A stretch of 64,000 bases of DNA from Hygrocybe punicea (Eukaryota; Basidiomycota; Agaricomycetes; Agaricales; Hygrophoraceae): contig OY744473.1 of assembly GCA_963556145.1 (NCBI GenBank), forward strand, positions 2,976,001 through 3,040,000. The letters are read 5' to 3'. Of this stretch, positions 1-64,000 are shown piece after piece. Position 1 is the stretch's first letter. Every line of letters begins with the position of its first letter. The notes under the pieces are model-generated. The model saw only the letters and a list, made by a program, of their open reading frames with translations, was not told where the DNA came from and made no database searches. Made by a program: the position numbers and the translations under genes.

Positions 1-1241
<1,241 letters not shown>

Positions 1242-1547
1242 GAATTAGACGAGGGATTACTCAACAATTATAGTCAATACAACCCTTACTAAAGCTATCC
1301 TCAACAATTTTTGCTGTAGAATTGGGAACTTAATTTACGATTCCTGTGAATGAATAGCAAAGTATGCCCTCTTTAAAATATAATGACGGTTGAAAAGATT
1401 TCGAGTACAGCGGGTTCTTGCTTTACGGAAATTCTTGCTCAGTGGCGAGACTGAATACTGCAGTTTTACAAAAAGGTCTAAATTCTCAGATATAATAATA
1501 TTTTTTATTGATCCTGATTCGCTGCAGGAGTATTACCTGTCCAGCTT
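1242..1547. other. Intergenic region between convergent 3' ends
   Basis: AT-rich spacer between the thiolase stop and the valyl-tRNA synthetase stop, which converge here. It presumably contains both 3' UTRs. No gene or repeat was recognised. Confidence 0.6.
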
Positions 1548-4500
1548 TCACTTGAGTTGAGCGAACATCAGTTTGGACAACTCAAGAGAATCTATCTCCG
1601 CTTTCAAAGTCTTTCGCTGCCCAATCACAATCAGCCATCGCGTTCCAGTCCTAGATGAAACACATATCACCTTTTCTTCATTCACGAGTCTCACATTAGC
1701 AGGCACTGTTTCCTCGTATTCAGGCTGGGCCTCGACTTTCTCTATTTTCCTCATGTTCAGCCGGGCTAGGTCAAGCTTTTTCTCACACTTGGCCAATTCG
1801 GCGTCCAAATCCACCAGACCCTGCACAACAGGTTAGCTCCCAACGAGTTAGTGATGTTTCAATGACACTCACTCGAACGACGGTATAGACGGCTACCGTA
1901 GGAGTCACGACGGCAGACCCACATCCCGCTGGAATGTCCTTCAAATCGCGAACCACCTTAGCGTTCTTGCACCCTTTTGTGAGAGCCTCGATGGTCAGCA
2001 CTTGCGACTCGAAAAGCACAGCTTCAATCTCGGTCTGGATGTGAAGATACACTGCATCCTCTCCTGACGTGAGGGTTTGCTCGGAAACAAGACGAAGCGG
2101 AATACGTACGCTGTATGTCCGTTTGTAGGTTGTACGATGCAGCTAACGACCTCCCCGTCTTCAGAGCAGAAAACACGAGATCAAATGCCTTCTCTGCATC
2201 TGCGAATACGGACTTCTTATCCTGCAGATGTTGTTTTAGGAACCGTCGTCGTACAACAACTCCCGAGAACTCACAAATACAGGATACGATGACAACATGA
2301 TCGAGGGCGTGGAATCATTCGGTCGGCGAGGGAGTCGCTGCCATAATTCTTCTGTCACGTAAGGCATAAACGGATGGAGAAGGCGCAATCCCGAGTCAAG
2401 ACATGAGTATAGTGTCTGCTGAGCAGATTTCCGAATCGGAACCGGGGAAGACTCGTCTGTCATAGGCTTCATCGCTTCCTGTGAGGAATATTTGGGCCCC
2501 TTGGAGATGAGAATGGCAATGAAGGAACCTACTATGTAAACATCGCAAAGCTCGTATAACCAGAAGTTGTGCGCTGAGGTAGTGGCCAACATGAAGTTGC
2601 GGTCGGCAAGGTAACCATTGATTTCTTTGGCTGCAACATTCAGCTTATGGATTATCCAGCGTTCAACAAGGCTTTCGTTTCCTGTTGGCTGCAAAGCAAA
2701 TTGATCACCTAAGTCCGGAGCGATTTTAAACCATACAAACTTGGGCAGTAACTTCAGGAACAAACTCGGCATCAAATTTTAGCATGGCAAATTTAGTCGC
2801 ATTAAAGATCTTGTTGCAAAATTTTCGGTACCCTTCGACTCGAAGGATTTCGAGATTGATGTCGCGACCTAGAAAGGGAACGTATCAAGAGTCACCATGC
2901 AAACACACTAATGTAGCTTCAGACATACCGCCTCCTGAGTAGGCACAGAGCGCAAACCGAAGAGCGTCCGTTCCACACTGAGGAATTCCCTTCGGGAAAT
3001 CTTTTTTCTGACCAGATGTCGCTTTCGCGATTTCCTTTTCATCCAGATTCCCTTCGTATAGTTTTTGGTGAAGTGCCTCAAGTGGTAGGCCTTGAATGAC
3101 GTCGAGTGGATCGATAACATTTCCCAAGGACTTGCTCATTTTTCGTCCATGGGCATCGCGAATCATGGAATGACAAAGCACTTCTGTAAATGGCACGCTG
3201 CCCGTGAGTTTGATCCCGAGCAGAACCATACGGGCCACCCAAAAGAATAGAATATCCCAGCCCGTCTCGAGAATGGATGATGGGTAGAACTGCTGTAAAT
3301 CTGGTGTCTGAAGATCTCTGGTCAATAATTCGTTAGCGACAAGAATTCAACGCATTCAGTCACATTATCAGGCCAACCCATGATGGTAAATGGCCATAGG
3401 CCAGACGAAAACCATGTGTCCAAGACATCTTCGTCTTGTTCCAACGAGAAAACTTTACCATTAGCTAGAACTTTGGCTCTGGCAGTCGCCTCCTCCAAGT
3501 TTCGTCCAACGACCCAGCGTTGGCCGTCAACAGTCTAAGCAAATTATCAATATGTGGAAACGATCGAGAAGAAAAACACGATTACATTCGGATCCTCTCC
3601 TTCGAGGTGCACGAAATAGGCGGGACAACGATGTCCCCACCATAATTGTCGAGAGATACACCAGTCTTGTATCGTTTCGAGCCAACGATACCACTCTGCT
3701 TCAAATGGTTTAGGTGATATAACCAGTTCACCTGCTCGAGTGCGCTAATTTGGGTCCAGAATCAGTACATTGAAGATAACACGAGCTCGAACGAGAGCCG
3801 ACCTTGATGGCCTGTTCAGCTAAAGGTTTGCAATTTATCCACCACTGAGGCTTCAATACAGATTCAATAATATCGCCAGATTTACTAGAGAACATAGAGA
3901 ACATCAATTTCAATGTAAAGTAGGAGACTGTTACTTACCTGCAGATGGGGAGTTGCATCGGATTGTCTTTCGTCTCAACGTACAACCCAGCATCCTTCAA
4001 CGCGTCGACGACAGCCACTCGGGCGTGGAACCGTTTCATCCCCTGTCAAAACGAGCTCAGCCTAATTGCGAAAGGTAAGCGTTAGTTTTTGAGAGTAACC
4101 AACCTTGAACTTCTCGCCTGCATTTGCGTTGAGGGTTCCGTCGTCGTTCAAGATGTTGATAAACTCTAGATTATGTCGCATACCGACACCATAATCATTC
4201 GGATCATGAGCGGGAGTGATTTTAACGGCACCCGTTCCGAAATTCATGTCTACCACAATGGAGTCCGTCACAATTGGCATACGGCGCTCAACAAACGGGT
4301 GAACAGCGAATTTTCCGTGAAGGTGCTATTGCTTGCTGGTTAAATCTCCCGATGCGGTCAGGGGGAAAGGATGTACCTTATAGCGTTCATCATCGGGATG
4401 AATCGCAATAGCAGAGTCACCTAACATGGTCTCCGGACGAGTGGTTGCGACTATGATCTTCTCGTCTTTGATAATTCTTATTCAAGACAAGCTCGGTGAA

Positions 4501-5775
4501 TCTTCTCGGGACGTACCTGCATTTTCAACCTGATAGGCGAAAGAAGTGATAGTACCAAACTCAAACTTCTCCTTCGCATCATATCCTGGAATATTCAGCA
4601 AGGTCCGACCCTGTAATTCCATTTGATCAACCTAGGAGACGATGAGTTACGTGGTTATATGTGAATAATATGAGACTTGCCTCCAGATTGGAAAGGGTTG
4701 TGTGTAACTTGACACACCAATTCACCAAACGATTGGCGCGGTATAGGATACCATCCTCGTGTAGACGGCAAAAATTCTCAGTCACAGCCTTTGAGAAGTT
4801 CTGTACAATGTTGTGAGTCTACCGTGAGCGCTTAGACATCCAACTGAACCCACCTCGTCCAAAGTGAAAGCTACACGACTCCAGTCACAACTTCCGCCCA
4901 ATCGACGAAGTTGATTCGTAATTCGAGCCTGGTAACTACGGAACAAAATTCAGGCAGCAAAGAGAACACCATCACTGTGTCTCTTACTCATTTTTCCAAT
5001 CCATTACAGTCTCGAGGAACTTGTGGCGGCCAAGATCATGTCGAGATTGACCAGTGCTCTTGTACAACCGTTTTTCAACGACAGCCTGAGTGGATATACC
5101 AGCATGATCGAATCCGGGTACAAATAGGGTAGTTTTTCCCAACATACGGTTCCTACACAGAGGGGTAGAGTAAACGAGAAGAAATTGAGTACTGCCACAC
5201 GACTTACCATCTAGTTAGTGAATCCTCAATTGCGACCGTTAAGGCATGACCGATGTGCAAGCTCCCTGTGACATTAGGAGGAGGCAAAGGAATGACGAAT
5301 AAACCTTCGGGTTTTATTTTCCCATCCGCTGTCATCTGAGGAGAGAAGAAGCCTTGGGCGTCCCACCAGTCGTACCAGGCAGATTCAACCGCGATAGGAT
5401 TGTAACCATTAGCCATTGGCTGGGAGAGATCTGGTGAAAAAATTTGAACAGATCAGACCCAGGGAAAAATATCAAGGACTTACCTTTCTTCTCGCCTTTT
5501 GGTGTATTATTCACGAACGGCGCGTCTTCCGCCTTTTTTTCCTTCTCTACCTTGGTCTTCTTCTCACCTGCAGGAGTAGACTGAGTCTTGACGGATTTGG
5601 CAGCTAACTTTGCCTCCCTCTCTAGTCGCTTCGCTTCCTTCTTAGCTGATATGAAGCGATCAGAGGGTGAGTCCATTATAACTTGGTATTACAGACCTGA
5701 GCTCTTAGAATTTGGATCGGGTACATCGGCCGTTGCACTCCCTGGTACATGAAGGCTCTTCTGAAATTGAGACAT
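1548..5775 (-). CDS. VAS1: Valyl-tRNA synthetase (class I)
   Basis: Charges tRNA-Val with valine. The gene is read right to left in many exons. The start at 5775 gives [19 protein letters not shown]; an intron (about 5644-5699) then joins it in frame to [17 protein letters not shown], a Lys/Glu-rich N-terminal extension. The HIGH motif is seen as [15 protein letters not shown] (about 5220-5285). Exons between 4900 and 3500 carry the editing domain (for example [20 protein letters not shown]). The KMSKS motif is present as [14 protein letters not shown] (about 3100-3155). The anticodon-binding domain follows, and then a C-terminal coiled coil ([20 protein letters not shown]) ending at 1548. 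Fungi usually encode cytosolic and mitochondrial forms from one gene. Whether the N-terminus targets mitochondria was not resolved. Confidence 0.95.
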
Positions 5776-5942
5776 GGACTTCGAACTCGAAAAATATTGT
5801 CTTGTGCAGATCGATGAGGATGCTGCCAAAATTCTTAACATTCACAAGTTGCTCGTCGAGTCATTTGCAGTGATAATGTTCCCAGGCGTGGCCAATATAA
5901 TTATTTAATATTTGTCGTTATACCACGCCATTTTGAACTGGC
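5776..5942. promoter_or_regulatory. Shared divergent promoter region (VAS1 / aldolase)
   Basis: Only 167 bases separate the two outward-facing start codons, so both promoters must sit here or overlap the 5' UTRs. It contains a short AT stretch (ataattatttaatatt, about 5898-5913). No specific factor site was identified. Confidence 0.5.
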
Positions 5943-6840
5943 ATGTCGAATGCAGAGTGGGCTACTCGTATCACCACCAAAATCGCCGAGGTACTGGCTG
6001 ATACCAGTGAATTCTCATGCCCACAAACGCTCCAAAACTACGCGTCATACATTGACCACACTTTGCTCAAGCCAGACGCAACGCCAGAAGACATTGATAG
6101 ACTGTGTGACGTGGCCATCAGGTATAAATTCAAGGTGAGTCTCAAGTCCGTTCTACATTTTGGTTCTCTGATTCGAAGAAGACCGGCAGTCGTGTTGTGT
6201 CAATGGGGTACACATCAAGCGAGTTTCGGAGAAGCTTCAAGGCTCTGCAAGCTTCCCGTGTGCTGTTGTCGGCTTCCCTCTGGGTGCGGGGAAATCCTGT
6301 GTAAAGGCATTGTATGACCCTGAGACCTTCACATCGTTTGATGCTTCACTTCCGATTCTGAAAATAGTGAAGCCAAAGAAGCCATAGCAGACGGGGCTCG
6401 GGAAGTCGATATGGTGATCAACATTGGTGCTTTAAAAGCTCGCGATTACGATCTCGTATTTGAGGATATCCGCGCGGTTGTTTCAGCTTGCAATGTACCC
6501 GTCAAGGTCATTTTGGAAACAGTCCTTTTGTCAGATGAAGAGAAAATTGCGGCGTCCTACCTTGCTGCGCAGGCGGGTGCCTTGTTTGTGAAGACGTGCA
6601 CTGGATTTGCGGGCGGCGAGGCCAAGGCGTCAGACGTTACTTTAATGCGGAAGGTGGTGAACAACAGTGGGGTCAAAGTTAAGGCATCGGCTGGTATCAG
6701 GAATTTTGACAAGTGTGTGGAGATGATTTGTGCTGGGGCTGAAAGGATTGGCACGTAAGCGTGTTTGTGACATTTCTATTTGCACGGAGGATAATGAGTT
6801 CTATAGGTCATCTGGGGCCTTGATTATGGATAATCTGTAG
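5943..6840 (+). CDS. DERA: Deoxyribose-phosphate aldolase
   Basis: Cleaves 2-deoxyribose-5-phosphate to acetaldehyde and glyceraldehyde-3-phosphate (deoxynucleoside catabolism). Exon 1 encodes ASYIDHTLLKPDATPEDID, the hallmark N-terminal block. Further exons encode CAVVGFPLGAGKS, REVDMVINIGALKARDY, VKVILETVLLSDEEK and FVKTCTGFAGGEA. The segment VKVKASAGIRNFD carries the Schiff-base lysine. A last intron (about 6756-6806) joins ERIGT to SSGALIMDNL and the stop at 6838-6840. Length and motifs look complete and the gene appears functional. Confidence 0.95.
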
Positions 6841-7311
6841 ACCTGCGTCAACTGCCCCTAATTTTAAATAAAATGGACCTTTCACTGGCCATCTGGTACA
6901 CTTTCCTGCCAAACAGTAATCCTTAGTCAACTTTTGAACTTGTTTACATTTAGCTAATCACATGGTAGCTAGTGAATGGCATGGGTAACCCCTGGGTATT
7001 TTTAGCTGTACCTGTACCTGCACCCATTGGACCCATCAGATCATCCATAAGGGTCAAGTATTGAGCTAGATATGCTCAAAATACTTGATTCTAGTATTTT
7101 GAGCATATCTAGCTCAATACTTGACTGTTTTGGATGTTCCAGGGCTTCAAAAAAAGCTGACAGGTCCAGAAATCCATATCCATACCCATACTTGGGGCTA
7201 TACCTGTGGCAAAACCCACAGGTTTACCGATACCCATGCAATACACTATTCACCATCTACATCCATACCCATTGGCACCATTGATGAGGAAACAGTCAAA
7301 GAATGTATCTG
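6841..7311. other. Intergenic region
   Basis: No gene seen. It contains the perfect inverted repeat listed separately (7053-7125), flanked by loose copies of 'tacctgtacctg' and 'ccatacccat' words. It ends at the target-site duplication of the hAT element at 7320. Confidence 0.5.
7053..7125. repeat. Perfect 33-bp inverted repeat with 7-nt loop
   Basis: Bases 7053-7085 are the exact reverse complement of 7093-7125; the loop is tgattct. As RNA this would be a 33-bp perfect stem. No ORF covers it and no terminal duplication is evident, so it may be a tiny foldback element or a small-RNA hairpin. Confidence 0.9.
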
Positions 7312-7648
7312 CATCACAGTAGTGTTGCCGTAGTTTGGTTCTGAACCTAGCCAAACCCGGTTCAAACCCCGAACCGAACCCGGGGTTCAGTCTAAGTTCA
7401 GCCAAATGCTGAACCAGACCGCAGGTTCGGTTCAGGGTTTCGAGGCTGGCCGGATTTCCTGAACGGCTCCAAACCGCGTCCAAACCGCGAACACGGATAT
7501 TTTTAAGGTATTTATTTCATTTGTTTTTCGTATTTCTTTACTTACTTTTTCGTGTTAAACGGTATCATGTGACCATTACAGGTTTCTTCACCAACAACAA
7601 CAACGCAAGGCCAATGAACGCGACACAATGTCGCGTTCATTGACACAG

Positions 7649-7695
7649 GTAAGTCTCAACATTTATCTTAACTTTACTAATATTATCTGTTCCAG
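7649..7695 (+). promoter_or_regulatory. Intron-like cassette inside hAT element
   Basis: Sequence CAG|GTAAGT ... TTTACTAAT ... CCAG|GAAAC has a consensus donor, a branch-point-like word and an acceptor, giving a 47-nt intron. An element copy at 28967-29013 keeps the same length and all three signals. Function is inferred only. Confidence 0.45.
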
Positions 7696-7789
7696 GAAAC
7701 TCGACCGCGAGCACATCGCGAGCACACCACTGCGGCACAAAATGGATCACAACGCCAACGCAATGCCAACGGACGCGGGACAGCCGCAA

Positions 7790-8345
7790 CACCACCACCA
7801 CCAGCGGTGGCAATGGCAACGTCAACGTCAACGTCAACAACGACGATGGCAACGGCAACGGCAACAACGACGACGGCAACGGCCAGCAGCAGCAGCAGCG
7901 CCGGCAACAGCAGCAACGCCGGCAACAGCAGCAACGCCGGCAGCAGCAGCCGTGGCAGCAACACCACCCATGGGACAGCTGCAACATCACCACCACCACC
8001 ACCACCACCAGCGGCGGCAACAGCAACAGCAACAGCAGCAGCAGCGCCGGCAGCAACTGCAACGGCAGCAGCAGCAGCAGCAGCAACAGAAGCAGCAGCA
8101 CCGGCAGCAACGGCAGCAGCAGCGGGAGCGTGGGTGTAGCCCGCGCTCCCATTTCCACGGCGGCTCATCCAATGCCGGCAGCAGCAGCAGCAGCGGCAAC
8201 GGCAATGGCAACGGCAACGACAATGGCGGCGGCAGCAGCAGCAGCAGCAGCAGTTGCAGCAGCAACGGCCACGGCAGCGGCCACGGCAGCGGCAGCAACA
8301 GCGACAGTGGCAACGGCAACGGCAGCAGCAGCAGCAGCAGCGCCG
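7790..8345. repeat. Degenerate GGCAAC/GCAGCA microsatellite block
   Basis: About 550 bp of interrupted GGCAAC, CAGCAG, CAACAG and CCACCA units inside the hAT element. It creates long spurious open frames on both strands (poly-Gln/Ser/Ala on one side, poly-Leu/Cys on the other). Not considered coding. Confidence 0.85.
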
Positions 8346-8622
8346 GACGGCTCCCCCGCAGCCCAACTACCTCGCGAAGTGCAGCGCCGTATCAATTGAT
8401 ACGTGCCTGCCATTCGCGAGGAGAACAGAGCTCATGGGGTGAGCCCACCTCGGTCTGGGGTTCAGACCGCGTCTGAACCCAGACCGAACGTGGACAGACG
8501 GTTCGATGCCGTCTGGGTCCAGGTTTGGCCCAGCGCCAAACCGGACCCGAAGTTCGGTTCGCGGTTCCGCCAAAAAGGGTCGGAACCGGACTGAACTGAA
8601 CTTCGGCAACACTACATCACAG

Positions 8623-9542
8623 ACTGATTCCAGCTTGGGAATATCTCAAAGGCATTGGCTACCCTTGAGTTACAGGATATCCTCACCAATTCTGGACTTG
8701 GCAGGTATGTCCTTGAACCAACCTTTGCCGTCTACCTCCATATCCTTGTCATCAATGTGACTCATTCTGCAGGATTTTTAACCCTTTTTTCAGGACTTTG
8801 AGGGGCTGTAATGTCATGGCTTAGATGAGATATGAGTTTTGATATTTTTATTTCAGTGCCTGTGGCATCTCATATATCAAAATACATAATAAAATATATG
8901 CATTTTTGCCTTATGAAAGCTATGGGTTATGGGTCAAGTCTTCCTGCATAGCAACTTGGTGACTCTGAAATCCTATGGGGTATAAGAGAGTATGGGTTAT
9001 CAGAGGTATGGGTTAAGAGAGGTTTGACTGTAGTTTATCAACAGCAACCTTTGCAGAAGACTGCCTTGAGGGATGGGGAAAGAAACAAAGCGGTTTTGAT
9101 TTACAAATTGCACTTCTTTCAAGATCTTCCCATTGATCTATATTAGTTTATATACAGTATGTAAAATAATATATCTATGATATGTCAAAAAAACTGCTTG
9201 AAAAGAGGGTGAGATTGTGAATAAATCATGCTCGCTGTCGACCACGATGAGTGCACATGACTCGGTAGTGCCCGTAGCAATGGTGACGGGAAAGTCCAAG
9301 CTCATCAGTGACGGGTTATTACCATATATAGGACATTAGTAACTACAGTACCAATATTTTCAAGTCCCTTACAGCTGAATTCAGATCGATACAGTAGGTC
9401 AGTTGCAAAAAAAATCATATACAGTCAGACTCTAAATATTCCAGTCCCGAAACCTAAAGTGGAGTACACCTACAAGAATATGTCTTCAATGGTGGCAGCC
9501 AAAATAGGAGAGGACATCTGCACAGGTAACACAACAAGAAAC
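8623..9542. other. Intergenic stretch without recognised gene
   Basis: AT-rich, with short repeats of 'tatgggtta' (about 8921-9025). On the minus strand a short open segment (about 9219-9300) reads PVTIATGTTESCALIVVDSE, too little to assign. Nothing else is supported. Confidence 0.4.
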
Positions 9543-9735
9543 TAGTGTTGCCACGACTATAGCCGATGTTTTTTGAAAAATTCCCTTTTTAGGCCAGTAA
9601 AATTAGCTAAAATTATGAAAATATTTGAGGAGATGGGCAAAGCCAAAAGCTGAGGGGTCACTTAAGGGTGCTAAGAATTTGGGGCTCAATTTTCAGAGTT
9701 ATTCAAGGATAGCTGTTGGACTGTAGCTGACTAGA
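9543..9735. mobile_element. Half of a foldback hAT MITE (family 2 remnant)
   Basis: Starts TAGTGTTGCCACGACTATAG and is collinear, with few mismatches, with the left half of the complete MITE at 55464-55834. Similarity stops at about 9735 near the hairpin centre. The other arm is missing, so this is a truncated copy. Confidence 0.8.
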
Positions 9736-10842
9736 CCGGCATTGAGCCGCACGCGGGCCTCTCCGTGGGTGTCCTGACGCATCACACGCGTTGTACACGT
9801 GGTGGCGGGTTGACCGTTTTCGATGGATGCGTGATGGTGGTGGTGGTGGTGCCCCACGCGTCATATGCATTGTGCACGCGACGATGGCCGGATTTGCAGC
9901 CACTTTGGTTGTTTTCGGCGGACGCGTGGTGGTGGTGGCATAGGAGCGTCTTCGCTTGGGTGTCCGGATGCGTCATACGCGTTGTACACACGACGACGGC
10001 CGGGTTGACCCCGGGTTGGCCTTCCTTGGTGGTGTTGGTGTTGCGTGGTGGTGATGGTGGTAGTGTTGCATGGTGGTGATGGTATTCTGTGATATACAAA
10101 TAAAATCAGTGAAAAAATCAATAAAAATACGTACCACGAAGGAGCGGGGGTGGATGCACCACCCCCCGCTGCTTGATAACTGCCACTCCACCCCGTTCAT
10201 GTTCGTTTGCGTGCGCGCGCATTGGAGGCATTGGCGTGTCTGGTGCGGCGTTGATCGCTGCTGTCGTGGTTGTGGCCATCATGGTGGCAGTCGCTGTCGT
10301 TGCCGTCGTGGTGGTGGTGATGGTGATGGTGGTGATGGTGGTGTGCGTCAACCTGTAATGTGTTAATGCGTTAGTTAAGTTCGAATAAATATAAATAAAA
10401 AACATATGAGGGTGGCAGGGAGTACCCCGCCACCCGTTTTGTCGACCTCGGGTGCTCCATCGTCCTCGTTTGGCGTACATCGGGGGTGTTGTTGGTGGGG
10501 GTTGGTGAATTTGGGTGACTTTCAAAGTCAGCCAAGTATTGTCGGTTTGCGGTTCAAACTGAGTTTGAAACCGTTTCGGCCCGTGGCCAAAGCTCCAAAC
10601 CGGAGACTGAACAGTTCGGTCTCAGCCGAAATTTCCCAAACCGGAACCGAAACCGGCGGTTTTGGTTCGGTCTAAACCGGGTTTGGGTCGGTCTGAGACC
10701 GAACTTCCCCAACACTAGCACTCGCGCAGATGATGTACCACCAGCTGTCAGCACAGAAACAGACACATAGTTGAATGCTTATAATCAGTTGGAATGCACT
10801 ATCCATTGTGAATTACACCACAGGCATTGTTTCATTGATCGC
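9736..10842. other. GC-rich repeat debris with one hAT terminus
   Basis: Repeated 'gcgtca(t/c)acgcgttgtacac' units and TGG/GGT microsatellites (about 9834-9850, 10021-10083, 10295-10345) resemble the interiors of the other non-autonomous hATs. A terminus reading ...CCCCAACACTA ends at 10717, preceded by GGTTCGG/CCGAACC-rich subterminal DNA (about 10535-10710). No matching left end with the same 8-bp duplication (gcactcgc) was found. No credible coding sequence. Confidence 0.5.
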
Positions 10843-11082
10843 TGTAGAGATTGATATTTCTCTGTATGCATATTCTCTTATTTTCTATTGTTACAGTTTA
10901 CCTTATCTTCTTTACAATCCCACTTCACCATTTCTTCACCACAGTCCATTTATAGATACTATACAGTACCTATATAGTGGCTTGTGTACATAGTTACAAA
11001 CAAGAAGAGTTTTGGGTTTTCGCCCCAATGACAAATGGACTTGCACACCGAATCCGCACCTACCCAGGCCGCGTTCACCACA
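10843..11082. repeat. Left 240-bp LTR of the outer non-autonomous LTR element
   Basis: TGTAGAGATTGATAT ... TTCACCACA, bounded by TG and CA. It aligns end to end with the right copy at 30304-31290 once the hAT at 30359-31097 and its extra 8-bp duplication are removed (240 bp each). The flanking tetranucleotide tcgc occurs before this LTR (10839-10842) and after the right LTR (31291-31294), a plausible target duplication. It also preserves the unoccupied site gttacagt (10890-10897) of that hAT. Confidence 0.85.
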
Positions 11083-11084
11083 AC

Positions 11085-11102
11085 TGGAGCCCACCGCGAG
11101 GA
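11085..11102 (+). promoter_or_regulatory. tRNA primer-binding site of the LTR element
   Basis: TGGAGCCCACCGCGAGGA begins two bases after the left LTR. The same 18-mer lies two bases inside the 5' LTR of the unrelated Gypsy element (49962-49945, minus strand), which independently supports both LTR boundaries. Complementarity implies a tRNA ending ...GGCUCCA with discriminator U, as is usual for tRNA-Cys (inference). Confidence 0.8.
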
Positions 11103-11442
11103 CAGTCAAGCTTTTCTTCAACTTTTCCCTCTTTGACTTCACCATTTTTGGCTCTTCTCCCTCTTTCTGGCAGCAACAGTGCCCCATAGTCAACAGTGCC
11201 CCGTATTCGGCAGCATTTCGAGCACCTCTAGTCTTCCACCAGCTCTTAGACCCATCCCTGATGTTTTCGACACCTCAGTATACTTTCTTCGTACCAGTTG
11301 CACCTCCTGGGCTGCAGAACTTGGCCTTTTGGCCTTTTTGTCACGCCATAACAGCCACATCACAGTCTTCAATACGCCCCCCCCTTCACTTTTCTGATTT
11401 ATTTCACTAGTCCCGCTGCCCACACTCATTTCAACACATCCA
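11103..11442. other. Leader of the outer LTR element
   Basis: C/T-rich sequence between the primer-binding site and the first ATG of the zinc-finger/Pro-Ser ORF. Open frames here are low complexity and are not assigned. Confidence 0.4.
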
Positions 11443-12158
11443 ATGGACTTGGCAGTCGACACCCCACCAATTCCAGTCAAAAAACAGCACCCGGAAAGCC
11501 CCAAAATGGCCACAATGAGCCCATCCAACAAGGAGCACCACACATGTGCCCAATGCCCATTGGATATATTGTAGAGGAAGGAAAACGGGTCTGGTGCAAT
11601 GAGTGTTGCATATACAGTCCCAGGTATGCCCGTCCCCATCATTTCCGTGGTTGCCAAGCAGGAAAACGCGTCCGCACATGCCAACGTGAGGGTAGGACAC
11701 ATATTGACACGTCTGCCTCCATTTCTGTCTCGTTTCGCCCGCCATTTGCGCCTACGTACCTGCCATCATCCCCAGAGGCCAACCATGACACACTGTTGCC
11801 ATCTGTGCCCATGCCAGCCCCAGGAAAATGCGTCCATGCGTGTTTTGACGACCCCACCCCTGTTCCACTCTCCTTTCAGTCCCCTTCATCATCCATGCCC
11901 TCTCCCTTATCTCTAGCAACAAGCCACGCCATGCTGCTGTCATCCGCGCCTGCGCCATCCCTGGAAAAATGTGTCTGCATGCGCCAATGCAACAATAATG
12001 TGCATATCGACGCGTTGCAGCAGGTGCTGCTAGCCCTAGGACCCCGAGGACCCTTAGATAGTCTTTCCCTTTCCTGTTAGTAGCTTAGTCATCCATCTCA
12101 GGGTTTTCCCTTGCTTTCCCCTCCCCGCTGCGACTCCTTCTGAGTCTTCCCTCGAGAG
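11443..12158 (+). pseudogene. Zinc-finger/Pro-Ser-repeat protein of the LTR element, 5' part
   Basis: The only ORF of the outer LTR element; family not recognised. ATG at 11443 gives MDLAVDTPPIPVKKQHPE, then HHTCAQCPLDI. A one-base frame change near 11572 is needed to continue into VEEGKRVWCNECCIYSPRY, HFRGC and RVRTC, which together form a CxxC...CxxC...H...C metal-binding pattern. Pro/Ser-rich repeats of about 40 residues follow (PVPLSFQSPSSSMPSPLSL, then LLSSAPAPSLEKC). The frame is cut by a stop near 12078 and then by the hAT insertion at 12167. The repeat pattern resumes at 29328, so the two parts were one gene. Role unknown; it is not recognisable as Gag or Pol. Confidence 0.6.
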
Positions 12159-12166
12159 GTCTAGAG

Positions 12167-12668
12167 TAGTGTTGCCGAAGTTCAGTTCGGTCCAGTTCTG
12201 ACCCTTTTTGGTGGAACCGCGAACTGAACTTCGGGTCCAGTTTGGTGCATGGCCAAACCCGGACCCAGACAGCGTCAAACCGTCTCTCTGCGTTCAGTCT
12301 GGGTTCAGACGTGGTCTGAAACCCAGACCGAGGTGGGCTCACCCCGTCCGTTCTCCTTGCGAATGGCAGGCACATATCAATAGATACGGCGCTGCACTTC
12401 ACGAGGTAGATGGGTGCTCGGGAGCCCTCCGGTGTCCCCAAGGGATGTGGAGAGACGGGGGGTCTTGTCCCATGGTCCCTGCATGGCATTGCTGGTGCTG
12501 CTGCTGCCAACCGTTGTCCTCATCAGGATGGTGGTATGGTTGTGGTGGTGTTGCTGCCATGGCTGCTGCTGTCGCCATTGCTGCTGCCGCTGCTGCTGTT
12601 GTCACCGTTGTTGCTGCCGCTGTTGCTGCTGCTGCCGGCACTGCTGCTGTTGTTCTCTTCGGGTGCAT
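12167..12668. mobile_element. Non-autonomous hAT (family 1), first half of a split copy
   Basis: TAGTGTTGCCGAAGTTCAG ... is the reverse complement of the right end of the 7320-8614 element, followed by the same GCTGCT/GGTTGC repeat interior. It is preceded by gtctagag (12159-12166). The partner half ends at 29319 and is followed by gtctggag (29320-29327): an 8-bp duplication with one mismatch. The 16.2-kb composite transposon lies between the halves. Confidence 0.85.
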
Positions 12669-12682
12669 CAGGAAAAACACTA

Positions 12683-12860
12683 TAGCTCTGAGACACTCTT
12701 GGAGTGTGTCAGAGTGTGTTAGTGTGTGTCAGAGTGCTCAGAGCACCAGAGTTCTTAGAGTGACCTAGAACGGTCTGAAAGCACAGTGGCTGGCTATTTT
12801 GCATTGAGAGTGTTCTGGGACACTCTGAGGTACTCTGAGGAAGGTCCTCAGAGCATCATA
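12683..12860. repeat. Left subterminal repeats of the composite transposon
   Basis: Clustered short words ctctgag, gtgtcagagtg, cactctgag and cagagc in both orientations, mirrored by the right end at about 28796-28850. Such subterminal arrays are typical transposase-binding regions of CACTA/Plavaka-like elements. Confidence 0.6.
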
Positions 12861-13191
12861 AAGAGCTCTTAGACGTATATGTTTTGATTTATTGCTGTTC
12901 TACAGTGCTCTGAATTGCTCTGGTTATGTTCAAAATACTCCAAATAGCATTAAAAATATACATAAATGAGTGATAATAGCTGGTGTGAAATGCAAAAGCA
13001 ATGCAAAAGAAATGCAAAAGAAATGCAAAAGAAACACAAATGGGCCATTCAAGTTGACAGTAAAATGGAAATGGAGACGTAGACGTAGAGGGGTGGTGAA
13101 TAGACTGACAAGGTTATGAAATTGAGCCTGTAGCTGTAAAAGTCAATCAGACATCGATAGTTTATACAAAGAACAATAACTTGCATAGCGT
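12861..13191. other. Spacer with short tandem repeat
   Basis: AT-rich. It contains about four copies of an 11-mer (atgcaaaagaa) at about 12990-13035. No gene recognised. Confidence 0.5.
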
Positions 13192-15081
13192 CTACCTTGC
13201 AGTGGCAGACTGCTCCAGCTGGTCAAAATCAATGTCCATCAAGTCCATGTTTTCAATGGCATCATCGAGAATTGGAGCATTCTTGACATTGTTCCTAAAA
13301 GAGTATGGTCAGATCTATATGATTTCATAGTTTGAAACAAAGACGCTTGCTTCTTTGCAGTCCAGGTCGGTGACTTTGCCTTCAATGTATTCCATGTTGA
13401 ACGATGATGAGCATATCTATAAAAAGGGAGATATTAGACATGGACATAATGTCTATAAAATAAATCACCTTAAGCTTGCTGCTTCATGGCTGAATTGCAC
13501 ATTGAGGTGCGACCCGCTTGCCCACTCCATCAGTGCATTTTCAATCTGCCAACAGATGAAAATGTATTTGAGCACAGCATAAGTGAAGGAGACACACTGC
13601 AGTTACTACTAGGATAATGATTTCCTCACGGATCTTCTTCAGCTCCATCATTTTGCGGTAAGCTTGAATGTCGGCCTTGCCCTTTCCAAACCACTGATTC
13701 CTGATCATGTCACCGATGATTGCATGACTGAATGGCTCATTGTTGACAACCGTACGTTTCTGTTTCAACAATTCTAGGTTAGTATTGTATAGCAGGTTAT
13801 AGATACCTGGGCCATATACCATAACATCAACTTCACCACGTGCAAACTTGCATCCCTGTAAAAGCCAACGTGCTGCCTCCTCTATATCCGCCTTCGACAT
13901 CTGGCCAGGAATTCCAAAGTAGCCTGCAATACCAGTCTTCGCTTTTGCCTTCAGATCGCCACGTAGACCGGTGATCGCATAACCCACCTAAGATAAGATC
14001 AGCTCCATATAATAGCAGAAAACGACAAAATAAACTCAAACATATTCCATAAGATTGTCTTGAAGATCATCGTTATTCTGCACCCTGTCTAGAGTACTTT
14101 GAAAACTATCACTGTCCTTTGCAGTGTACTGAATGGACTCCAAGACAAACTTATCCTTATCATTGGGAAATGCATCAGACAATGCAATGCGCTCCCTTGC
14201 GGTAGATTTGCTTGCAGTAGCCAGACGAAAACTCCTAGGAGTAAAGTCATTCTTACTGAGCTTATCTCGTCGTCCTGACATGGTCGATGTAATGGATCCT
14301 GCGGCAACGGATGCAGAGCGACGAGTAGATTGCTTGCTCCTTTTAGTTGGCTTGATCCCGTCTTGATCCTGGATACTAATCTGTAACTTATTATCAGCTA
14401 GGCACCACTAATAATGAGGGGGAAAAAGTGCACACCCCATTTCCCAAATCATCATCCTTTGGACCATCATCTAAGTCATCCTCATTAGGTATATTGTCAT
14501 CAAGATGATCCTGGTTGCCTGGAAGCAGATTAAGTGAGCATCACAATTTGCTGTAGTGGTTAGTATAACAACTCACTATCATCACCATTGTCCATCTCTG
14601 GGACATCATCGAATATTGCATCCAGATCTTCTTCATCTTCATCTAAGATTACAGTCCTTTTACGCCTTTTGGAGGTGTTGTTGTTGCCATTGGAGGAATT
14701 GTCGGTGTTATCAGCCTCCTCAGCTGCCATCATCTCAGTGTTATGTTTACGTACAACTGCAGTGGTGGCCAATTAAAATAAAGTCTGAAATTAATATGGC
14801 TTATGTTCATCCTGCTGCTCCTGCAACGCAGCTGCTCTGTGGGCTTTTCTCTTGGCAGAAAGCTCCATCAATAGCTTCTCTTCAGCAGCAGACAGACCAC
14901 CAGTGGATAAGGAAGCAGGAGGTTCAATCTCAGAGCCACCTTGATTACCTTTGCTTTTGGGCTTTGATTTTGAACGAGTCTTTGAGGTGGGAGCTGAGGC
15001 TGTCACTGAGCTGGGCTTCTTCCCATTGGTTGAAGATGACCCCTTGGAAGTCCTAGAGGAGGTGCCACGTTTTTTTGCCAT
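13192..15081 (-). CDS. DUF6532-like protein, transposon cargo
   Basis: Start at 15081: MAKKRGTSSRTSKGSSS, a basic Ser/Lys-rich region, then an acidic nuclear-type linker (RKRTVILDEDEEDLDAIFDD, about 14580-14690). The folded core is spread over exons 14281-13355: STARERIALSDAFPNDKDKFV, YFGIPGQMSKADIEEAARWLL, KRTVVNNEPFSHAIIGDMI, RNQWFGKGKADIQAYRK, IENALMEWASGSHL. It ends DFDQLEQSATAR with the stop at 13192. The core resembles the Agaricomycete-specific domain DUF6532, whose function is unknown. Introns have normal GT-AG ends and no disabling mutation was seen. A chromatin or DNA-associated role would be speculation. Confidence 0.65.
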
Positions 15082-15184
15082 GACAAGATACAAAGGAAGA
15101 CGGTGGTGGAAAGAGCAAAGAATGAATATCAACGATTACGTGGCATATATAAACAAACAAACAAGTCTCTGTTAGCACTATATT

Positions 15185-18100
15185 CTATGACATGTATCCA
15201 TGGCCCATCCAACCATTCCTATCCTCAGCCCACATCTTCCCAGCATGATCAGAATGTAGAACAATAGATGCTCTAATACCCATATAGTGGAGATTAAAGT
15301 GAGTAATCCTACCGGAGGGGAAAAGTGCCATGTCTCCATTTTGCAAACATAACACTAAGCCTGGCTCCAGCAAGCACAGCTCTCCACCTACATGTTCACC
15401 TATGACAAGAACTAGGCATGTGCGTAGGTCCTTGATGTCACAGTGGCAGCGTGTGACAACATTGATATTGAGAACAAACCCGCCAAATGGATGAACAGGT
15501 GAAGCCACCTTCCCTGGGAGAACATCAGCAAATATGGCCAAGTCTTCATAAACATCAGGAAGCCGTTCAAGTAACTGAAATGATTACATTAGCATATATC
15601 AATAACATAAAACAATGTAAACCTGGCATGTACCTTTTCTTCAACCCACAGGAAGAACTCCTCAAACGAAATGCAAAGGTTCTCATACTCCCTGGTGTGT
15701 TCCATGAGTTCCTTTGAAACACGTGGGACTAGTTGATAATAGTTGGTCTTGGAGCATCCTTTGCATCTAAGGAAGTGAGGATGCACATCAGGCGGAGCAC
15801 CTTCTCCCTAGTTGGAGGTGTTAGTTCCTTTATATAATTGGGGCCCTGCAAAACAGGTACTACTCACTCGTGTTCCGTTCCGCATGTACATGTCGCAGTG
15901 GATTGCCAGAAATTTGTGCCCTTTTGGAGTGGCAGAACTATCGGTATAAACGAGAGAAGAGCCACTTTCAACTAATAAAGCATTTCGTATGTTGCGTTCC
16001 AATGAGGAACGCATCTGCAGCGGCATATCTCCCCAGACAAAAACATTTACTGAGCCATCCAAGCAATTAAGTCGGACCTCTTTCCTGTAAGGAAATGTAC
16101 ATTAGTTAGTAGACTGGGAATTCTCAAGAACACACAGACTGATCAAAAATTTTCTCATCCATAACCACATAACTACCTTCCTTCTTTCCGCCGTCGTCAT
16201 CATAGAGCTCCGATACCTAACAAAAGAACATCAAATATGCAGCTCTAATATCAGATTCAAAACACCATACCATGCGGGCAAAGTCAATACTGTCCGATGG
16301 CACGCGTGCATGGCTTGCATAAGCCCTTTGCATATCCATCCATTCACTCCTCTCATCATCATCACATGGATAAGGTATCTTCCTATTCTGCTCAGCATCT
16401 ATGTCAAATCAGGTGTCAAGTACCATGTAGTCCCGCCGTTTGCGATCGGGAAACCGAAATGTATCAGTAGGAGGAGGGGCTGGCATGTCATTGTCGCTGT
16501 CAAGCGGCCTATCGTGCTGCAGTTGAGCATCGTCACAATTCTGGATATCACTGTCACTCCCAGATTCTGAGAACGGTGATGGCGGACATGTGGACATATC
16601 AGAACAGCTTGATGACGCATGGGACATGAGAAGATTCTGATTGATAACATGAAGGGACACAGGGTCATCTGCTGGTTCCAGAGGCTCCAGGCACTCTGCC
16701 CAGATCGGCCGGTTTCTAGTCAATGACACAAAAGAACTGGTGACCTTAATATACAAATCGCAATAAAAATGAAGCACTTACTGCCTTCTAATGCTGTCAA
16801 AAAACTTGTCTGAATCGTCCAAGTTGCTACAGTCTATGTCTCCAGTTAAACCTAAGTCCTTGAGAAGTGAACGGGAGAACATGGTCGACATCGTCAAGGG
16901 AATCTGACGACGTAGGTAGTCAATCAACGGAATCAGGCGACCGATTATATCCTGTCCCATGTCCGTATCTAAGATAACAGTTAGAGCAAGAATCACTGAG
17001 ATCAAGAAGACTCACCTGGGTTAGGCCAGCGAAGTGCGTTACATACAGCTGAAATCTCATCAACATTCATACAGCCAATCTGAACTCGTTTTTTTTTGGC
17101 CGCTATAACCATCAGCAAGTAGATAGTTCCTATAATATGATGTTAGAGACCAACAACAGTGAGATAGATAGGGTGTGCCTCATACCTGCCCCAGCGATCG
17201 AGGCATATTTCATGCCGATTCCGACCCATTTCCAAAATGTAGATGGCTGAGGCGCACCATCCATGCCATCTATGCAGTCACGAAAGACAGCATCCACTGA
17301 TTTTAGGCCATTGATCTGCATAACGCTGCCGAAATTCCTTTGAGAACGGTAAAAGATAGCAACAGGACGTACCTGTCTGCCTTTGCCGCCAGCTGCAGCA
17401 TATTAATCATCGTCACAAATTCTAACCCTGCAGCTATTTCAAGGCTCTGTTTGCATCAAACCACAAGTGACTGCAAGGAGTTTGTCACGAAAGCGCCGTT
17501 CTCATCGATCCATTTCTGCCCCTTCACCATCGTCTTCATCGACTCAATCCACCTTTGGGTTAGTGGATGCAAAATATTGCTCAAAGCACCTTGTGCTAAG
17601 TTTGAGACAGCCTCAGCAGCCCGCTCTCCTACGGCGCAAGCAGGCTCATCCATAACCTCCCAACCTTCACCTTCGCTTTCGTCAGCCTTGGCCTGCTTTT
17701 TCTTCCCTTTCCTTGGTTTTGCCTTTTTCCTATGCTTCACACCTCCGCGTTTGCAATGGCCTGCTACAGCCATGCCCACCCCACCACCGGCCGCTAGTGA
17801 TGGTACAGTTTGGTTCTGAACCTGGGTTCGAACCTGAACCGAACCTTAGGTTCAGTTCAAGGTTCAGTCAAGGACAGAATCTTGTGAACCTGGTTCGAAC
17901 TGGTTCGAACCTGAACCTAATCTTTCACATATTAGTCTAATTTCTGCTGAGTAGAGACTTAGTTTTGGTCCAACTATTTACTGACTTGAAATTTCAGCAC
18001 CATTAATAACAGAATCTAGATTAGTTAGAGTTTATACGGTTGCAATGAGTGCTTCTGTAACATGAATATTTGCAAACTTAAATATATTTTAAAATGTAAA

Positions 18101-19171
18101 GTTGAAATTCAGCCTAGGATGCCATGTTGTGTGATTCAGTTATACTGATTGCAAGTTAAAATACAGCAAAACATTTGCAATGACCATCTGAACAGTTGTC
18201 CAGGATATTTCATGCTTACTGTGCTTCAGACACATCTAACACAAGATTCTATTGATTCATTCACAGTGAACGTGGACACAGTACATGTAATTGAAGAGTC
18301 AAACCATTAGCACAACAACAATGTAGAGTGGTAGGAAATAAAGAAAAAATTTGGATTGAGAAAATTGATTAGCTAGTATACTTGTATTTTCACAGGTTCA
18401 GTTCAGGTTCAGCCTGGCCTGAACCTGAACTGAACCTATCTGAACCTGAACCAAAGGTTCAGTTCAAGGTTCAGCATATGAGCTGAACCGAACCTCAGGT
18501 TCAGTTCAAGGTTCAGAATTTTTTGGCCTGAACCGAACCGAACTGAACCTGACCATCACTACCCGCTGCAGCCATGCCCACCCCACCATAAGGATCCAGG
18601 TCCCGCCGGTCCCCAACTCGTTTCAACCGTCGTAGCGCAGATCGTTCCAATTGGTTTTGTGATGCAGGTAAGATGGCTTCAACATCATTTGGGTTTGAGT
18701 TCACGACGTTTGCATTCACGTTCAAGTTCGTGAGATTAGCAATGTCCCCGCTGAGTCTCACAGGGTTGGCATCAAGGTTTCTGGGGAAGGAAGTGTTCGG
18801 CTGGTGCCAGTTCAAGTCAAGAAGGAATGACTCAGTTGAATGAATGTACGCACCATATCTCCAGCAGTTTGGGCCTGAGCCCCACGATCAATGTCTTGCT
18901 GACTGAGATGAGAGCTACATGCAGATCCAGGAATTAAAGAGCTCGGTGGTGTTTCAAGTTGAGGAGTAGCAAGGGGAGCCAGATACGCCAGGGAGGGAGT
19001 AGCAAGGGGAGCCGGATATGCAAGGGAGGGAGTTGCGGATGCTCATGAGTGAGACTCTATTTTCTTATAAAGGGTTAAAATGTCAAGTGGAAGACTGCCA
19101 GCGCACTGATCCAGGTAGTTAAGCAGGCACAGAGCCTCCTTTTGTGAGAGATCCAGCAGAATACGCTGCAT
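15185..19171 (-). CDS. TET/JBP-type 2-oxoglutarate/Fe(II) dioxygenase (5' part disrupted)
   Basis: Predicted to oxidise methylpyrimidines in DNA. Near the C-terminus (15541-15185) the catalytic fold reads HCDIKD (HxD iron ligands), EHVGGELCLLEPG, NGDMALFPSG, THFNLHYMGIRASIVLHSD (distal His and 2-oxoglutarate-binding Arg). Upstream exons give CKGCSKTNYYQLVP, GHKFLAIHCDMYMRNGT, a Ser/Asp-rich linker and a helical region (DAVFRDCIDGMDGAPQPSTFWKW at about 17190-17300; this and similar segments recur in agaric homologues). The N-terminal basic region starts MAVAGHCKRGG at 17773. The coding frame once extended to 19171 (MQRILLDLSQKEALCLLNYL) but is now cut by an in-frame TGA (19043-19045) and a hAT at 17795-18561. 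The ATG at 17773 or 17779 would still give a protein with the full catalytic domain. Confidence 0.75.
17795..18561. mobile_element. Non-autonomous hAT in the TET/JBP 5' exon
   Basis: TAGTGATGGTACAGTTTGG at the left and ...CTGACCATCACTA at the right are inverted repeats; the interior ends are GGTTCAGGTTCGAACC-rich. Flanks ccggccgc and cccgctgc match at 6 of 8 positions, consistent with an old 8-bp duplication. The flanking exon reads GGVGMAAAG on one side and GGVGMAVAG on the other, so the insertion lies in coding sequence. Length is 767 bp; with the duplication it shifts the frame. Confidence 0.75.
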
Positions 19172-19213
19172 GAAGCGTGTTGAAGTACCGGACGGTTCCG
19201 GTTAGTTGTCCAA

Positions 19214-19253
19214 AAAAGGTGTCCATGTTATCGCTGTAACATAGACACCTTTT
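19214..19253. repeat. 17-bp inverted repeat (hairpin)
   Basis: AAAAGGTGTCCATGTTA and TAACATAGACACCTTTT around a 6-nt loop, one mismatch. It lies about 40 bases upstream of the original dioxygenase start. Confidence 0.75.
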
Positions 19254-19576
19254 CGGGAAACAACGTACCTGCATTTTTATGCTGCTGGTGCATACATACC
19301 CTTTTCATGGGATAAAGTTTCTTTCTTTTGTTCTAATCGTTTCAGTAATTAAAGCTTTGTCTACCATCCCCCTTCAACGAGCTGGGTCTCCCACTAGCAC
19401 AGCACGCTGATGTCCGATTAGATTCCTCATCATGTCCGACCTATTGTCCCCTTTTCAAGCTATGGAGGCTAGTTTGCTTTCATTATTCTCTATCGTTTTA
19501 TGCTGCTGGTGCGTACATACCCATTTGATGGGGTAAAGTTTCCTAATTGTTTCAGTAATACAGATTAGAAAACCTA

Positions 19577-19677
19577 TCCTCGAACTCTCGTTATCCTCTC
19601 TTGTTATCCTCGAACCCTTGTTATCCTTGAACTCTCGTTATCCTCGAACTCTCGTTATCCTCGAACTCTCGTTATCA
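19577..19677. repeat. 18-bp tandem minisatellite
   Basis: About five imperfect copies of ctcgaactctcgttatc(c). Confidence 0.8.
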
Positions 19678-20370
19678 CCTATTTTTTTCCCCTCCTGGTA
19701 GCCAACACAATACAAGCCTCGGGGACTGCGATGAGCCTACGTTGGGTTATTTTGCTGCCTCCGTGACTCACGGCCCTGGCATGCAGGCGCAATCAAACAG
19801 ACAGGCAATGTTGCCAATGCCATGTGGTATGTCTGGTCTGTTTCAAGTTAGAAAACCCCAAAAACCAACAAAAGGTCGTTCGTCATCACCCTTCACCTTT
19901 TCAACCTTCTTTTTCTTCACTTTCCAACAACAAAGCTGGGTCTTGTAGCAACACTTTTCTTTGGCTGGGCTTTTGTCGCCACTATCATCATCTTAGGTCC
20001 TGCGGCGATCCGTTGACCCTTGCCCGCTCGGGGGACCGCCGCTCCATAAACTGAGGTTTTTTTCATTTTGACTTTTTTGTGAGTGCCCCATTATCGTGTT
20101 CGTTCATATCTATATCTGACACGCTACACTACATCCTAGGAATTTCCCCCTGCTGGGTCAGGATTTGTGCTCAGTTTTCGCTGTAACATTACGTTCGCTA
20201 ACAGCCGCCGCTTGCATCTCCGATTTGTGGCAAAGGGCAGGGGTGGTATTCAAGCTACATAGATTGACGGCACACTTCAGTTTATCCTATCAGTCATCCC
20301 ATAAATAATTGAAAGGACAACTTCAGGAGAGCGTGATCTGAGTCATGATCAATCCGTTACCCGCAACATA

Positions 20371-22225
20371 ATGACAACTCTACAGACCTTCATCCCTGCC
20401 ATGCGCTTTCCTCTACCCCCTGAACATGAATTCAGAAAGACCCCCACATCAACCTCCACAGCGCCGTACAATCCCGGTATCCCGCAGCCGAATCAGGAAG
20501 GTCGTCCAGCTTTCATATTTCATGATCAATCCTTGGCGACACGCATGGTGGAATCCCTTGGAATCTACCTTCAAACTGCACCAGGCCAACATCTTGAACC
20601 TTCCATGATTCTCATTCAAACTATTGCTAGTCTGGGTATGTCCCTCAGGAATTTTCCTCTGGGCCACGAACCTACAACTAGTAACTTCTTCAGTCAAGCC
20701 TTCATCCCGATATGCCACGCTGTCGAAGCTGTGGATGCAAATCAGACACATCCAGAGGCCATCATTCAGTACACAGCTTATAATCAGACACCAGATGCTG
20801 TCTACCGTCCTTGTCAGGATGCTCCTCCCCAGCTCCACGTTGAGTTCAAGAGTTGGTCTGCGTTCTCATATCACGCTGAGAATATATTACACCTGGGCCA
20901 AAATTCTACCATTTTAGAGCTGGGTCCCACTGAAACAGGACATCGATTGATTATCTTCAAGGTGCTTGGGTCTCAATCTTGTATTGCTCCTCGGCATTCA
21001 TCATCACCATATCATTATATAGATTGGCATATCTATGCTGTCAGGAGCAACTAAGATCCCATATGCAGTTCTATTTGGTGGAGATCATTATATGCTCTTC
21101 ACACTTTGCCCAATCCCGGGGACCAAGCTGCATGGCCTCATTTGCTCCGACATTCTTTCCACCCTCAACTCCACACTGCCCTTTATGCCTATCATGGTTT
21201 TCTGCCTTTTGCATGCAGGCAACGTCAAGCCTCCGCAACACCTTGAAATCCCAGCCATTGACGTGCGTACGCCATTGTCCCGAACACGGTTGGCAGCGAA
21301 ACTGGCCACAAAGAATAGCCCTCAGGATGCTGGTTCTAATACGCTTTCTGCTGTACCCTCGACAACATTTTCCAGTGGAAGCATACTCTCCAAGGTCAGC
21401 TGCTTCTGTTTCTCAGCGTCTTCTAATTCTGAACACCTTTAGTCGGAAACTTTGCAGCTGACATTCGATCTGGAGCGCTTCAATCTAGCCATCTACAAGC
21501 TGAGCCGCCAGGAAGTGGCAGATCCTCCATGCCAAACTGAGCTCAGTTCATGTACTTTTGACTCCAGCGTTGCAGTTCTTTGGTTCCAAGCCATTGTCCC
21601 AGCCATTGTCCACTGTGTGGGAATTATATCCACTTTTCTGCAGTCACTTCTGAGGCATCTAAAAGACCCACCATGCTGCGAACTATGTATGACGACGTTT
21701 CTGGGGAGTGGGTCTGTTGGGAATGTGTTCAGAGGGCACTACGGCGACGTGCTAACAGATGACATTGTTGCAAAAGTTGCTATGCAAGAGCCGTCACGGG
21801 CACTTCTACGCCACGAAGCCAAAATGTATGCGACCCTCTCAGCACTGCAGGGCACTGCAATACCCATAGTGTATGGCCTATTTATTGGCAAAAATGTTAA
21901 CGTGCTCGTTATGCGTCACGCAGGGGAAGCTATCTCCTCATTTTCCGAGCTTTCGATCTGCCAATGGTACATGGTTTCTATTCTGTTGGGTGGACATATT
22001 ATTGATGTTGTTCTCCCCATTTGGACCATGATACAGACCATTCATACCGCCGGCGTCAGCCATCAGGACTTACGGCCTGACAATATTAGTTTATCAACAA
22101 CAGGCGGTGTTCAAATACTCGACTTCTCACATGCTATTCTCCACGACTGCATGGGCATTAGAGAATGCACTGAGCTTCAGACAGCGAGGCAGGTGTTGGA
22201 CATTGGACATTCTCAATTGTTGTGA
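20371..22225 (+). CDS. Protein-kinase-like protein, transposon cargo
   Basis: Exon 1 starts MTTLQTFIPAMRFPLPPE. An intron (20962-21023) joins HRLIIFK to IGISMLSGATKIPYAVLF, and a second (about 21394-21442) joins SGSILSK to SETLQLTFDLERF. The C-terminal half has kinase-fold landmarks: FLGSGSVGNVF (Gly-rich loop), DIVAKVAM (Lys), LLRHEAKMY (helix-C Glu), HTAGVSHQDLRPDNISL (catalytic loop HxDLxxxN) and ILDFSHA (DFG position altered to DFS). Another short intron may lie at about 21970-22032. The N-terminal 430 residues are not recognised. Many agaric kinase-like proteins of this type are of unknown function. The gene is inside the composite transposon and looks intact. Confidence 0.7.
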
Positions 22226-22419
22226 TGTTCGCTGTTGCGATTCCACATTAGGTATACATGTTATCCCTGTTCAACCTTTTGTAGCTTGTTGGTTTTCTGA
22301 CTCCACCTTTTATCTGTCTAGTTCTCTTGTAGCATGACAGGCTATTAGTCTCTAACGTCGTATGCTGTCCTTATTGTCCGTAATCAGTTCTTGGGGCACG
22401 TTGGAGTAGTGGGACCTGG

Positions 22420-22433
22420 CAGTCACGTGACTG
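22420..22433. repeat. 14-bp perfect palindrome in TRIM LTR
   Basis: CAGTCACGTGACTG centred on the E-box CACGTG; repeated in the right LTR. It could serve as a bHLH binding site (inference). Confidence 0.7.
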
Positions 22434-22535
22434 GGTTCCCACGGTTGACCTAGTTAGTAGCCTTCCTGATGTAGTAGAGAGACCGATTCCTATCCTATCC
22501 AGTCGACTTCCACCTCGAGTCCTGCGTGAGCCCCC

Positions 22536-22559
22536 GGAGAGGTACCTCGGTACCTCTCC
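22536..22559. repeat. 11-bp inverted repeat at LTR 3' end
   Basis: GGAGAGGTACC / GGTACCTCTCC around a 2-nt loop, directly before the LTR terminus; present in both LTRs. Confidence 0.75.
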
Positions 22560-25507
22560 ATCGTGGTGATGAGAGTGTTTTCGACTCACTGCTTTCTTTT
22601 TCTGGACTTTCTCCTCTTTTTGCCTTTCTTTGCTGGATTTTCTCGCGAGACGACTCTTTTCGGCCTCACCACCCCCTGCTGCGCGACGGCGGATTTTCTC
22701 TTCATTCACAGCCGTACATCAATCGCGCTACCCCCTGGCACTCTCGCTCAGTCCACCAGGGCCCCGCGTCGACCATCGTTGACCCAGAGACGCGGACTCG
22801 ACCCTTTTCGAGCACCCAAAAGCCCCAGGCCGCGTCACCCGCGTCCACGCCCGGTTTTTTCTTCTCAGACCCAGGACGGCCTCTCAAGCCTTCCTTGGAC
22901 GTCTTACGGCCCCCGTTCTGCCCCACGTCGTCCATTTTTGACGCCCAATGGCCACCCGCGTACAGCCGCGTCACCACCTTTCGACCCCCCATATTTTAGC
23001 ATTCCCCGGCCCTACACGTATCCATCTCGGTCCCTACATCCACGCTCGATGACCCGGTGCTTACGTCCTGCCCAGAAGAACCCCCCACCGCGCTTCGTTG
23101 CCCCAAACGAAGCCGTCCCGCCCTTTTGGTCACCCCACGGATCTGCCACGTCACCACTTTTAGACCCCCGTTTCTCGTCACCCCCACCCCTACACGGACT
23201 CATTCGACTCCCGGCATCATCGTTCCACCGGCCAGGACCCCCCGTTCCCCTTCGTTGCACCAAACGAACCCCCACCGTCACCTCCAGACACCCCAGCCCC
23301 GCGCCACGTCACCATCGCGTGGCTCCGTTCCGCCAACGTAGCCGGCCCCAGGTCGACTCACGACACTCGCGGCCCACCCGTTCACCATCCCGGAGCACCC
23401 CACCTGCCTCCAATACCACGAATGGACCGTGCCCACCGCCCCCAGACCCCCACCGCGTTCCGCCACGTCACCACCCCCCGGCCGGTTTCTTGCACCATGC
23501 CCGGCCCCACGAGCCCTCGTTCAGCTCCCCGTGGCCCCGTTCTCGACCGTGGTGACTACCAAGGACAACCCAACGGCACCATGTACCCCATGCCGACCCA
23601 ACGAACCGCCGCGATCCCTTCGCGTGATACGCCTACCCCCTTCGCGTCGAGATACTATGCCCTCGTTAGTACAACCCTATGCCCTATCATTTATTATAGC
23701 TTTTATCACAGTCTCGTCCCCATTCCCCCCCACCTCTGGATGTCGATTAAAGTCTACCTACGAGCCGTCACTACACTTGTTCATACACCTGTTCACCTAG
23801 TTCCACCAACACCGTTACGTTTTCGATCACCAGAACTTGCACGCTGCACTGAGTACTTGCCAGAGCAATTCGAGCGATTTTGGATCTTGCGTCGTAAGCC
23901 CTAACCCTCGCGAGGAAGGCATTCGGAGAGTTTGAGTTTGAGAGAGGAGTTCTATAGAGTCTGGTCATCTACCGCCCCCTGCACGAGGACGACTTCCCGC
24001 TTCACGATATAAGGCCCTGGCCTTGAGTCAAGGCTTTCTGAGGGACTGGGAGTTGTGGCTTTAGAGTTTTTTGGTCAGTTTCGTTTGTTTTGTGTTCTTT
24101 TCTGTAGCAGTTGGCGACGAGGGCGTCGCCATGAGGAAAAGGGGCACTTGGAGTAGTGGGACCTGGCAGTCACGTGACTGGGTTCCCACGGTTGACCTAG
24201 TTAGTAGCCTTCCTGATGTAGTAGAGAGACCGATTCTTATCCTATCCAGTCGACTTCCACCTCGAGTCCTGCGTGAGCCCCCGGAGAGGTACCTCGGTAC
24301 CTCTCCAACGTGCACATCATCTCATAATCTGATCTTTCCTAACTGAAGGTCGCGACCCACAAAGCCTGAACCTCCTGGATCTCAAGCTACAACATCTATC
24401 CAGTATCTGCATTACCATGGATGTTCTGGACGACCTTGCATGCCCTGTTTGTAATAGGTCCTTCAAGACCAAGAGAGGCTGCACATCTCATCTATGAACT
24501 GCACGTACATACTCCTGGTATCGTCGTGGCAAGTTGGCAGAACTTGCACCTTTAGATTTAGAAGGAGAGGGTGGGGACATGCAGGTTATTGATGATGAGG
24601 GGCTAGTGAGAGAAGGTGAATTGGATGGAATGGATGTGGATGAAGATCCGCAAGGCATTATGGATGATCGAGGAAGACGATGCCAATCTTTTTGACTTCA
24701 TTCCCATGGTTTCCACACTGCCTACAACCAACGATGATGAGCTTGGAGAAGCAGGGCCAGGACCATCCACTCTTGCTGCAGCTGCTAGACACATGCAGCA
24801 CAGGGTTCTGGACGACGTGGATGATAATAGGGTGGAGGATGTGTACGACAATGCTGCTAAGGTGATAAGAATGAATGAAAATCTGCATGAGCGATGGAGG
24901 AAGCAGTTTGATGGACACCGTGATAGTGACAGCGATGACCTGATGGGGGACCAGATTGGCGGTGAATCATTCTATCCTTTTGCCTCAGAGCTCGACTGGC
25001 GTGTTGCCAATTGGGTAATCAAGGACAGCCCAGGGAACAAGGCATTTGACAGACTTCTCTCAATTCCTGGTGTATGTTTTCTGACTTTCTGAAGAATATG
25101 ACACATCTGATTTGCATGTCTAAGGTCAAGGATAAGCTAGGGCTTTCATTTGGAAATACAAGGGCGCTACATCAGATTGTGGACGATATTCCTGAATGGG
25201 CAGGAAGGTGGACAACGAAATGCCTCTCCTTCAAAGATCGCCCTGGCAAGAAGCATATCATCAGGTTCAGGAGTGTGCTAGAGGCTATAAAGTGTCTTTG
25301 GGGCGATCCAACTCTATCAAAATATATGGTTTACCAGCCGAAGAAAGTGTTTTCCGATTCTAATTGCGACAACAGGGTCTACTCTGAGATGTGGACAGGT
25401 TCATGGTGGCATGTAGTTCAGGTACACTAGCCATGATCCTCAACCATACATTATCTTTCTGATAGAATTGTAGAACCGCCTCCCAGTGGGCTCCACACTG
25501 GCACCTG

Positions 25508-26582
25508 TAGGGTATAGCACGGGTTCGGGTAAACCCGCGGTTTTTGGGCCGCGGGTTTCTCGGGTACGGGTACGGTGTCCCAATTTGGCAACCCGTGCAC
25601 TACCACACACCCTTACCCGCGGTAGACGGGTATCCACGGGTTAGCACAGAGGGCCCCAATGGGCCCCACAGGTAAGTTTTTTTTTACTTTTAATTCATTT
25701 ATCTAACATATCTAATAACTAAGTTATACCCAAACCGCCGCCACCACCACCACTACCACCACCAACCAACAACAACAACAACAACAACACGGCGATGAAG
25801 GGAAACGGCTGGGAGGGTGGTGCGTCCACTTACCAGCACAGGTACATGCCCCGATTCTTTCACCACTGACATCGGCTAACCCCCTGCCTTCGAGTCCACA
25901 CCTCGCAAACGACGTTGACGCGTCAGTCAATGCGTCAACGCGTGTTCGCGAGGTCCCCAGCATGAAAACACGCATGAAGACTTCGCGAAAGCACGGTGAC
26001 GCGTCAACATCGTTAATGAAGTCGCCAGCACCAAACTACGAACAAAGACCATGCGAAGACAAACGAAGACCTCGCGAAGACAAATGAAGACCTCACGAAG
26101 ACAAACGAAGACCTCGCGAAGATGAACGAAGACCTCACGAAGACACAATGGCCCCACAGATGCCTCATACTCCAACGGCACCCCAGAACCCGCCGCGAGT
26201 GCCCCCACAGACCTCAAACTAATCACCTCGCGAAAACGGGCTGGCGCATCAACTGATGCGCAGACGTTGTTCGCGAGGTATCTGGCCCGTGAAACGACGG
26301 TGGTGGAGCAGGGAGGATGGCAGTGGGACAAGACGACGGAACCAGCCCAGCCCAGCCCCACAAATGCGAACCGTCGCGTCAATTGACGTGTACGTTTCAT
26401 TTGTGGGCTTGAGGAGCTCGCTGCCGCTGTCGTCGACACTACCCGCATGGCCACACGGGCAACCACCACACCCGCGTCCGACCGCGGGTAATGCAGACCC
26501 GCACCCGTCACGGGTACGGTGTCTGCGGGTACGGGTACGGTGTCCGGCCTGGCAACCCGCGGGTCACCCGTGCTACACCCTA
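25508..26582. mobile_element. Non-autonomous hAT (family 3) inside the Plavaka transposase
   Basis: TAGGGTATAGCACGGGT at the left and its counterpart ACCCGTGCTACACCCTA at the right, with an identical 8-bp duplication ggcacctg (25500-25507, 26583-26590). Removing element plus one duplication restores the reading frame ...STLAP|VIIATDK. The interior has CGGGTACGGTGTCC subterminal words, a splice-donor-like cag|GTAAGT (25672) and a short tandem repeat. No transposase. Confidence 0.92.
26040..26145. repeat. About 21-bp tandem repeat in hAT
   Basis: About five copies of gaagacctcgcgaagacaaac with minor variation. Confidence 0.75.
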
Positions 26583-28599
26583 GGCACCTGTGATTATTGC
26601 AACTGACAAGACTCAACTTATGCAGTTCACTGGAGGCAAATCTGCTTATCCTGTCTATCTGACATTGGGAAATATACCCAAAGCCATTCGTCATAAACCC
26701 TCGCAGCATGCATGTGTTCTAATTGGTTACCTGTTGGTGGACAAAATTTGTCGTGACCAGTTAACCCAGCAGGAGCATAGAGCGCGCAATCAACGATTGT
26801 TCCACGAGTCCATGCGAACGATTCTGGCTCCTTTGATGGATGCAGGGAAGAATGGTGTTGAGATGATGGGCGGCGAGGGCTTTGTAAGGAAGGTATACCC
26901 AATCCTGGCATGCTATGTCGCCGACTACCCAGAACAATGCCTTGTATCTTGCTCTAAGTATGGGACATGCCCTAAATGCCAGTGCCCTTCCGACAAGCTT
27001 CAGGATCCTGGTCCATTCGCCCACAGGACAGGTCAGTGGACGTTGGGTGTCGTAGATAAGGCAAAGGAGACATCAACGACAAAATCACAGTTCCACAAGT
27101 ATTGCATGGACAGGGGGGTATCTGGGAGTGTGTACGCTCCATTCTGGGCAGGGTTTCCACACACCGACATTCATCTTGCTATCACTCCTGACGTTCTTCA
27201 TCAACTCTACCAGGGTGTTTTCAAACATCTCACAAACTGGTGTAAACGGACCATAGGACCTAACGAACTGGACTGCCATATACGTTGTCTCCCACCTGCG
27301 TATGGATTGCGTCATTTCAAAAATGGTATATCTGCACTCTCCCAAATATCTGGCACAGAGAGGAAAAACATGGCAAAGATTCTCCTAGGCTGTCTTATCG
27401 GTGTCATGCCCCAGAAAGCTATCATTGCATGCCGTTCTCTTCTCAATTTCATTTACCTTGCCCAATACAGCACCCATGACAACATTACCCTTGATTACAT
27501 GCAAGATGCCTTAGATGCCTTTCATCGTCACAAATCATACTTCGTCGAGACAGGCATACGCCAGGATCTTAATATCCCCAAATTCCATTGCCTCATCCAC
27601 TACATCCAGTCCATCAAGTATCTTGGCACATCTGACAATTATAACACAGAAATGTTCAAACGTCTCCACATTGATTTCGCAAAGGAGGGGTGGCGGGCAT
27701 CAAACCAACGTGACGAGTTTCCCCAGATGATAAAATGGCTTTCGCGTCAAGAGAAGATGTTTACTTTCCAAAATTACATTTCCTGGAAAGAAAACGAACG
27801 TATTGCTGACAATCCACCATCCAAGTCACTTTCATGCAATGTGGCTGGAAAAGCAATCTCACTTCCTAAATATCTGACTCAGCCTCGACGTTTAATTTCT
27901 GATATCGAAAAACAACATTCAGCTCCTGGACTTTCTACTGCTCTCAAGGACTATCTAAATCATCTCGCACCCCACCCAGCACCTTCTCGGATCACTGCAT
28001 TGTATACCCTACCATTCCAGAGGCTTGATGTCTACCATACGTTCAAATTTCATCCTCCCAGTCTTGAAGACAGTGAGGAAGAATGTGACGTCCTCAAAGC
28101 TGCTCCTGCAATGAAGAACAGGCCTAGTCGATTTGACACTGCTGTCATCCTGCACACAGATGATGCAGAATCCACCGGCCTTGAAGGTCTGCCCCCATTT
28201 CTACCACATTGACTTCTGTTGACCACGAAAATGCTAGGAACAAGGATAGGACGTCTCCGAGTCGTTTTCACACTTCCCTCATCATTAGATTATGGCCTTG
28301 GACCATCACCATCATTTTGGCCCCGGATACCTTTGGCGTATATTGAATGGTACACGAGGACGAAGCCTGCTGCAGAAAAAAACCACAACATGTACTCTAT
28401 CAAGAGGTCTTACCGTACTGATGGAAGTCCTGCTGGTTCTATCATTCCATTGACCAGCATACATCAAAGTTGCATGTTAATGCCTACTTTTGGACGGTGT
28501 GTAGAAAGAACATGGACCACTCATGATGTTCTAGATAAATGTTCAACATTCTTTGTTAATAACTGGCATAACATGTATGCATACAAGACTATATGGTAG

Positions 28600-28900
28600 C
28601 AATAGTATTAGAATGTTGTAATTTCCAGCAGATGGTGAGACAACAGTGGGGCCACTGGCATTGCAAACAGCTAAAGTAGATAAATACATTGTGTGGCATA
28701 ATATACTCCATAAGACGTTAAACAATCCTAATCAGTATGCCTCCAAGCACCTGGCATATGTTTATTTAGTATTTCTAGGTCAAGCGTGATTCTGAACTTC
28801 TAAGATGCTCTGAGAAGCTCTAAGATGCTCTGTGGAGCTCTGTGACACTCCCTGGTGACCCTGGGAAATTTGGGATTTCCCAGGACCCCATGGGACCAGA
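28600..28900. other. Right end of the composite transposon
   Basis: Non-coding 3' flank of the transposase followed by subterminal AGAGCNTCT repeats (about 28796-28850) and the right TIR (28901-28913). It contains a palindrome-rich stretch gggaaatttgggatttccc (28863-28881). Confidence 0.55.
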
Positions 28901-28913
28901 AGTGTTTTTCCTG

Positions 28914-29319
28914 ATGAACAACGCAAGGCCAATGAACACGACACAATGTTGCGTTCATGAACACAGGTAAGTCTCATAAATTTTCTTAACTTTACTAATA
29001 TTATCTGCCACAGGCAACTTGACCATGACTCTTGCGGTGTTGGTGAAGAAAACCTACGTGTAATGGTCACATGATACTGTTTACCACGAAAAAGTAAATA
29101 AAGCAATACAAAAAACAAATGAAATAAATACCTTAAAAATATCCGCATTCACGGTTTGGACGTGGTTTGGAGCCGTTCAGGAAATCCAGCAGGCCTTGAA
29201 ACCCGGAACTGAACCTGCAGTCCGGTTCAGCACTTGGCTGAACTTAGACTGAACCTAGGGTTCAGTTCGGGGTTTGAATCGGGTTCGGCTAGGTTCGGAA
29301 CTGAACTACGGCAACACTA
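28914..29319. mobile_element. Non-autonomous hAT (family 1), second half of split copy
   Basis: Carries the 47-nt intron-like cassette (28967-29013) and ends GAACTACGGCAACACTA, the reverse complement of the left end of the 7320 element. It is followed by gtctggag. Part of the interior (about 28914-29035) is inverted relative to the 7320 copy, probably through its own palindrome aatgaacgcgacacaatgtc. Confidence 0.8.
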
Positions 29320-29327
29320 GTCTGGAG

Positions 29328-30179
29328 ATTCCCCCTCCAGCGTCCACCCCTGTTCCACTCTCGAATCACCCCCCATCTTTGCCTATGCCCTCGCCATTGT
29401 CCCTAGAGGTGAACTGTTACATGCCCCCGCTGTCTGTCCCCGTGCCGTCACCAGAAAGCCCCACCTACACCCAACAGATGCTGTTTTTGACGTGTATTGA
29501 CACATACGCCCCTGTTTCCGTCTCGTTTCATCTGCCATCACCATCTATACCCTTGCCGTCATCCCCAAACATGGACCGTGACACACCCCTACCGTCTAAA
29601 CCCACACCGTCCCCAAAAAACTGCATCGACACCCGACATGCCTTGTTTTCGACCAAATCTGCCATATCCGACCCCGTTTTGCCTCCATTTCACCTGCCGT
29701 CTGTGTCCACGCCCTCTCTGTCATCACCGGCATCAGGTATCGATGTGCCATCACCGTCTGCATCTGTGCTGGCCCTGGAGAAATGCAGCCAGGTGCATAT
29801 TGATGCTTCTGCCCCCGTTTCCCCCTTGTTTTGGCCCCCGTCTCTACCTATGTTGTTGCCATCATCCTTGTGGTCCCCAAATAGGCCTTCTTCATTGCCT
29901 CCCTCATCCTCATCACCTCCCCATGTGTCCTCCCCCTTCGAAAATGGCCTCCATGACAGTCCCTATCCACAAGTTCACACTGGGCTATTTGAGGTCACGT
30001 CCTCTTCACCATCCAAACTGGAGTCCTTTGCCATTGATGACATACCCACTGCAACCCTGTGTGCTCTCGAGTCAGCATTGTTATCTCTTAAGGCCATCAA
30101 AGTTTTGGAGCAAAAGATGGTAAAGTTGGCTGATTGCTTAGAGAAGTTGGAAGATTATGTGTTGGGAGATTCTTGTTGA
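29328..30179 (+). pseudogene. Zinc-finger/Pro-Ser-repeat protein of the LTR element, 3' part
   Basis: Continues the repeats of 11443-12158: PPPASTPVPLSNHPPSLPMP, APVSVSFHLPSPSIPLPSSP, APVSPLFWPPSLPMLLPSS, each about 40 residues and often followed by a Cys. It ends with a predicted coiled coil (ALLSLKAIKVLEQKMVKLADCLEKLEDY, about 30070-30165) and the stop at 30177-30179. This half is open throughout. The original protein would have had an N-terminal metal-binding module, about eight Pro-Ser repeats and a C-terminal coiled coil. Function unknown. Confidence 0.6.
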
Positions 30180-30358
30180 GTTGATTGCATTGTTTCTTTT
30201 GAGTATTGTCCTTTGCTTCCCTTCCCACCCTTTTATTCATCCATTTTGTTATTCCTTGCCTTGTGTGTGACTGAGGACAGTCTCTATTAGTGTCCCTAGT
30301 GGATGTAGAGATTGATATCTCCCTGCATGCGTATTCTCTTATTTTCTATTGTTACAGT

Positions 30359-31097
30359 TAGGGTTGACCACGGGTTTTGGCTATGGGTTAAGCGGGTACA
30401 GGTCACGGTGTCCACTTTTGGACATTGTGACCATACTGTCACCCGTACCCACGGTTTGGTGGGTATGATGGGTTCTGTTACACAACCACCACCACCTCGA
30501 CATGAGCGCGTGGCAACCATACGACAACAAAAGAAGGAGTAGGAAAACGGCTGGGGGTGGTGCTCCCACCTCCCAGCCTACAGGTAAGTCTCCATTTACA
30601 TCAATAAAGGAACTCTAGATAACTACTACGACACATCCCCCTCTTGTCCACCTCACGGACACGCAACAACAACAACAATGCATCCCGCTTCGTCCACCTT
30701 GCGGACACGCAACAATGACATGTCCCCCTTTGTCCACCTCGCGGACATGCAACAGCGATGACGACGACACATCCCCCTCTTGTCCCCCTCTTGTCCACCT
30801 CGCAGATGCACTACAATGCGTCCAACAGCACATGCCTCCCTCATTCCCCATTTCAATCACCTCATGGACATACACGTAGCGTCAATTGACGCCGGCACTG
30901 CATCTACGAGGTTGTAGAGTGGAACGGGCACTGTGGTGGATGGCGGGACACAACAGTACACCATGGGTAGGGTGTACTGTTGTGACCCGTGGATATTTGG
31001 GTGCAGGTGCAGGTGAACACCACCCCAGATACAGTGTTCACGGGTACGTATGCAGTGTCAGACGACCCGACCTGTTCAAGACCTGTGGTCAACCCTA
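30359..31097. mobile_element. Non-autonomous hAT (family 3 relative) in the right LTR
   Basis: TAGGGTTGACCACGGG ... CCTGTGGTCAACCCTA with an identical 8-bp duplication gttacagt (30351-30358, 31098-31105). The left LTR shows the empty site (10890-10897). The interior has the shared CGGTGTCC words, a cag|GTAAGT donor-like site (30584) and an imperfect tandem repeat of about 45-60 bp (30630-30815, cccctcttgtccacctcgcgg). No transposase. Confidence 0.93.
30630..30815. repeat. Imperfect tandem repeats in hAT
   Basis: About four degenerate copies of a unit containing ccccctcttgtccacctcgcggacacgc, with CAA runs between them. Confidence 0.65.
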
Positions 31098-31500
31098 GTT
31101 ACAGTTTACCTTATCTTCTTTACAATCCCACTTCACCATTTCTTCACCACAGTCCATTTATAGATACTATACAGTACCTATATAGTGGCTTGTGTACATA
31201 GTTACAAACAAGAAGAGTTTTGGGTTTTCACCCCAATGACAAACGGACTTGCACACCGAATCTGCACCTACCCAGGCCACCTTCACCACATCGCACTGGT
31301 GGGGTCAATAACCATTGACATCTTGACCATTTTGAAATGACTCTATGGGCAAAAAAGATTGTGAGTCCGTAGCCAGCAATTGTGAGACATAAACTGACTA
31401 ATTGTAGTCTCTTGGTCAAGCAATGATATATAACCCACCTCACAGCTTGAATTTTGACTGACACCCTTCCAAAAAGCCCATTTCTCGCCATCCTCAGCTA

Positions 31501-32049
31501 TGCCTGAAGTTTACGTGATGATACAAAATATCACTGGTGATTCCATATCAGTGTCCACATCCAGCACAGCCAATACCCCACCTTGTTCTCAACCATGGGA
31601 CCTCAGTATCTTCGATGAGCCCATGCCCACAGCATCGACACCCAGCATTTCCCCATCTCCAGTATCAGACTCTGCTGCTCACTCTATGGTCCCATACTCC
31701 ATCCCATACCCTTCTATTGAGAGACTGCTCAATATGGTTGACCCTCGATAAGCCTGGACAGCGCTACCGTGAACTTGAACAATGCTTGTCAGAAGTGGGC
31801 CTCATCACCTTGGACCAGCTCCTTCTCTTGCCTGAGGATGTATTGTGCATGATTGGAAACATCGGAAATGGTCGAGCTTGAATTCTCCATAACTATGCTA
31901 AACGTGTCATCTTGCCACTCCTTGGATTGCAGCAGAATTATGAGGAACCAGAGATACAAGAAGATGGGGATATTGAGAATGAAGGCTACACCAGCATTGA
32001 TGAAAATGAAGCTGGAGAGGAGTACTTTGGTGATTGCGAAGAGGATTAG
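31501..32049 (+). pseudogene. Degenerate small ORF next to the Tc1-like remnant, unassigned
   Basis: MPEVYVMIQNITGDSISVST opens at 31501. One frame change near 31740 is needed to reach KPGQRYRELEQCLSEVGLIT, LDQLLLLPEDVLCMIGNIG and GRA. After an in-frame TGA (31879-31881) the same frame continues as ILHNYAKRVILPLLGLQQN and an acidic tail ending at 32049. The segment QCLSEVGLITLDQLLLLPEDV resembles a helical DNA- or protein-interaction domain, but no family is assigned. Confidence 0.45.
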
Positions 32050-32172
32050 TTCAACAATAATGATACTCTTATGTTAGGTTTCAACATACCTTTGTCAGGT
32101 TTCAACACACTTCTAGCATTTTTCGTAGTACTTGTAATAAGAAAGTCACTCATTTTCTACTCAGATTGATCT

Positions 32173-32870
32173 CTATGCCACATACTCGCTATGCCAGTAC
32201 CAACCATAAACTTTTTCAGGTGTGACAACACTGTAGACAGCTTCCCATATCAAGGCATAGGGATCACAACAAGGGCTGACAGTCTCACCAAGAATATAGT
32301 CACGATTTGCCTGAAGCCATGCCTTGATGGCTGAGAAAGCTTTTTCGATGGGATTTAGGTCAGGTGAATATGATGGGAGGTATAGAAGTCGCATTCCACT
32401 ATTAGACTGTCAGCACTACATACCAACTTAAAAATTAGATCCATAACGCTCCTTAACCATCTCACAAATGCCTGGAACTTTGTGGATACTTGCATTATCT
32501 ATAACCAGCATGGACTTGGCCATGGGCCAAGGCTGCATCTGGCCTAATAACCCCTCAACAAAACGGGTGAATTCTTCACTAGTAAATGAGTGGTCTTGTA
32601 CCTCTAAGTGAACAATGCCATCAAGGGATAATGCAGGTAATATTGAATATCTACAGCAATGTGTCAGTCTCATCTACATGAGACAACAGACCAGACCTTG
32701 TGCCATGAATAAAGAAGTCTTGTCGTTGTGCTCAATTTCCATGAGGCGCCCAAACATATTGCTGCCAGAGGGTGAGGCAGTTGAAATGACTCTCATCCAC
32801 AAAGATCAAATGTTCGGGTTGAAAGTGTTCTCCAACTTGTTTAGTGGGCCAGGGCTGCACATGGCATGAA
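32173..32870 (-). pseudogene. Tc1/mariner (IS630)-type transposase, DDE part
   Basis: Minus-strand blocks in order: PEHLIFVDESHFNCLTLWQQ (first catalytic Asp), then after a stop and introns SLDGIVHLEVQDHSFTSEEF, AKSMLVIDNASIHKVPGICE (second Asp, DNxxxH) and LLYLPSYSPDLNPIEKAFSA (third acidic position, SPDLNPIE). Stops and missing joins show it is dead. The helix-turn-helix half is detached at 33976-34215, on the far side of the left palindrome arm. Confidence 0.8.
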
Positions 32871-33975
32871 CGAGTTCTTTTTTCCCCCTCCTCACTTTCA
32901 TGATGAAGTAAACAATAACATTAAATTGCATAAAGCATGTTACATGTGGTAGAAGACATATAGCATATGTTGTATATTGATAAGCCCACCTCTCATCATA
33001 GCAACATAAAAAGTAGAAAAAATAAAACTACATAGCATGTCTTGAGGGTTCATTGACCTTCTCTCCCACTGTCATGTCTTCTTTGCTTCATCATTATGCA
33101 ATATTCTCAGCCAAAAGAGAAAGCAACAGGTCAACTGTCAAATAACCTTAAACAGTGTGATAACAATTGACTTACATTTGCTCAATCCTACTTCTCTATA
33201 ACCTTGCTGCACAACAGATGATAACATGAAGACAGCTATGCTTGAGTGGGCCAATATTGCATATGACATGAACAAAGTCTTGTTTCTGTTGTTGGATTTT
33301 TATTTGTATGATTATTACGAACATCATTAAGTAATTTTGTTTGAAATATATAATTAGCATATAATATATACAGTGATATCACATTGAATTATATGTTTTA
33401 AGTAAAAATATCATTATATCATCTGAGTTACACTAATTTCTGCTTATATAGCTGATATTTCCATATATAGTAACAGTGGTCACATGTGACTATGGCTCCT
33501 GTGATCACCTTGAAATCTAGCATATATGGTGTAAAATTGCCTTATATGATTAGACTGGTCACATGTGACTATCACCATTGTGATCAGCAAAAAATTTGCT
33601 ATATAATATCAACAATTACCTTATATGGTTAGATTGGTCACATGTCACTGTCACACCTGTCCCAAAATGATAATATTAGTCAGCAGTTCAATTTTCAGCT
33701 GATTCTGATAAGAATTGAGATCAGTACGAATATTTTGAATATAATTGGAAGGTAATTTGTCTTTTTTGCAACTACCCATATTTGGATGCTTATGTAAGCT
33801 TGTGCACACATGGCCCCAACTGTATCTGATTTTCCAGTATCAGAACTAGAATCATATCTCTTGCCCAAAATTTTTTCTCTATAGGCGATCAACTTTATTA
33901 ATTAATCAATTAATTAATTATGAACCCTCACTGAACCAGGTCTCATAAAGAACGAGTCTTTTAATAAATTAAAAC
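32836..33975. repeat. Left arm of a 2.4-kb imperfect palindrome
   Basis: Reverse-complementary, with scattered mismatches and small gaps, to 34216-35277. Matching landmarks: cttgtttagtgggcca at the outer ends; an AATTAATT run next to ccctcactg near the inner ends; and three degenerate repeats of about 70 bp with tggtcacatgtgac (33475-33660). The arm is AT-rich and largely non-coding. Confidence 0.85.
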
Positions 33976-34215
33976 AGCTCGTAATGAACATTTTATAAGC
34001 AGCTCAGTCTTCTTCATTGTGCTCAATTGCTAGTCGTTGCACCTTGATATGGCCTTTAGCACATACACGCCACATATTGTAGAAAAAATAAGCGGATGTG
34101 TTTCAAAGTAAAACCACATTGATGCAATGTTCTCGAAATTGTCATAGTGGAAACATCAGCATTGCAGACTTCCCATAGGTGGTCTTGCAATTCTACAAGC
34201 AGTATATTACAAGTT
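33976..34215 (-). pseudogene. Tc1-like transposase helix-turn-helix fragment (palindrome spacer)
   Basis: Minus strand reads LVELQDHLWEVCNADVSTMT then ISRTLHQCGFTLKHIR, the winged-helix/HTH region of Tc1/IS630-type transposases, then decays into stops. It is the only unique DNA between the two palindrome arms. Confidence 0.6.
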
Positions 34216-35277
34216 CTTTTAATTTATTAAAAGACTCGTTCTTTATCAAACCAGGACCAGTGAGGATTCGTAATTAATTAATTAATTAATTGATGTTCTA
34301 TGATCGCCTATAGAGAAAATTTTTTTGGGCGAGAGATATGATTCTACTTCTGATACTGGAAAATCAGATACAGTTAGGGCCATGTGTGGACAAGCTTACA
34401 TAAGCATCCAAATATGGGTTGTTACAAAAAAGACAAATTACCTTCCAATTATATTCAAAATATTCGTACTGGTCTCAATTCTTATCAGAATCAGCTGAAA
34501 ATTGAACTGCTGACTAATATTATCATTTCCGGTCAGATGTGACAGTGACATGTGACCAATCTAACCATATAAGGCAATTTTTGATATTATATAGCAAATT
34601 TTTTACTGATCGTAATGGTGACAGTCACATGTGACCAGTCTAACCATATAAGGTAATTCTACACCATATATGCTAAATTTTGAGATGATCACAGGAGTCA
34701 CAGTCACATGTGACCATTATTACTATATATGGAAATATCAGCCATATAAGCAGAAATTAGTACAACTCAGATGATATAATGATATTTTTACTTAAAACAT
34801 ATAATTCAATGTGATATTGCTGTATATATTATATGCTAATTATATATTTCAAGCAAAATCACTTATCAATATTCATAATAATCATACAAATAAAAATCCA
34901 ATGACAGAAATACAACTTTGTTCATGCCATATGCAACATTGGCCCACTCAAGCTTAGCTGTCTTCATGTTATCATCTGTTGTGCAGCAAGATTATGGAGA
35001 AGTAGGGTTGAGCAAATGTAAGTCAATTATTATCATACTGTTTAATTAAAGGCAGTTGTATTTGACAGTTGACGTGTTGCTCTCTTTTTGGGCTGAGAAT
35101 ATTGCATCATGATGAAGCAAAGAAGACATGACAGTGGGAGAGGAGGTTGAGACATGCTATGCAGTTTTATTTTTTCTACTTTTTATATTGCTATGGTGAG
35201 AGGTTGCTATGATGAAAGTGAGGAGAGGAAAAAAAGAACTCGTTCATGCCATGCGCAGCACTGGCCCACTAAACAAG
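34216..35277. repeat. Right arm of the 2.4-kb imperfect palindrome
   Basis: Inverted copy of 32836-33975. Its outer end on the plus strand reads DESEERKKRTRSCHAQHWPTKQ, paralogous to the same segment at the outer end of the left arm (minus strand). Confidence 0.85.
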
Positions 35278-35896
35278 TCTGGCTGCCGCTCAATGCAACC
35301 TTTGAGGAACTGTTATTGATCAATAAACAAGCAGCAGGGCATCACAAGATGACTTACACTCGCGTCAAGACTGTTGAGAATACATGGTCGACCTGGACAT
35401 GCCAGTGTATTACAAAGTTAAACAGTCTCGCGGTAGGTCTTCCATAGGCGCCTACTGATTTCTGTGAAACGGCGAATATCATCATTGTTGATGCCCTGAT
35501 CTAGAGACATCCAAAGAGCAATTACTTTGCATTCTTTGTGGATATAACATCGCATACAAACAACAAACTTAGCGAATGGCTAAAAAGAAGGTTTACGTTG
35601 AAAAATTCACACTCCGAATGTATGTCTTTTTTTTTGGTGGCCTATCGATCTGAATTCAGCTGTAACTATTGCAGGTTTATTGAAGGAGGCCCTACGGCAG
35701 AAAATATACGTCTACTTAGAAGGGGTAATAGGGTGTGTCACCACCTCTAAGACGTGGGACGAGTCGGGAATCACAGGTGGTTGCTTCACAGCTATACTTA
35801 GGCTTAGGTAAAGGGAGATGTCTGGTCACATCACGCTGTGTCACATCACGCAACAGACTCATTTTCGAACTGCTCCGTTCAAGTTTAACTCCCACA
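35278..35896. other. Upstream flank of the DEAH helicase
   Basis: Short open segments only (for example 35538-35750), none assignable. Two overlapping copies of 'tcacatcacg' (about 35826-35851) lie near the presumed promoter. Confidence 0.4.
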
Positions 35897-38800
<2,904 letters not shown>

Positions 38801-39261
38801 TTATTGGATATCATTCACACCTTCTTACATGTCGTTTAATTACTAGATGACAGTTGGACGCGCATTGCTTAGAGAACCTTTTTGACAATTGCTTGTTTCC
38901 ATTTGGTATATTACAGCTGTTTTTACTGCTGAACATGTGAGAAATTTCCAAAAAAAACACATTTGGTAAATCTACAATAACTTCCTCAGTTTTCAACTGT
39001 TTATTGCAAACATAGATTCCATTCTAATCATGCCACTTCAGTTGTTCTTCTTGAAAACGGAGGAGTAAAGATGTCTGTGACGCTGCTCTGTAAGTCAGAA
39101 GCAGGCGCCCAGGACTGATCATTACGAAGTACATGGCTGCGTAATCATAAAAGGATATTTGGAACGATTTTTTTTTGTTTTTTTGTTTTGTTTGTGGGGT
39201 GGTGTATAAAATGATGGGAACAAAGTGATGCGATGCGATGGGAAGCAGCCAAAAGGAGAAA
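38801..39261. other. Spacer between PRP43 and the MULE remnant
   Basis: AT-rich 3' flank with T/G homopolymer-like runs (39170-39200). No gene seen. Confidence 0.5.
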
Positions 39262-41019
39262 TCAGCAACAGGCAAAAAGAAAAGCAGCCTGCAAAGATGG
39301 GTGGCGGTGGACATAGATCTGCCAGGCTTCAGAAGCCCAATGGCCAATGCTCTGAATGAGGTACGGCAGTACACCAGAGTTAGCGAGGTTGGTGGCACCT
39401 CTGGAACGAAGTGAGTGGCCACCAAGGGTAGGATCAGGGCAGAAATGGCGAAGCCAGCCCAGGAACCAGGAATGCATGGGGACGGAACCGTCAGCATGGA
39501 GCCACAACTCAGGGTGAGCCAGGAAAAGGCAGTCGCAAGAATGAAAGTAAGTGAGAAAAATGGCAAGGGGATTGTGAGAAGCTTGGCGGGAATGAATGAG
39601 GACCCAGCTGCCTTCGAAAAAGCAGTCGGCCTTGTGGCTGGGCAAGCAAAAATCGAAGGAGCTCTCATGGACTGAAAGGTACATTTGCAGGTAGGCTAAA
39701 AAGGCCAGACCACCTTTTGACTGCTTTTTGGCAAGTGTGCTACTTCCTCGACCTCCAAGTGCACAGAAATGCGCGACTTCTTCATTGTATGCAGTGACAG
39801 CATCTCGATATTCCATGATCTTCTTGAGCAAACACATGAGCAGCGACCCAAGATGCTTTCAGACCTCTTGACATTCTGGACCTTTCGGAATGACGTTCAA
39901 GTAGCAGTTTAGCCCATTGCACCAGGATTGCCAGATATGAAAAGAGCAAAGGAGAAGATGAATCGATGGCCAAATCTTTTGTAGTGCTTTTTGCTCGTGA
40001 GTATCGTTGTCTGTGTTCCCAACACATATTTCAAATGCTTCCTTTCCTTCGTTCACTCCCATCCCATCTTTCCAGCGTCTAAGGAGTTCCATCAAAATTT
40101 CTCCATCATATGATGCATGTGTCGCTTTTGCTTGTTTCAAGGCTGTGAATAACATGAGCGCAACAGGGATCCCAACACCTCGATCGTCGATTACCATAAG
40201 AATGAAGACCAAAACTTTAGCAGAACAGACACCAAATGTGCCGTCCATAAGGACCTGTTGCTTGTGCCCATATTTCCATGCCATTTGGCACTGCTCTGGA
40301 GTCAATACAATTAGCACAAAGCGATCATTTGCATCATCGCCAAGAGGTCGATAATAAATGTATGACTCTGTGAGAAGCGCAGTTTGCGGCTGTGGATTGT
40401 CTGACCGAAACCACTTCTCCAGGTTCCTGATGGCCCCTGACCGTTGTGCCATTCCAGCCTCATGAGCTAATGTTCGATATAGCGATGTAGATTCATACCG
40501 AGTTAGTGTGTACCAGTAGTGTGAATCGCCAGGTGAATCACCCCAACGTTTGGATGCCCACTTGTGGCAAAGGATTTGGATCTGATTGATTGGAACTAAA
40601 TTCTCTCGCATCATTTGAAGTGCATATGCTCACAAATCCAGATGCAGTGCAATTCTTGGCTTTTGAGCCACAAGCAAAAGTCCGTCACACAATGCAGAGT
40701 GCTCCAGCATGCCGGCGACCTCATCAATGACTATCAATTGTTTGTCTGTCTCCATAATATAGTAGATTTTAATGATGAATAACTAGACACATACTTTTCA
40801 GATCGTTTTCATCGTGTGTCGTGATTACCCGTGCATACATCCAACACTCCACATTCTCCCAGCCTGTTTGTCGAGTTTTTGCCGCGTTGTGCCCACTTTC
40901 ATGATCTGTCCCACACAGGCATTGGTAAAGCCGAGTCCATCGGGTGTACTTCTTGCCAGGTCTGCATTTCTTGTGCTCACTATGTCGGATTGCAAGTTTC
41001 AACCATACATCACGGTTGC
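39262..41019 (-). pseudogene. MULE transposase fused to a tyrosine-recombinase domain (main part)
   Basis: Read right to left. From the Gypsy boundary: NRDVWLKLAIRHSEHKKCRPG, YTRWTRLYQCLCGTDHESGH (metal-binding DNA-binding region). The MULE catalytic region follows: QQVLMDGTFGVCSAKVLVFI, GVGIPVALMLFTALKQAKAT and LLLCSFHIWQSWCNGLN. A TGA at 39859-39861 interrupts (QEV*KHLGS), after which AYNEEVAHFCALG finishes the MULE part. The frame then runs straight into KKQSKGGLAFLAYLQMYLSV ... TLGGHSLRSRGATNLANSGV ... SIGHWASEAWQIYVHRHP, a tyrosine-recombinase catalytic domain (HxxR, a second His/Trp, Tyr), ending at 39262. The 5' end lies beyond the Gypsy insertion at 50757-51051. Crypton-like and DIRS-like sources are both possible for the recombinase part. 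Confidence 0.75.
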
Positions 41020-41792
41020 TGTAAAGGCGAGGTCGGGGTGGCTGCGGGATAAAGGTCCTAACCTGTGGTGTCATAGTCTAACAAGCTTCAGTAAGGTGAT
41101 AGGATATGAATGGTAAGAAGCTGCCGAGTAAACTACTGAAATCTATCGAGACCGGTCGAAGCCGACGAAGCTGACGATGTCGGGTACGGCGGGTCGGGTG
41201 TCGGGTGACGAGGGACGTAGAGATAAAGGCGGTAGGACGACGGGGAGAGCGTTGAGGAATTCAATGAGTAATGTGTGCGATGGATTTTACTGAGAGACTA
41301 ATTCTCAGAGAGAGGAAACGGGGGAACTGGTTTCTTATTCAGAGACGGCGCTTGGGCACCGTTTTTATACTACAAATTTCTGTACCTAGATTCGGACGAG
41401 AGTCCTCGGCCGATGAGAGGAAACAAAGGAGAATAAAAATGGGGAAGTAGGAAGAGGGTTGCGAGGCGACGATGACAGGGAAAATGGGTGGAAGATATAA
41501 AAACCGTAAAAGATGTAATATACTTTACTATATCTCCATAAGGGAGACGCTAGGCGCGAATAAGGCAAGTCCGATGTCGGGATCCCAGTCTGATGAGATC
41601 TATCTTTGATATTTGAAGTTCCGTGAGTTTAGGAGATGGACCGACCAGGTACGTGAGCAGCCGTGCTAGTCGGTATGCATCGGGTTGCATCGGGTTGCGT
41701 CGGGTTTGAGCGTAGATTGCTAGAGACGTCGGGTTCAAGCAGATTCGCGAGATATCGATGTTACGGCCTCAGAGGGTCGAGGACCCTCTACA
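41020..41792 (-). repeat. 3' LTR of the Gypsy element
   Basis: Direct repeat of 49965-50756. It begins tgtaaaggcgaggtc and ends gaccctctaca on the plus strand. Confidence 0.9.
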
Positions 41793-41966
41793 TCTCCTTG
41801 GGTCTTCTAATAGAGACCATCCATGGTCGAGAATATGGGGTCTCCAAATGCGGGTCGCGAGTGTGGCCAATCACGTGAGCGGCCAAACAACGGCAAAGTA
41901 AATAAATAAAAATAAATAAATCTCTTTGTTGATCCGACTTTTCCTCTACATCATCACACGCCCACC

Positions 41967-43366
41967 ATGTCCCAAACCTACGACAATTTCCTCGCCTTTG
42001 TCGAAGGCATCGAACCCGATGTCCGGGCGGACTACGAAGAGGCCGTTAACGCGGTCACCGTGTTTCACAGCAACGATCTCGTTACGATGGTAGACGGCAA
42101 CGAGGGGATGGCCCAGCAATGGGTAAGCGGCCGCAAGAAAGCACTGGTGAGTTTCCCGATTGATTACGCATGTCCTGAGATGGCTCATGTCGTCCCACTA
42201 GCGTGCTTATCATGGAATCGTCGTGGAACTTCGAGCTGGTGGTATGAGGCCAGTAACGCCACCGCTATGGGCCGACCGCCAATCGTACGCTAACGATGTC
42301 GAAGAGTGGTTGAAAGAAGCGGCGGACCAAGAGAGGCAGGAAAAGGAAGAAGCTAGATGGCGGGCAGATGAGGAAGCGGCTACGCGGGAAGAGGAGGCCA
42401 GACGGTTGGCAGAGGCAAAGGCACGAGCAGAGGCGGAGAAAAGGCGAAAGGCGGCAGAGGAAAGGCGGGAGCGGCTTAGAATAGAACAGCACGGGCAGCA
42501 CTGGACTCAAGAAGCGGACTGGGTTGAAAAGGATGGAGCCACGTATTGGTGGCAGCTCAGCGAGGAACGGCGAGCTGAAGCAAACGCATCGGTCATGGGT
42601 GAACCAGGGACTGAGTCGAGTCAGGAAGGCAAAGTCGCAGTTGAGCCAGAGGAAGGCCCCGTCGACCCGGCACCAGAGATACCGGCCGATGTAGAAGACG
42701 TAGATATGCTGGGCATAGAGATTGGAGATTTGGCTGGTACGACGGTGAGTTCCTGTGTTGGTTCATTTGTTCTTTAGTCACTGATCCTGGTAACAGTTCA
42801 CCGGGCCGTTTCCCCTACAAGCCTGCACCAACTGCGTCAAGGCTCAAGAGGCGTGTCGAGGCGTCATGGGCTACGTGTGCGAACGATGCCGGAGGCTGAA
42901 GAAAAGATGTACTAACGCTACACACTGGACGGGCAGGGGTCGGCGCAAGGTGGATACCGGAAAGGGCAAAGAGGTCACGGTCGGCATGAGGAAGCCGTTG
43001 TCGTTCACGACAAAGCCGATCCGCAGTAGGCCTGCCCGGGCCTCAACGAGCAAACTGCGGGTCGAGGATGTGGAATCGGTTGAGGATGATGACAAAGACG
43101 AGGAAGAGTCGGAGGAAGAGTGGCCGACGAAAAGGCCTAGGGCGGCCTCAGTAGCAAACCCGTTTGTGTTGACGATGGAGAATTACGAGCAGGTGTTGGT
43201 GCGGCTGGCGGTCCTTACGGAGGAGCTGGGAGCCCTGGGCACCAACATCAACCATCACCTCGTCCACTTCGGTCAAGAGTTCCAGCGGCTCCGCATCAAT
43301 CTTGAACAGTTGACCTCAAGGTTGGCGATGTTGAAGTGGGACTACGAGACCGGCCGCCTGTAAATA
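41967..43366 (+). CDS. Antisense accessory gene of the Gypsy element: Zn-cysteine/coiled-coil protein
   Basis: Three exons on the strand opposite gag-pol. MSQTYDNFLAFVEGIEPDVR (ATG in ccaccATGtc); intron 42147-42201; a long Glu/Arg/Ala coiled coil (about 42290-42500); an acidic region; intron 42745-42798. Then comes FPLQACTNCVKAQEACRG followed by YVCERCRRLKKRCTNA, a Cx2C-x6-C...Cx2C-x6-C pattern reminiscent of Zn2Cys6-type fingers. After a basic/acidic linker, a C-terminal helical segment (YEQVLVRLAVLTEELGALG) ends in ...YETGRL before TAA near 43364. Splice signals are good and no stops are seen, unlike the sense pol. Probably a DNA- or RNA-binding accessory protein, or a captured gene; exact family unknown. 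Confidence 0.7.
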
Positions 43367-43566
43367 GAAAAAAAATAACGAGCCCGTGTATATATAAAAA
43401 AATATATCGTGTACATAAAAGACGTGTCAGCTTGTTCACCCAGCTAAGGAAAGCCAATTGGCTCCCGAAGACATAGGACTATTCGCATCATTCGTCGTAT
43501 CGTTAGAAAACTAAGCGGGACTAAATAAAATAGGGGTATAACGTGGACAGAATATAAAGGAAATGC

Positions 43567-46500
43567 TTAATCGTCATTGGGTGAGGAGTTTATGGAGGGT
43601 GGGTATGTCGGATCATCAAGATCGTTTGAATCGGTATCGTTGGCATCGGGATATTGTAAGAAATCGTCCAACGGTATCAATATTTTCGAGCGGGCGTGGT
43701 AGGGTACAACTCGGAAAGCGGCAAATCGGGATCTAGAAACTGCACCGTCGAGTTCGGCTAGTACGTAGGATCCGCCTTCTGTTTTCCTGACAACAACCAT
43801 GGGTCCAAAGTACCACGGTTTTGCTTTATGATCAAGAGACATTTCAATACGTGAATTTCGGACGAGAATGAGGTTACCGGGTTCGAAGTCGAAAACTTTG
43901 ATCGTGTTGGCGTATTTCTGCTCGAATTGCCGGGCGGACGCGAGCCGAGATTTGGTAAGCTTTTCTTTGACCTGCTCGAGGTCAGCTTCTTGTTTACGAA
44001 GTTGTCGGGCACGGATGACTATGAGGTCGGTCGTAGACATCGTATCTTGCGTCGGAACCATGTACGTAGCTTCGGCAAAATCAAATGGAAAAAGCAGTTC
44101 TACTCCGTGTGCGATGTAGTAGGACGAGTATCCGAGGCTTTTGTGTGTAGTGACCCGTTCGGCCCAAAATACGGAATGGGTAATGGTGTGCCATTTCTTT
44201 TCATCTCCGTCACAACTTTTCATAATGGCCTCCCGGACATCTAGGTGGCGGCGTTCAACGGGTCCATTCGCTTGTGAGTTATAGGGTGAGATGCGGATGT
44301 GCCGGATACCGTAGCAGGCTGCGAGAAAGTCGAGAGCTTCTACAAAGGGTTTGCCGTTGTTGGTAACGATTTCCTCGAGAGCGCCCCAACGGCATAAGAT
44401 ATCCTCGAACAAGAATGTGCCGATGGTGGAGCCGGTCTCGCGGCATAACATGTGGAACTCAGGGTAGGTGGACAGGAAGCAACGGGCTTGGACAATGTAT
44501 TGATAGCCGCCGGATCATGGCATAAACATTGTGTCGACATACGCTTTACGAAATAGCGAGGCCGGTGTAGCGACGGTGGGCGGAATGTGGTGATAACACA
44601 TTTGCCATACTTGGCACTGATGGCAAGACTGGACGTACCACTTAATGTCGTGGTCAAGGTGGGGCCACCAAAAATGGTCGAGTAGCTGGGCGTGGACGGA
44701 AAATATGCCTTTATGGCCGAGGGAGTCGTGAGCGTCCTTGAGTAATTGAAGCCGGCGGTCGGGCGGTATGACGAGTTTGTGTTTTCTGTGACGGTCTTTA
44801 CGCCAAAGCTTGTTATCTGTGACGAAGAATTCAAGGGCGTATCATAAGAACAGATGGTATTCTTCGTCCGTGAGGTTCACGGGTCGGGTTAGATCTCGTA
44901 ACCAAGTCTCGACGAGGGCAAGACGAGCGTCGGCCACGCAGGCTTTATCGGATCGCGGTATGTCAGAAACGGCTTCCTGATTTGTGTAGACAAGGACCGC
45001 AGGTAACTCGTGGAGTCGGTTGGCTGTGGCATGGCAGCGGCCGCATACGGCAATCGGCTTAGATGGCGTGGGGACGGGTCGGTAGTTAATGACTTCCATA
45101 AAGAAACCGTAAGAGTGGTCGAGCCAATCGTCGGAGTCGTCAATCTCCTCGGGGTCTTCTGCAGCGCGGGGACGTCTGGAGAGTCCATCGGGTGCACCGT
45201 GTGCAGAAGCAGGTACGTGAACAAGTCTAAAATCAAATAAGAGCACACCGGCTATCCATCCATCGGGCTGAATGTCGGGGTTGTTGAGCATCCCTTTTAT
45301 GTACTTCGTGTCGACTTCAACGGTGAGGTTGCAGACGCCGATAATGAAAATCTGGTAGGCGCGGAGGGCCCTGAAGAGACCGTAAAGCTCAAGCTTGGAC
45401 TGAGAGTATCGGGCTTTGGGTTCATTCCACGATATTGAACCAAAACGATTCGGATAGCATTTTCCGTCTGCGCGGATTTGCATGAGAACGAAGCTGATGC
45501 CAAGGACAGAGGAATCAATGGCGAGAATAACTTCCCATTCACGCGTGTAGTCGATAGCGCGTAGTGCTGGCGATGTGATGATGGCGTTTTTGAGGTAGTC
45601 GACGGCGGTCTCTTCTTCTTCGCCAAATTCGAAGGGTGTCCCTTTGCGGGTAAGGCGGACGAGGGGTCGGGAGTGGAGCAAGAAGTCTTTGATAAAAATG
45701 CGCAAGACGCCGCAGATACCAAGGAAGGCCCAAACTTCGGTGAGGTTGGTCGGTATAGGCCAATCGCGAATCTTCTGCACTTTGGACTCGTTGGCTACTC
45801 GTCCTTCGTATGTGCATCGGTGTCCAACAACGATGACTGAGGGTCGACACAACTCGAGTTTCTTGCCGTTGAAGGTACCGCCGACATAGCGGAAACGCTG
45901 GATGATGTGGTTGACACCTTGGAAGTGCTCCCAAATGAAACGTCGGATTGCTGGGTTCTCAGGTATGGTCTCGTAGGTACCGTCAGGTTGCTCGTAGCGG
46001 GTTGGAGGTCCTTTGACGGGAATATCATCCATATACAGAACCGCAAGATGAGGGATTTCGTCACGGAGGATGTACGTGGAGTCACCGTGTAGGATCTGCG
46101 GGGAATTTGTGTATCCCATAGCGATCCGCGTAAGTCGAAGTGTTCCGAGTGGAGACTGAAAGGTCATATAGTCCCGAGACGAGGGGTGGATGAGGCATTG
46201 GTCAAAAGAGACGAAGAGGTCGAAGGAAGCGTAGCAAGAGTGGCTGCCAAAGGCCTCGGCCAAGTGCTCAGTCATGGGCAGTAAAGCGGGATCACAGATC
46301 GTGACGGCGTTAAGCGGCTGTAGATCGTGGACGATTCAAAGGGACTTCCCATCCTTTTTCAAAACACAGAACCAGCGGGAGCGGTACGATGAATTCGAGG
46401 GTTCATAGGTACCGGCGTTAATTTTGTCTTTGATGATGCCGATGACTTCATTAAGGATACCAGGTGGGATTGGGATATTGCGATGGACCCACGGGTCGTG

Positions 46501-47240
46501 CGGTACAGTGGGAATGTGGATCAGCGGGAAGTAGTCCGTGTTGAATTGCCCTTTTTCGGATTCGTTCCAGGCGAAAGCGGCTTCTTGCGTTTTGATGATA
46601 TGGTGGCCAAGTTTCTCTTCCTCAGGCCAAAGGAAACCATCCGGGTTCATCGGCATCGCGTCGTGTCGTTCCTGGGTATAGCGGGTGCCGGGTGTAAAGT
46701 CAGGCGGGTGAGTCAGGAGCGTGGGTAAGTCGGCCAGCGGGTTGCCTGTGATCTCGCGTATTATCCGGTATTCGTTGGGAAGAGTGGTAGAAATTGGGCG
46801 GATACGATCGGCTACCTTCTTATACTTTTTCTTGGTGACGACTCCTTTTAGGTCCCTGGTAGGGGGGGTGGTATACGAGATATAAGTAGCGTGTTCAGTA
46901 GGGGCTTTGTTACAAATATTCGAAGAAGAAGAAATAGGTGACGCGGGGGCGGAGACGGAACAAGACGAAGGAAGGGTATTGGTAGTATGTATCTGATTTT
47001 GTACATCGGTCAACAATGAAATGTACTGGGCGGCAGTCTGAGGCTGAGATGAAGAGAAATCTAAATCGATAGAAAAACATAAGTCCTCTTCTAGGGGAAA
47101 TGGCAAAAGGGAAGCATAGTTCGTGGTATAGGTGTGGTTGCTTTCAAGTGGCGGCTTCTCATCTCCCGGTGCGTCCTTCCCAAGAGGTATCTCCGGGTCC
47201 TCGACTTCTAAAAATCCGGCTTTCCGGTGTCGGACCGCTC
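43567..47240 (-). pseudogene. Gypsy pol (reverse transcriptase, RNase H, integrase) with three TGA stops
   Basis: One frame on the minus strand, interrupted at 46336-46338 (KDGKSL*IVHDL), 44842-44844 (HLFL*YALEF) and 44515-44517 (MFMP*SGGY). The frame is open upstream of 47106 into the gag end, in the -1 frame relative to gag. Domains: linker; reverse transcriptase with the Asp-containing SFDLFVSFDQC and AVLYMDDIPV (YMDD); RNase H-like EVILAIDSSVLGISFVLMQ; integrase zinc region SLGHKGIFSVHAQLLDHFWW ... VQSCHQCQ; catalytic core IVTNNGKPFVEALDFLA, where Asn replaces the expected Asp; SPYNSQANGPVERRH. It is inactive as read. Confidence 0.85.
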
Positions 47241-47243
47241 TCG

Positions 47244-49664
47244 TCAGTTCTTTTGATTGTGCTCAATGGTGGGCAAGGTGACGACAGCGCCGGTGTTTGG
47301 ATCCGTGATCGTGACTTGTTGCTCTCCATTTTTATAATCCTTTGTAAGGGCCTCGAAAAGCGTGAAGAATGGGCGGCCGATGAGGATCTCGTAAGGGGCA
47401 TCGTCGACGACTTGGACTTGTAGGAATAGATCGACGTCGCCAAAAGTGAATTTTAGGTTGGTGATCCGGCCAAGGGTGTCGTTGTCGCTTTTATTTGCCG
47501 ACTGCATCCGCATCTTCATATTTTGAAGGCTGTAACCGAGTTTTTCCCAGATGTCGCGTCGCATGCCGATGATCATAGAGCCGTTGTCGAGGACGCACTC
47601 AAATACGAACTTGCCGTTGATGAGCGGGTAGACCGCACGAAGAGGGACTGAGTCCCGGCCGACGACGAGCGGGATGTTTTCCTGACAATGTTGGCAGGCG
47701 CGGGTAGGGATTTCGGGTGCGTGAAAATGGAAGACCTCAACGTTGTTACTCTCGGCGGTGACCTTTTTCGAAGTAGTGAGGTCCTTCATGTGACAGCAGG
47801 TGTCAGATGACATGGCTAAAAGTTCTCGTTGCAAAATGCAGACTTGAGAATCGAGCGCGCGGTCGATGACAGATTTGGCGATACCGGGATCTTCAATGGG
47901 GGCCTGGTAGCAGTATTGGGGGTGCGACATGGGAAGGTTCTGGGGAGTGCGCGGCACGAAGGCGGTCGGCTCGGTCGGCCATGTGTTCGAAGGGGGGACT
48001 ATGGTGATCGGCTGCTCGTTGATAGGTCTGGCCGTTTTCTCGGCAGGTTTCACGGCGGGGACGGACGTGGAAGCAGCGGGCGGATTGGGATACGTTTCTC
48101 TAGACTTGCCTTTCGCTTTAGAGGGGATTTCTATGCTGTCGAATCTAACCCGTTTACGAAGCCGCTGCACCTCGGCTTCCAGAACCTTAATCTGTTTGTT
48201 GTTGTCGTCGATGTTGGACGTCGTGGACTGAAAGATGTCGGCGTACTCGGTGGTGACCTCTGGTTCGTAGGTGGGTACTTCGACGGTGGAGACGAAGTTA
48301 GTTTTGACATGAGGCGGCAGGTCGCGTTGGAATGGTTCTGTGGGGTTACGGGCAGGGGGAGCGCAGTTGCCGGGGTTCTGTGCGTGCCACGTGTTGAAGC
48401 GATCTTTCATATTTTTGCTGACGATAGCCTTGGGAAGATACATTCCATTGGGCAACACAATGTGGCCGTGCTCATTCTTGCGGCATATTCCGTCTCGAGT
48501 GTACTGCTCGCAGATGGGACAATCGCGTATACGATGAAACAGGTCATCGCAAAAGAGGCAGTTGAAATTTGTGAACCCCTGTTGTCCCATGGTAGTCGGC
48601 TCAGCCCTATTTGCACAAGGCTTTGGAGGGTTGTTACGTTCGGTAAGGGCTTGCGTGAGGACAGCGAGTTGTTGCGAAACGAGACGAAAGAGGTCGGATA
48701 CGTTAGGTTCGACCGGTTCCGCTTTAGGAATGACCGGGTCATAGCAAGCGGGTGGCAGGTAGCAGGTAGCGCGTTCTATTGGAGTCGAGTACTGGATGGC
48801 GGCAGGCGACGTCGACGATAGACGAGAGACAGTGGACGGTTCGGCTGCGGTTCCGGCCAGCAGGAAGTGGGCGCAGTTGTGGAAGTCCTGGAAGCCGTAA
48901 GGGTCGCTATGGAAATGGTTCGGCTTTTGGTACTGCAGACGGGTTTTGATGTCCTTTTTAAGCTCGGCATGGAAGCCGTTCTCGTACGCGATGTTGCGTT
49001 CTCGAGGAGAGATTCGACCCTTGTCTAAGAGGAATCCTGAGATCCGGATGAACTCGCGGTAGTATTCGCCAAGTTCGGCGTGAGTACGGATGCCGTAACT
49101 GGTTTGGGTGTGGGTGAGACGGTCAAGATCCGCCATCGTGTACCGATGATCGTCCTCCATGCCCGGGTATAGCACGAGAATGCTCCTTTTGAAAGTCGCA
49201 TAATTGGTGCTGGTCGCGCTAGGCAAACTTGCCCAAAGCTCGTAATCGCTAAGGGACGCGTAGCGCAAGCTATGCTTAATGCGGCCTGCATCGTTGAGGC
49301 CGGCATCGGCAGCAAGTAGCTCGACTTCTTCGAAGAAGCGGCTTAAATTGAGCAGGTTCCCGTCAAAGGTCGGGGCCGTAGAATGACCGCTAGTGGGCAT
49401 TTGTCGTGGAGTAACATGGGGAGCGGTAACGTGGGGAGCGGTCGAAGATCCGGAGGTCAAAGTCATTGATGTAATAAAATTTGGTTGAGACGGGACAGTT
49501 GTCGGGTGTACGATGGGCGGGTCGGGTAACGTGGACGATGACGGCATAGGCGAAGACGAAAACGGGGATGATGACGATGTCGGAGTTTTCGATGTCGAGA
49601 GTGAAGACGTGGACGGGGGTTCTAACGAGGTTGAAGTCAGGGACATAGGCAATGCGGGTGTCAA
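47244..49664 (-). CDS. Gypsy gag with retropepsin domain
   Basis: Single open frame of 806 codons. It has a Ser/Thr/Pro-rich N-terminus; a capsid-like region (FDGNLLNLSRFFEEVELLAA ... SLPSATSTNYATFKRSILVL); a zinc knuckle CLFCDDLFHRIRDC (Cx2Cx4Hx4C) at about 48510-48555; and a coiled segment NNKQIKVLEAEVQRLRKRVR. The C-terminal aspartic protease has ECVLDNGSMIIGMRRDIW (Asp-Asn-Gly form common in this clade) and EILIGRPFFTLFEAL. It ends at 47244. Antisense open frames over it are not considered real. Confidence 0.85.
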   Translation of the reverse strand: MTPALPMSLTSTSLEPPSTSSLSTSKTPTSSSSPFSSSPMPSSSTLPDPPIVHPTTVPSQPNFITSMTLTSGSSTAPHVTAPHVTPRQMPTSGHSTAPTFDGNLLNLSRFFEEVELLAADAGLNDAGRIKHSLRYASLSDYELWASLPSATSTNYATFKRSILVLYPGMEDDHRYTMADLDRLTHTQTSYGIRTHAELGEYYREFIRISGFLLDKGRISPRERNIAYENGFHAELKKDIKTRLQYQKPNHFHSDPYGFQDFHNCAHFLLAGTAAEPSTVSRLSSTSPAAIQYSTPIERATCYLPPACYDPVIPKAEPVEPNVSDLFRLVSQQLAVLTQALTERNNPPKPCANRAEPTTMGQQGFTNFNCLFCDDLFHRIRDCPICEQYTRDGICRKNEHGHIVLPNGMYLPKAIVSKNMKDRFNTWHAQNPGNCAPPARNPTEPFQRDLPPHVKTNFVSTVEVPTYEPEVTTEYADIFQSTTSNIDDNNKQIKVLEAEVQRLRKRVRFDSIEIPSKAKGKSRETYPNPPAASTSVPAVKPAEKTARPINEQPITIVPPSNTWPTEPTAFVPRTPQNLPMSHPQYCYQAPIEDPGIAKSVIDRALDSQVCILQRELLAMSSDTCCHMKDLTTSKKVTAESNNVEVFHFHAPEIPTRACQHCQENIPLVVGRDSVPLRAVYPLINGKFVFECVLDNGSMIIGMRRDIWEKLGYSLQNMKMRMQSANKSDNDTLGRITNLKFTFGDVDLFLQVQVVDDAPYEILIGRPFFTLFEALTKDYKNGEQQVTITDPNTGAVVTLPTIEHNQKN

Positions 49665-49944
49665 ACTGAGATCGGATGAGTCGGGTGTTATCGTAATAAT
49701 CGGTATATCGACCGATTTGAGACTGTCGGATGAAAGATATAGGGGGGTGTTTGACCCTGAGACGAGCGGGAGATTGTTATGTCGAGCGAGGTGGTCGGGT
49801 ACTAGCTGGAAGAAGTCGTCGTCAGTTGTCGGGTCGAAGACGGCTAAAGAGAGTTCTTGTTGAAGAGTTCTTCGAGGAAGATCTCGAAGACGACGGTCAG
49901 AGGGAGGGATACGGGAAGAGGAAGCTATGGTGGTGCTAGACTAT

Positions 49945-49962
49945 TCCTCGCGGTGGGCTCCA
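49945..49962 (-). promoter_or_regulatory. tRNA primer-binding site of the Gypsy element
   Basis: Minus-strand TGGAGCCCACCGCGAGGA starts two bases inside the 5' LTR and is identical to the site at 11085-11102. Confidence 0.8.
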
Positions 49963-49964
49963 GA

Positions 49965-50756
49965 TGTAAAGGCGAGGTCGGGGTGGCTGCGGAATAAAGA
50001 TCCTAACCTGTGGTGTCAGCGTAGAAGTGACTAGGAATAGTCTAACAAGCTTCAGTAAGATGATAGGATATGAATGGTAAGAAGCCGCCGAGTAAACTAC
50101 TGAAATCTATCGAGACCGGTCGAAGCCGACGAAGCTGACGATGTCGGGTACGGCGGGTCGGGTGTCGGGTGATGAGGGACATAGAGATAAAGGCGGTAGG
50201 ACGACGGGGAGAGCGTTGAGGAATCCAACGAGTAATGTGTGCGATGGATTTTACTGAGAGACTAATTCTCAGAGAGAGGAAACGGGGGAACTGGTTTCTT
50301 ATTCAGAGACGGCGCTTTGGCACCGTTTTTATACTACAAATTTCTGTACCTAGATTCGGACGAGAGTCCTCGGCTGATGAGAGGAAACAAAGGAGAATAA
50401 AAATGGGGAAGTAGGAAGAGGGTTGCGAGGCGACGATGACAGGGAAAATGGGTGGAAGATATAAAAACCGTAAAAGATGTAATATACTTTACTATATCTC
50501 CATAAGGGAGACGCTAGGCGCGAATAAGGCAAGTCCGATGTTGGGATCCCAGTCCGATGAGATCTATCTTTGATATTTGAAGTTCCGTGAGTTTAGGAGA
50601 TGGACCGACCAGGTACGTGAGCAGCCGTGCTAGTCGGTATGCATCGGGTTGCATCGGGTTGCGTCAGGTTTGAGCGTAGATTGCTAGAGACGTCAGGTTT
50701 GAGTGGATTCGCGAGATATCAATGTTATGGCCTCAGAGGGTCGAGGACCCTCTACA
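49965..50756 (-). repeat. 5' LTR of the Gypsy element
   Basis: Direct repeat partner of 41020-41792, with one extra 19-bp segment and scattered, mainly transition, differences. Confidence 0.9.
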
Positions 50757-51051
50757 TCGCTCTCATCGGGTATGTGGATTCCGAGATTCGTGATTATTTG
50801 GAATGCTGAATCTACAAGTCAATATGAGTTTCTGGTACACATCTGGGCAAAATCAATGATTACTCACTTTGCTCCTCTACCGTGTGCTTGAATCGATGTT
50901 TATCAACACCGACCTCTTGCATGTGGCCCTGTAAGTGACTCCGCACATCATCCGAGAGCTTGAGGTGCTTGGGTACTGAATATGATGATTGAGGTGAGGC
51001 CTTCAATTTCGGTAAATCAGTTGGGATTGAAAATGGAAGTGCCATCGGCAC
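50757..51051 (-). pseudogene. MULE transposase, 5' exons
   Basis: Start region MPMALPFSIPTDLPKLKASP; then SYSVPKHLKLSDDVRSHLQG and KHRFKHTVEEQS; an intron (about 50817-50872); and SAFQIITNLGIHIPDES, which continues into NRDVWLKLAIRHSE at 41019 once the Gypsy element is removed. Confidence 0.7.
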
Positions 51052-51249
51052 TGGGTTTGGAATTTGTAAGGAGGTGAATCATACAGCCATAGGCTAGTGT
51101 AGTGAGTGAAGGATGCAGTGTGGATGTTGACAGCCCACAGCTCACCACAGACCACTATCTACTATATATCTAGTATGAATCTACTGATCAGTCGGTATTT
51201 AATCGGAGATTTAATTTAGGTTGAGCTTGAGTGGTGTGAGTTTTAATTC

Positions 51250-52167
51250 CCTTCCTACGAGGGAAACGATCGAGTTCTTGAAGAATGGTGGTGACAGCTG
51301 GGCTTCACTTCTGAAGAACAACTCAAGGAACTTGGCACGAAGTGGGTTCTAGTCTGGGTAGGCGACCAGCTTACAGTTGCGTGGATTTGTGGTCTACAAA
51401 AGTTTCGAAGTATGGACTTGAACTCTTTTGAATGGCTGAGCTTCATCAAAACCGTCTTTGGGTGGTTCCATGCACAAGTCGCCTTCGAACACTCATTGCA
51501 TGCTCAATACTATGGTTCTCAGGGCAGGTTCAGGCTGCAACATGCCTTTGATCTACTGAAGCAAAAAGGACTCAATGCCCCAAGTGTACAGGGTGACTTT
51601 CATTATCATTTTCAGGATGGCCTCTTACACATAGCCAAGGCTCACTTCCAGGATATCTGGTGTAAAGTTGGTAAGGTAAATGAACTCAAGGACCTATGGA
51701 AGCATAGCACACAGGGACTATATGACATGGCCAACCAGATTGTTAATAACTATGCCTCGAAGACCGCCTTACAGACCATGGCTGCCAAGAACTTGCGATT
51801 GTCAGACGATTTACTATTTCAAACAACTCAGTTTCTCCATGACATGCTGAATTGCATGGAACTCGACGACGCAATGACAACTGGGGATGTTGGTCGCATG
51901 CAAGACATCCTTCCACACCTTCTGTTCCATTTTGCCGGTGGAAAAAACAAGAATTATATGATAGAGGTGCTCGAATTGATCCAGGGTTTACAGCACAAGT
52001 GGCCGGATGACCTAAAGTGTGTTCCTTTTCCATGTTCTTCCTCTGCTGATGTCTCTACTTCAGGTCTTACATAGTTCAGTATTGCTGGTTGGCCAATACT
52101 ACAGGTAAAAAGAACCGCTTCCTACCCATTGACCTTCTGCAAGAACACAATGTTAGAGATATCAAGG
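51250..52167 (+). pseudogene. DUF6589-type protein, C-terminal fragment
   Basis: Frame EGNDRVLEEWW, then TGA (51292-51294), then QLGFTSEEQLKELGTKWVL, VWVGDQLTVAWICGLQKFRS, VFGWFHAQVAFEHSLHAQYY, DGLLHIAKAHFQDIW, DIWCKVGKVNELKDLWKHS and HFAGGKNKNYMIEVLELIQG. An intron (about 52019-52065) leads to SYIVQYCWLANTTGKKNRFL and LLQEHNVRDIK, where it stops. These blocks are typical of the DUF6589 domain found in agaric mobile or repetitive genes; function unknown. Both ends are missing. Confidence 0.7.
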
Positions 52168-53586
52168 TATACGTTGTTATGTGAATGTTTGTTTCACCAA
52201 GAATTACCGGAGTTGACTTTGTTCAGGTACCTTCTTGTTGTTTGTGGGTTTCTAAAATCTAAATAACCTATCAGGAAGGGGTTTGTGGGTATATTTACTA
52301 TATGAATCAATAGAATGTAATAGTGAGGTCTCTTCAATTAAGAATTGAGTAGGTATGAATAGCAATTGGGTGTGTGATGTACTGAAAATACTAATATGAA
52401 CTACTGGAATATAAAAATATGAACTAATGAATACTGATAACAATATTCACCAGTTGAATATGGACAGTTTTGGCTACAGGGCCTATTCAATCAAGAGTAT
52501 CTCTGGGTATTATAATATCTGACTTAAATCCGAAGCTTCAAACGCACATTGGCTACTAGTTCAGGGATATCTTTAATACCTTTTGAATACTCTGTTTTGT
52601 TTAGGATGAAACCTTAACCTTAGAAGTGTATCTAGCTGACTAATGAATTGATTGGACTGAGTGAACTGGGTGAATTCTCCTTGATGACAAGGGGAACTCA
52701 GAGAATGATAGAATAAGAGTGAACTAGACTGGATTGCAAGCACTAGCTACTACAATGAGTAACTACTAGTACTAAGAGAATGAGGGATCACACTGTGTGA
52801 ACCCAACTAAGAGTGACTACTGAGTGGTGAGGGGGGAAATCCTACTGACTACTGGAATTTGGGGGCCCTATTTATACTGTTGGAGAACAATGGGGGACTG
52901 AGAACAATGGGAAAGTGAGAACAATAGGACTGAGCCATGAGAACAATGGATGGCATCAAAGAGGCTGCGAACAATGGGCTCTATCTCCATTTGGACTGTT
53001 TAGAACAAAGGACTGCTCAGAACAATAGACCATTGTCTTTATGTAAGCAGACTATCACAATCACTCTCTGATGCATCCTATCTTATCATTATCTTATCAT
53101 CCTCTTGTTCACATCTTATCTAATCATTTCCCATTATCTAGCTGAGCCGCTTTTGATCAATACAAGTAAACAAGATTTGTAATCAATCCATTACTGCTAA
53201 TATAGGTAAGAATGCTAGTTGGGCTTGTCTCCTTGCACACGCAATACAGAGAAATATATAATAAATACTAATGAGTGGGGGATGTGCCTCTGTGCACCAT
53301 ACATAAACGGCTAGGTCTGGGCATTGCTAGTGAAGCCATAATAAATGATATAAAGGTAAGCATATCTGCTATTTGTGTCTGTTCACTAGCATGCATAATG
53401 TGGAAAGGCATAGAATGGGTACTAATGAGTGTAGGTGTGCATCCATAGTGTTGCACTTAAATATCTAAGTCCGTGGTCCGATGGTAAACCCATGACATTA
53501 CACCCAAAAACACTTGGGGTCATGACAACGTTATTGTTGTTCTTCTTCTGTGAACTTATTCAATATCATAGTACACATTTTCATCT
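52168..53586. other. AT-rich region with LTR-like promoter debris
   Basis: No coding sequence. A TATA-like tatttatac (52869-52877) precedes a cluster of GAACAATGG words (52883-53038). Loosely repeated 'actaatgagtg' (about 53268, 53420) and 'ctagtgaa' words follow. It may be a solo LTR of an unidentified element. Confidence 0.4.
52883..53038. repeat. Cluster of (G)AGAACAATGG motifs
   Basis: Seven direct near-copies plus one inverted copy (ccattgtc) in 156 bp, irregularly spaced. Confidence 0.7.
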
Positions 53587-54128
53587 TTGGGTCCCTACAC
53601 TACGTGGGAGTACATCGGCAAAATCTCAGCTTCAATACCCTGTCAATGCAAAGTCAAAGATCACATCGAGGATGAAATTAACCACTTCCATCGTGGTAAA
53701 TCACATTCATCACCGGACAAGGAAGAAGATATATGGCGCTTACAAGAATCCTACAATGCCTCCGATGTGCACGTTTACAAATTCGGACGAAAGGTTGACA
53801 AAAAAGAGAAGTTCTCGGATATAGAAGGACTGGGTTCTGTCGCAACAAGACTTTGCAAAGTAATCAACAACTGGAGTTCGAACCGAGTAACGGAATAGTC
53901 AACTGAAGAGGATTGGACTGTGTATTGAAGGTATCGAATGTTGTGTACAAAATATAACAACATTTTCTAAGCTGGACAATATTCTTGAGAGTACTGAGGG
54001 TATGGATTATATGGAAAGTAACAAGGAGCTGGCATCGGCAACCCAGAGGGGACAGCATTAAGAAGCCATGCCGCTAGGACTCTCCACTCCACTGTTGCTG
54101 CTCAAGATCGTGTAAGTTGTTCCTCATA
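53587..54128 (+). other. Unassigned open segment, doubtful
   Basis: A 103-codon frame (53587-53898; IWRLQESYNASDVHVYKFGR, GLGSVATRLCKVINNWSS) has protein-like composition but no recognised family and no clear start context. The remainder to 54128 is non-coding as read. Confidence 0.25.
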
Positions 54129-56622
54129 TCACTTATGCTGGTTTTCTTCGGTGAGCCTCGCCTTCTTCGCCTTCCTCTCTGCTTTCTGCCTTTCATTCTC
54201 TTCATTCCATGCCACGTCAATGGGAGCTAGTACCTGAAGGACGTCATCAGCATATTCATCCAACCAAATCCACTCTGCAAGTTCCTCTTTGATATCGGCT
54301 AATGTTTTGAGATGGGCTCGACTTGCAAGCTTGGTTAGAATGGCATCAGGCATGATGCTTTCCATGTCAAAGGTACAGTCATGGAAGTCCCGAACCCAGA
54401 TTTCGTCCCGCCATTGGGTGAGCATGTCGCGGCAGTGTTCTAGCCGTTTGGCATGGCGGGGACCTAAGCGGCCTTGCCGTTTAGTGGCCAGTTGTGTAGG
54501 CTGAGGCACAGAGGGTTGTTCTTCATCATCAGATGTGTCTCCAGCCATCTGTATATCCTCATCTTGAATTGATTGGGCTAGAGGCGCAGTTCTCGAGTAT
54601 ATCCAGCAGATGAGGATGTGGATTGCTTGCTCTTGAGGAGATAGCCCATCCAGGTTCTCTTGGGCCTTTTGAAGAACGCATTGATCGCAACATGGCACAG
54701 TCAGTGGCCTGCCACCCTCGGGATTTCCAAAATACTCCTTCTCAACAGCGCGGCGACACCCATTGGCAACCAGGACCTCAATCCATTTATGCCGCCTTTG
54801 ACCTTCTTGATATACCAGGCATCAACACTATAGGCGTTTGTGTCTGCAGATCCTTCTTGGTCCTCTGCATCTTCTTCATCCTGCCCGGTGTCACTCTGCT
54901 TTCTATGTTCTTTACGAAGTTGGCAGACTGATGGCTCGACTAGTAGAATTGCCTGTCCTGGATTGCCATCTCGTCCAACTTGGCCATAACGCTGGACCCA
55001 TACTGAGAGCGATGACGGGACCATAAATCCTACAACACAGGCAACGTCTGGTATATCCATACCCTACGAAGATGATGTCAGTGATATTAAGACATCAAGC
55101 ACAACACATACCATGCCGGCAGCCTCAGTTGCACATAGGATAGATGATCGTCCCTCTCTAAAGTCCCCCATCACCTTGCGTTTTGCACGATTTGAACGTC
55201 CAGTGTGCATAAAATCAACCATCGTTGTAAGCTCAGGAGGTAATAGACTCTTCAGATACTTTGAAGTCTTGTGGGCAAGTTCACAAGTATTGACAAAGAT
55301 AATTGTGCGGATGAAAGGAGCGCCAGCAAGCGGTTCGTCAACTGTGAACTTGAGAGCATCAAGGTCGGTTGCAGCGCCACGCATCCGACAAACAATGGGT
55401 GTGATGTTGGGCCAGTTGTTGCCCAAGTTGATGAAGACTGTGCGTTTCGTGTTGAAATTGAGATAGTGTTGCCACGGCTATAGCCGATGTTTTTTGAAAA
55501 ATTGCCTTTTTAGGCTAGTAAAATTAGGCAAAATTATGAAAATATTTGAGGAGATGGGCAAAGCCAAAAGCTGAGGGGTCACTTAAGGGTGCTAAGGATT
55601 TGGGGCTCAATTCTCAGGGTTCTTCAGGGATAGCTGTGGGATGGTAGCTGGCTAGGCTCAACAGCTATGGTTGAATAACTCTGAAGATTCGGCACCAAAT
55701 TCTTAGCACCCTTAAGTGACCCCCCAGCTTTTGGCTTTGCCCATCTCCTCAAATATTTTCATAATTTTGCCTAATTTTACTAGCCTAAAAAGGCAATTTT
55801 TCAAAAAACATCGGCTATAGCCGTGGCAACACTAAATTGAGAGTGTATTGAATATCGGAGAGAACATGAGGGGGTAAAGTTGCCGATGTGGCCAGGAAAG
55901 GCACTGAGGCCAGGAAAAGTGATTGTAGCTTGCCAAGCTCGGAGAATTTCTTGTGGAACTTGTTGCCCCAGTGGGAAATACAATGAGATTTGTCAAAGAC
56001 TGAGCTGAGGAAGTCCTTTGTGAAATCGGGCGATCGAAAGAGTGGAGAGAATTTTGGGTGTTCAAGACACATCTCCGGAGACATGATAAGAACTTGAAAC
56101 TGGTGGTTCTGGATGTCCTGAAGGTTGAGGGTCAACACTAGAAAAGGAACACCAGATCGGCACGTACCTTGTGAAGTTGAATATTATAATTGTCAGCATT
56201 GACAGCCATTGCAGTAAGGCCCATTTCCCGGAATTTTGAGCCTAGGTATGATTGTTACAAGCTAACACACCGGGGAGGATTCAACTTACTTGTTCCACCT
56301 CCAGCTCATTTAAAGGAGATATAATCAAGACCTTTTTGGTTTTGGTCTCGTCCAGAAGTAGGGGCATGACGAATGGCATTGTTTTGCCAGCGCCTGTTCC
56401 TGCGATCACAATACAGTTGAGTCTGAGTAATATTGCTTCCATTACGTCTATCTGCCATTCATTCTGGGGCAAGCTTGCGTGAATTTGTTGACAATGGCGT
56501 TTCACGTCGCTTCCAAATCGTATTTTCAAGCAAGAAAGGCAGCAGACTGTTCTGTCTGAAGGATAGAAGGTGTCCCACCCTTGGAATTCATGATCAGAGG
56601 GGCGGAAGGGACAAAAAAGCAC
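54129..56622 (-). pseudogene. RecQ-like DNA helicase pseudogene
   Basis: Minus-strand exons: LPQNEWQIDVMEAILLRLN, CIVIAGTGAGKTMPFVMPLL (Walker A), VLIISPLNELEVEQ; then FQVLIMSPEMCLEHPKF, VFDKSHCISHWGNKFHKKF (RecQ motif II; the expected DEAH is DKSH) and FLATSATLPPHVL (motif III). A MITE is inserted after QYTLN. Then FNTKRTVFINLGNNWPNITP, MVDFMHTGRSNRAKRKVMGD, ILCATEAAGMGMDIPDVACV and VWVQRYGQVGRDGNPGQAIL (motif VI, arginines partly lost). The C-terminal region (CCDQCVLQKAQENLDGLSPQ) ends at 54129. The N-terminus appears truncated. Loss of the motif II acidic residue plus the insertion indicate inactivity. Confidence 0.8.
55464..55834. mobile_element. 371-bp foldback hAT MITE (family 2) in RecQ pseudogene
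   Basis: TAGTGTTGCCACGGCTATAG ... CTATAGCCGTGGCAACACTA. The two arms of about 170 bp are nearly complete reverse complements. An exact 8-bp duplication aattgaga lies at 55456-55463 and 55835-55842. It interrupts the helicase exon between QYTLN and NTKRTVF and shifts the frame (371 + 8 bp). Confidence 0.95.
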
Positions 56623-57025
56623 TCAGGGTGGGGGCAGTATGGAGGACTTGTGCACTAGTTATCTCATTACATAAGTCTTATCTACACCCACTGTATTGAA
56701 ATACACCAGACTATCGAGGGAGGAGCACTGCAAGTAAATTTGACACTCCAACCCAGACATCTCCGTCCGACCTCATAGTCAGCTTGCGAGACTAGAAAAA
56801 TACGGTATATGTACTTCTAGGCCTTGAAAAAATGAACAACTTTCTCCCTCCAGTCTTCTTCATATGAGCTCTTTTGATGCCATAATTTGACAGTATCATT
56901 TTGGGTGTCAAAAAGTACTGGTCTACCTTTTATTTCATCAACAACTCAACATATCCCAAATATTGTCCAAATGTAATCACATGAGTAGATAGCCCTAAAG
57001 AAATAGTACAACTTTCCCTGTATAA
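56623..57025. other. Spacer before the chromovirus
   Basis: No gene recognised. AT-rich; it ends in tataa, the potential left target duplication of the chromovirus. Confidence 0.5.
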
Positions 57026-57591
57026 TGTTACATTTTACCCCGATTTAACCCCCGCTTCCGACCCCGACGTCCCTGACTCAACGTCACAAGACAACATCAT
57101 AACCTGGGTCCGGAACATCGTCGAAGACAACCAACGACGGTATCCCAATCCTCATGATTACCCCCATCAACCGATCACCGCCGATACATCATACACGTTG
57201 ATACAAGCACTCAATAATACCGCGCAACACAATCATCGGATCAGCTGTTTGCTGACACCAGACCTGCAACACAGCCGTTGGCCACCTCGTTGGCACCCCA
57301 AAACGTATAGACCACGAAGCCAAGCAAGACGCCGTTCATCCCGGAGCTTGTCCTCCACGCAGCCACGCATGACGAAGAAGCCGACCCTGAAGTTGTTCAC
57401 CAGTATATAATCAAAGACATTTGTAGTCAGTATCCTTAAGTTTAGTATAGCTACTCTTCCCCCGATCACTACCACGAAACCCAGATACTTCCCCTCTTCT
57501 ATCCGTTTGTACTCGCTTCCTTCTATAACACATCCTCGTTTGGTTTACTGTTGCCGGAGTTCGCCGCCATAAGAACAAGCGATCCGTAACA
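57026..57591 (+). repeat. 5' LTR of the chromovirus
   Basis: Starts TGTTAC and ends GTAACA, an inverted 6-bp terminus, giving 566 bp. It contains the promoter TATA box tatataa (57405-57411). No tRNA-type TGG primer site follows directly (taatactaaac...), so priming may be by another mechanism. The exact 3' boundary is inferred from the terminal inverted repeat. Confidence 0.75.
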
Positions 57592-57847
57592 TAATACTAA
57601 ACTTCCTCTACTCCCTCGACAATAAACCAACCAAGACATCCTGGAACCCCGACGATACCGAACCCCAGATTCAGAACAAGGCGACGAATATCATCTCGCA
57701 CCTGAAACGTCAGATTCCTCTGACGACGACTTCGACCAATACGTCGCAACACAGACTAGTGTCCGAACCGCGCCTTTCCCCTCGTCATCATTTCCTTCTC
57801 CAACAACTACTTCTCACCATCAACCTCAACCCCATACCCAGACCAGA

Positions 57848-58861
57848 ATGTCAGACACTGAAGAGAATCATGAAACCCAAGACACCACCACTGTTGCACC
57901 CGCAGCCCCGTCACCTCCAAAATCTCATATTGCTCCGCCAGCTAAGTACGATGGGAACAAAGAAGGATTCAAAACATTCTTCCGCAGTGCCTTCATCTAC
58001 ATCCGTGCAAACAGAGCTGCGTTCAACAGTGAAGAAAAACAAATCCTTTTTATCCTCTCATACCTGCAAGGCGGACTCGCCGGACGATGGGCAGACGAGT
58101 ACGTCGACATTGCCTTACAGCACTCCCCCATCAACTTCGGATCCCTGGAGGACTTCACCAAGGAATTCAGATGGCACTTCGAGAAACCGGATCAGAAGAA
58201 GGACGCATTGACGAAGTTGAACGACCTGCGCCAAGGAAAAATGACAGCTGATGAGTTTTGGATTGAGTTTGACACTCTCCGACGCATCGCTGGACTCGGC
58301 GAAATCCTGAATGATAGTTATCTCATTCAACTCATCGAACTTCATATGAACAAACCACTGATCGATCAGATCTATACCGGTATGACGATTCCAACCACCG
58401 TCGAAGAATGGCGCACACAGACGGTCCAGTTGGACCAACAATGGCGACGCCGCCAAGACCAGATACGATCCATGAACCTACCCGCAAAAACACGATACAA
58501 TCCAAACACAACAACCACATCGACAACTCCCCGACCACAACAAACATCGACACCTCGTCCTCAGTCGGAATCCATTCCAATGGACGTCGACACCCGACGA
58601 ACCCAATCGAGACAACAAACGTTTACGCGCTTGACCGACGAACAGCGACAGGAATATATGAAGAAAGGAGTATGTTTCAAATGTCGACAACCAGGACATA
58701 TTTCACAAAATTGCCCAGAGCAACAAGGACGGCAACAAATGCGATCAATGCAGACGATACCACAAACAACGAAACAACAGGACGATGACGGCAAAGACGC
58801 CCGAATCGCAGCATTGATGGATGAGTTAACGGCGCTGAAGTTGAAACAAGAGGGTTTTTGA
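57848..58861 (+). CDS. Chromovirus Gag
   Basis: 337 residues. MSDTEENHETQDTTTVAPAA, then a retrotransposon Gag/capsid region (PPAKYDGNKEGFKTFFRSAF, LQGGLAGRWADEYVDIALQ, FTKEFRWHFEKPDQKKDALT, LRQGKMTADEFWIEFDTLRR). A Gln/Thr/Arg-rich linker follows, then a CCHC knuckle CFKCRQPGHISQNC (about 58674-58715) and a short coiled coil. It ends ..KQEGF-TGA at 58859-58861, directly on the frameshift site. Confidence 0.93.
   Translation: MSDTEENHETQDTTTVAPAAPSPPKSHIAPPAKYDGNKEGFKTFFRSAFIYIRANRAAFNSEEKQILFILSYLQGGLAGRWADEYVDIALQHSPINFGSLEDFTKEFRWHFEKPDQKKDALTKLNDLRQGKMTADEFWIEFDTLRRIAGLGEILNDSYLIQLIELHMNKPLIDQIYTGMTIPTTVEEWRTQTVQLDQQWRRRQDQIRSMNLPAKTRYNPNTTTTSTTPRPQQTSTPRPQSESIPMDVDTRRTQSRQQTFTRLTDEQRQEYMKKGVCFKCRQPGHISQNCPEQQGRQQMRSMQTIPQTTKQQDDDGKDARIAALMDELTALKLKQEGF
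58852..58858 (+). promoter_or_regulatory. Programmed -1 frameshift heptamer GGGTTTT
   Basis: In the gag frame the bases fall as G GGT TTT followed by TGA, the canonical X XXY YYZ arrangement. A one-base slip back makes the next codon TTG at 58858, exactly the first codon of the pol frame. A downstream stimulatory structure was not modelled. Confidence 0.8.
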
Positions 58862-61800
58862 AGAAGCGACGTGAAGCGCAGGAGGCCACGATCGCACGAC
58901 TCGAGAAAGATGTACACGTATGTAAACAATTCAATAACGTTTTCATCAAACTCAAAGTCCTCCGCAACGACCTGAGACAAACAATGAAACCAGAGCCGAA
59001 AGAGGAAAGCAACACGTGGCAAGATACCCATGTTGCGGACAAAGAAAAGAAACCAGTTCCCCCGAAAGAGAAAAGAAAGACAACAATTGAATCCGAATTC
59101 AATGCGATGGAAACAATCGTTGCTATTCGTTCAACCACGATGGGTTATGCCCTTGATCTCTTGAATGATTTTGACATCCACGACCAATGGACAGAAAAGA
59201 TATCACCAGGATTAGTCTTATCACTCAATCGACGACCCATCGCAGAAGCAGTACAATGGTTGGAACAAAATATGCCACAAGATTTACCACATGAACCACG
59301 AACATCGGAAACAGTCCATGCTATAACAAAAAAAGATTCCGAACTTCGAATGGCTTTGTTGGTCCATGGTTATGTTTCTGTCCCTCAAGACGGACGACAA
59401 TATCCCATAACAGGTCTGATTGACTGTGGTTGTACCATCTGCGCTATTGATATCGGATACGTCAAAGCACATAACATCCCGACAAAACCATATCTGAACC
59501 CATTCCATTCCTACATGAGCGATGGAACGCAACTGAAGACAGGACAGATCATGGAATACTGCGAGTTACAAATGCGTCTCGGAGATCATCACGAATTACT
59601 TCGTTTCGCCGTAACGACATTGGCAAAAATGGACATTTTCCTTGGCTATGATTGGTTGAAGAAGCACAATCCAGAAATTGATTGGCGCGAAAACGAGATC
59701 AAGTTCTCGCGATGTCTTTCTGGTTGTGGTACACCATCAACAATACGATCGACAGAATTCAATACAGTAGTCTGGGAACGACCTCTTTGGTTTGACCAAA
59801 TGATGGAAGAGACAATGGATCCAGCACATTTTCATTCATTCATGACGAAGTCAACAGAACTCGCCATAAAGGCACAAAAACAACAGAAAGAAAAGACATT
59901 CGAAGAATTGGTCCCAGAGACGTACCATGAGTATCGCGATGTGTTTGAACCATCCGGTTTCGATGAATTACCAGCGCGAAAACCATGGGATCATGCGATT
60001 ACTCTGAAACCGGATGCACCAGATCATCATGATTGCAAGTTGTATCCTTTGTCACCAAGTGAAAAAGAACATCTTGACAAATTCCTCGACGAAAACCTGA
60101 AGACAGGACGGATCCGACCATCGAAGTCACCATATGCTTCTCCTTTTTTCTTTGTATCAAAGAAAGATGCAGCAGAACGACGACCAATACAGGATTATCG
60201 ATGGTTGAACTCATGGACGATTGATGATAAATACCCGTTGCCATTGATCAATGATATCATTAATCAATTGGCTGAAGCAAAATACTTCACGAAACTTGAT
60301 GTACGATGGGGATTTAATAATGTCCGCATCAAAGAAGGTGATGAACACAAAGCCGCCTTTTTGACACCAAAAGGTTTGTTCGAACCAACAGTTATGTTCT
60401 TTGGCTTGAAGAATTCACCACCGACATTCCAACGACTGATGAATCACGTCTTTCGGTACGAGATACGTGAAGGATGGCTGTTGGTATACATGGATGACAT
60501 CCTGATTTTCTCGAAATTGCTCGAAGAAAACCAAAGACGAACGAAACAAGTCCTGAAGATTTTCCGCGAAAATAATCTATTCCTGAAACCAAAGAAGTGT
60601 ACGTTCGACAAAGAAAAAGTCGATTATCTCGGTCTCATTGTCGGACATGGACAAGTTCAAATGGATCCAATCAAGACCAACGCTATCACCGATTGGCCAG
60701 TCCCAACAAACCAGACCGAACTCCAACGTTTCATTGGTTTTCTGAACTTTTATCGTCGTTTTGTTGAGAATTTCTCACAAATTGCGAGTCCGTTGCACAA
60801 ATTAACAGGAAAAGCAAAATGGGATTGGACAGAAGAACAACAAAATGCATTCGATCGTCTGAAAGTCATCATAACGACCGACCCAATTCTTGTCTTACCT
60901 GTCCCTGATAGAAAATTCACCATCGAATGCGATGCATCAGATTATGCAATTGGTGCCATTCTATCGCAAGAACAACCCGATGGCCTTTTTCGTCCTATCG
61001 CGTATATGTCGACAATGATGACACCAGCTGAACGAAATTATCAGATATTCGACAAAGAATTGCTCGCAATCATACGAAGCTTCGAAGAATGGCGACAATT
61101 CCTTCTCGGCGCAAAAGAACAGATTGATGTCTTTACCGATCATCGGAATTTAGAATATTACCGCAAACCACAAGATCTTACTCGACGACAAGCTCGCTGG
61201 ATCGCATTCCTGCAAGATTACAATTTTCGCCTATTGTATCGCAAAGGATCACAAAACAAAAAAGCCGATCTCCTTTCCCGACGCGTTGATCTTAAGCCAA
61301 AAGAAATGGACAATAAAGGTATGATTGGTCTTCCTAACTCATTGTTTATCCCACCAGAACAAGCAATCCGACAAATATTGCATACTTCTCCCACAAACGA
61401 TAACATTATTGCCCTCCATCATGACAATCCCACCGCCGGCCATCCCGGTCGTGACAAAACAATCGAGTTGATTTCACAGACAACAACATGGCCGACTATA
61501 CGCGAAGATGTGGAACGTTACATCAATGGTTGTACGGGATGTCAACAGAATAAACCACGACGTGGAAAACAACTTGGACAACTTTTCCCACATGACGTAC
61601 CACCCTACAACTGGCATACGATTTCTGTCGACATGATCGGTCCCCTACCAGAGTCACATGGCTTTGACGCCATTCTAGTTGTTGTTGATAAGCGGTCGAA
61701 ACATCCCATATTTATTGCCACAAATACGACATTGACTTCGGAAGGATGGGCACGACTATTCCGTGATCATGTCTTCAAGCGTTTTGGCATGCCACGCTTT

Positions 61801-63144
61801 GTCATCTCCGATCGCGGTTCTGTTTTCGTCTCACGGTTTATCACCGAATTATATTCCCTGATCGGTATCAAAGGACGTCCAACGACAGCATATCATCCAC
61901 GTGCTGATGGACAAACAGAACAAATGAACCAAGAACTCGAAATTTTCCTTCGATTCTTCACCAATTACCGACAAGACGATTGGCATGAATGGCTTGCCCT
62001 CGCAGAATTTGCATTAGCCAATCGCAAATCTTCTGCTATCAAAACTTCCCCCTTCTTTGCAACACAAGGACAACATCTGTGGACAGGCCTTGTACCTGAC
62101 ACACACACACCTATCGCGAATGAAGCCGTTCATGATTTCGTTACACGAATGAAAACGATACAACAAAAGATCGGTGAAATAGCGGATGTCACGAAGCAAA
62201 CAATGAAGGATAAGTATGACAGTCATGTCAAGAAAATTGTCTTTTCTCCTGGTGACAAAGTCTGGCTAAACGGAAAGAATTTGACCACAGATCGACCTAG
62301 TAAAAAGCTCGATAATCAGCAATTCGGTCCATTCACCGTTCTCGACAAAATCGGTTCTTCATCGTACAAACTGAAATTACCAAAAACCTGGAAAATCTTC
62401 CCCATATTCAACGTCGCTCTTCTCTCCCCATTCCAACCTCCTTCTTCTCCCATCCAACAAAAATACCATCTTCGACCCCCTCCTGAAATTATCGACAATG
62501 ACGATCATTACGAAATAGAACACATCCTTGATTCCCGTATACGCCGTAACAAGTTATATTATTTAGTACATTGGCTCGATTACCCCCGCGATGAAGATTC
62601 CTGGATCCCCGCATCCGAAACCACCTACTGCCAAGATCTCGTCGATGATTTCCATAAATTACATCCCCGTGCTCCTTCTTCTTTATCACTTCGTTCCCTT
62701 TTCACTCTCCCCTCTTCCGTTATCCCTCCTTTCTCTTCCTCCTCTATTTTACTCGCTATTTATCCACACAATGCTGCCCTCATCCTCGACGGTTCTAAAA
62801 ACCACGAATTCCGCAAATACCTTTTTCCTCCCAGCACCACACACGCATACCTCTACGAAACCGCTCCCGTTGATGCCATTACCTCCATCATCGAAATCTC
62901 TTCCCCTGTTGTCGCCCCCGCCCGGATTACCAACACCACCGGATTCGGCAACCTCGATTTCAACTCTCGCAAAAAAATCTGTCCTTACGCCTTCCCCATC
63001 ATCCATTGCTATCGCCTCCCATCACCGATCCCTTCCGCCGCCCTTTCCCACGAATATGATATTTCCACTCCGCATCGTTTCTCTCTTCTCCCTTCCTCCT
63101 TCACCCGCGATCATCCCGTTAACCCCGATCACCTCGTGTACTAA
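58858..63144 (+). CDS. Chromovirus Pol (protease, RT, RNase H, integrase, chromodomain, ASCH-like)
   Basis: 1428 codons, intact, in the -1 frame to gag. Protease around residue 190: TGLIDCGCTICAIDIGYVKA (Asp-Cys-Gly instead of the usual DSG/DTG). Reverse transcriptase with FTKLDVRWGFNNVRIKEGDE and LLVYMDDILIFSK (YMDD near residue 543). RNase H FTIECDASDYAIGAILSQEQ. Integrase HHCC HHDNPTAGHPGRDK ... CTGCQQNK, and catalytic acidic residues in ISVDMIGPLPESHGF, FVISDRGSVFVSRF and HPRADGQTEQMNQELEIF. Chromodomain YEIEHILDSRIRRNKLYYLV then HWLDYPRDEDSWIPASE (about residues 1217-1268). After a Ser-rich linker, residues about 1295-1400 resemble an ASCH/PUA-like fold (see findings). Stop TAA at 63142-63144. 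Confidence 0.93.
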   Translation: MKKRREAQEATIARLEKDVHVCKQFNNVFIKLKVLRNDLRQTMKPEPKEESNTWQDTHVADKEKKPVPPKEKRKTTIESEFNAMETIVAIRSTTMGYALDLLNDFDIHDQWTEKISPGLVLSLNRRPIAEAVQWLEQNMPQDLPHEPRTSETVHAITKKDSELRMALLVHGYVSVPQDGRQYPITGLIDCGCTICAIDIGYVKAHNIPTKPYLNPFHSYMSDGTQLKTGQIMEYCELQMRLGDHHELLRFAVTTLAKMDIFLGYDWLKKHNPEIDWRENEIKFSRCLSGCGTPSTIRSTEFNTVVWERPLWFDQMMEETMDPAHFHSFMTKSTELAIKAQKQQKEKTFEELVPETYHEYRDVFEPSGFDELPARKPWDHAITLKPDAPDHHDCKLYPLSPSEKEHLDKFLDENLKTGRIRPSKSPYASPFFFVSKKDAAERRPIQDYRWLNSWTIDDKYPLPLINDIINQLAEAKYFTKLDVRWGFNNVRIKEGDEHKAAFLTPKGLFEPTVMFFGLKNSPPTFQRLMNHVFRYEIREGWLLVYMDDILIFSKLLEENQRRTKQVLKIFRENNLFLKPKKCTFDKEKVDYLGLIVGHGQVQMDPIKTNAITDWPVPTNQTELQRFIGFLNFYRRFVENFSQIASPLHKLTGKAKWDWTEEQQNAFDRLKVIITTDPILVLPVPDRKFTIECDASDYAIGAILSQEQPDGLFRPIAYMSTMMTPAERNYQIFDKELLAIIRSFEEWRQFLLGAKEQIDVFTDHRNLEYYRKPQDLTRRQARWIAFLQDYNFRLLYRKGSQNKKADLLSRRVDLKPKEMDNKGMIGLPNSLFIPPEQAIRQILHTSPTNDNIIALHHDNPTAGHPGRDKTIELISQTTTWPTIREDVERYINGCTGCQQNKPRRGKQLGQLFPHDVPPYNWHTISVDMIGPLPESHGFDAILVVVDKRSKHPIFIATNTTLTSEGWARLFRDHVFKRFGMPRFVISDRGSVFVSRFITELYSLIGIKGRPTTAYHPRADGQTEQMNQELEIFLRFFTNYRQDDWHEWLALAEFALANRKSSAIKTSPFFATQGQHLWTGLVPDTHTPIANEAVHDFVTRMKTIQQKIGEIADVTKQTMKDKYDSHVKKIVFSPGDKVWLNGKNLTTDRPSKKLDNQQFGPFTVLDKIGSSSYKLKLPKTWKIFPIFNVALLSPFQPPSSPIQQKYHLRPPPEIIDNDDHYEIEHILDSRIRRNKLYYLVHWLDYPRDEDSWIPASETTYCQDLVDDFHKLHPRAPSSLSLRSLFTLPSSVIPPFSSSSILLAIYPHNAALILDGSKNHEFRKYLFPPSTTHAYLYETAPVDAITSIIEISSPVVAPARITNTTGFGNLDFNSRKKICPYAFPIIHCYRLPSPIPSAALSHEYDISTPHRFSLLPSSFTRDHPVNPDHLVY

Positions 63145-63989
63145 TGACCTGCCCTAATCTTCCCTTTCGTATATATAGTCTGTTCTCTTTTCTTTCCTTT
63201 TTTCGCTCCTTGCCTTCGTCCCCCATGTCTGCCTCCGACATTTATCTCCCTTCTTCCCCTTATTACCGTCTCCTTCCTCCTCGCTTTCGCATCCCTCGTT
63301 CGAAACGCCACCTCTGCGACCGTAGTGTTCGCTTCGCTGTTGACCTCATGCGACCCTCTTCCTTTGGCTCCGTTCATCTCACGTCGGCTATCGCCCATCT
63401 TGGCGTTGACCCGTTCTTCGCCCCGCGATCCTTCTACTCCATGCGTCCCATTGGGCCTCCCCCTCCTGCTGTTCCTCCCACTGTTCCCGTCTGGTTCACC
63501 GATGATCCCGTCGATCCCTACCGCGAATTCATTGACTGCGCTGCCGTGTATGATTCCATTTTCCCTCTGGTTAATCGGGACGATTCCCCTTGTTCCGGGG
63601 GTATTGTTACATTTTACCCCGATTTAACCCCCGCTTCCGACCCCGACGTCCCTGACTCAACGTCACAAGACAACATCATAACCTGGGTCCGGAACATCGT
63701 CGAAGACAACCAACGACGGTATCCCAATCCTCATGATTACCCCCATCAACCGATCACCGCCGATACATCATACACGTTGATACAAGCACTCAATAATACC
63801 GCGCAACACAATCATCGGATCAGCTGTTTGCTGACACCAGACCTGCAACACAGCCGTTGGCCACCTCGTTGGCACCCCAAAACGTATAGACCACGAAGCC
63901 AAGCAAGACGCCGTTCATCCCGGAGCTTGTCCTCCACGCAGCCACGCATGACGAAGAAGCCGACCCTGAAGTTGTTCACCAGTATATAA
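63144..63989 (+). CDS. Third ORF of the chromovirus, function unknown
   Basis: Its first ATG (63144-63146) shares one base with the pol stop (TAATG). A second in-frame ATG at 63225 (ccccATGtctgcc; MSASDIYLPSSPYYRLLPPR) lies about 50 bases after a TATATATAG (63170-63178). The 281-codon frame includes KRHLCDRSVRFAVDLMRPSS and VWFTDDPVDPYREFIDCAAV, then runs into the 3' LTR (from 63605), ending before its TATA box. It occupies the position where env-like or accessory ORFs are found. No family recognised; no convincing transmembrane segment beyond a hydrophobic stretch in the first 25 residues. Confidence 0.5.
   Translation: MTCPNLPFRIYSLFSFLSFFRSLPSSPMSASDIYLPSSPYYRLLPPRFRIPRSKRHLCDRSVRFAVDLMRPSSFGSVHLTSAIAHLGVDPFFAPRSFYSMRPIGPPPPAVPPTVPVWFTDDPVDPYREFIDCAAVYDSIFPLVNRDDSPCSGGIVTFYPDLTPASDPDVPDSTSQDNIITWVRNIVEDNQRRYPNPHDYPHQPITADTSYTLIQALNNTAQHNHRISCLLTPDLQHSRWPPRWHPKTYRPRSQARRRSSRSLSSTQPRMTKKPTLKLFTSI
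63170..63178 (+). promoter_or_regulatory. Candidate internal TATA box for ORF3
   Basis: TATATATAG, 47 bases upstream of the in-frame ATG at 63225. A subgenomic ORF3 transcript is a hypothesis. Confidence 0.35.
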
Positions 63990-64000
63990 TCAAAGACATT
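63605..64000 (+). repeat. 3' LTR of the chromovirus (truncated by window)
   Basis: Matches 57026-57421 without visible difference. The remaining roughly 170 bp and the right target duplication are outside the window. Confidence 0.9.

Follow-up and report, generated by a model that had tools for sequence, protein, structure and literature searches.

TET-carrying PlavakaB transposons are known from Agaricus bisporus and Gymnopus confluens (Kojima 2025, PMC12730594), and the same source reports that rust transposons of different superfamilies have exchanged TET genes, a similar exchange being suggested in Agaricus bisporus. Of the two published Agaricomycete types of TET, AG and PE, the AG-type is described there with Gly or Ser at position +5 of the HxD motif and Asp at +11 (CcTet Gly331 and Asp337), and a Tc1/mariner-type carrier is absent from the 11 lineages that it presents (PMC12730594). 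The +5 position corresponds to hTET2 Asn1387, NgTet1 Asp234 and CMD1 Asp350, and contacts N4 of 5-methylcytosine (5mC) according to the published description (PMC11040006).

Structure and gene content of the element

The window, i.e., the whole stretch of 64,000 nucleotides of Hygrocybe punicea DNA that was analyzed, contains at 12666-28916 an element with genes for a Plavaka transposase, a DUF6532 protein, a kinase-like protein and a TET/JBP-like protein. Its parts are as follows:

12666..28916, no strand: whole PlavakaB-type element, 16.25 kb, of which 3.7 kb are later insertions; delimited by collinearity with a sister copy and by its termini
12666..12681, + strand: left terminal inverted repeat CATCAGGAAAAACACT, from terminus comparison
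13192..15081, - strand: DUF6532 gene (PF20149), gene ends placed by eye
14320-14039, 13987-13823, 13771-13595, 13545-13468, - strand: conserved exon blocks of the DUF6532 gene, from comparison with sister copies
15182..17845, - strand: conserved part of the TET/JBP-like 2OG-Fe(II) dioxygenase gene, from exon blocks in the window; catalytic exon 15185-15580
20371..22225, + strand: kinase-like gene, from conserved blocks; N-terminal region of ~200 aa with no Pfam match, then a protein-kinase domain
24416..28212, + strand: Plavaka transposase gene, interrupted and with one stop; PF18759 on 26584-28209, preceded by N-terminal blocks
28901..28916, - strand: right terminal inverted repeat, from terminus comparison

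The sequence CAGGAAAAACACT is present exactly at 12669-12681 (+) and 28901-28913 (-), and the limits of the element were set at 12666 and 28916 because CAT/ATG prolongs both of these ends. Genome-wide, CAGGAAAAACACT has 144 exact copies, 72 per strand, as against one for the reversed control, with convergent pairing for most among the 100 places listed. The termini CATCA..TGATG are found at both ends in 28 of 29 surveyed elements, the remaining one having CCTCA on one side, and a target-site duplication (TSD) of at least 2 bp flanks 25 of the 29, one of these being 3 bp long. The window copy lacks a 2-bp TSD and is the sole such case among the 9 surveyed copies of its family (family A, see below). 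The flanks of the window copy look like the interior of short elements with the same terminal inverted repeats (TIRs). Classification as PlavakaB is based on the PF18759 transposase, the CATCA..TGATG termini and the TSD of 2-3 bp (none in the window copy).

Among the four profiles named in the original prediction, three exceed their Pfam cutoffs in the window, namely Plavaka (PF18759, 276.6 bits against 26.3), DUF6532 (54.8 against 24) and, by a small amount, Pkinase (PF00069, 32.4 against 31.7). The fourth, Tet_JBP (PF12851), falls short of its cutoff of 34.9, with 17.6 bits (E 0.0024) for the window exon, 20.4 for the spliced sister copy and at most 29.9 in family B. The transposase comprises a zinc-finger-like N-terminus (recognized by eye), a DDE domain and a weak DUF6830 match at the C-terminus. 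The kinase-like gene retains the motifs HQDLRPDN and DFS, the HxD, N and DFx of which are protein-kinase catalytic residues; a search with an approximate, block-joined query found no homologues outside the genome at E 1e-3 among 2505 candidates. For the TET/JBP-like gene, the sister copy shows nine GT-AG exons, and in the window this gene probably has one or more additional N-terminal exons upstream, to about 19200.

Decay of the window copy and traces of probable methylation

The cargo genes had originally been described as apparently functional, a view that is not confirmed for this locus, which is a dead PlavakaB copy. It is collinear with the 12.5-kb sister copy at C39:4292959-4305469, segments being 95-98% identical, and has acquired three extra insertions relative to it:

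17795..18556, no strand: 762-bp insertion in the TET gene region, missing from the sister copy
22402..24307, no strand: 1.9-kb TRIM/LTR-like insertion, bounded by direct terminal repeats of 165 bp and showing a 4-bp ACGT flank duplication, missing from the sister copy
25509..26571, no strand: 1.06-kb insertion in the transposase gene with inverted ends and an 8-bp flank duplication GGCACCTG, hAT-like by eye, missing from the sister copy

Additionally, the TET frame is interrupted by two stops and the N-terminal part of the transposase by a single one; each of the three is a C-to-T change at CpG relative to sister copies. Across the TET-carrying element copies, C-to-T changes affect 3.7-10.4% of CpG sites versus 0.16-0.84% of other cytosines, and the genome contains DNA_methylase matches. 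Given this heavy CpG decay, the copies are probably methylated, and any protection conferred by the dioxygenase that they carry would therefore be incomplete.

In family B, nearly every DUF6532 sequence contains one TGA and most catalytic TET sequences one TAG. The B copies examined comprise two for DUF6532 and one for TET; in them, the TAG lies immediately 5' of the exon, and the TGA sits where the sequence between conserved blocks is itself not conserved. Both triplets are thus taken as intron letters. Other stops occur in single sequences, some of them as TAG in family A.

Recurrence of the four genes as one unit

The genome contains 30 transposase loci at an identity of at least 68%, which form two families, A and B, with about 75% amino acid identity between them. 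At 26 of these 30 loci, TET, kinase and DUF6532 genes all lie within 30 kb, whereas none of 38 more distant Plavaka loci has any of the cargo genes in that range. The other four are partial remnants, three with the kinase alone and one with no cargo. Gene order is constant in the six copies examined, with transposase and kinase on one strand and TET and DUF6532 divergent on the other. The proposal that inverted termini enclose a transposase and three cargo genes as a unit is thus borne out by its recurrence in both families, and a search by gene set, part of the check put forward together with it, recovered the full set at the above 26 loci. The observations that were to refute it, elements with the same TIRs but the transposase only and cargo genes outside such TIRs, do not apply to the copies examined. 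A reading of same-TIR copies as transposase-only elements was rejected, as those examined are four-gene elements, partial remnants or a non-coding short form of 2 kb (one short copy examined). The kinase-TET pair that does occur outside these TIRs is housed by a second mobile element.

Between families A and B, dN/dS is 0.103 for the transposase, 0.105 for TET, 0.208 for the kinase and 0.124 for DUF6532, values computed on blocks chosen for conservation, which lowers them, and with dS close to saturation. These estimates point to purifying selection on all four genes between the families. On comparative grounds, the four genes form one mobile, selected unit inside a single Plavaka transposon.

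Nature of the dioxygenase

The Fe(II)-binding triad HxD..H and a distal Arg are conserved as HxDxxD..H..R in families A and B, in the mariner-type group C (see below), in a further TET group of 43% identity (group D) and in relatives from Mycena; the Asp at +5 of HxD is invariant in all of these. A search for a transposase belonging to group D gave none. Relatives at E 1e-3 number only three, from two Mycena species, and the predicted structure of one of them has a pLDDT of 29.5. In profile comparisons with the PDB, the best match is CMD1, in which the Fe-ligand and +5 residues are aligned, at a non-significant E of 0.11, and a PKHD-type hydroxylase appears among the lower-ranked matches, likewise not significant. 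A separate comparison gives TET2 at E 0.7, not significant either. PDB searches that used either the spliced TET or its catalytic exon by itself gave nothing useful. The genome has 96 Tet_JBP matches above cutoff, and a PDB comparison made for one of these gave CcTet at E 1.2e-22; profile-profile similarity of the element-borne dioxygenase to these other TETs is weak (local probability 65%, E 6e-5; global 14%).

Assignment to the AG-type was ruled out by the Asp at +5 and a gap at the WYD segment that holds CcTet Asp337, and assignment to the PE-type by the HxD, rather than HxE, in every aligned copy. By these motifs, the dioxygenase would be a new one outside both published Agaricomycete types.

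A kinase-TET block in Tc1/mariner-type elements

The head-to-head kinase-TET pair is also found within 9.9-kb elements (group C) in which DDE_3 (PF13358) matches two ORFs with 29.4 and 35.0 bits (cutoff 28.6), a family that marks Tc1/mariner/IS630-type transposases. TA is present at both ends in 7/7 paired group C copies; it could be part of the terminal repeat, as T precedes TA in 25/27 ends. No DUF6532 gene was found beside the mariner-type elements. In trees, the B and C cassettes are sisters (support 100/99 for TET and 86/93 for the kinase), while the A-B-C order is not settled in a short catalytic tree with group D and Mycena outgroups. Further, the block shared by B and C is collinear, 68-79% identical (65-66% for A to C), and its limits coincide with, or lie close to, the 3' ends of kinase and TET. 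The group C pair being nearer to family B than family A is, the tree indicates that the head-to-head block has passed between the Plavaka and Tc1/mariner-type superfamilies, apparently a new case.

Interpretation and alternatives

We regard it as rather probable, with some reserve, that the locus is a dead PlavakaB copy of a four-gene unit whose kinase-TET pair was exchanged with Tc1/mariner-type elements and whose dioxygenase counters silencing by CpG methylation. That the window copy contains three nested insertions and lacks a TSD might suggest several independent transposons inserted in one another. This reading is refuted for practical purposes: none of the insertions corresponds to a cargo gene, the insertion-free 12.5-kb copy has all four genes, and so do the two family-B copies examined, whose gene-bearing pieces share only 63-75% DNA identity with A. 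It is also very improbable that the cargo genes are functionless passengers captured once. Stops are found in many individual sequences and dN/dS within families ranges over 0.24-2.5, as such an origin would allow; however, the between-family values of 0.10-0.21, with cargo similar to transposase, the retention of the same gene set at most loci, and dN/dS of 0.16-0.20 for the kinase-TET pair kept in a second superfamily largely refute it. Independent captures of one old host gene pair by the Plavaka A, Plavaka B and mariner lineages seem unlikely, though less so. Of 13 dioxygenase entries with neither transposase nearby, C8:5647121, C3:6876222 and C3:6201493 are not assignable as remnants, nor are six more with 41-46% identity, and C8:5647121 joins A in one tree (95/98). 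Against this stand the sister grouping of B and C, the collinear block bounded by gene ends, and the finding that, among the entries examined, the sole transposase-less pair within 30 kb is a truncated mariner copy (C34:127272).

A weightier alternative, though still the less probable one, is that the substrate of the 2OG dioxygenase is a different base or a protein rather than 5mC, with a benefit other than demethylation. The sub-cutoff Tet_JBP score, the paucity of relatives and the PKHD-type match are in line with it, whereas the best-placed, if non-significant, PDB matches are TET-family 5mC enzymes and the Asp at the 5mC-contacting position is invariant. Anti-silencing by the element-borne dioxygenase, the reading that we prefer, is plausible, with indirect support from the active-site residues, the selection, the CpG decay and the methyltransferase matches of the host. 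The enzyme would oxidize 5mC on element DNA, thereby countering CpG-methylation silencing, and the kinase, conserved head-to-head with TET, may contribute to this step, a silencing factor being one conceivable target. DUF6532, which was not seen beside mariner elements, would serve the Plavaka part and might be a DNA-binding or transposition accessory protein. A bolder version, advanced tentatively, is that kinase-TET is an exchangeable two-gene anti-silencing cassette hopping between PlavakaB and Tc1/mariner-type elements, in which a CMD1/NgTet1-like dioxygenase would remove or modify 5mC and the kinase would disable a silencing or chromatin partner.

Comparison with known systems

The TET-carrying PlavakaB transposons described earlier agree with the present family in transposase, CATCA..TGATG termini, TSD of 2 bp (or 3 bp) and an internal TET/JBP gene; their TET is of the PE-type with HxE, whereas the present one has HxD (PMC12730594). 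That a Plavaka carrier of TET might be undescribed is therefore not supported, since a TET on PlavakaB is published. The main text of that paper makes no mention of DUF6532 and mentions kinases only as the alpha-kinases of IS3EU elements. The Kyakuja/Zisupton elements with AG-type TETs (CcTet relatives) likewise place a TET with HxD on an Agaricomycete DNA transposon, but with another transposase, and the present family has no equivalent of CcTet Asp337 and has Asp in place of Gly at +5. With CMD1 of Chlamydomonas and NgTet1 the dioxygenase shares the Asp at +5 of HxD (PMC11040006), and with CMD1 also a GGE motif, in a similarity that is not significant as noted above.

These comparisons portray a transposon in which selection maintains a gene resembling methylation erasers together with a kinase and DUF6532 as a unit, which gives this domain of unknown function a concrete context. 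Since these very copies show CpG decay, a possible arms race in which the host methylates and the element carries an eraser is open to direct testing. Beyond the exchange of TET genes reported so far, a whole two-gene block seems to have been exchanged here, with a Tc1/mariner-type carrier outside the 11 published lineages. In the IS3EU elements of rust families, a TET also adjoins a kinase in a DNA transposon, hinting at functional coupling, but it sits between the transposase and an alpha-kinase, whereas the present element has a Pkinase match, another superfamily and another gene order (Kojima 2025). Were the cassette reading true, this independent pairing would make TET-kinase a recurrent design of transposon counter-defence.

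The element as a four-gene unit

The original prediction placed a transposase and three cargo genes within one set of inverted termini, and its 13-base repeat is found exactly at 12669-12681 (+) and 28901-28913 (-). Comparison of copies extends these ends, and hence delimits the element:

12666-28916, whole Plavaka element, termini CATCAGGAAAAACACT...AGTGTTTTTCCTGATG

Across the genome from which the window comes (92.2 Mb in 42 contigs), the repeat has 144 exact copies, 72 per strand, against one for a backwards-read control pattern. Most of the first 100 places, those listed, form convergent pairs, and the pairs among the listed matches span either about 1.5-2.4 kb (short class) or about 7-32 kb (long class). 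Both ends were compared in 29 elements: nine of family A (the PlavakaB-type family of the window copy, window included), nine of family B (a second such family with the same genes) and 11 short elements with the same terminal inverted repeats (TIRs). A 2-bp target duplication lies outside the ends in 25 of these (A 8/9, B 8/9, short 9/11; probability about 1e-26 given a 1-in-16 chance per element), the window copy being the sole family-A element without one. The one short element read is non-coding and has only its last 35-200 bp in common with A or B; three short elements lie in series, spaced about 160 bp, at C2:1157409-1161537 (C numbers denote contigs).

Searches with exons of the window transposase, dioxygenase, DUF6532 and kinase gave at least 85, 58, 31 and 74 matches, respectively, of which 68, 56, 30 and 56 rows were tabulated after removal of second fragments of already counted loci (17, 2, 1 and 18 rows); scoring covered 80 of the 536 transposase candidates, and counts are lower bounds. 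Among the transposase loci of at least 68% identity (at least 30), 26 of the 30 listed have the full cargo set within 30 kb, three have the kinase only and one, a fragment, has none; no cargo gene lies within 30 kb of the 38 less similar Plavaka loci among the matches listed. By chance, a dioxygenase row would fall within this distance with a probability of 0.036. Three of the 30 DUF6532 rows lie away from a transposase of at least 68% identity, two of them adjoining a dioxygenase. At least 12 loci, with 91-100% identity in their tabulated rows, belong to family A and at least 18, with 73-78%, to family B; the four A and two B copies that were read agree in gene order and orientation. The four genes are co-mobilised, and both the predicted unit and its recurrence in further copies hold. 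At C34:5429051-5456881 a complete family-A element has next to it another dioxygenase-DUF6532 end, in tandem and bearing a TIR of its own.

Single-frame Pfam scans of the window element bear out three of the four predicted domains, namely Plavaka (276.6 bits, plus DUF6830 below cutoff), DUF6532 (54.8 bits) and Pkinase (32.4 bits, cutoff 31.7); Tet_JBP, at 17.6 bits, stays under its cutoff of 34.9. In a 12.5-kb sister copy of family A (C39:4292959-4305469) the dioxygenase gene has nine exons with GT-AG introns and encodes a 690-aa protein of uncertain N-terminus, scoring 20.4 bits for Tet_JBP (E 3.3e-4); the highest score among family-B copies is 29.9 bits.

When one A copy is compared with one B copy over conserved exon blocks, dN/dS (NG86) is 0.103 for the transposase (532 codons), 0.105 for the dioxygenase (624), 0.208 for the kinase (429) and 0.124 for DUF6532 (232), values pushed down by the choice of conserved blocks and with dS of 1.35-2.6, near saturation. 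A ratio of 0.52 for two blocks of the transposase N-terminus (144 codons) is disregarded, since one block had been read out of frame. Within families the ratio is 0.24-2.5, in line with decaying copies. Judged from these codon comparisons, the unit's genes have been under selection.

Decay and probable past methylation of the copies

The cargo had been described as apparently functional; the window copy, however, is dead. Its aligned segments are 95-98% identical to the sister copy, and it carries three extra insertions:

17795-18556, insertion 1, from alignment to the sister copy
22402-24307, insertion 2, 165-bp direct terminal repeats, ACGT at each side
25509-26571, insertion 3, inside the transposase gene, inverted ends, GGCACCTG at each side

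Additionally, two in-frame stops interrupt the dioxygenase and one the transposase N-terminus, all three being C-to-T changes at CpG relative to sister copies. Four family-A copies together yield six resolved nonsense changes, and all of these are of this kind; beyond these, other family-A rows also bear stops, some TAG. The window copy has 116 private differences at 11,508 non-CpG sites and the three sister copies compared with it have 19, 21 and 26, which makes it the oldest of the four. Its flanks are 79-84% identical to the interior of a short element, and thus it sits in a related repeat. Inverted arms of 29 bp (90%) lie directly outside the Plavaka ends (window 12160-29326).

Over 12,411 aligned columns of four family-A copies, private C-to-T changes affect 10.4% of CpG sites in the window copy, as compared with 0.84% at other C; for the three other copies the figures are 3.7, 4.9 and 4.7% as compared with 0.20, 0.16 and 0.33%. 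Three copies of the mariner-type elements described below show 3.2-6.0% versus 0.11-0.28%. Six Plavaka elements have CpG observed/expected ratios of 0.61-0.68, and a mariner-type element has one of 0.59; in the window's eleven unannotated 4-kb blocks outside the element the ratio is 0.44-1.26, and at least 0.9 in seven. In the genome, five DNA_methylase matches, spread over four loci, exceed the cutoff. This excess and depletion, together with the methylase matches and CpG nonsense changes, make it very likely that the TET-carrying copies were CpG-methylated in the past. Since these copies are themselves CpG-decayed, any protection by the dioxygenase, whatever its action, would appear incomplete.

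Transfer of the kinase-dioxygenase pair between superfamilies

Thirteen dioxygenase rows adjoin another, non-Plavaka transposase; a fourteenth (C35:3258673) went into the Plavaka tally solely owing to a Plavaka copy 20 kb off. The carriers are Tc1/mariner-type:

C8:4021360-4031254, C2:2951538-2961484 and others (read stretches L009-L014), mariner-type elements, 9.9 kb, 418-bp inverted ends

They encode a DDE_3 transposase (16 loci with at least 91% identity, corresponding to 17 of 150 rows) and have TA at both ends in 7/7 paired copies. Kinase and dioxygenase stand head to head, as in Plavaka; two further ORFs (239 and 270 aa) have no Pfam match, and none of the 30 tabulated DUF6532 rows lies near these elements.

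The shared block is collinear from kinase end to dioxygenase end, its pieces being 68-79% identical between B and mariner-type elements and 65-66% between A and mariner-type elements. Of the three comparisons, B versus mariner-type gives the smallest dN in 500/500 bootstraps for both genes, and trees unite the two (100/99 for the dioxygenase; 86/93 for the kinase, whose outgroups are long-branched); a smaller dioxygenase tree, with Mycena and the more distant group D (see below) as outgroups, leaves the order of the three without resolution. Among the 80 of 536 candidates that were scored, the transposases of A and B are mutually nearest (73-78% versus at most 49% for the rest). As the cassettes thus unite B with the mariner-type elements, yet the transposases unite A with B, the pair has crossed from one superfamily to another, the simplest route being out of a B-like Plavaka into the mariner-type element.

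Group D comprises further TET-like genes of 41-46% identity in another repeat (C2:3730066, C33:3444484, C1:5337373, C7:3098712, C33:3726666, C6:7971341), for which no transposase was identified in the stretches read (L015-L017). A lone TET-like gene of 68% identity, with stops, has a hAT transposase ORF about 1.5 kb away (L018:1448-5511, within C8:5642000-5651999), possibly a further carrier, or chance.

Type of dioxygenase and comparison with known systems

Across the genome, 96 matches to Tet_JBP exceed the cutoff and KDZ has at least 186; some of the two kinds adjoin (e.g., C34:1978816 and C34:1981584), so the genome probably holds many Kyakuja-type TET elements; one genomic TET reading frame compared with PDB matches CcTet (E 1.2e-22). 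The Plavaka-borne dioxygenase retains HxD, the distal H and R. Unlike CcTet, it is gapped at the Asp337 segment (WYD) and has Asp rather than Gly at +5, the position of hTET2 Asn1387, NgTet1 Asp234 and CMD1 Asp350, which bonds N4 of 5mC (PMC11040006). This Asp is invariant in the aligned A, B, mariner-type, D and Mycena sequences. A subfamily profile has CMD1 as its top PDB match with the HxD, H, R and +5 residues aligned, at a non-significant E of 0.11; the search for outside relatives found only three at E 1e-3, from Mycena galericulata and M. vulgaris. Of the Agaricomycete types of Kojima 2025 (PMC12730594), the enzyme departs from the CcTet-like AG type in its +5 Asp and gapped WYD, and from PE in having HxD rather than HxE; by its motif residues it fits neither.

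What is demonstrated here is limited to co-mobilisation, selection and cassette exchange. The proposed roles are most likely, as predicted from sequence: the transposase would move the element, the dioxygenase would oppose methylation-based silencing, the kinase would act in the same step and DUF6532 would serve the Plavaka part.

The suggestion that a Plavaka TET carrier with DUF6532 and a kinase-like gene as one unit might be undescribed stands only in part. Kojima 2025 (PMC12730594) already describes TET-carrying PlavakaB with CATCA..TGATG ends, the species being Agaricus bisporus and Gymnopus confluens, and puts forward an escape from silencing. Its main text does not mention DUF6532, mariner or Tc1; the main texts of the literature searched gave no other description of the combination. 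Tc1/mariner is not among its 11 carrier lineages, and for AG-type TETs it reports no transfer between superfamilies. In every TET-positive IS3EU family described there, TET lies between transposase and alpha-kinase, an independent parallel for a coupling of TET with a kinase.
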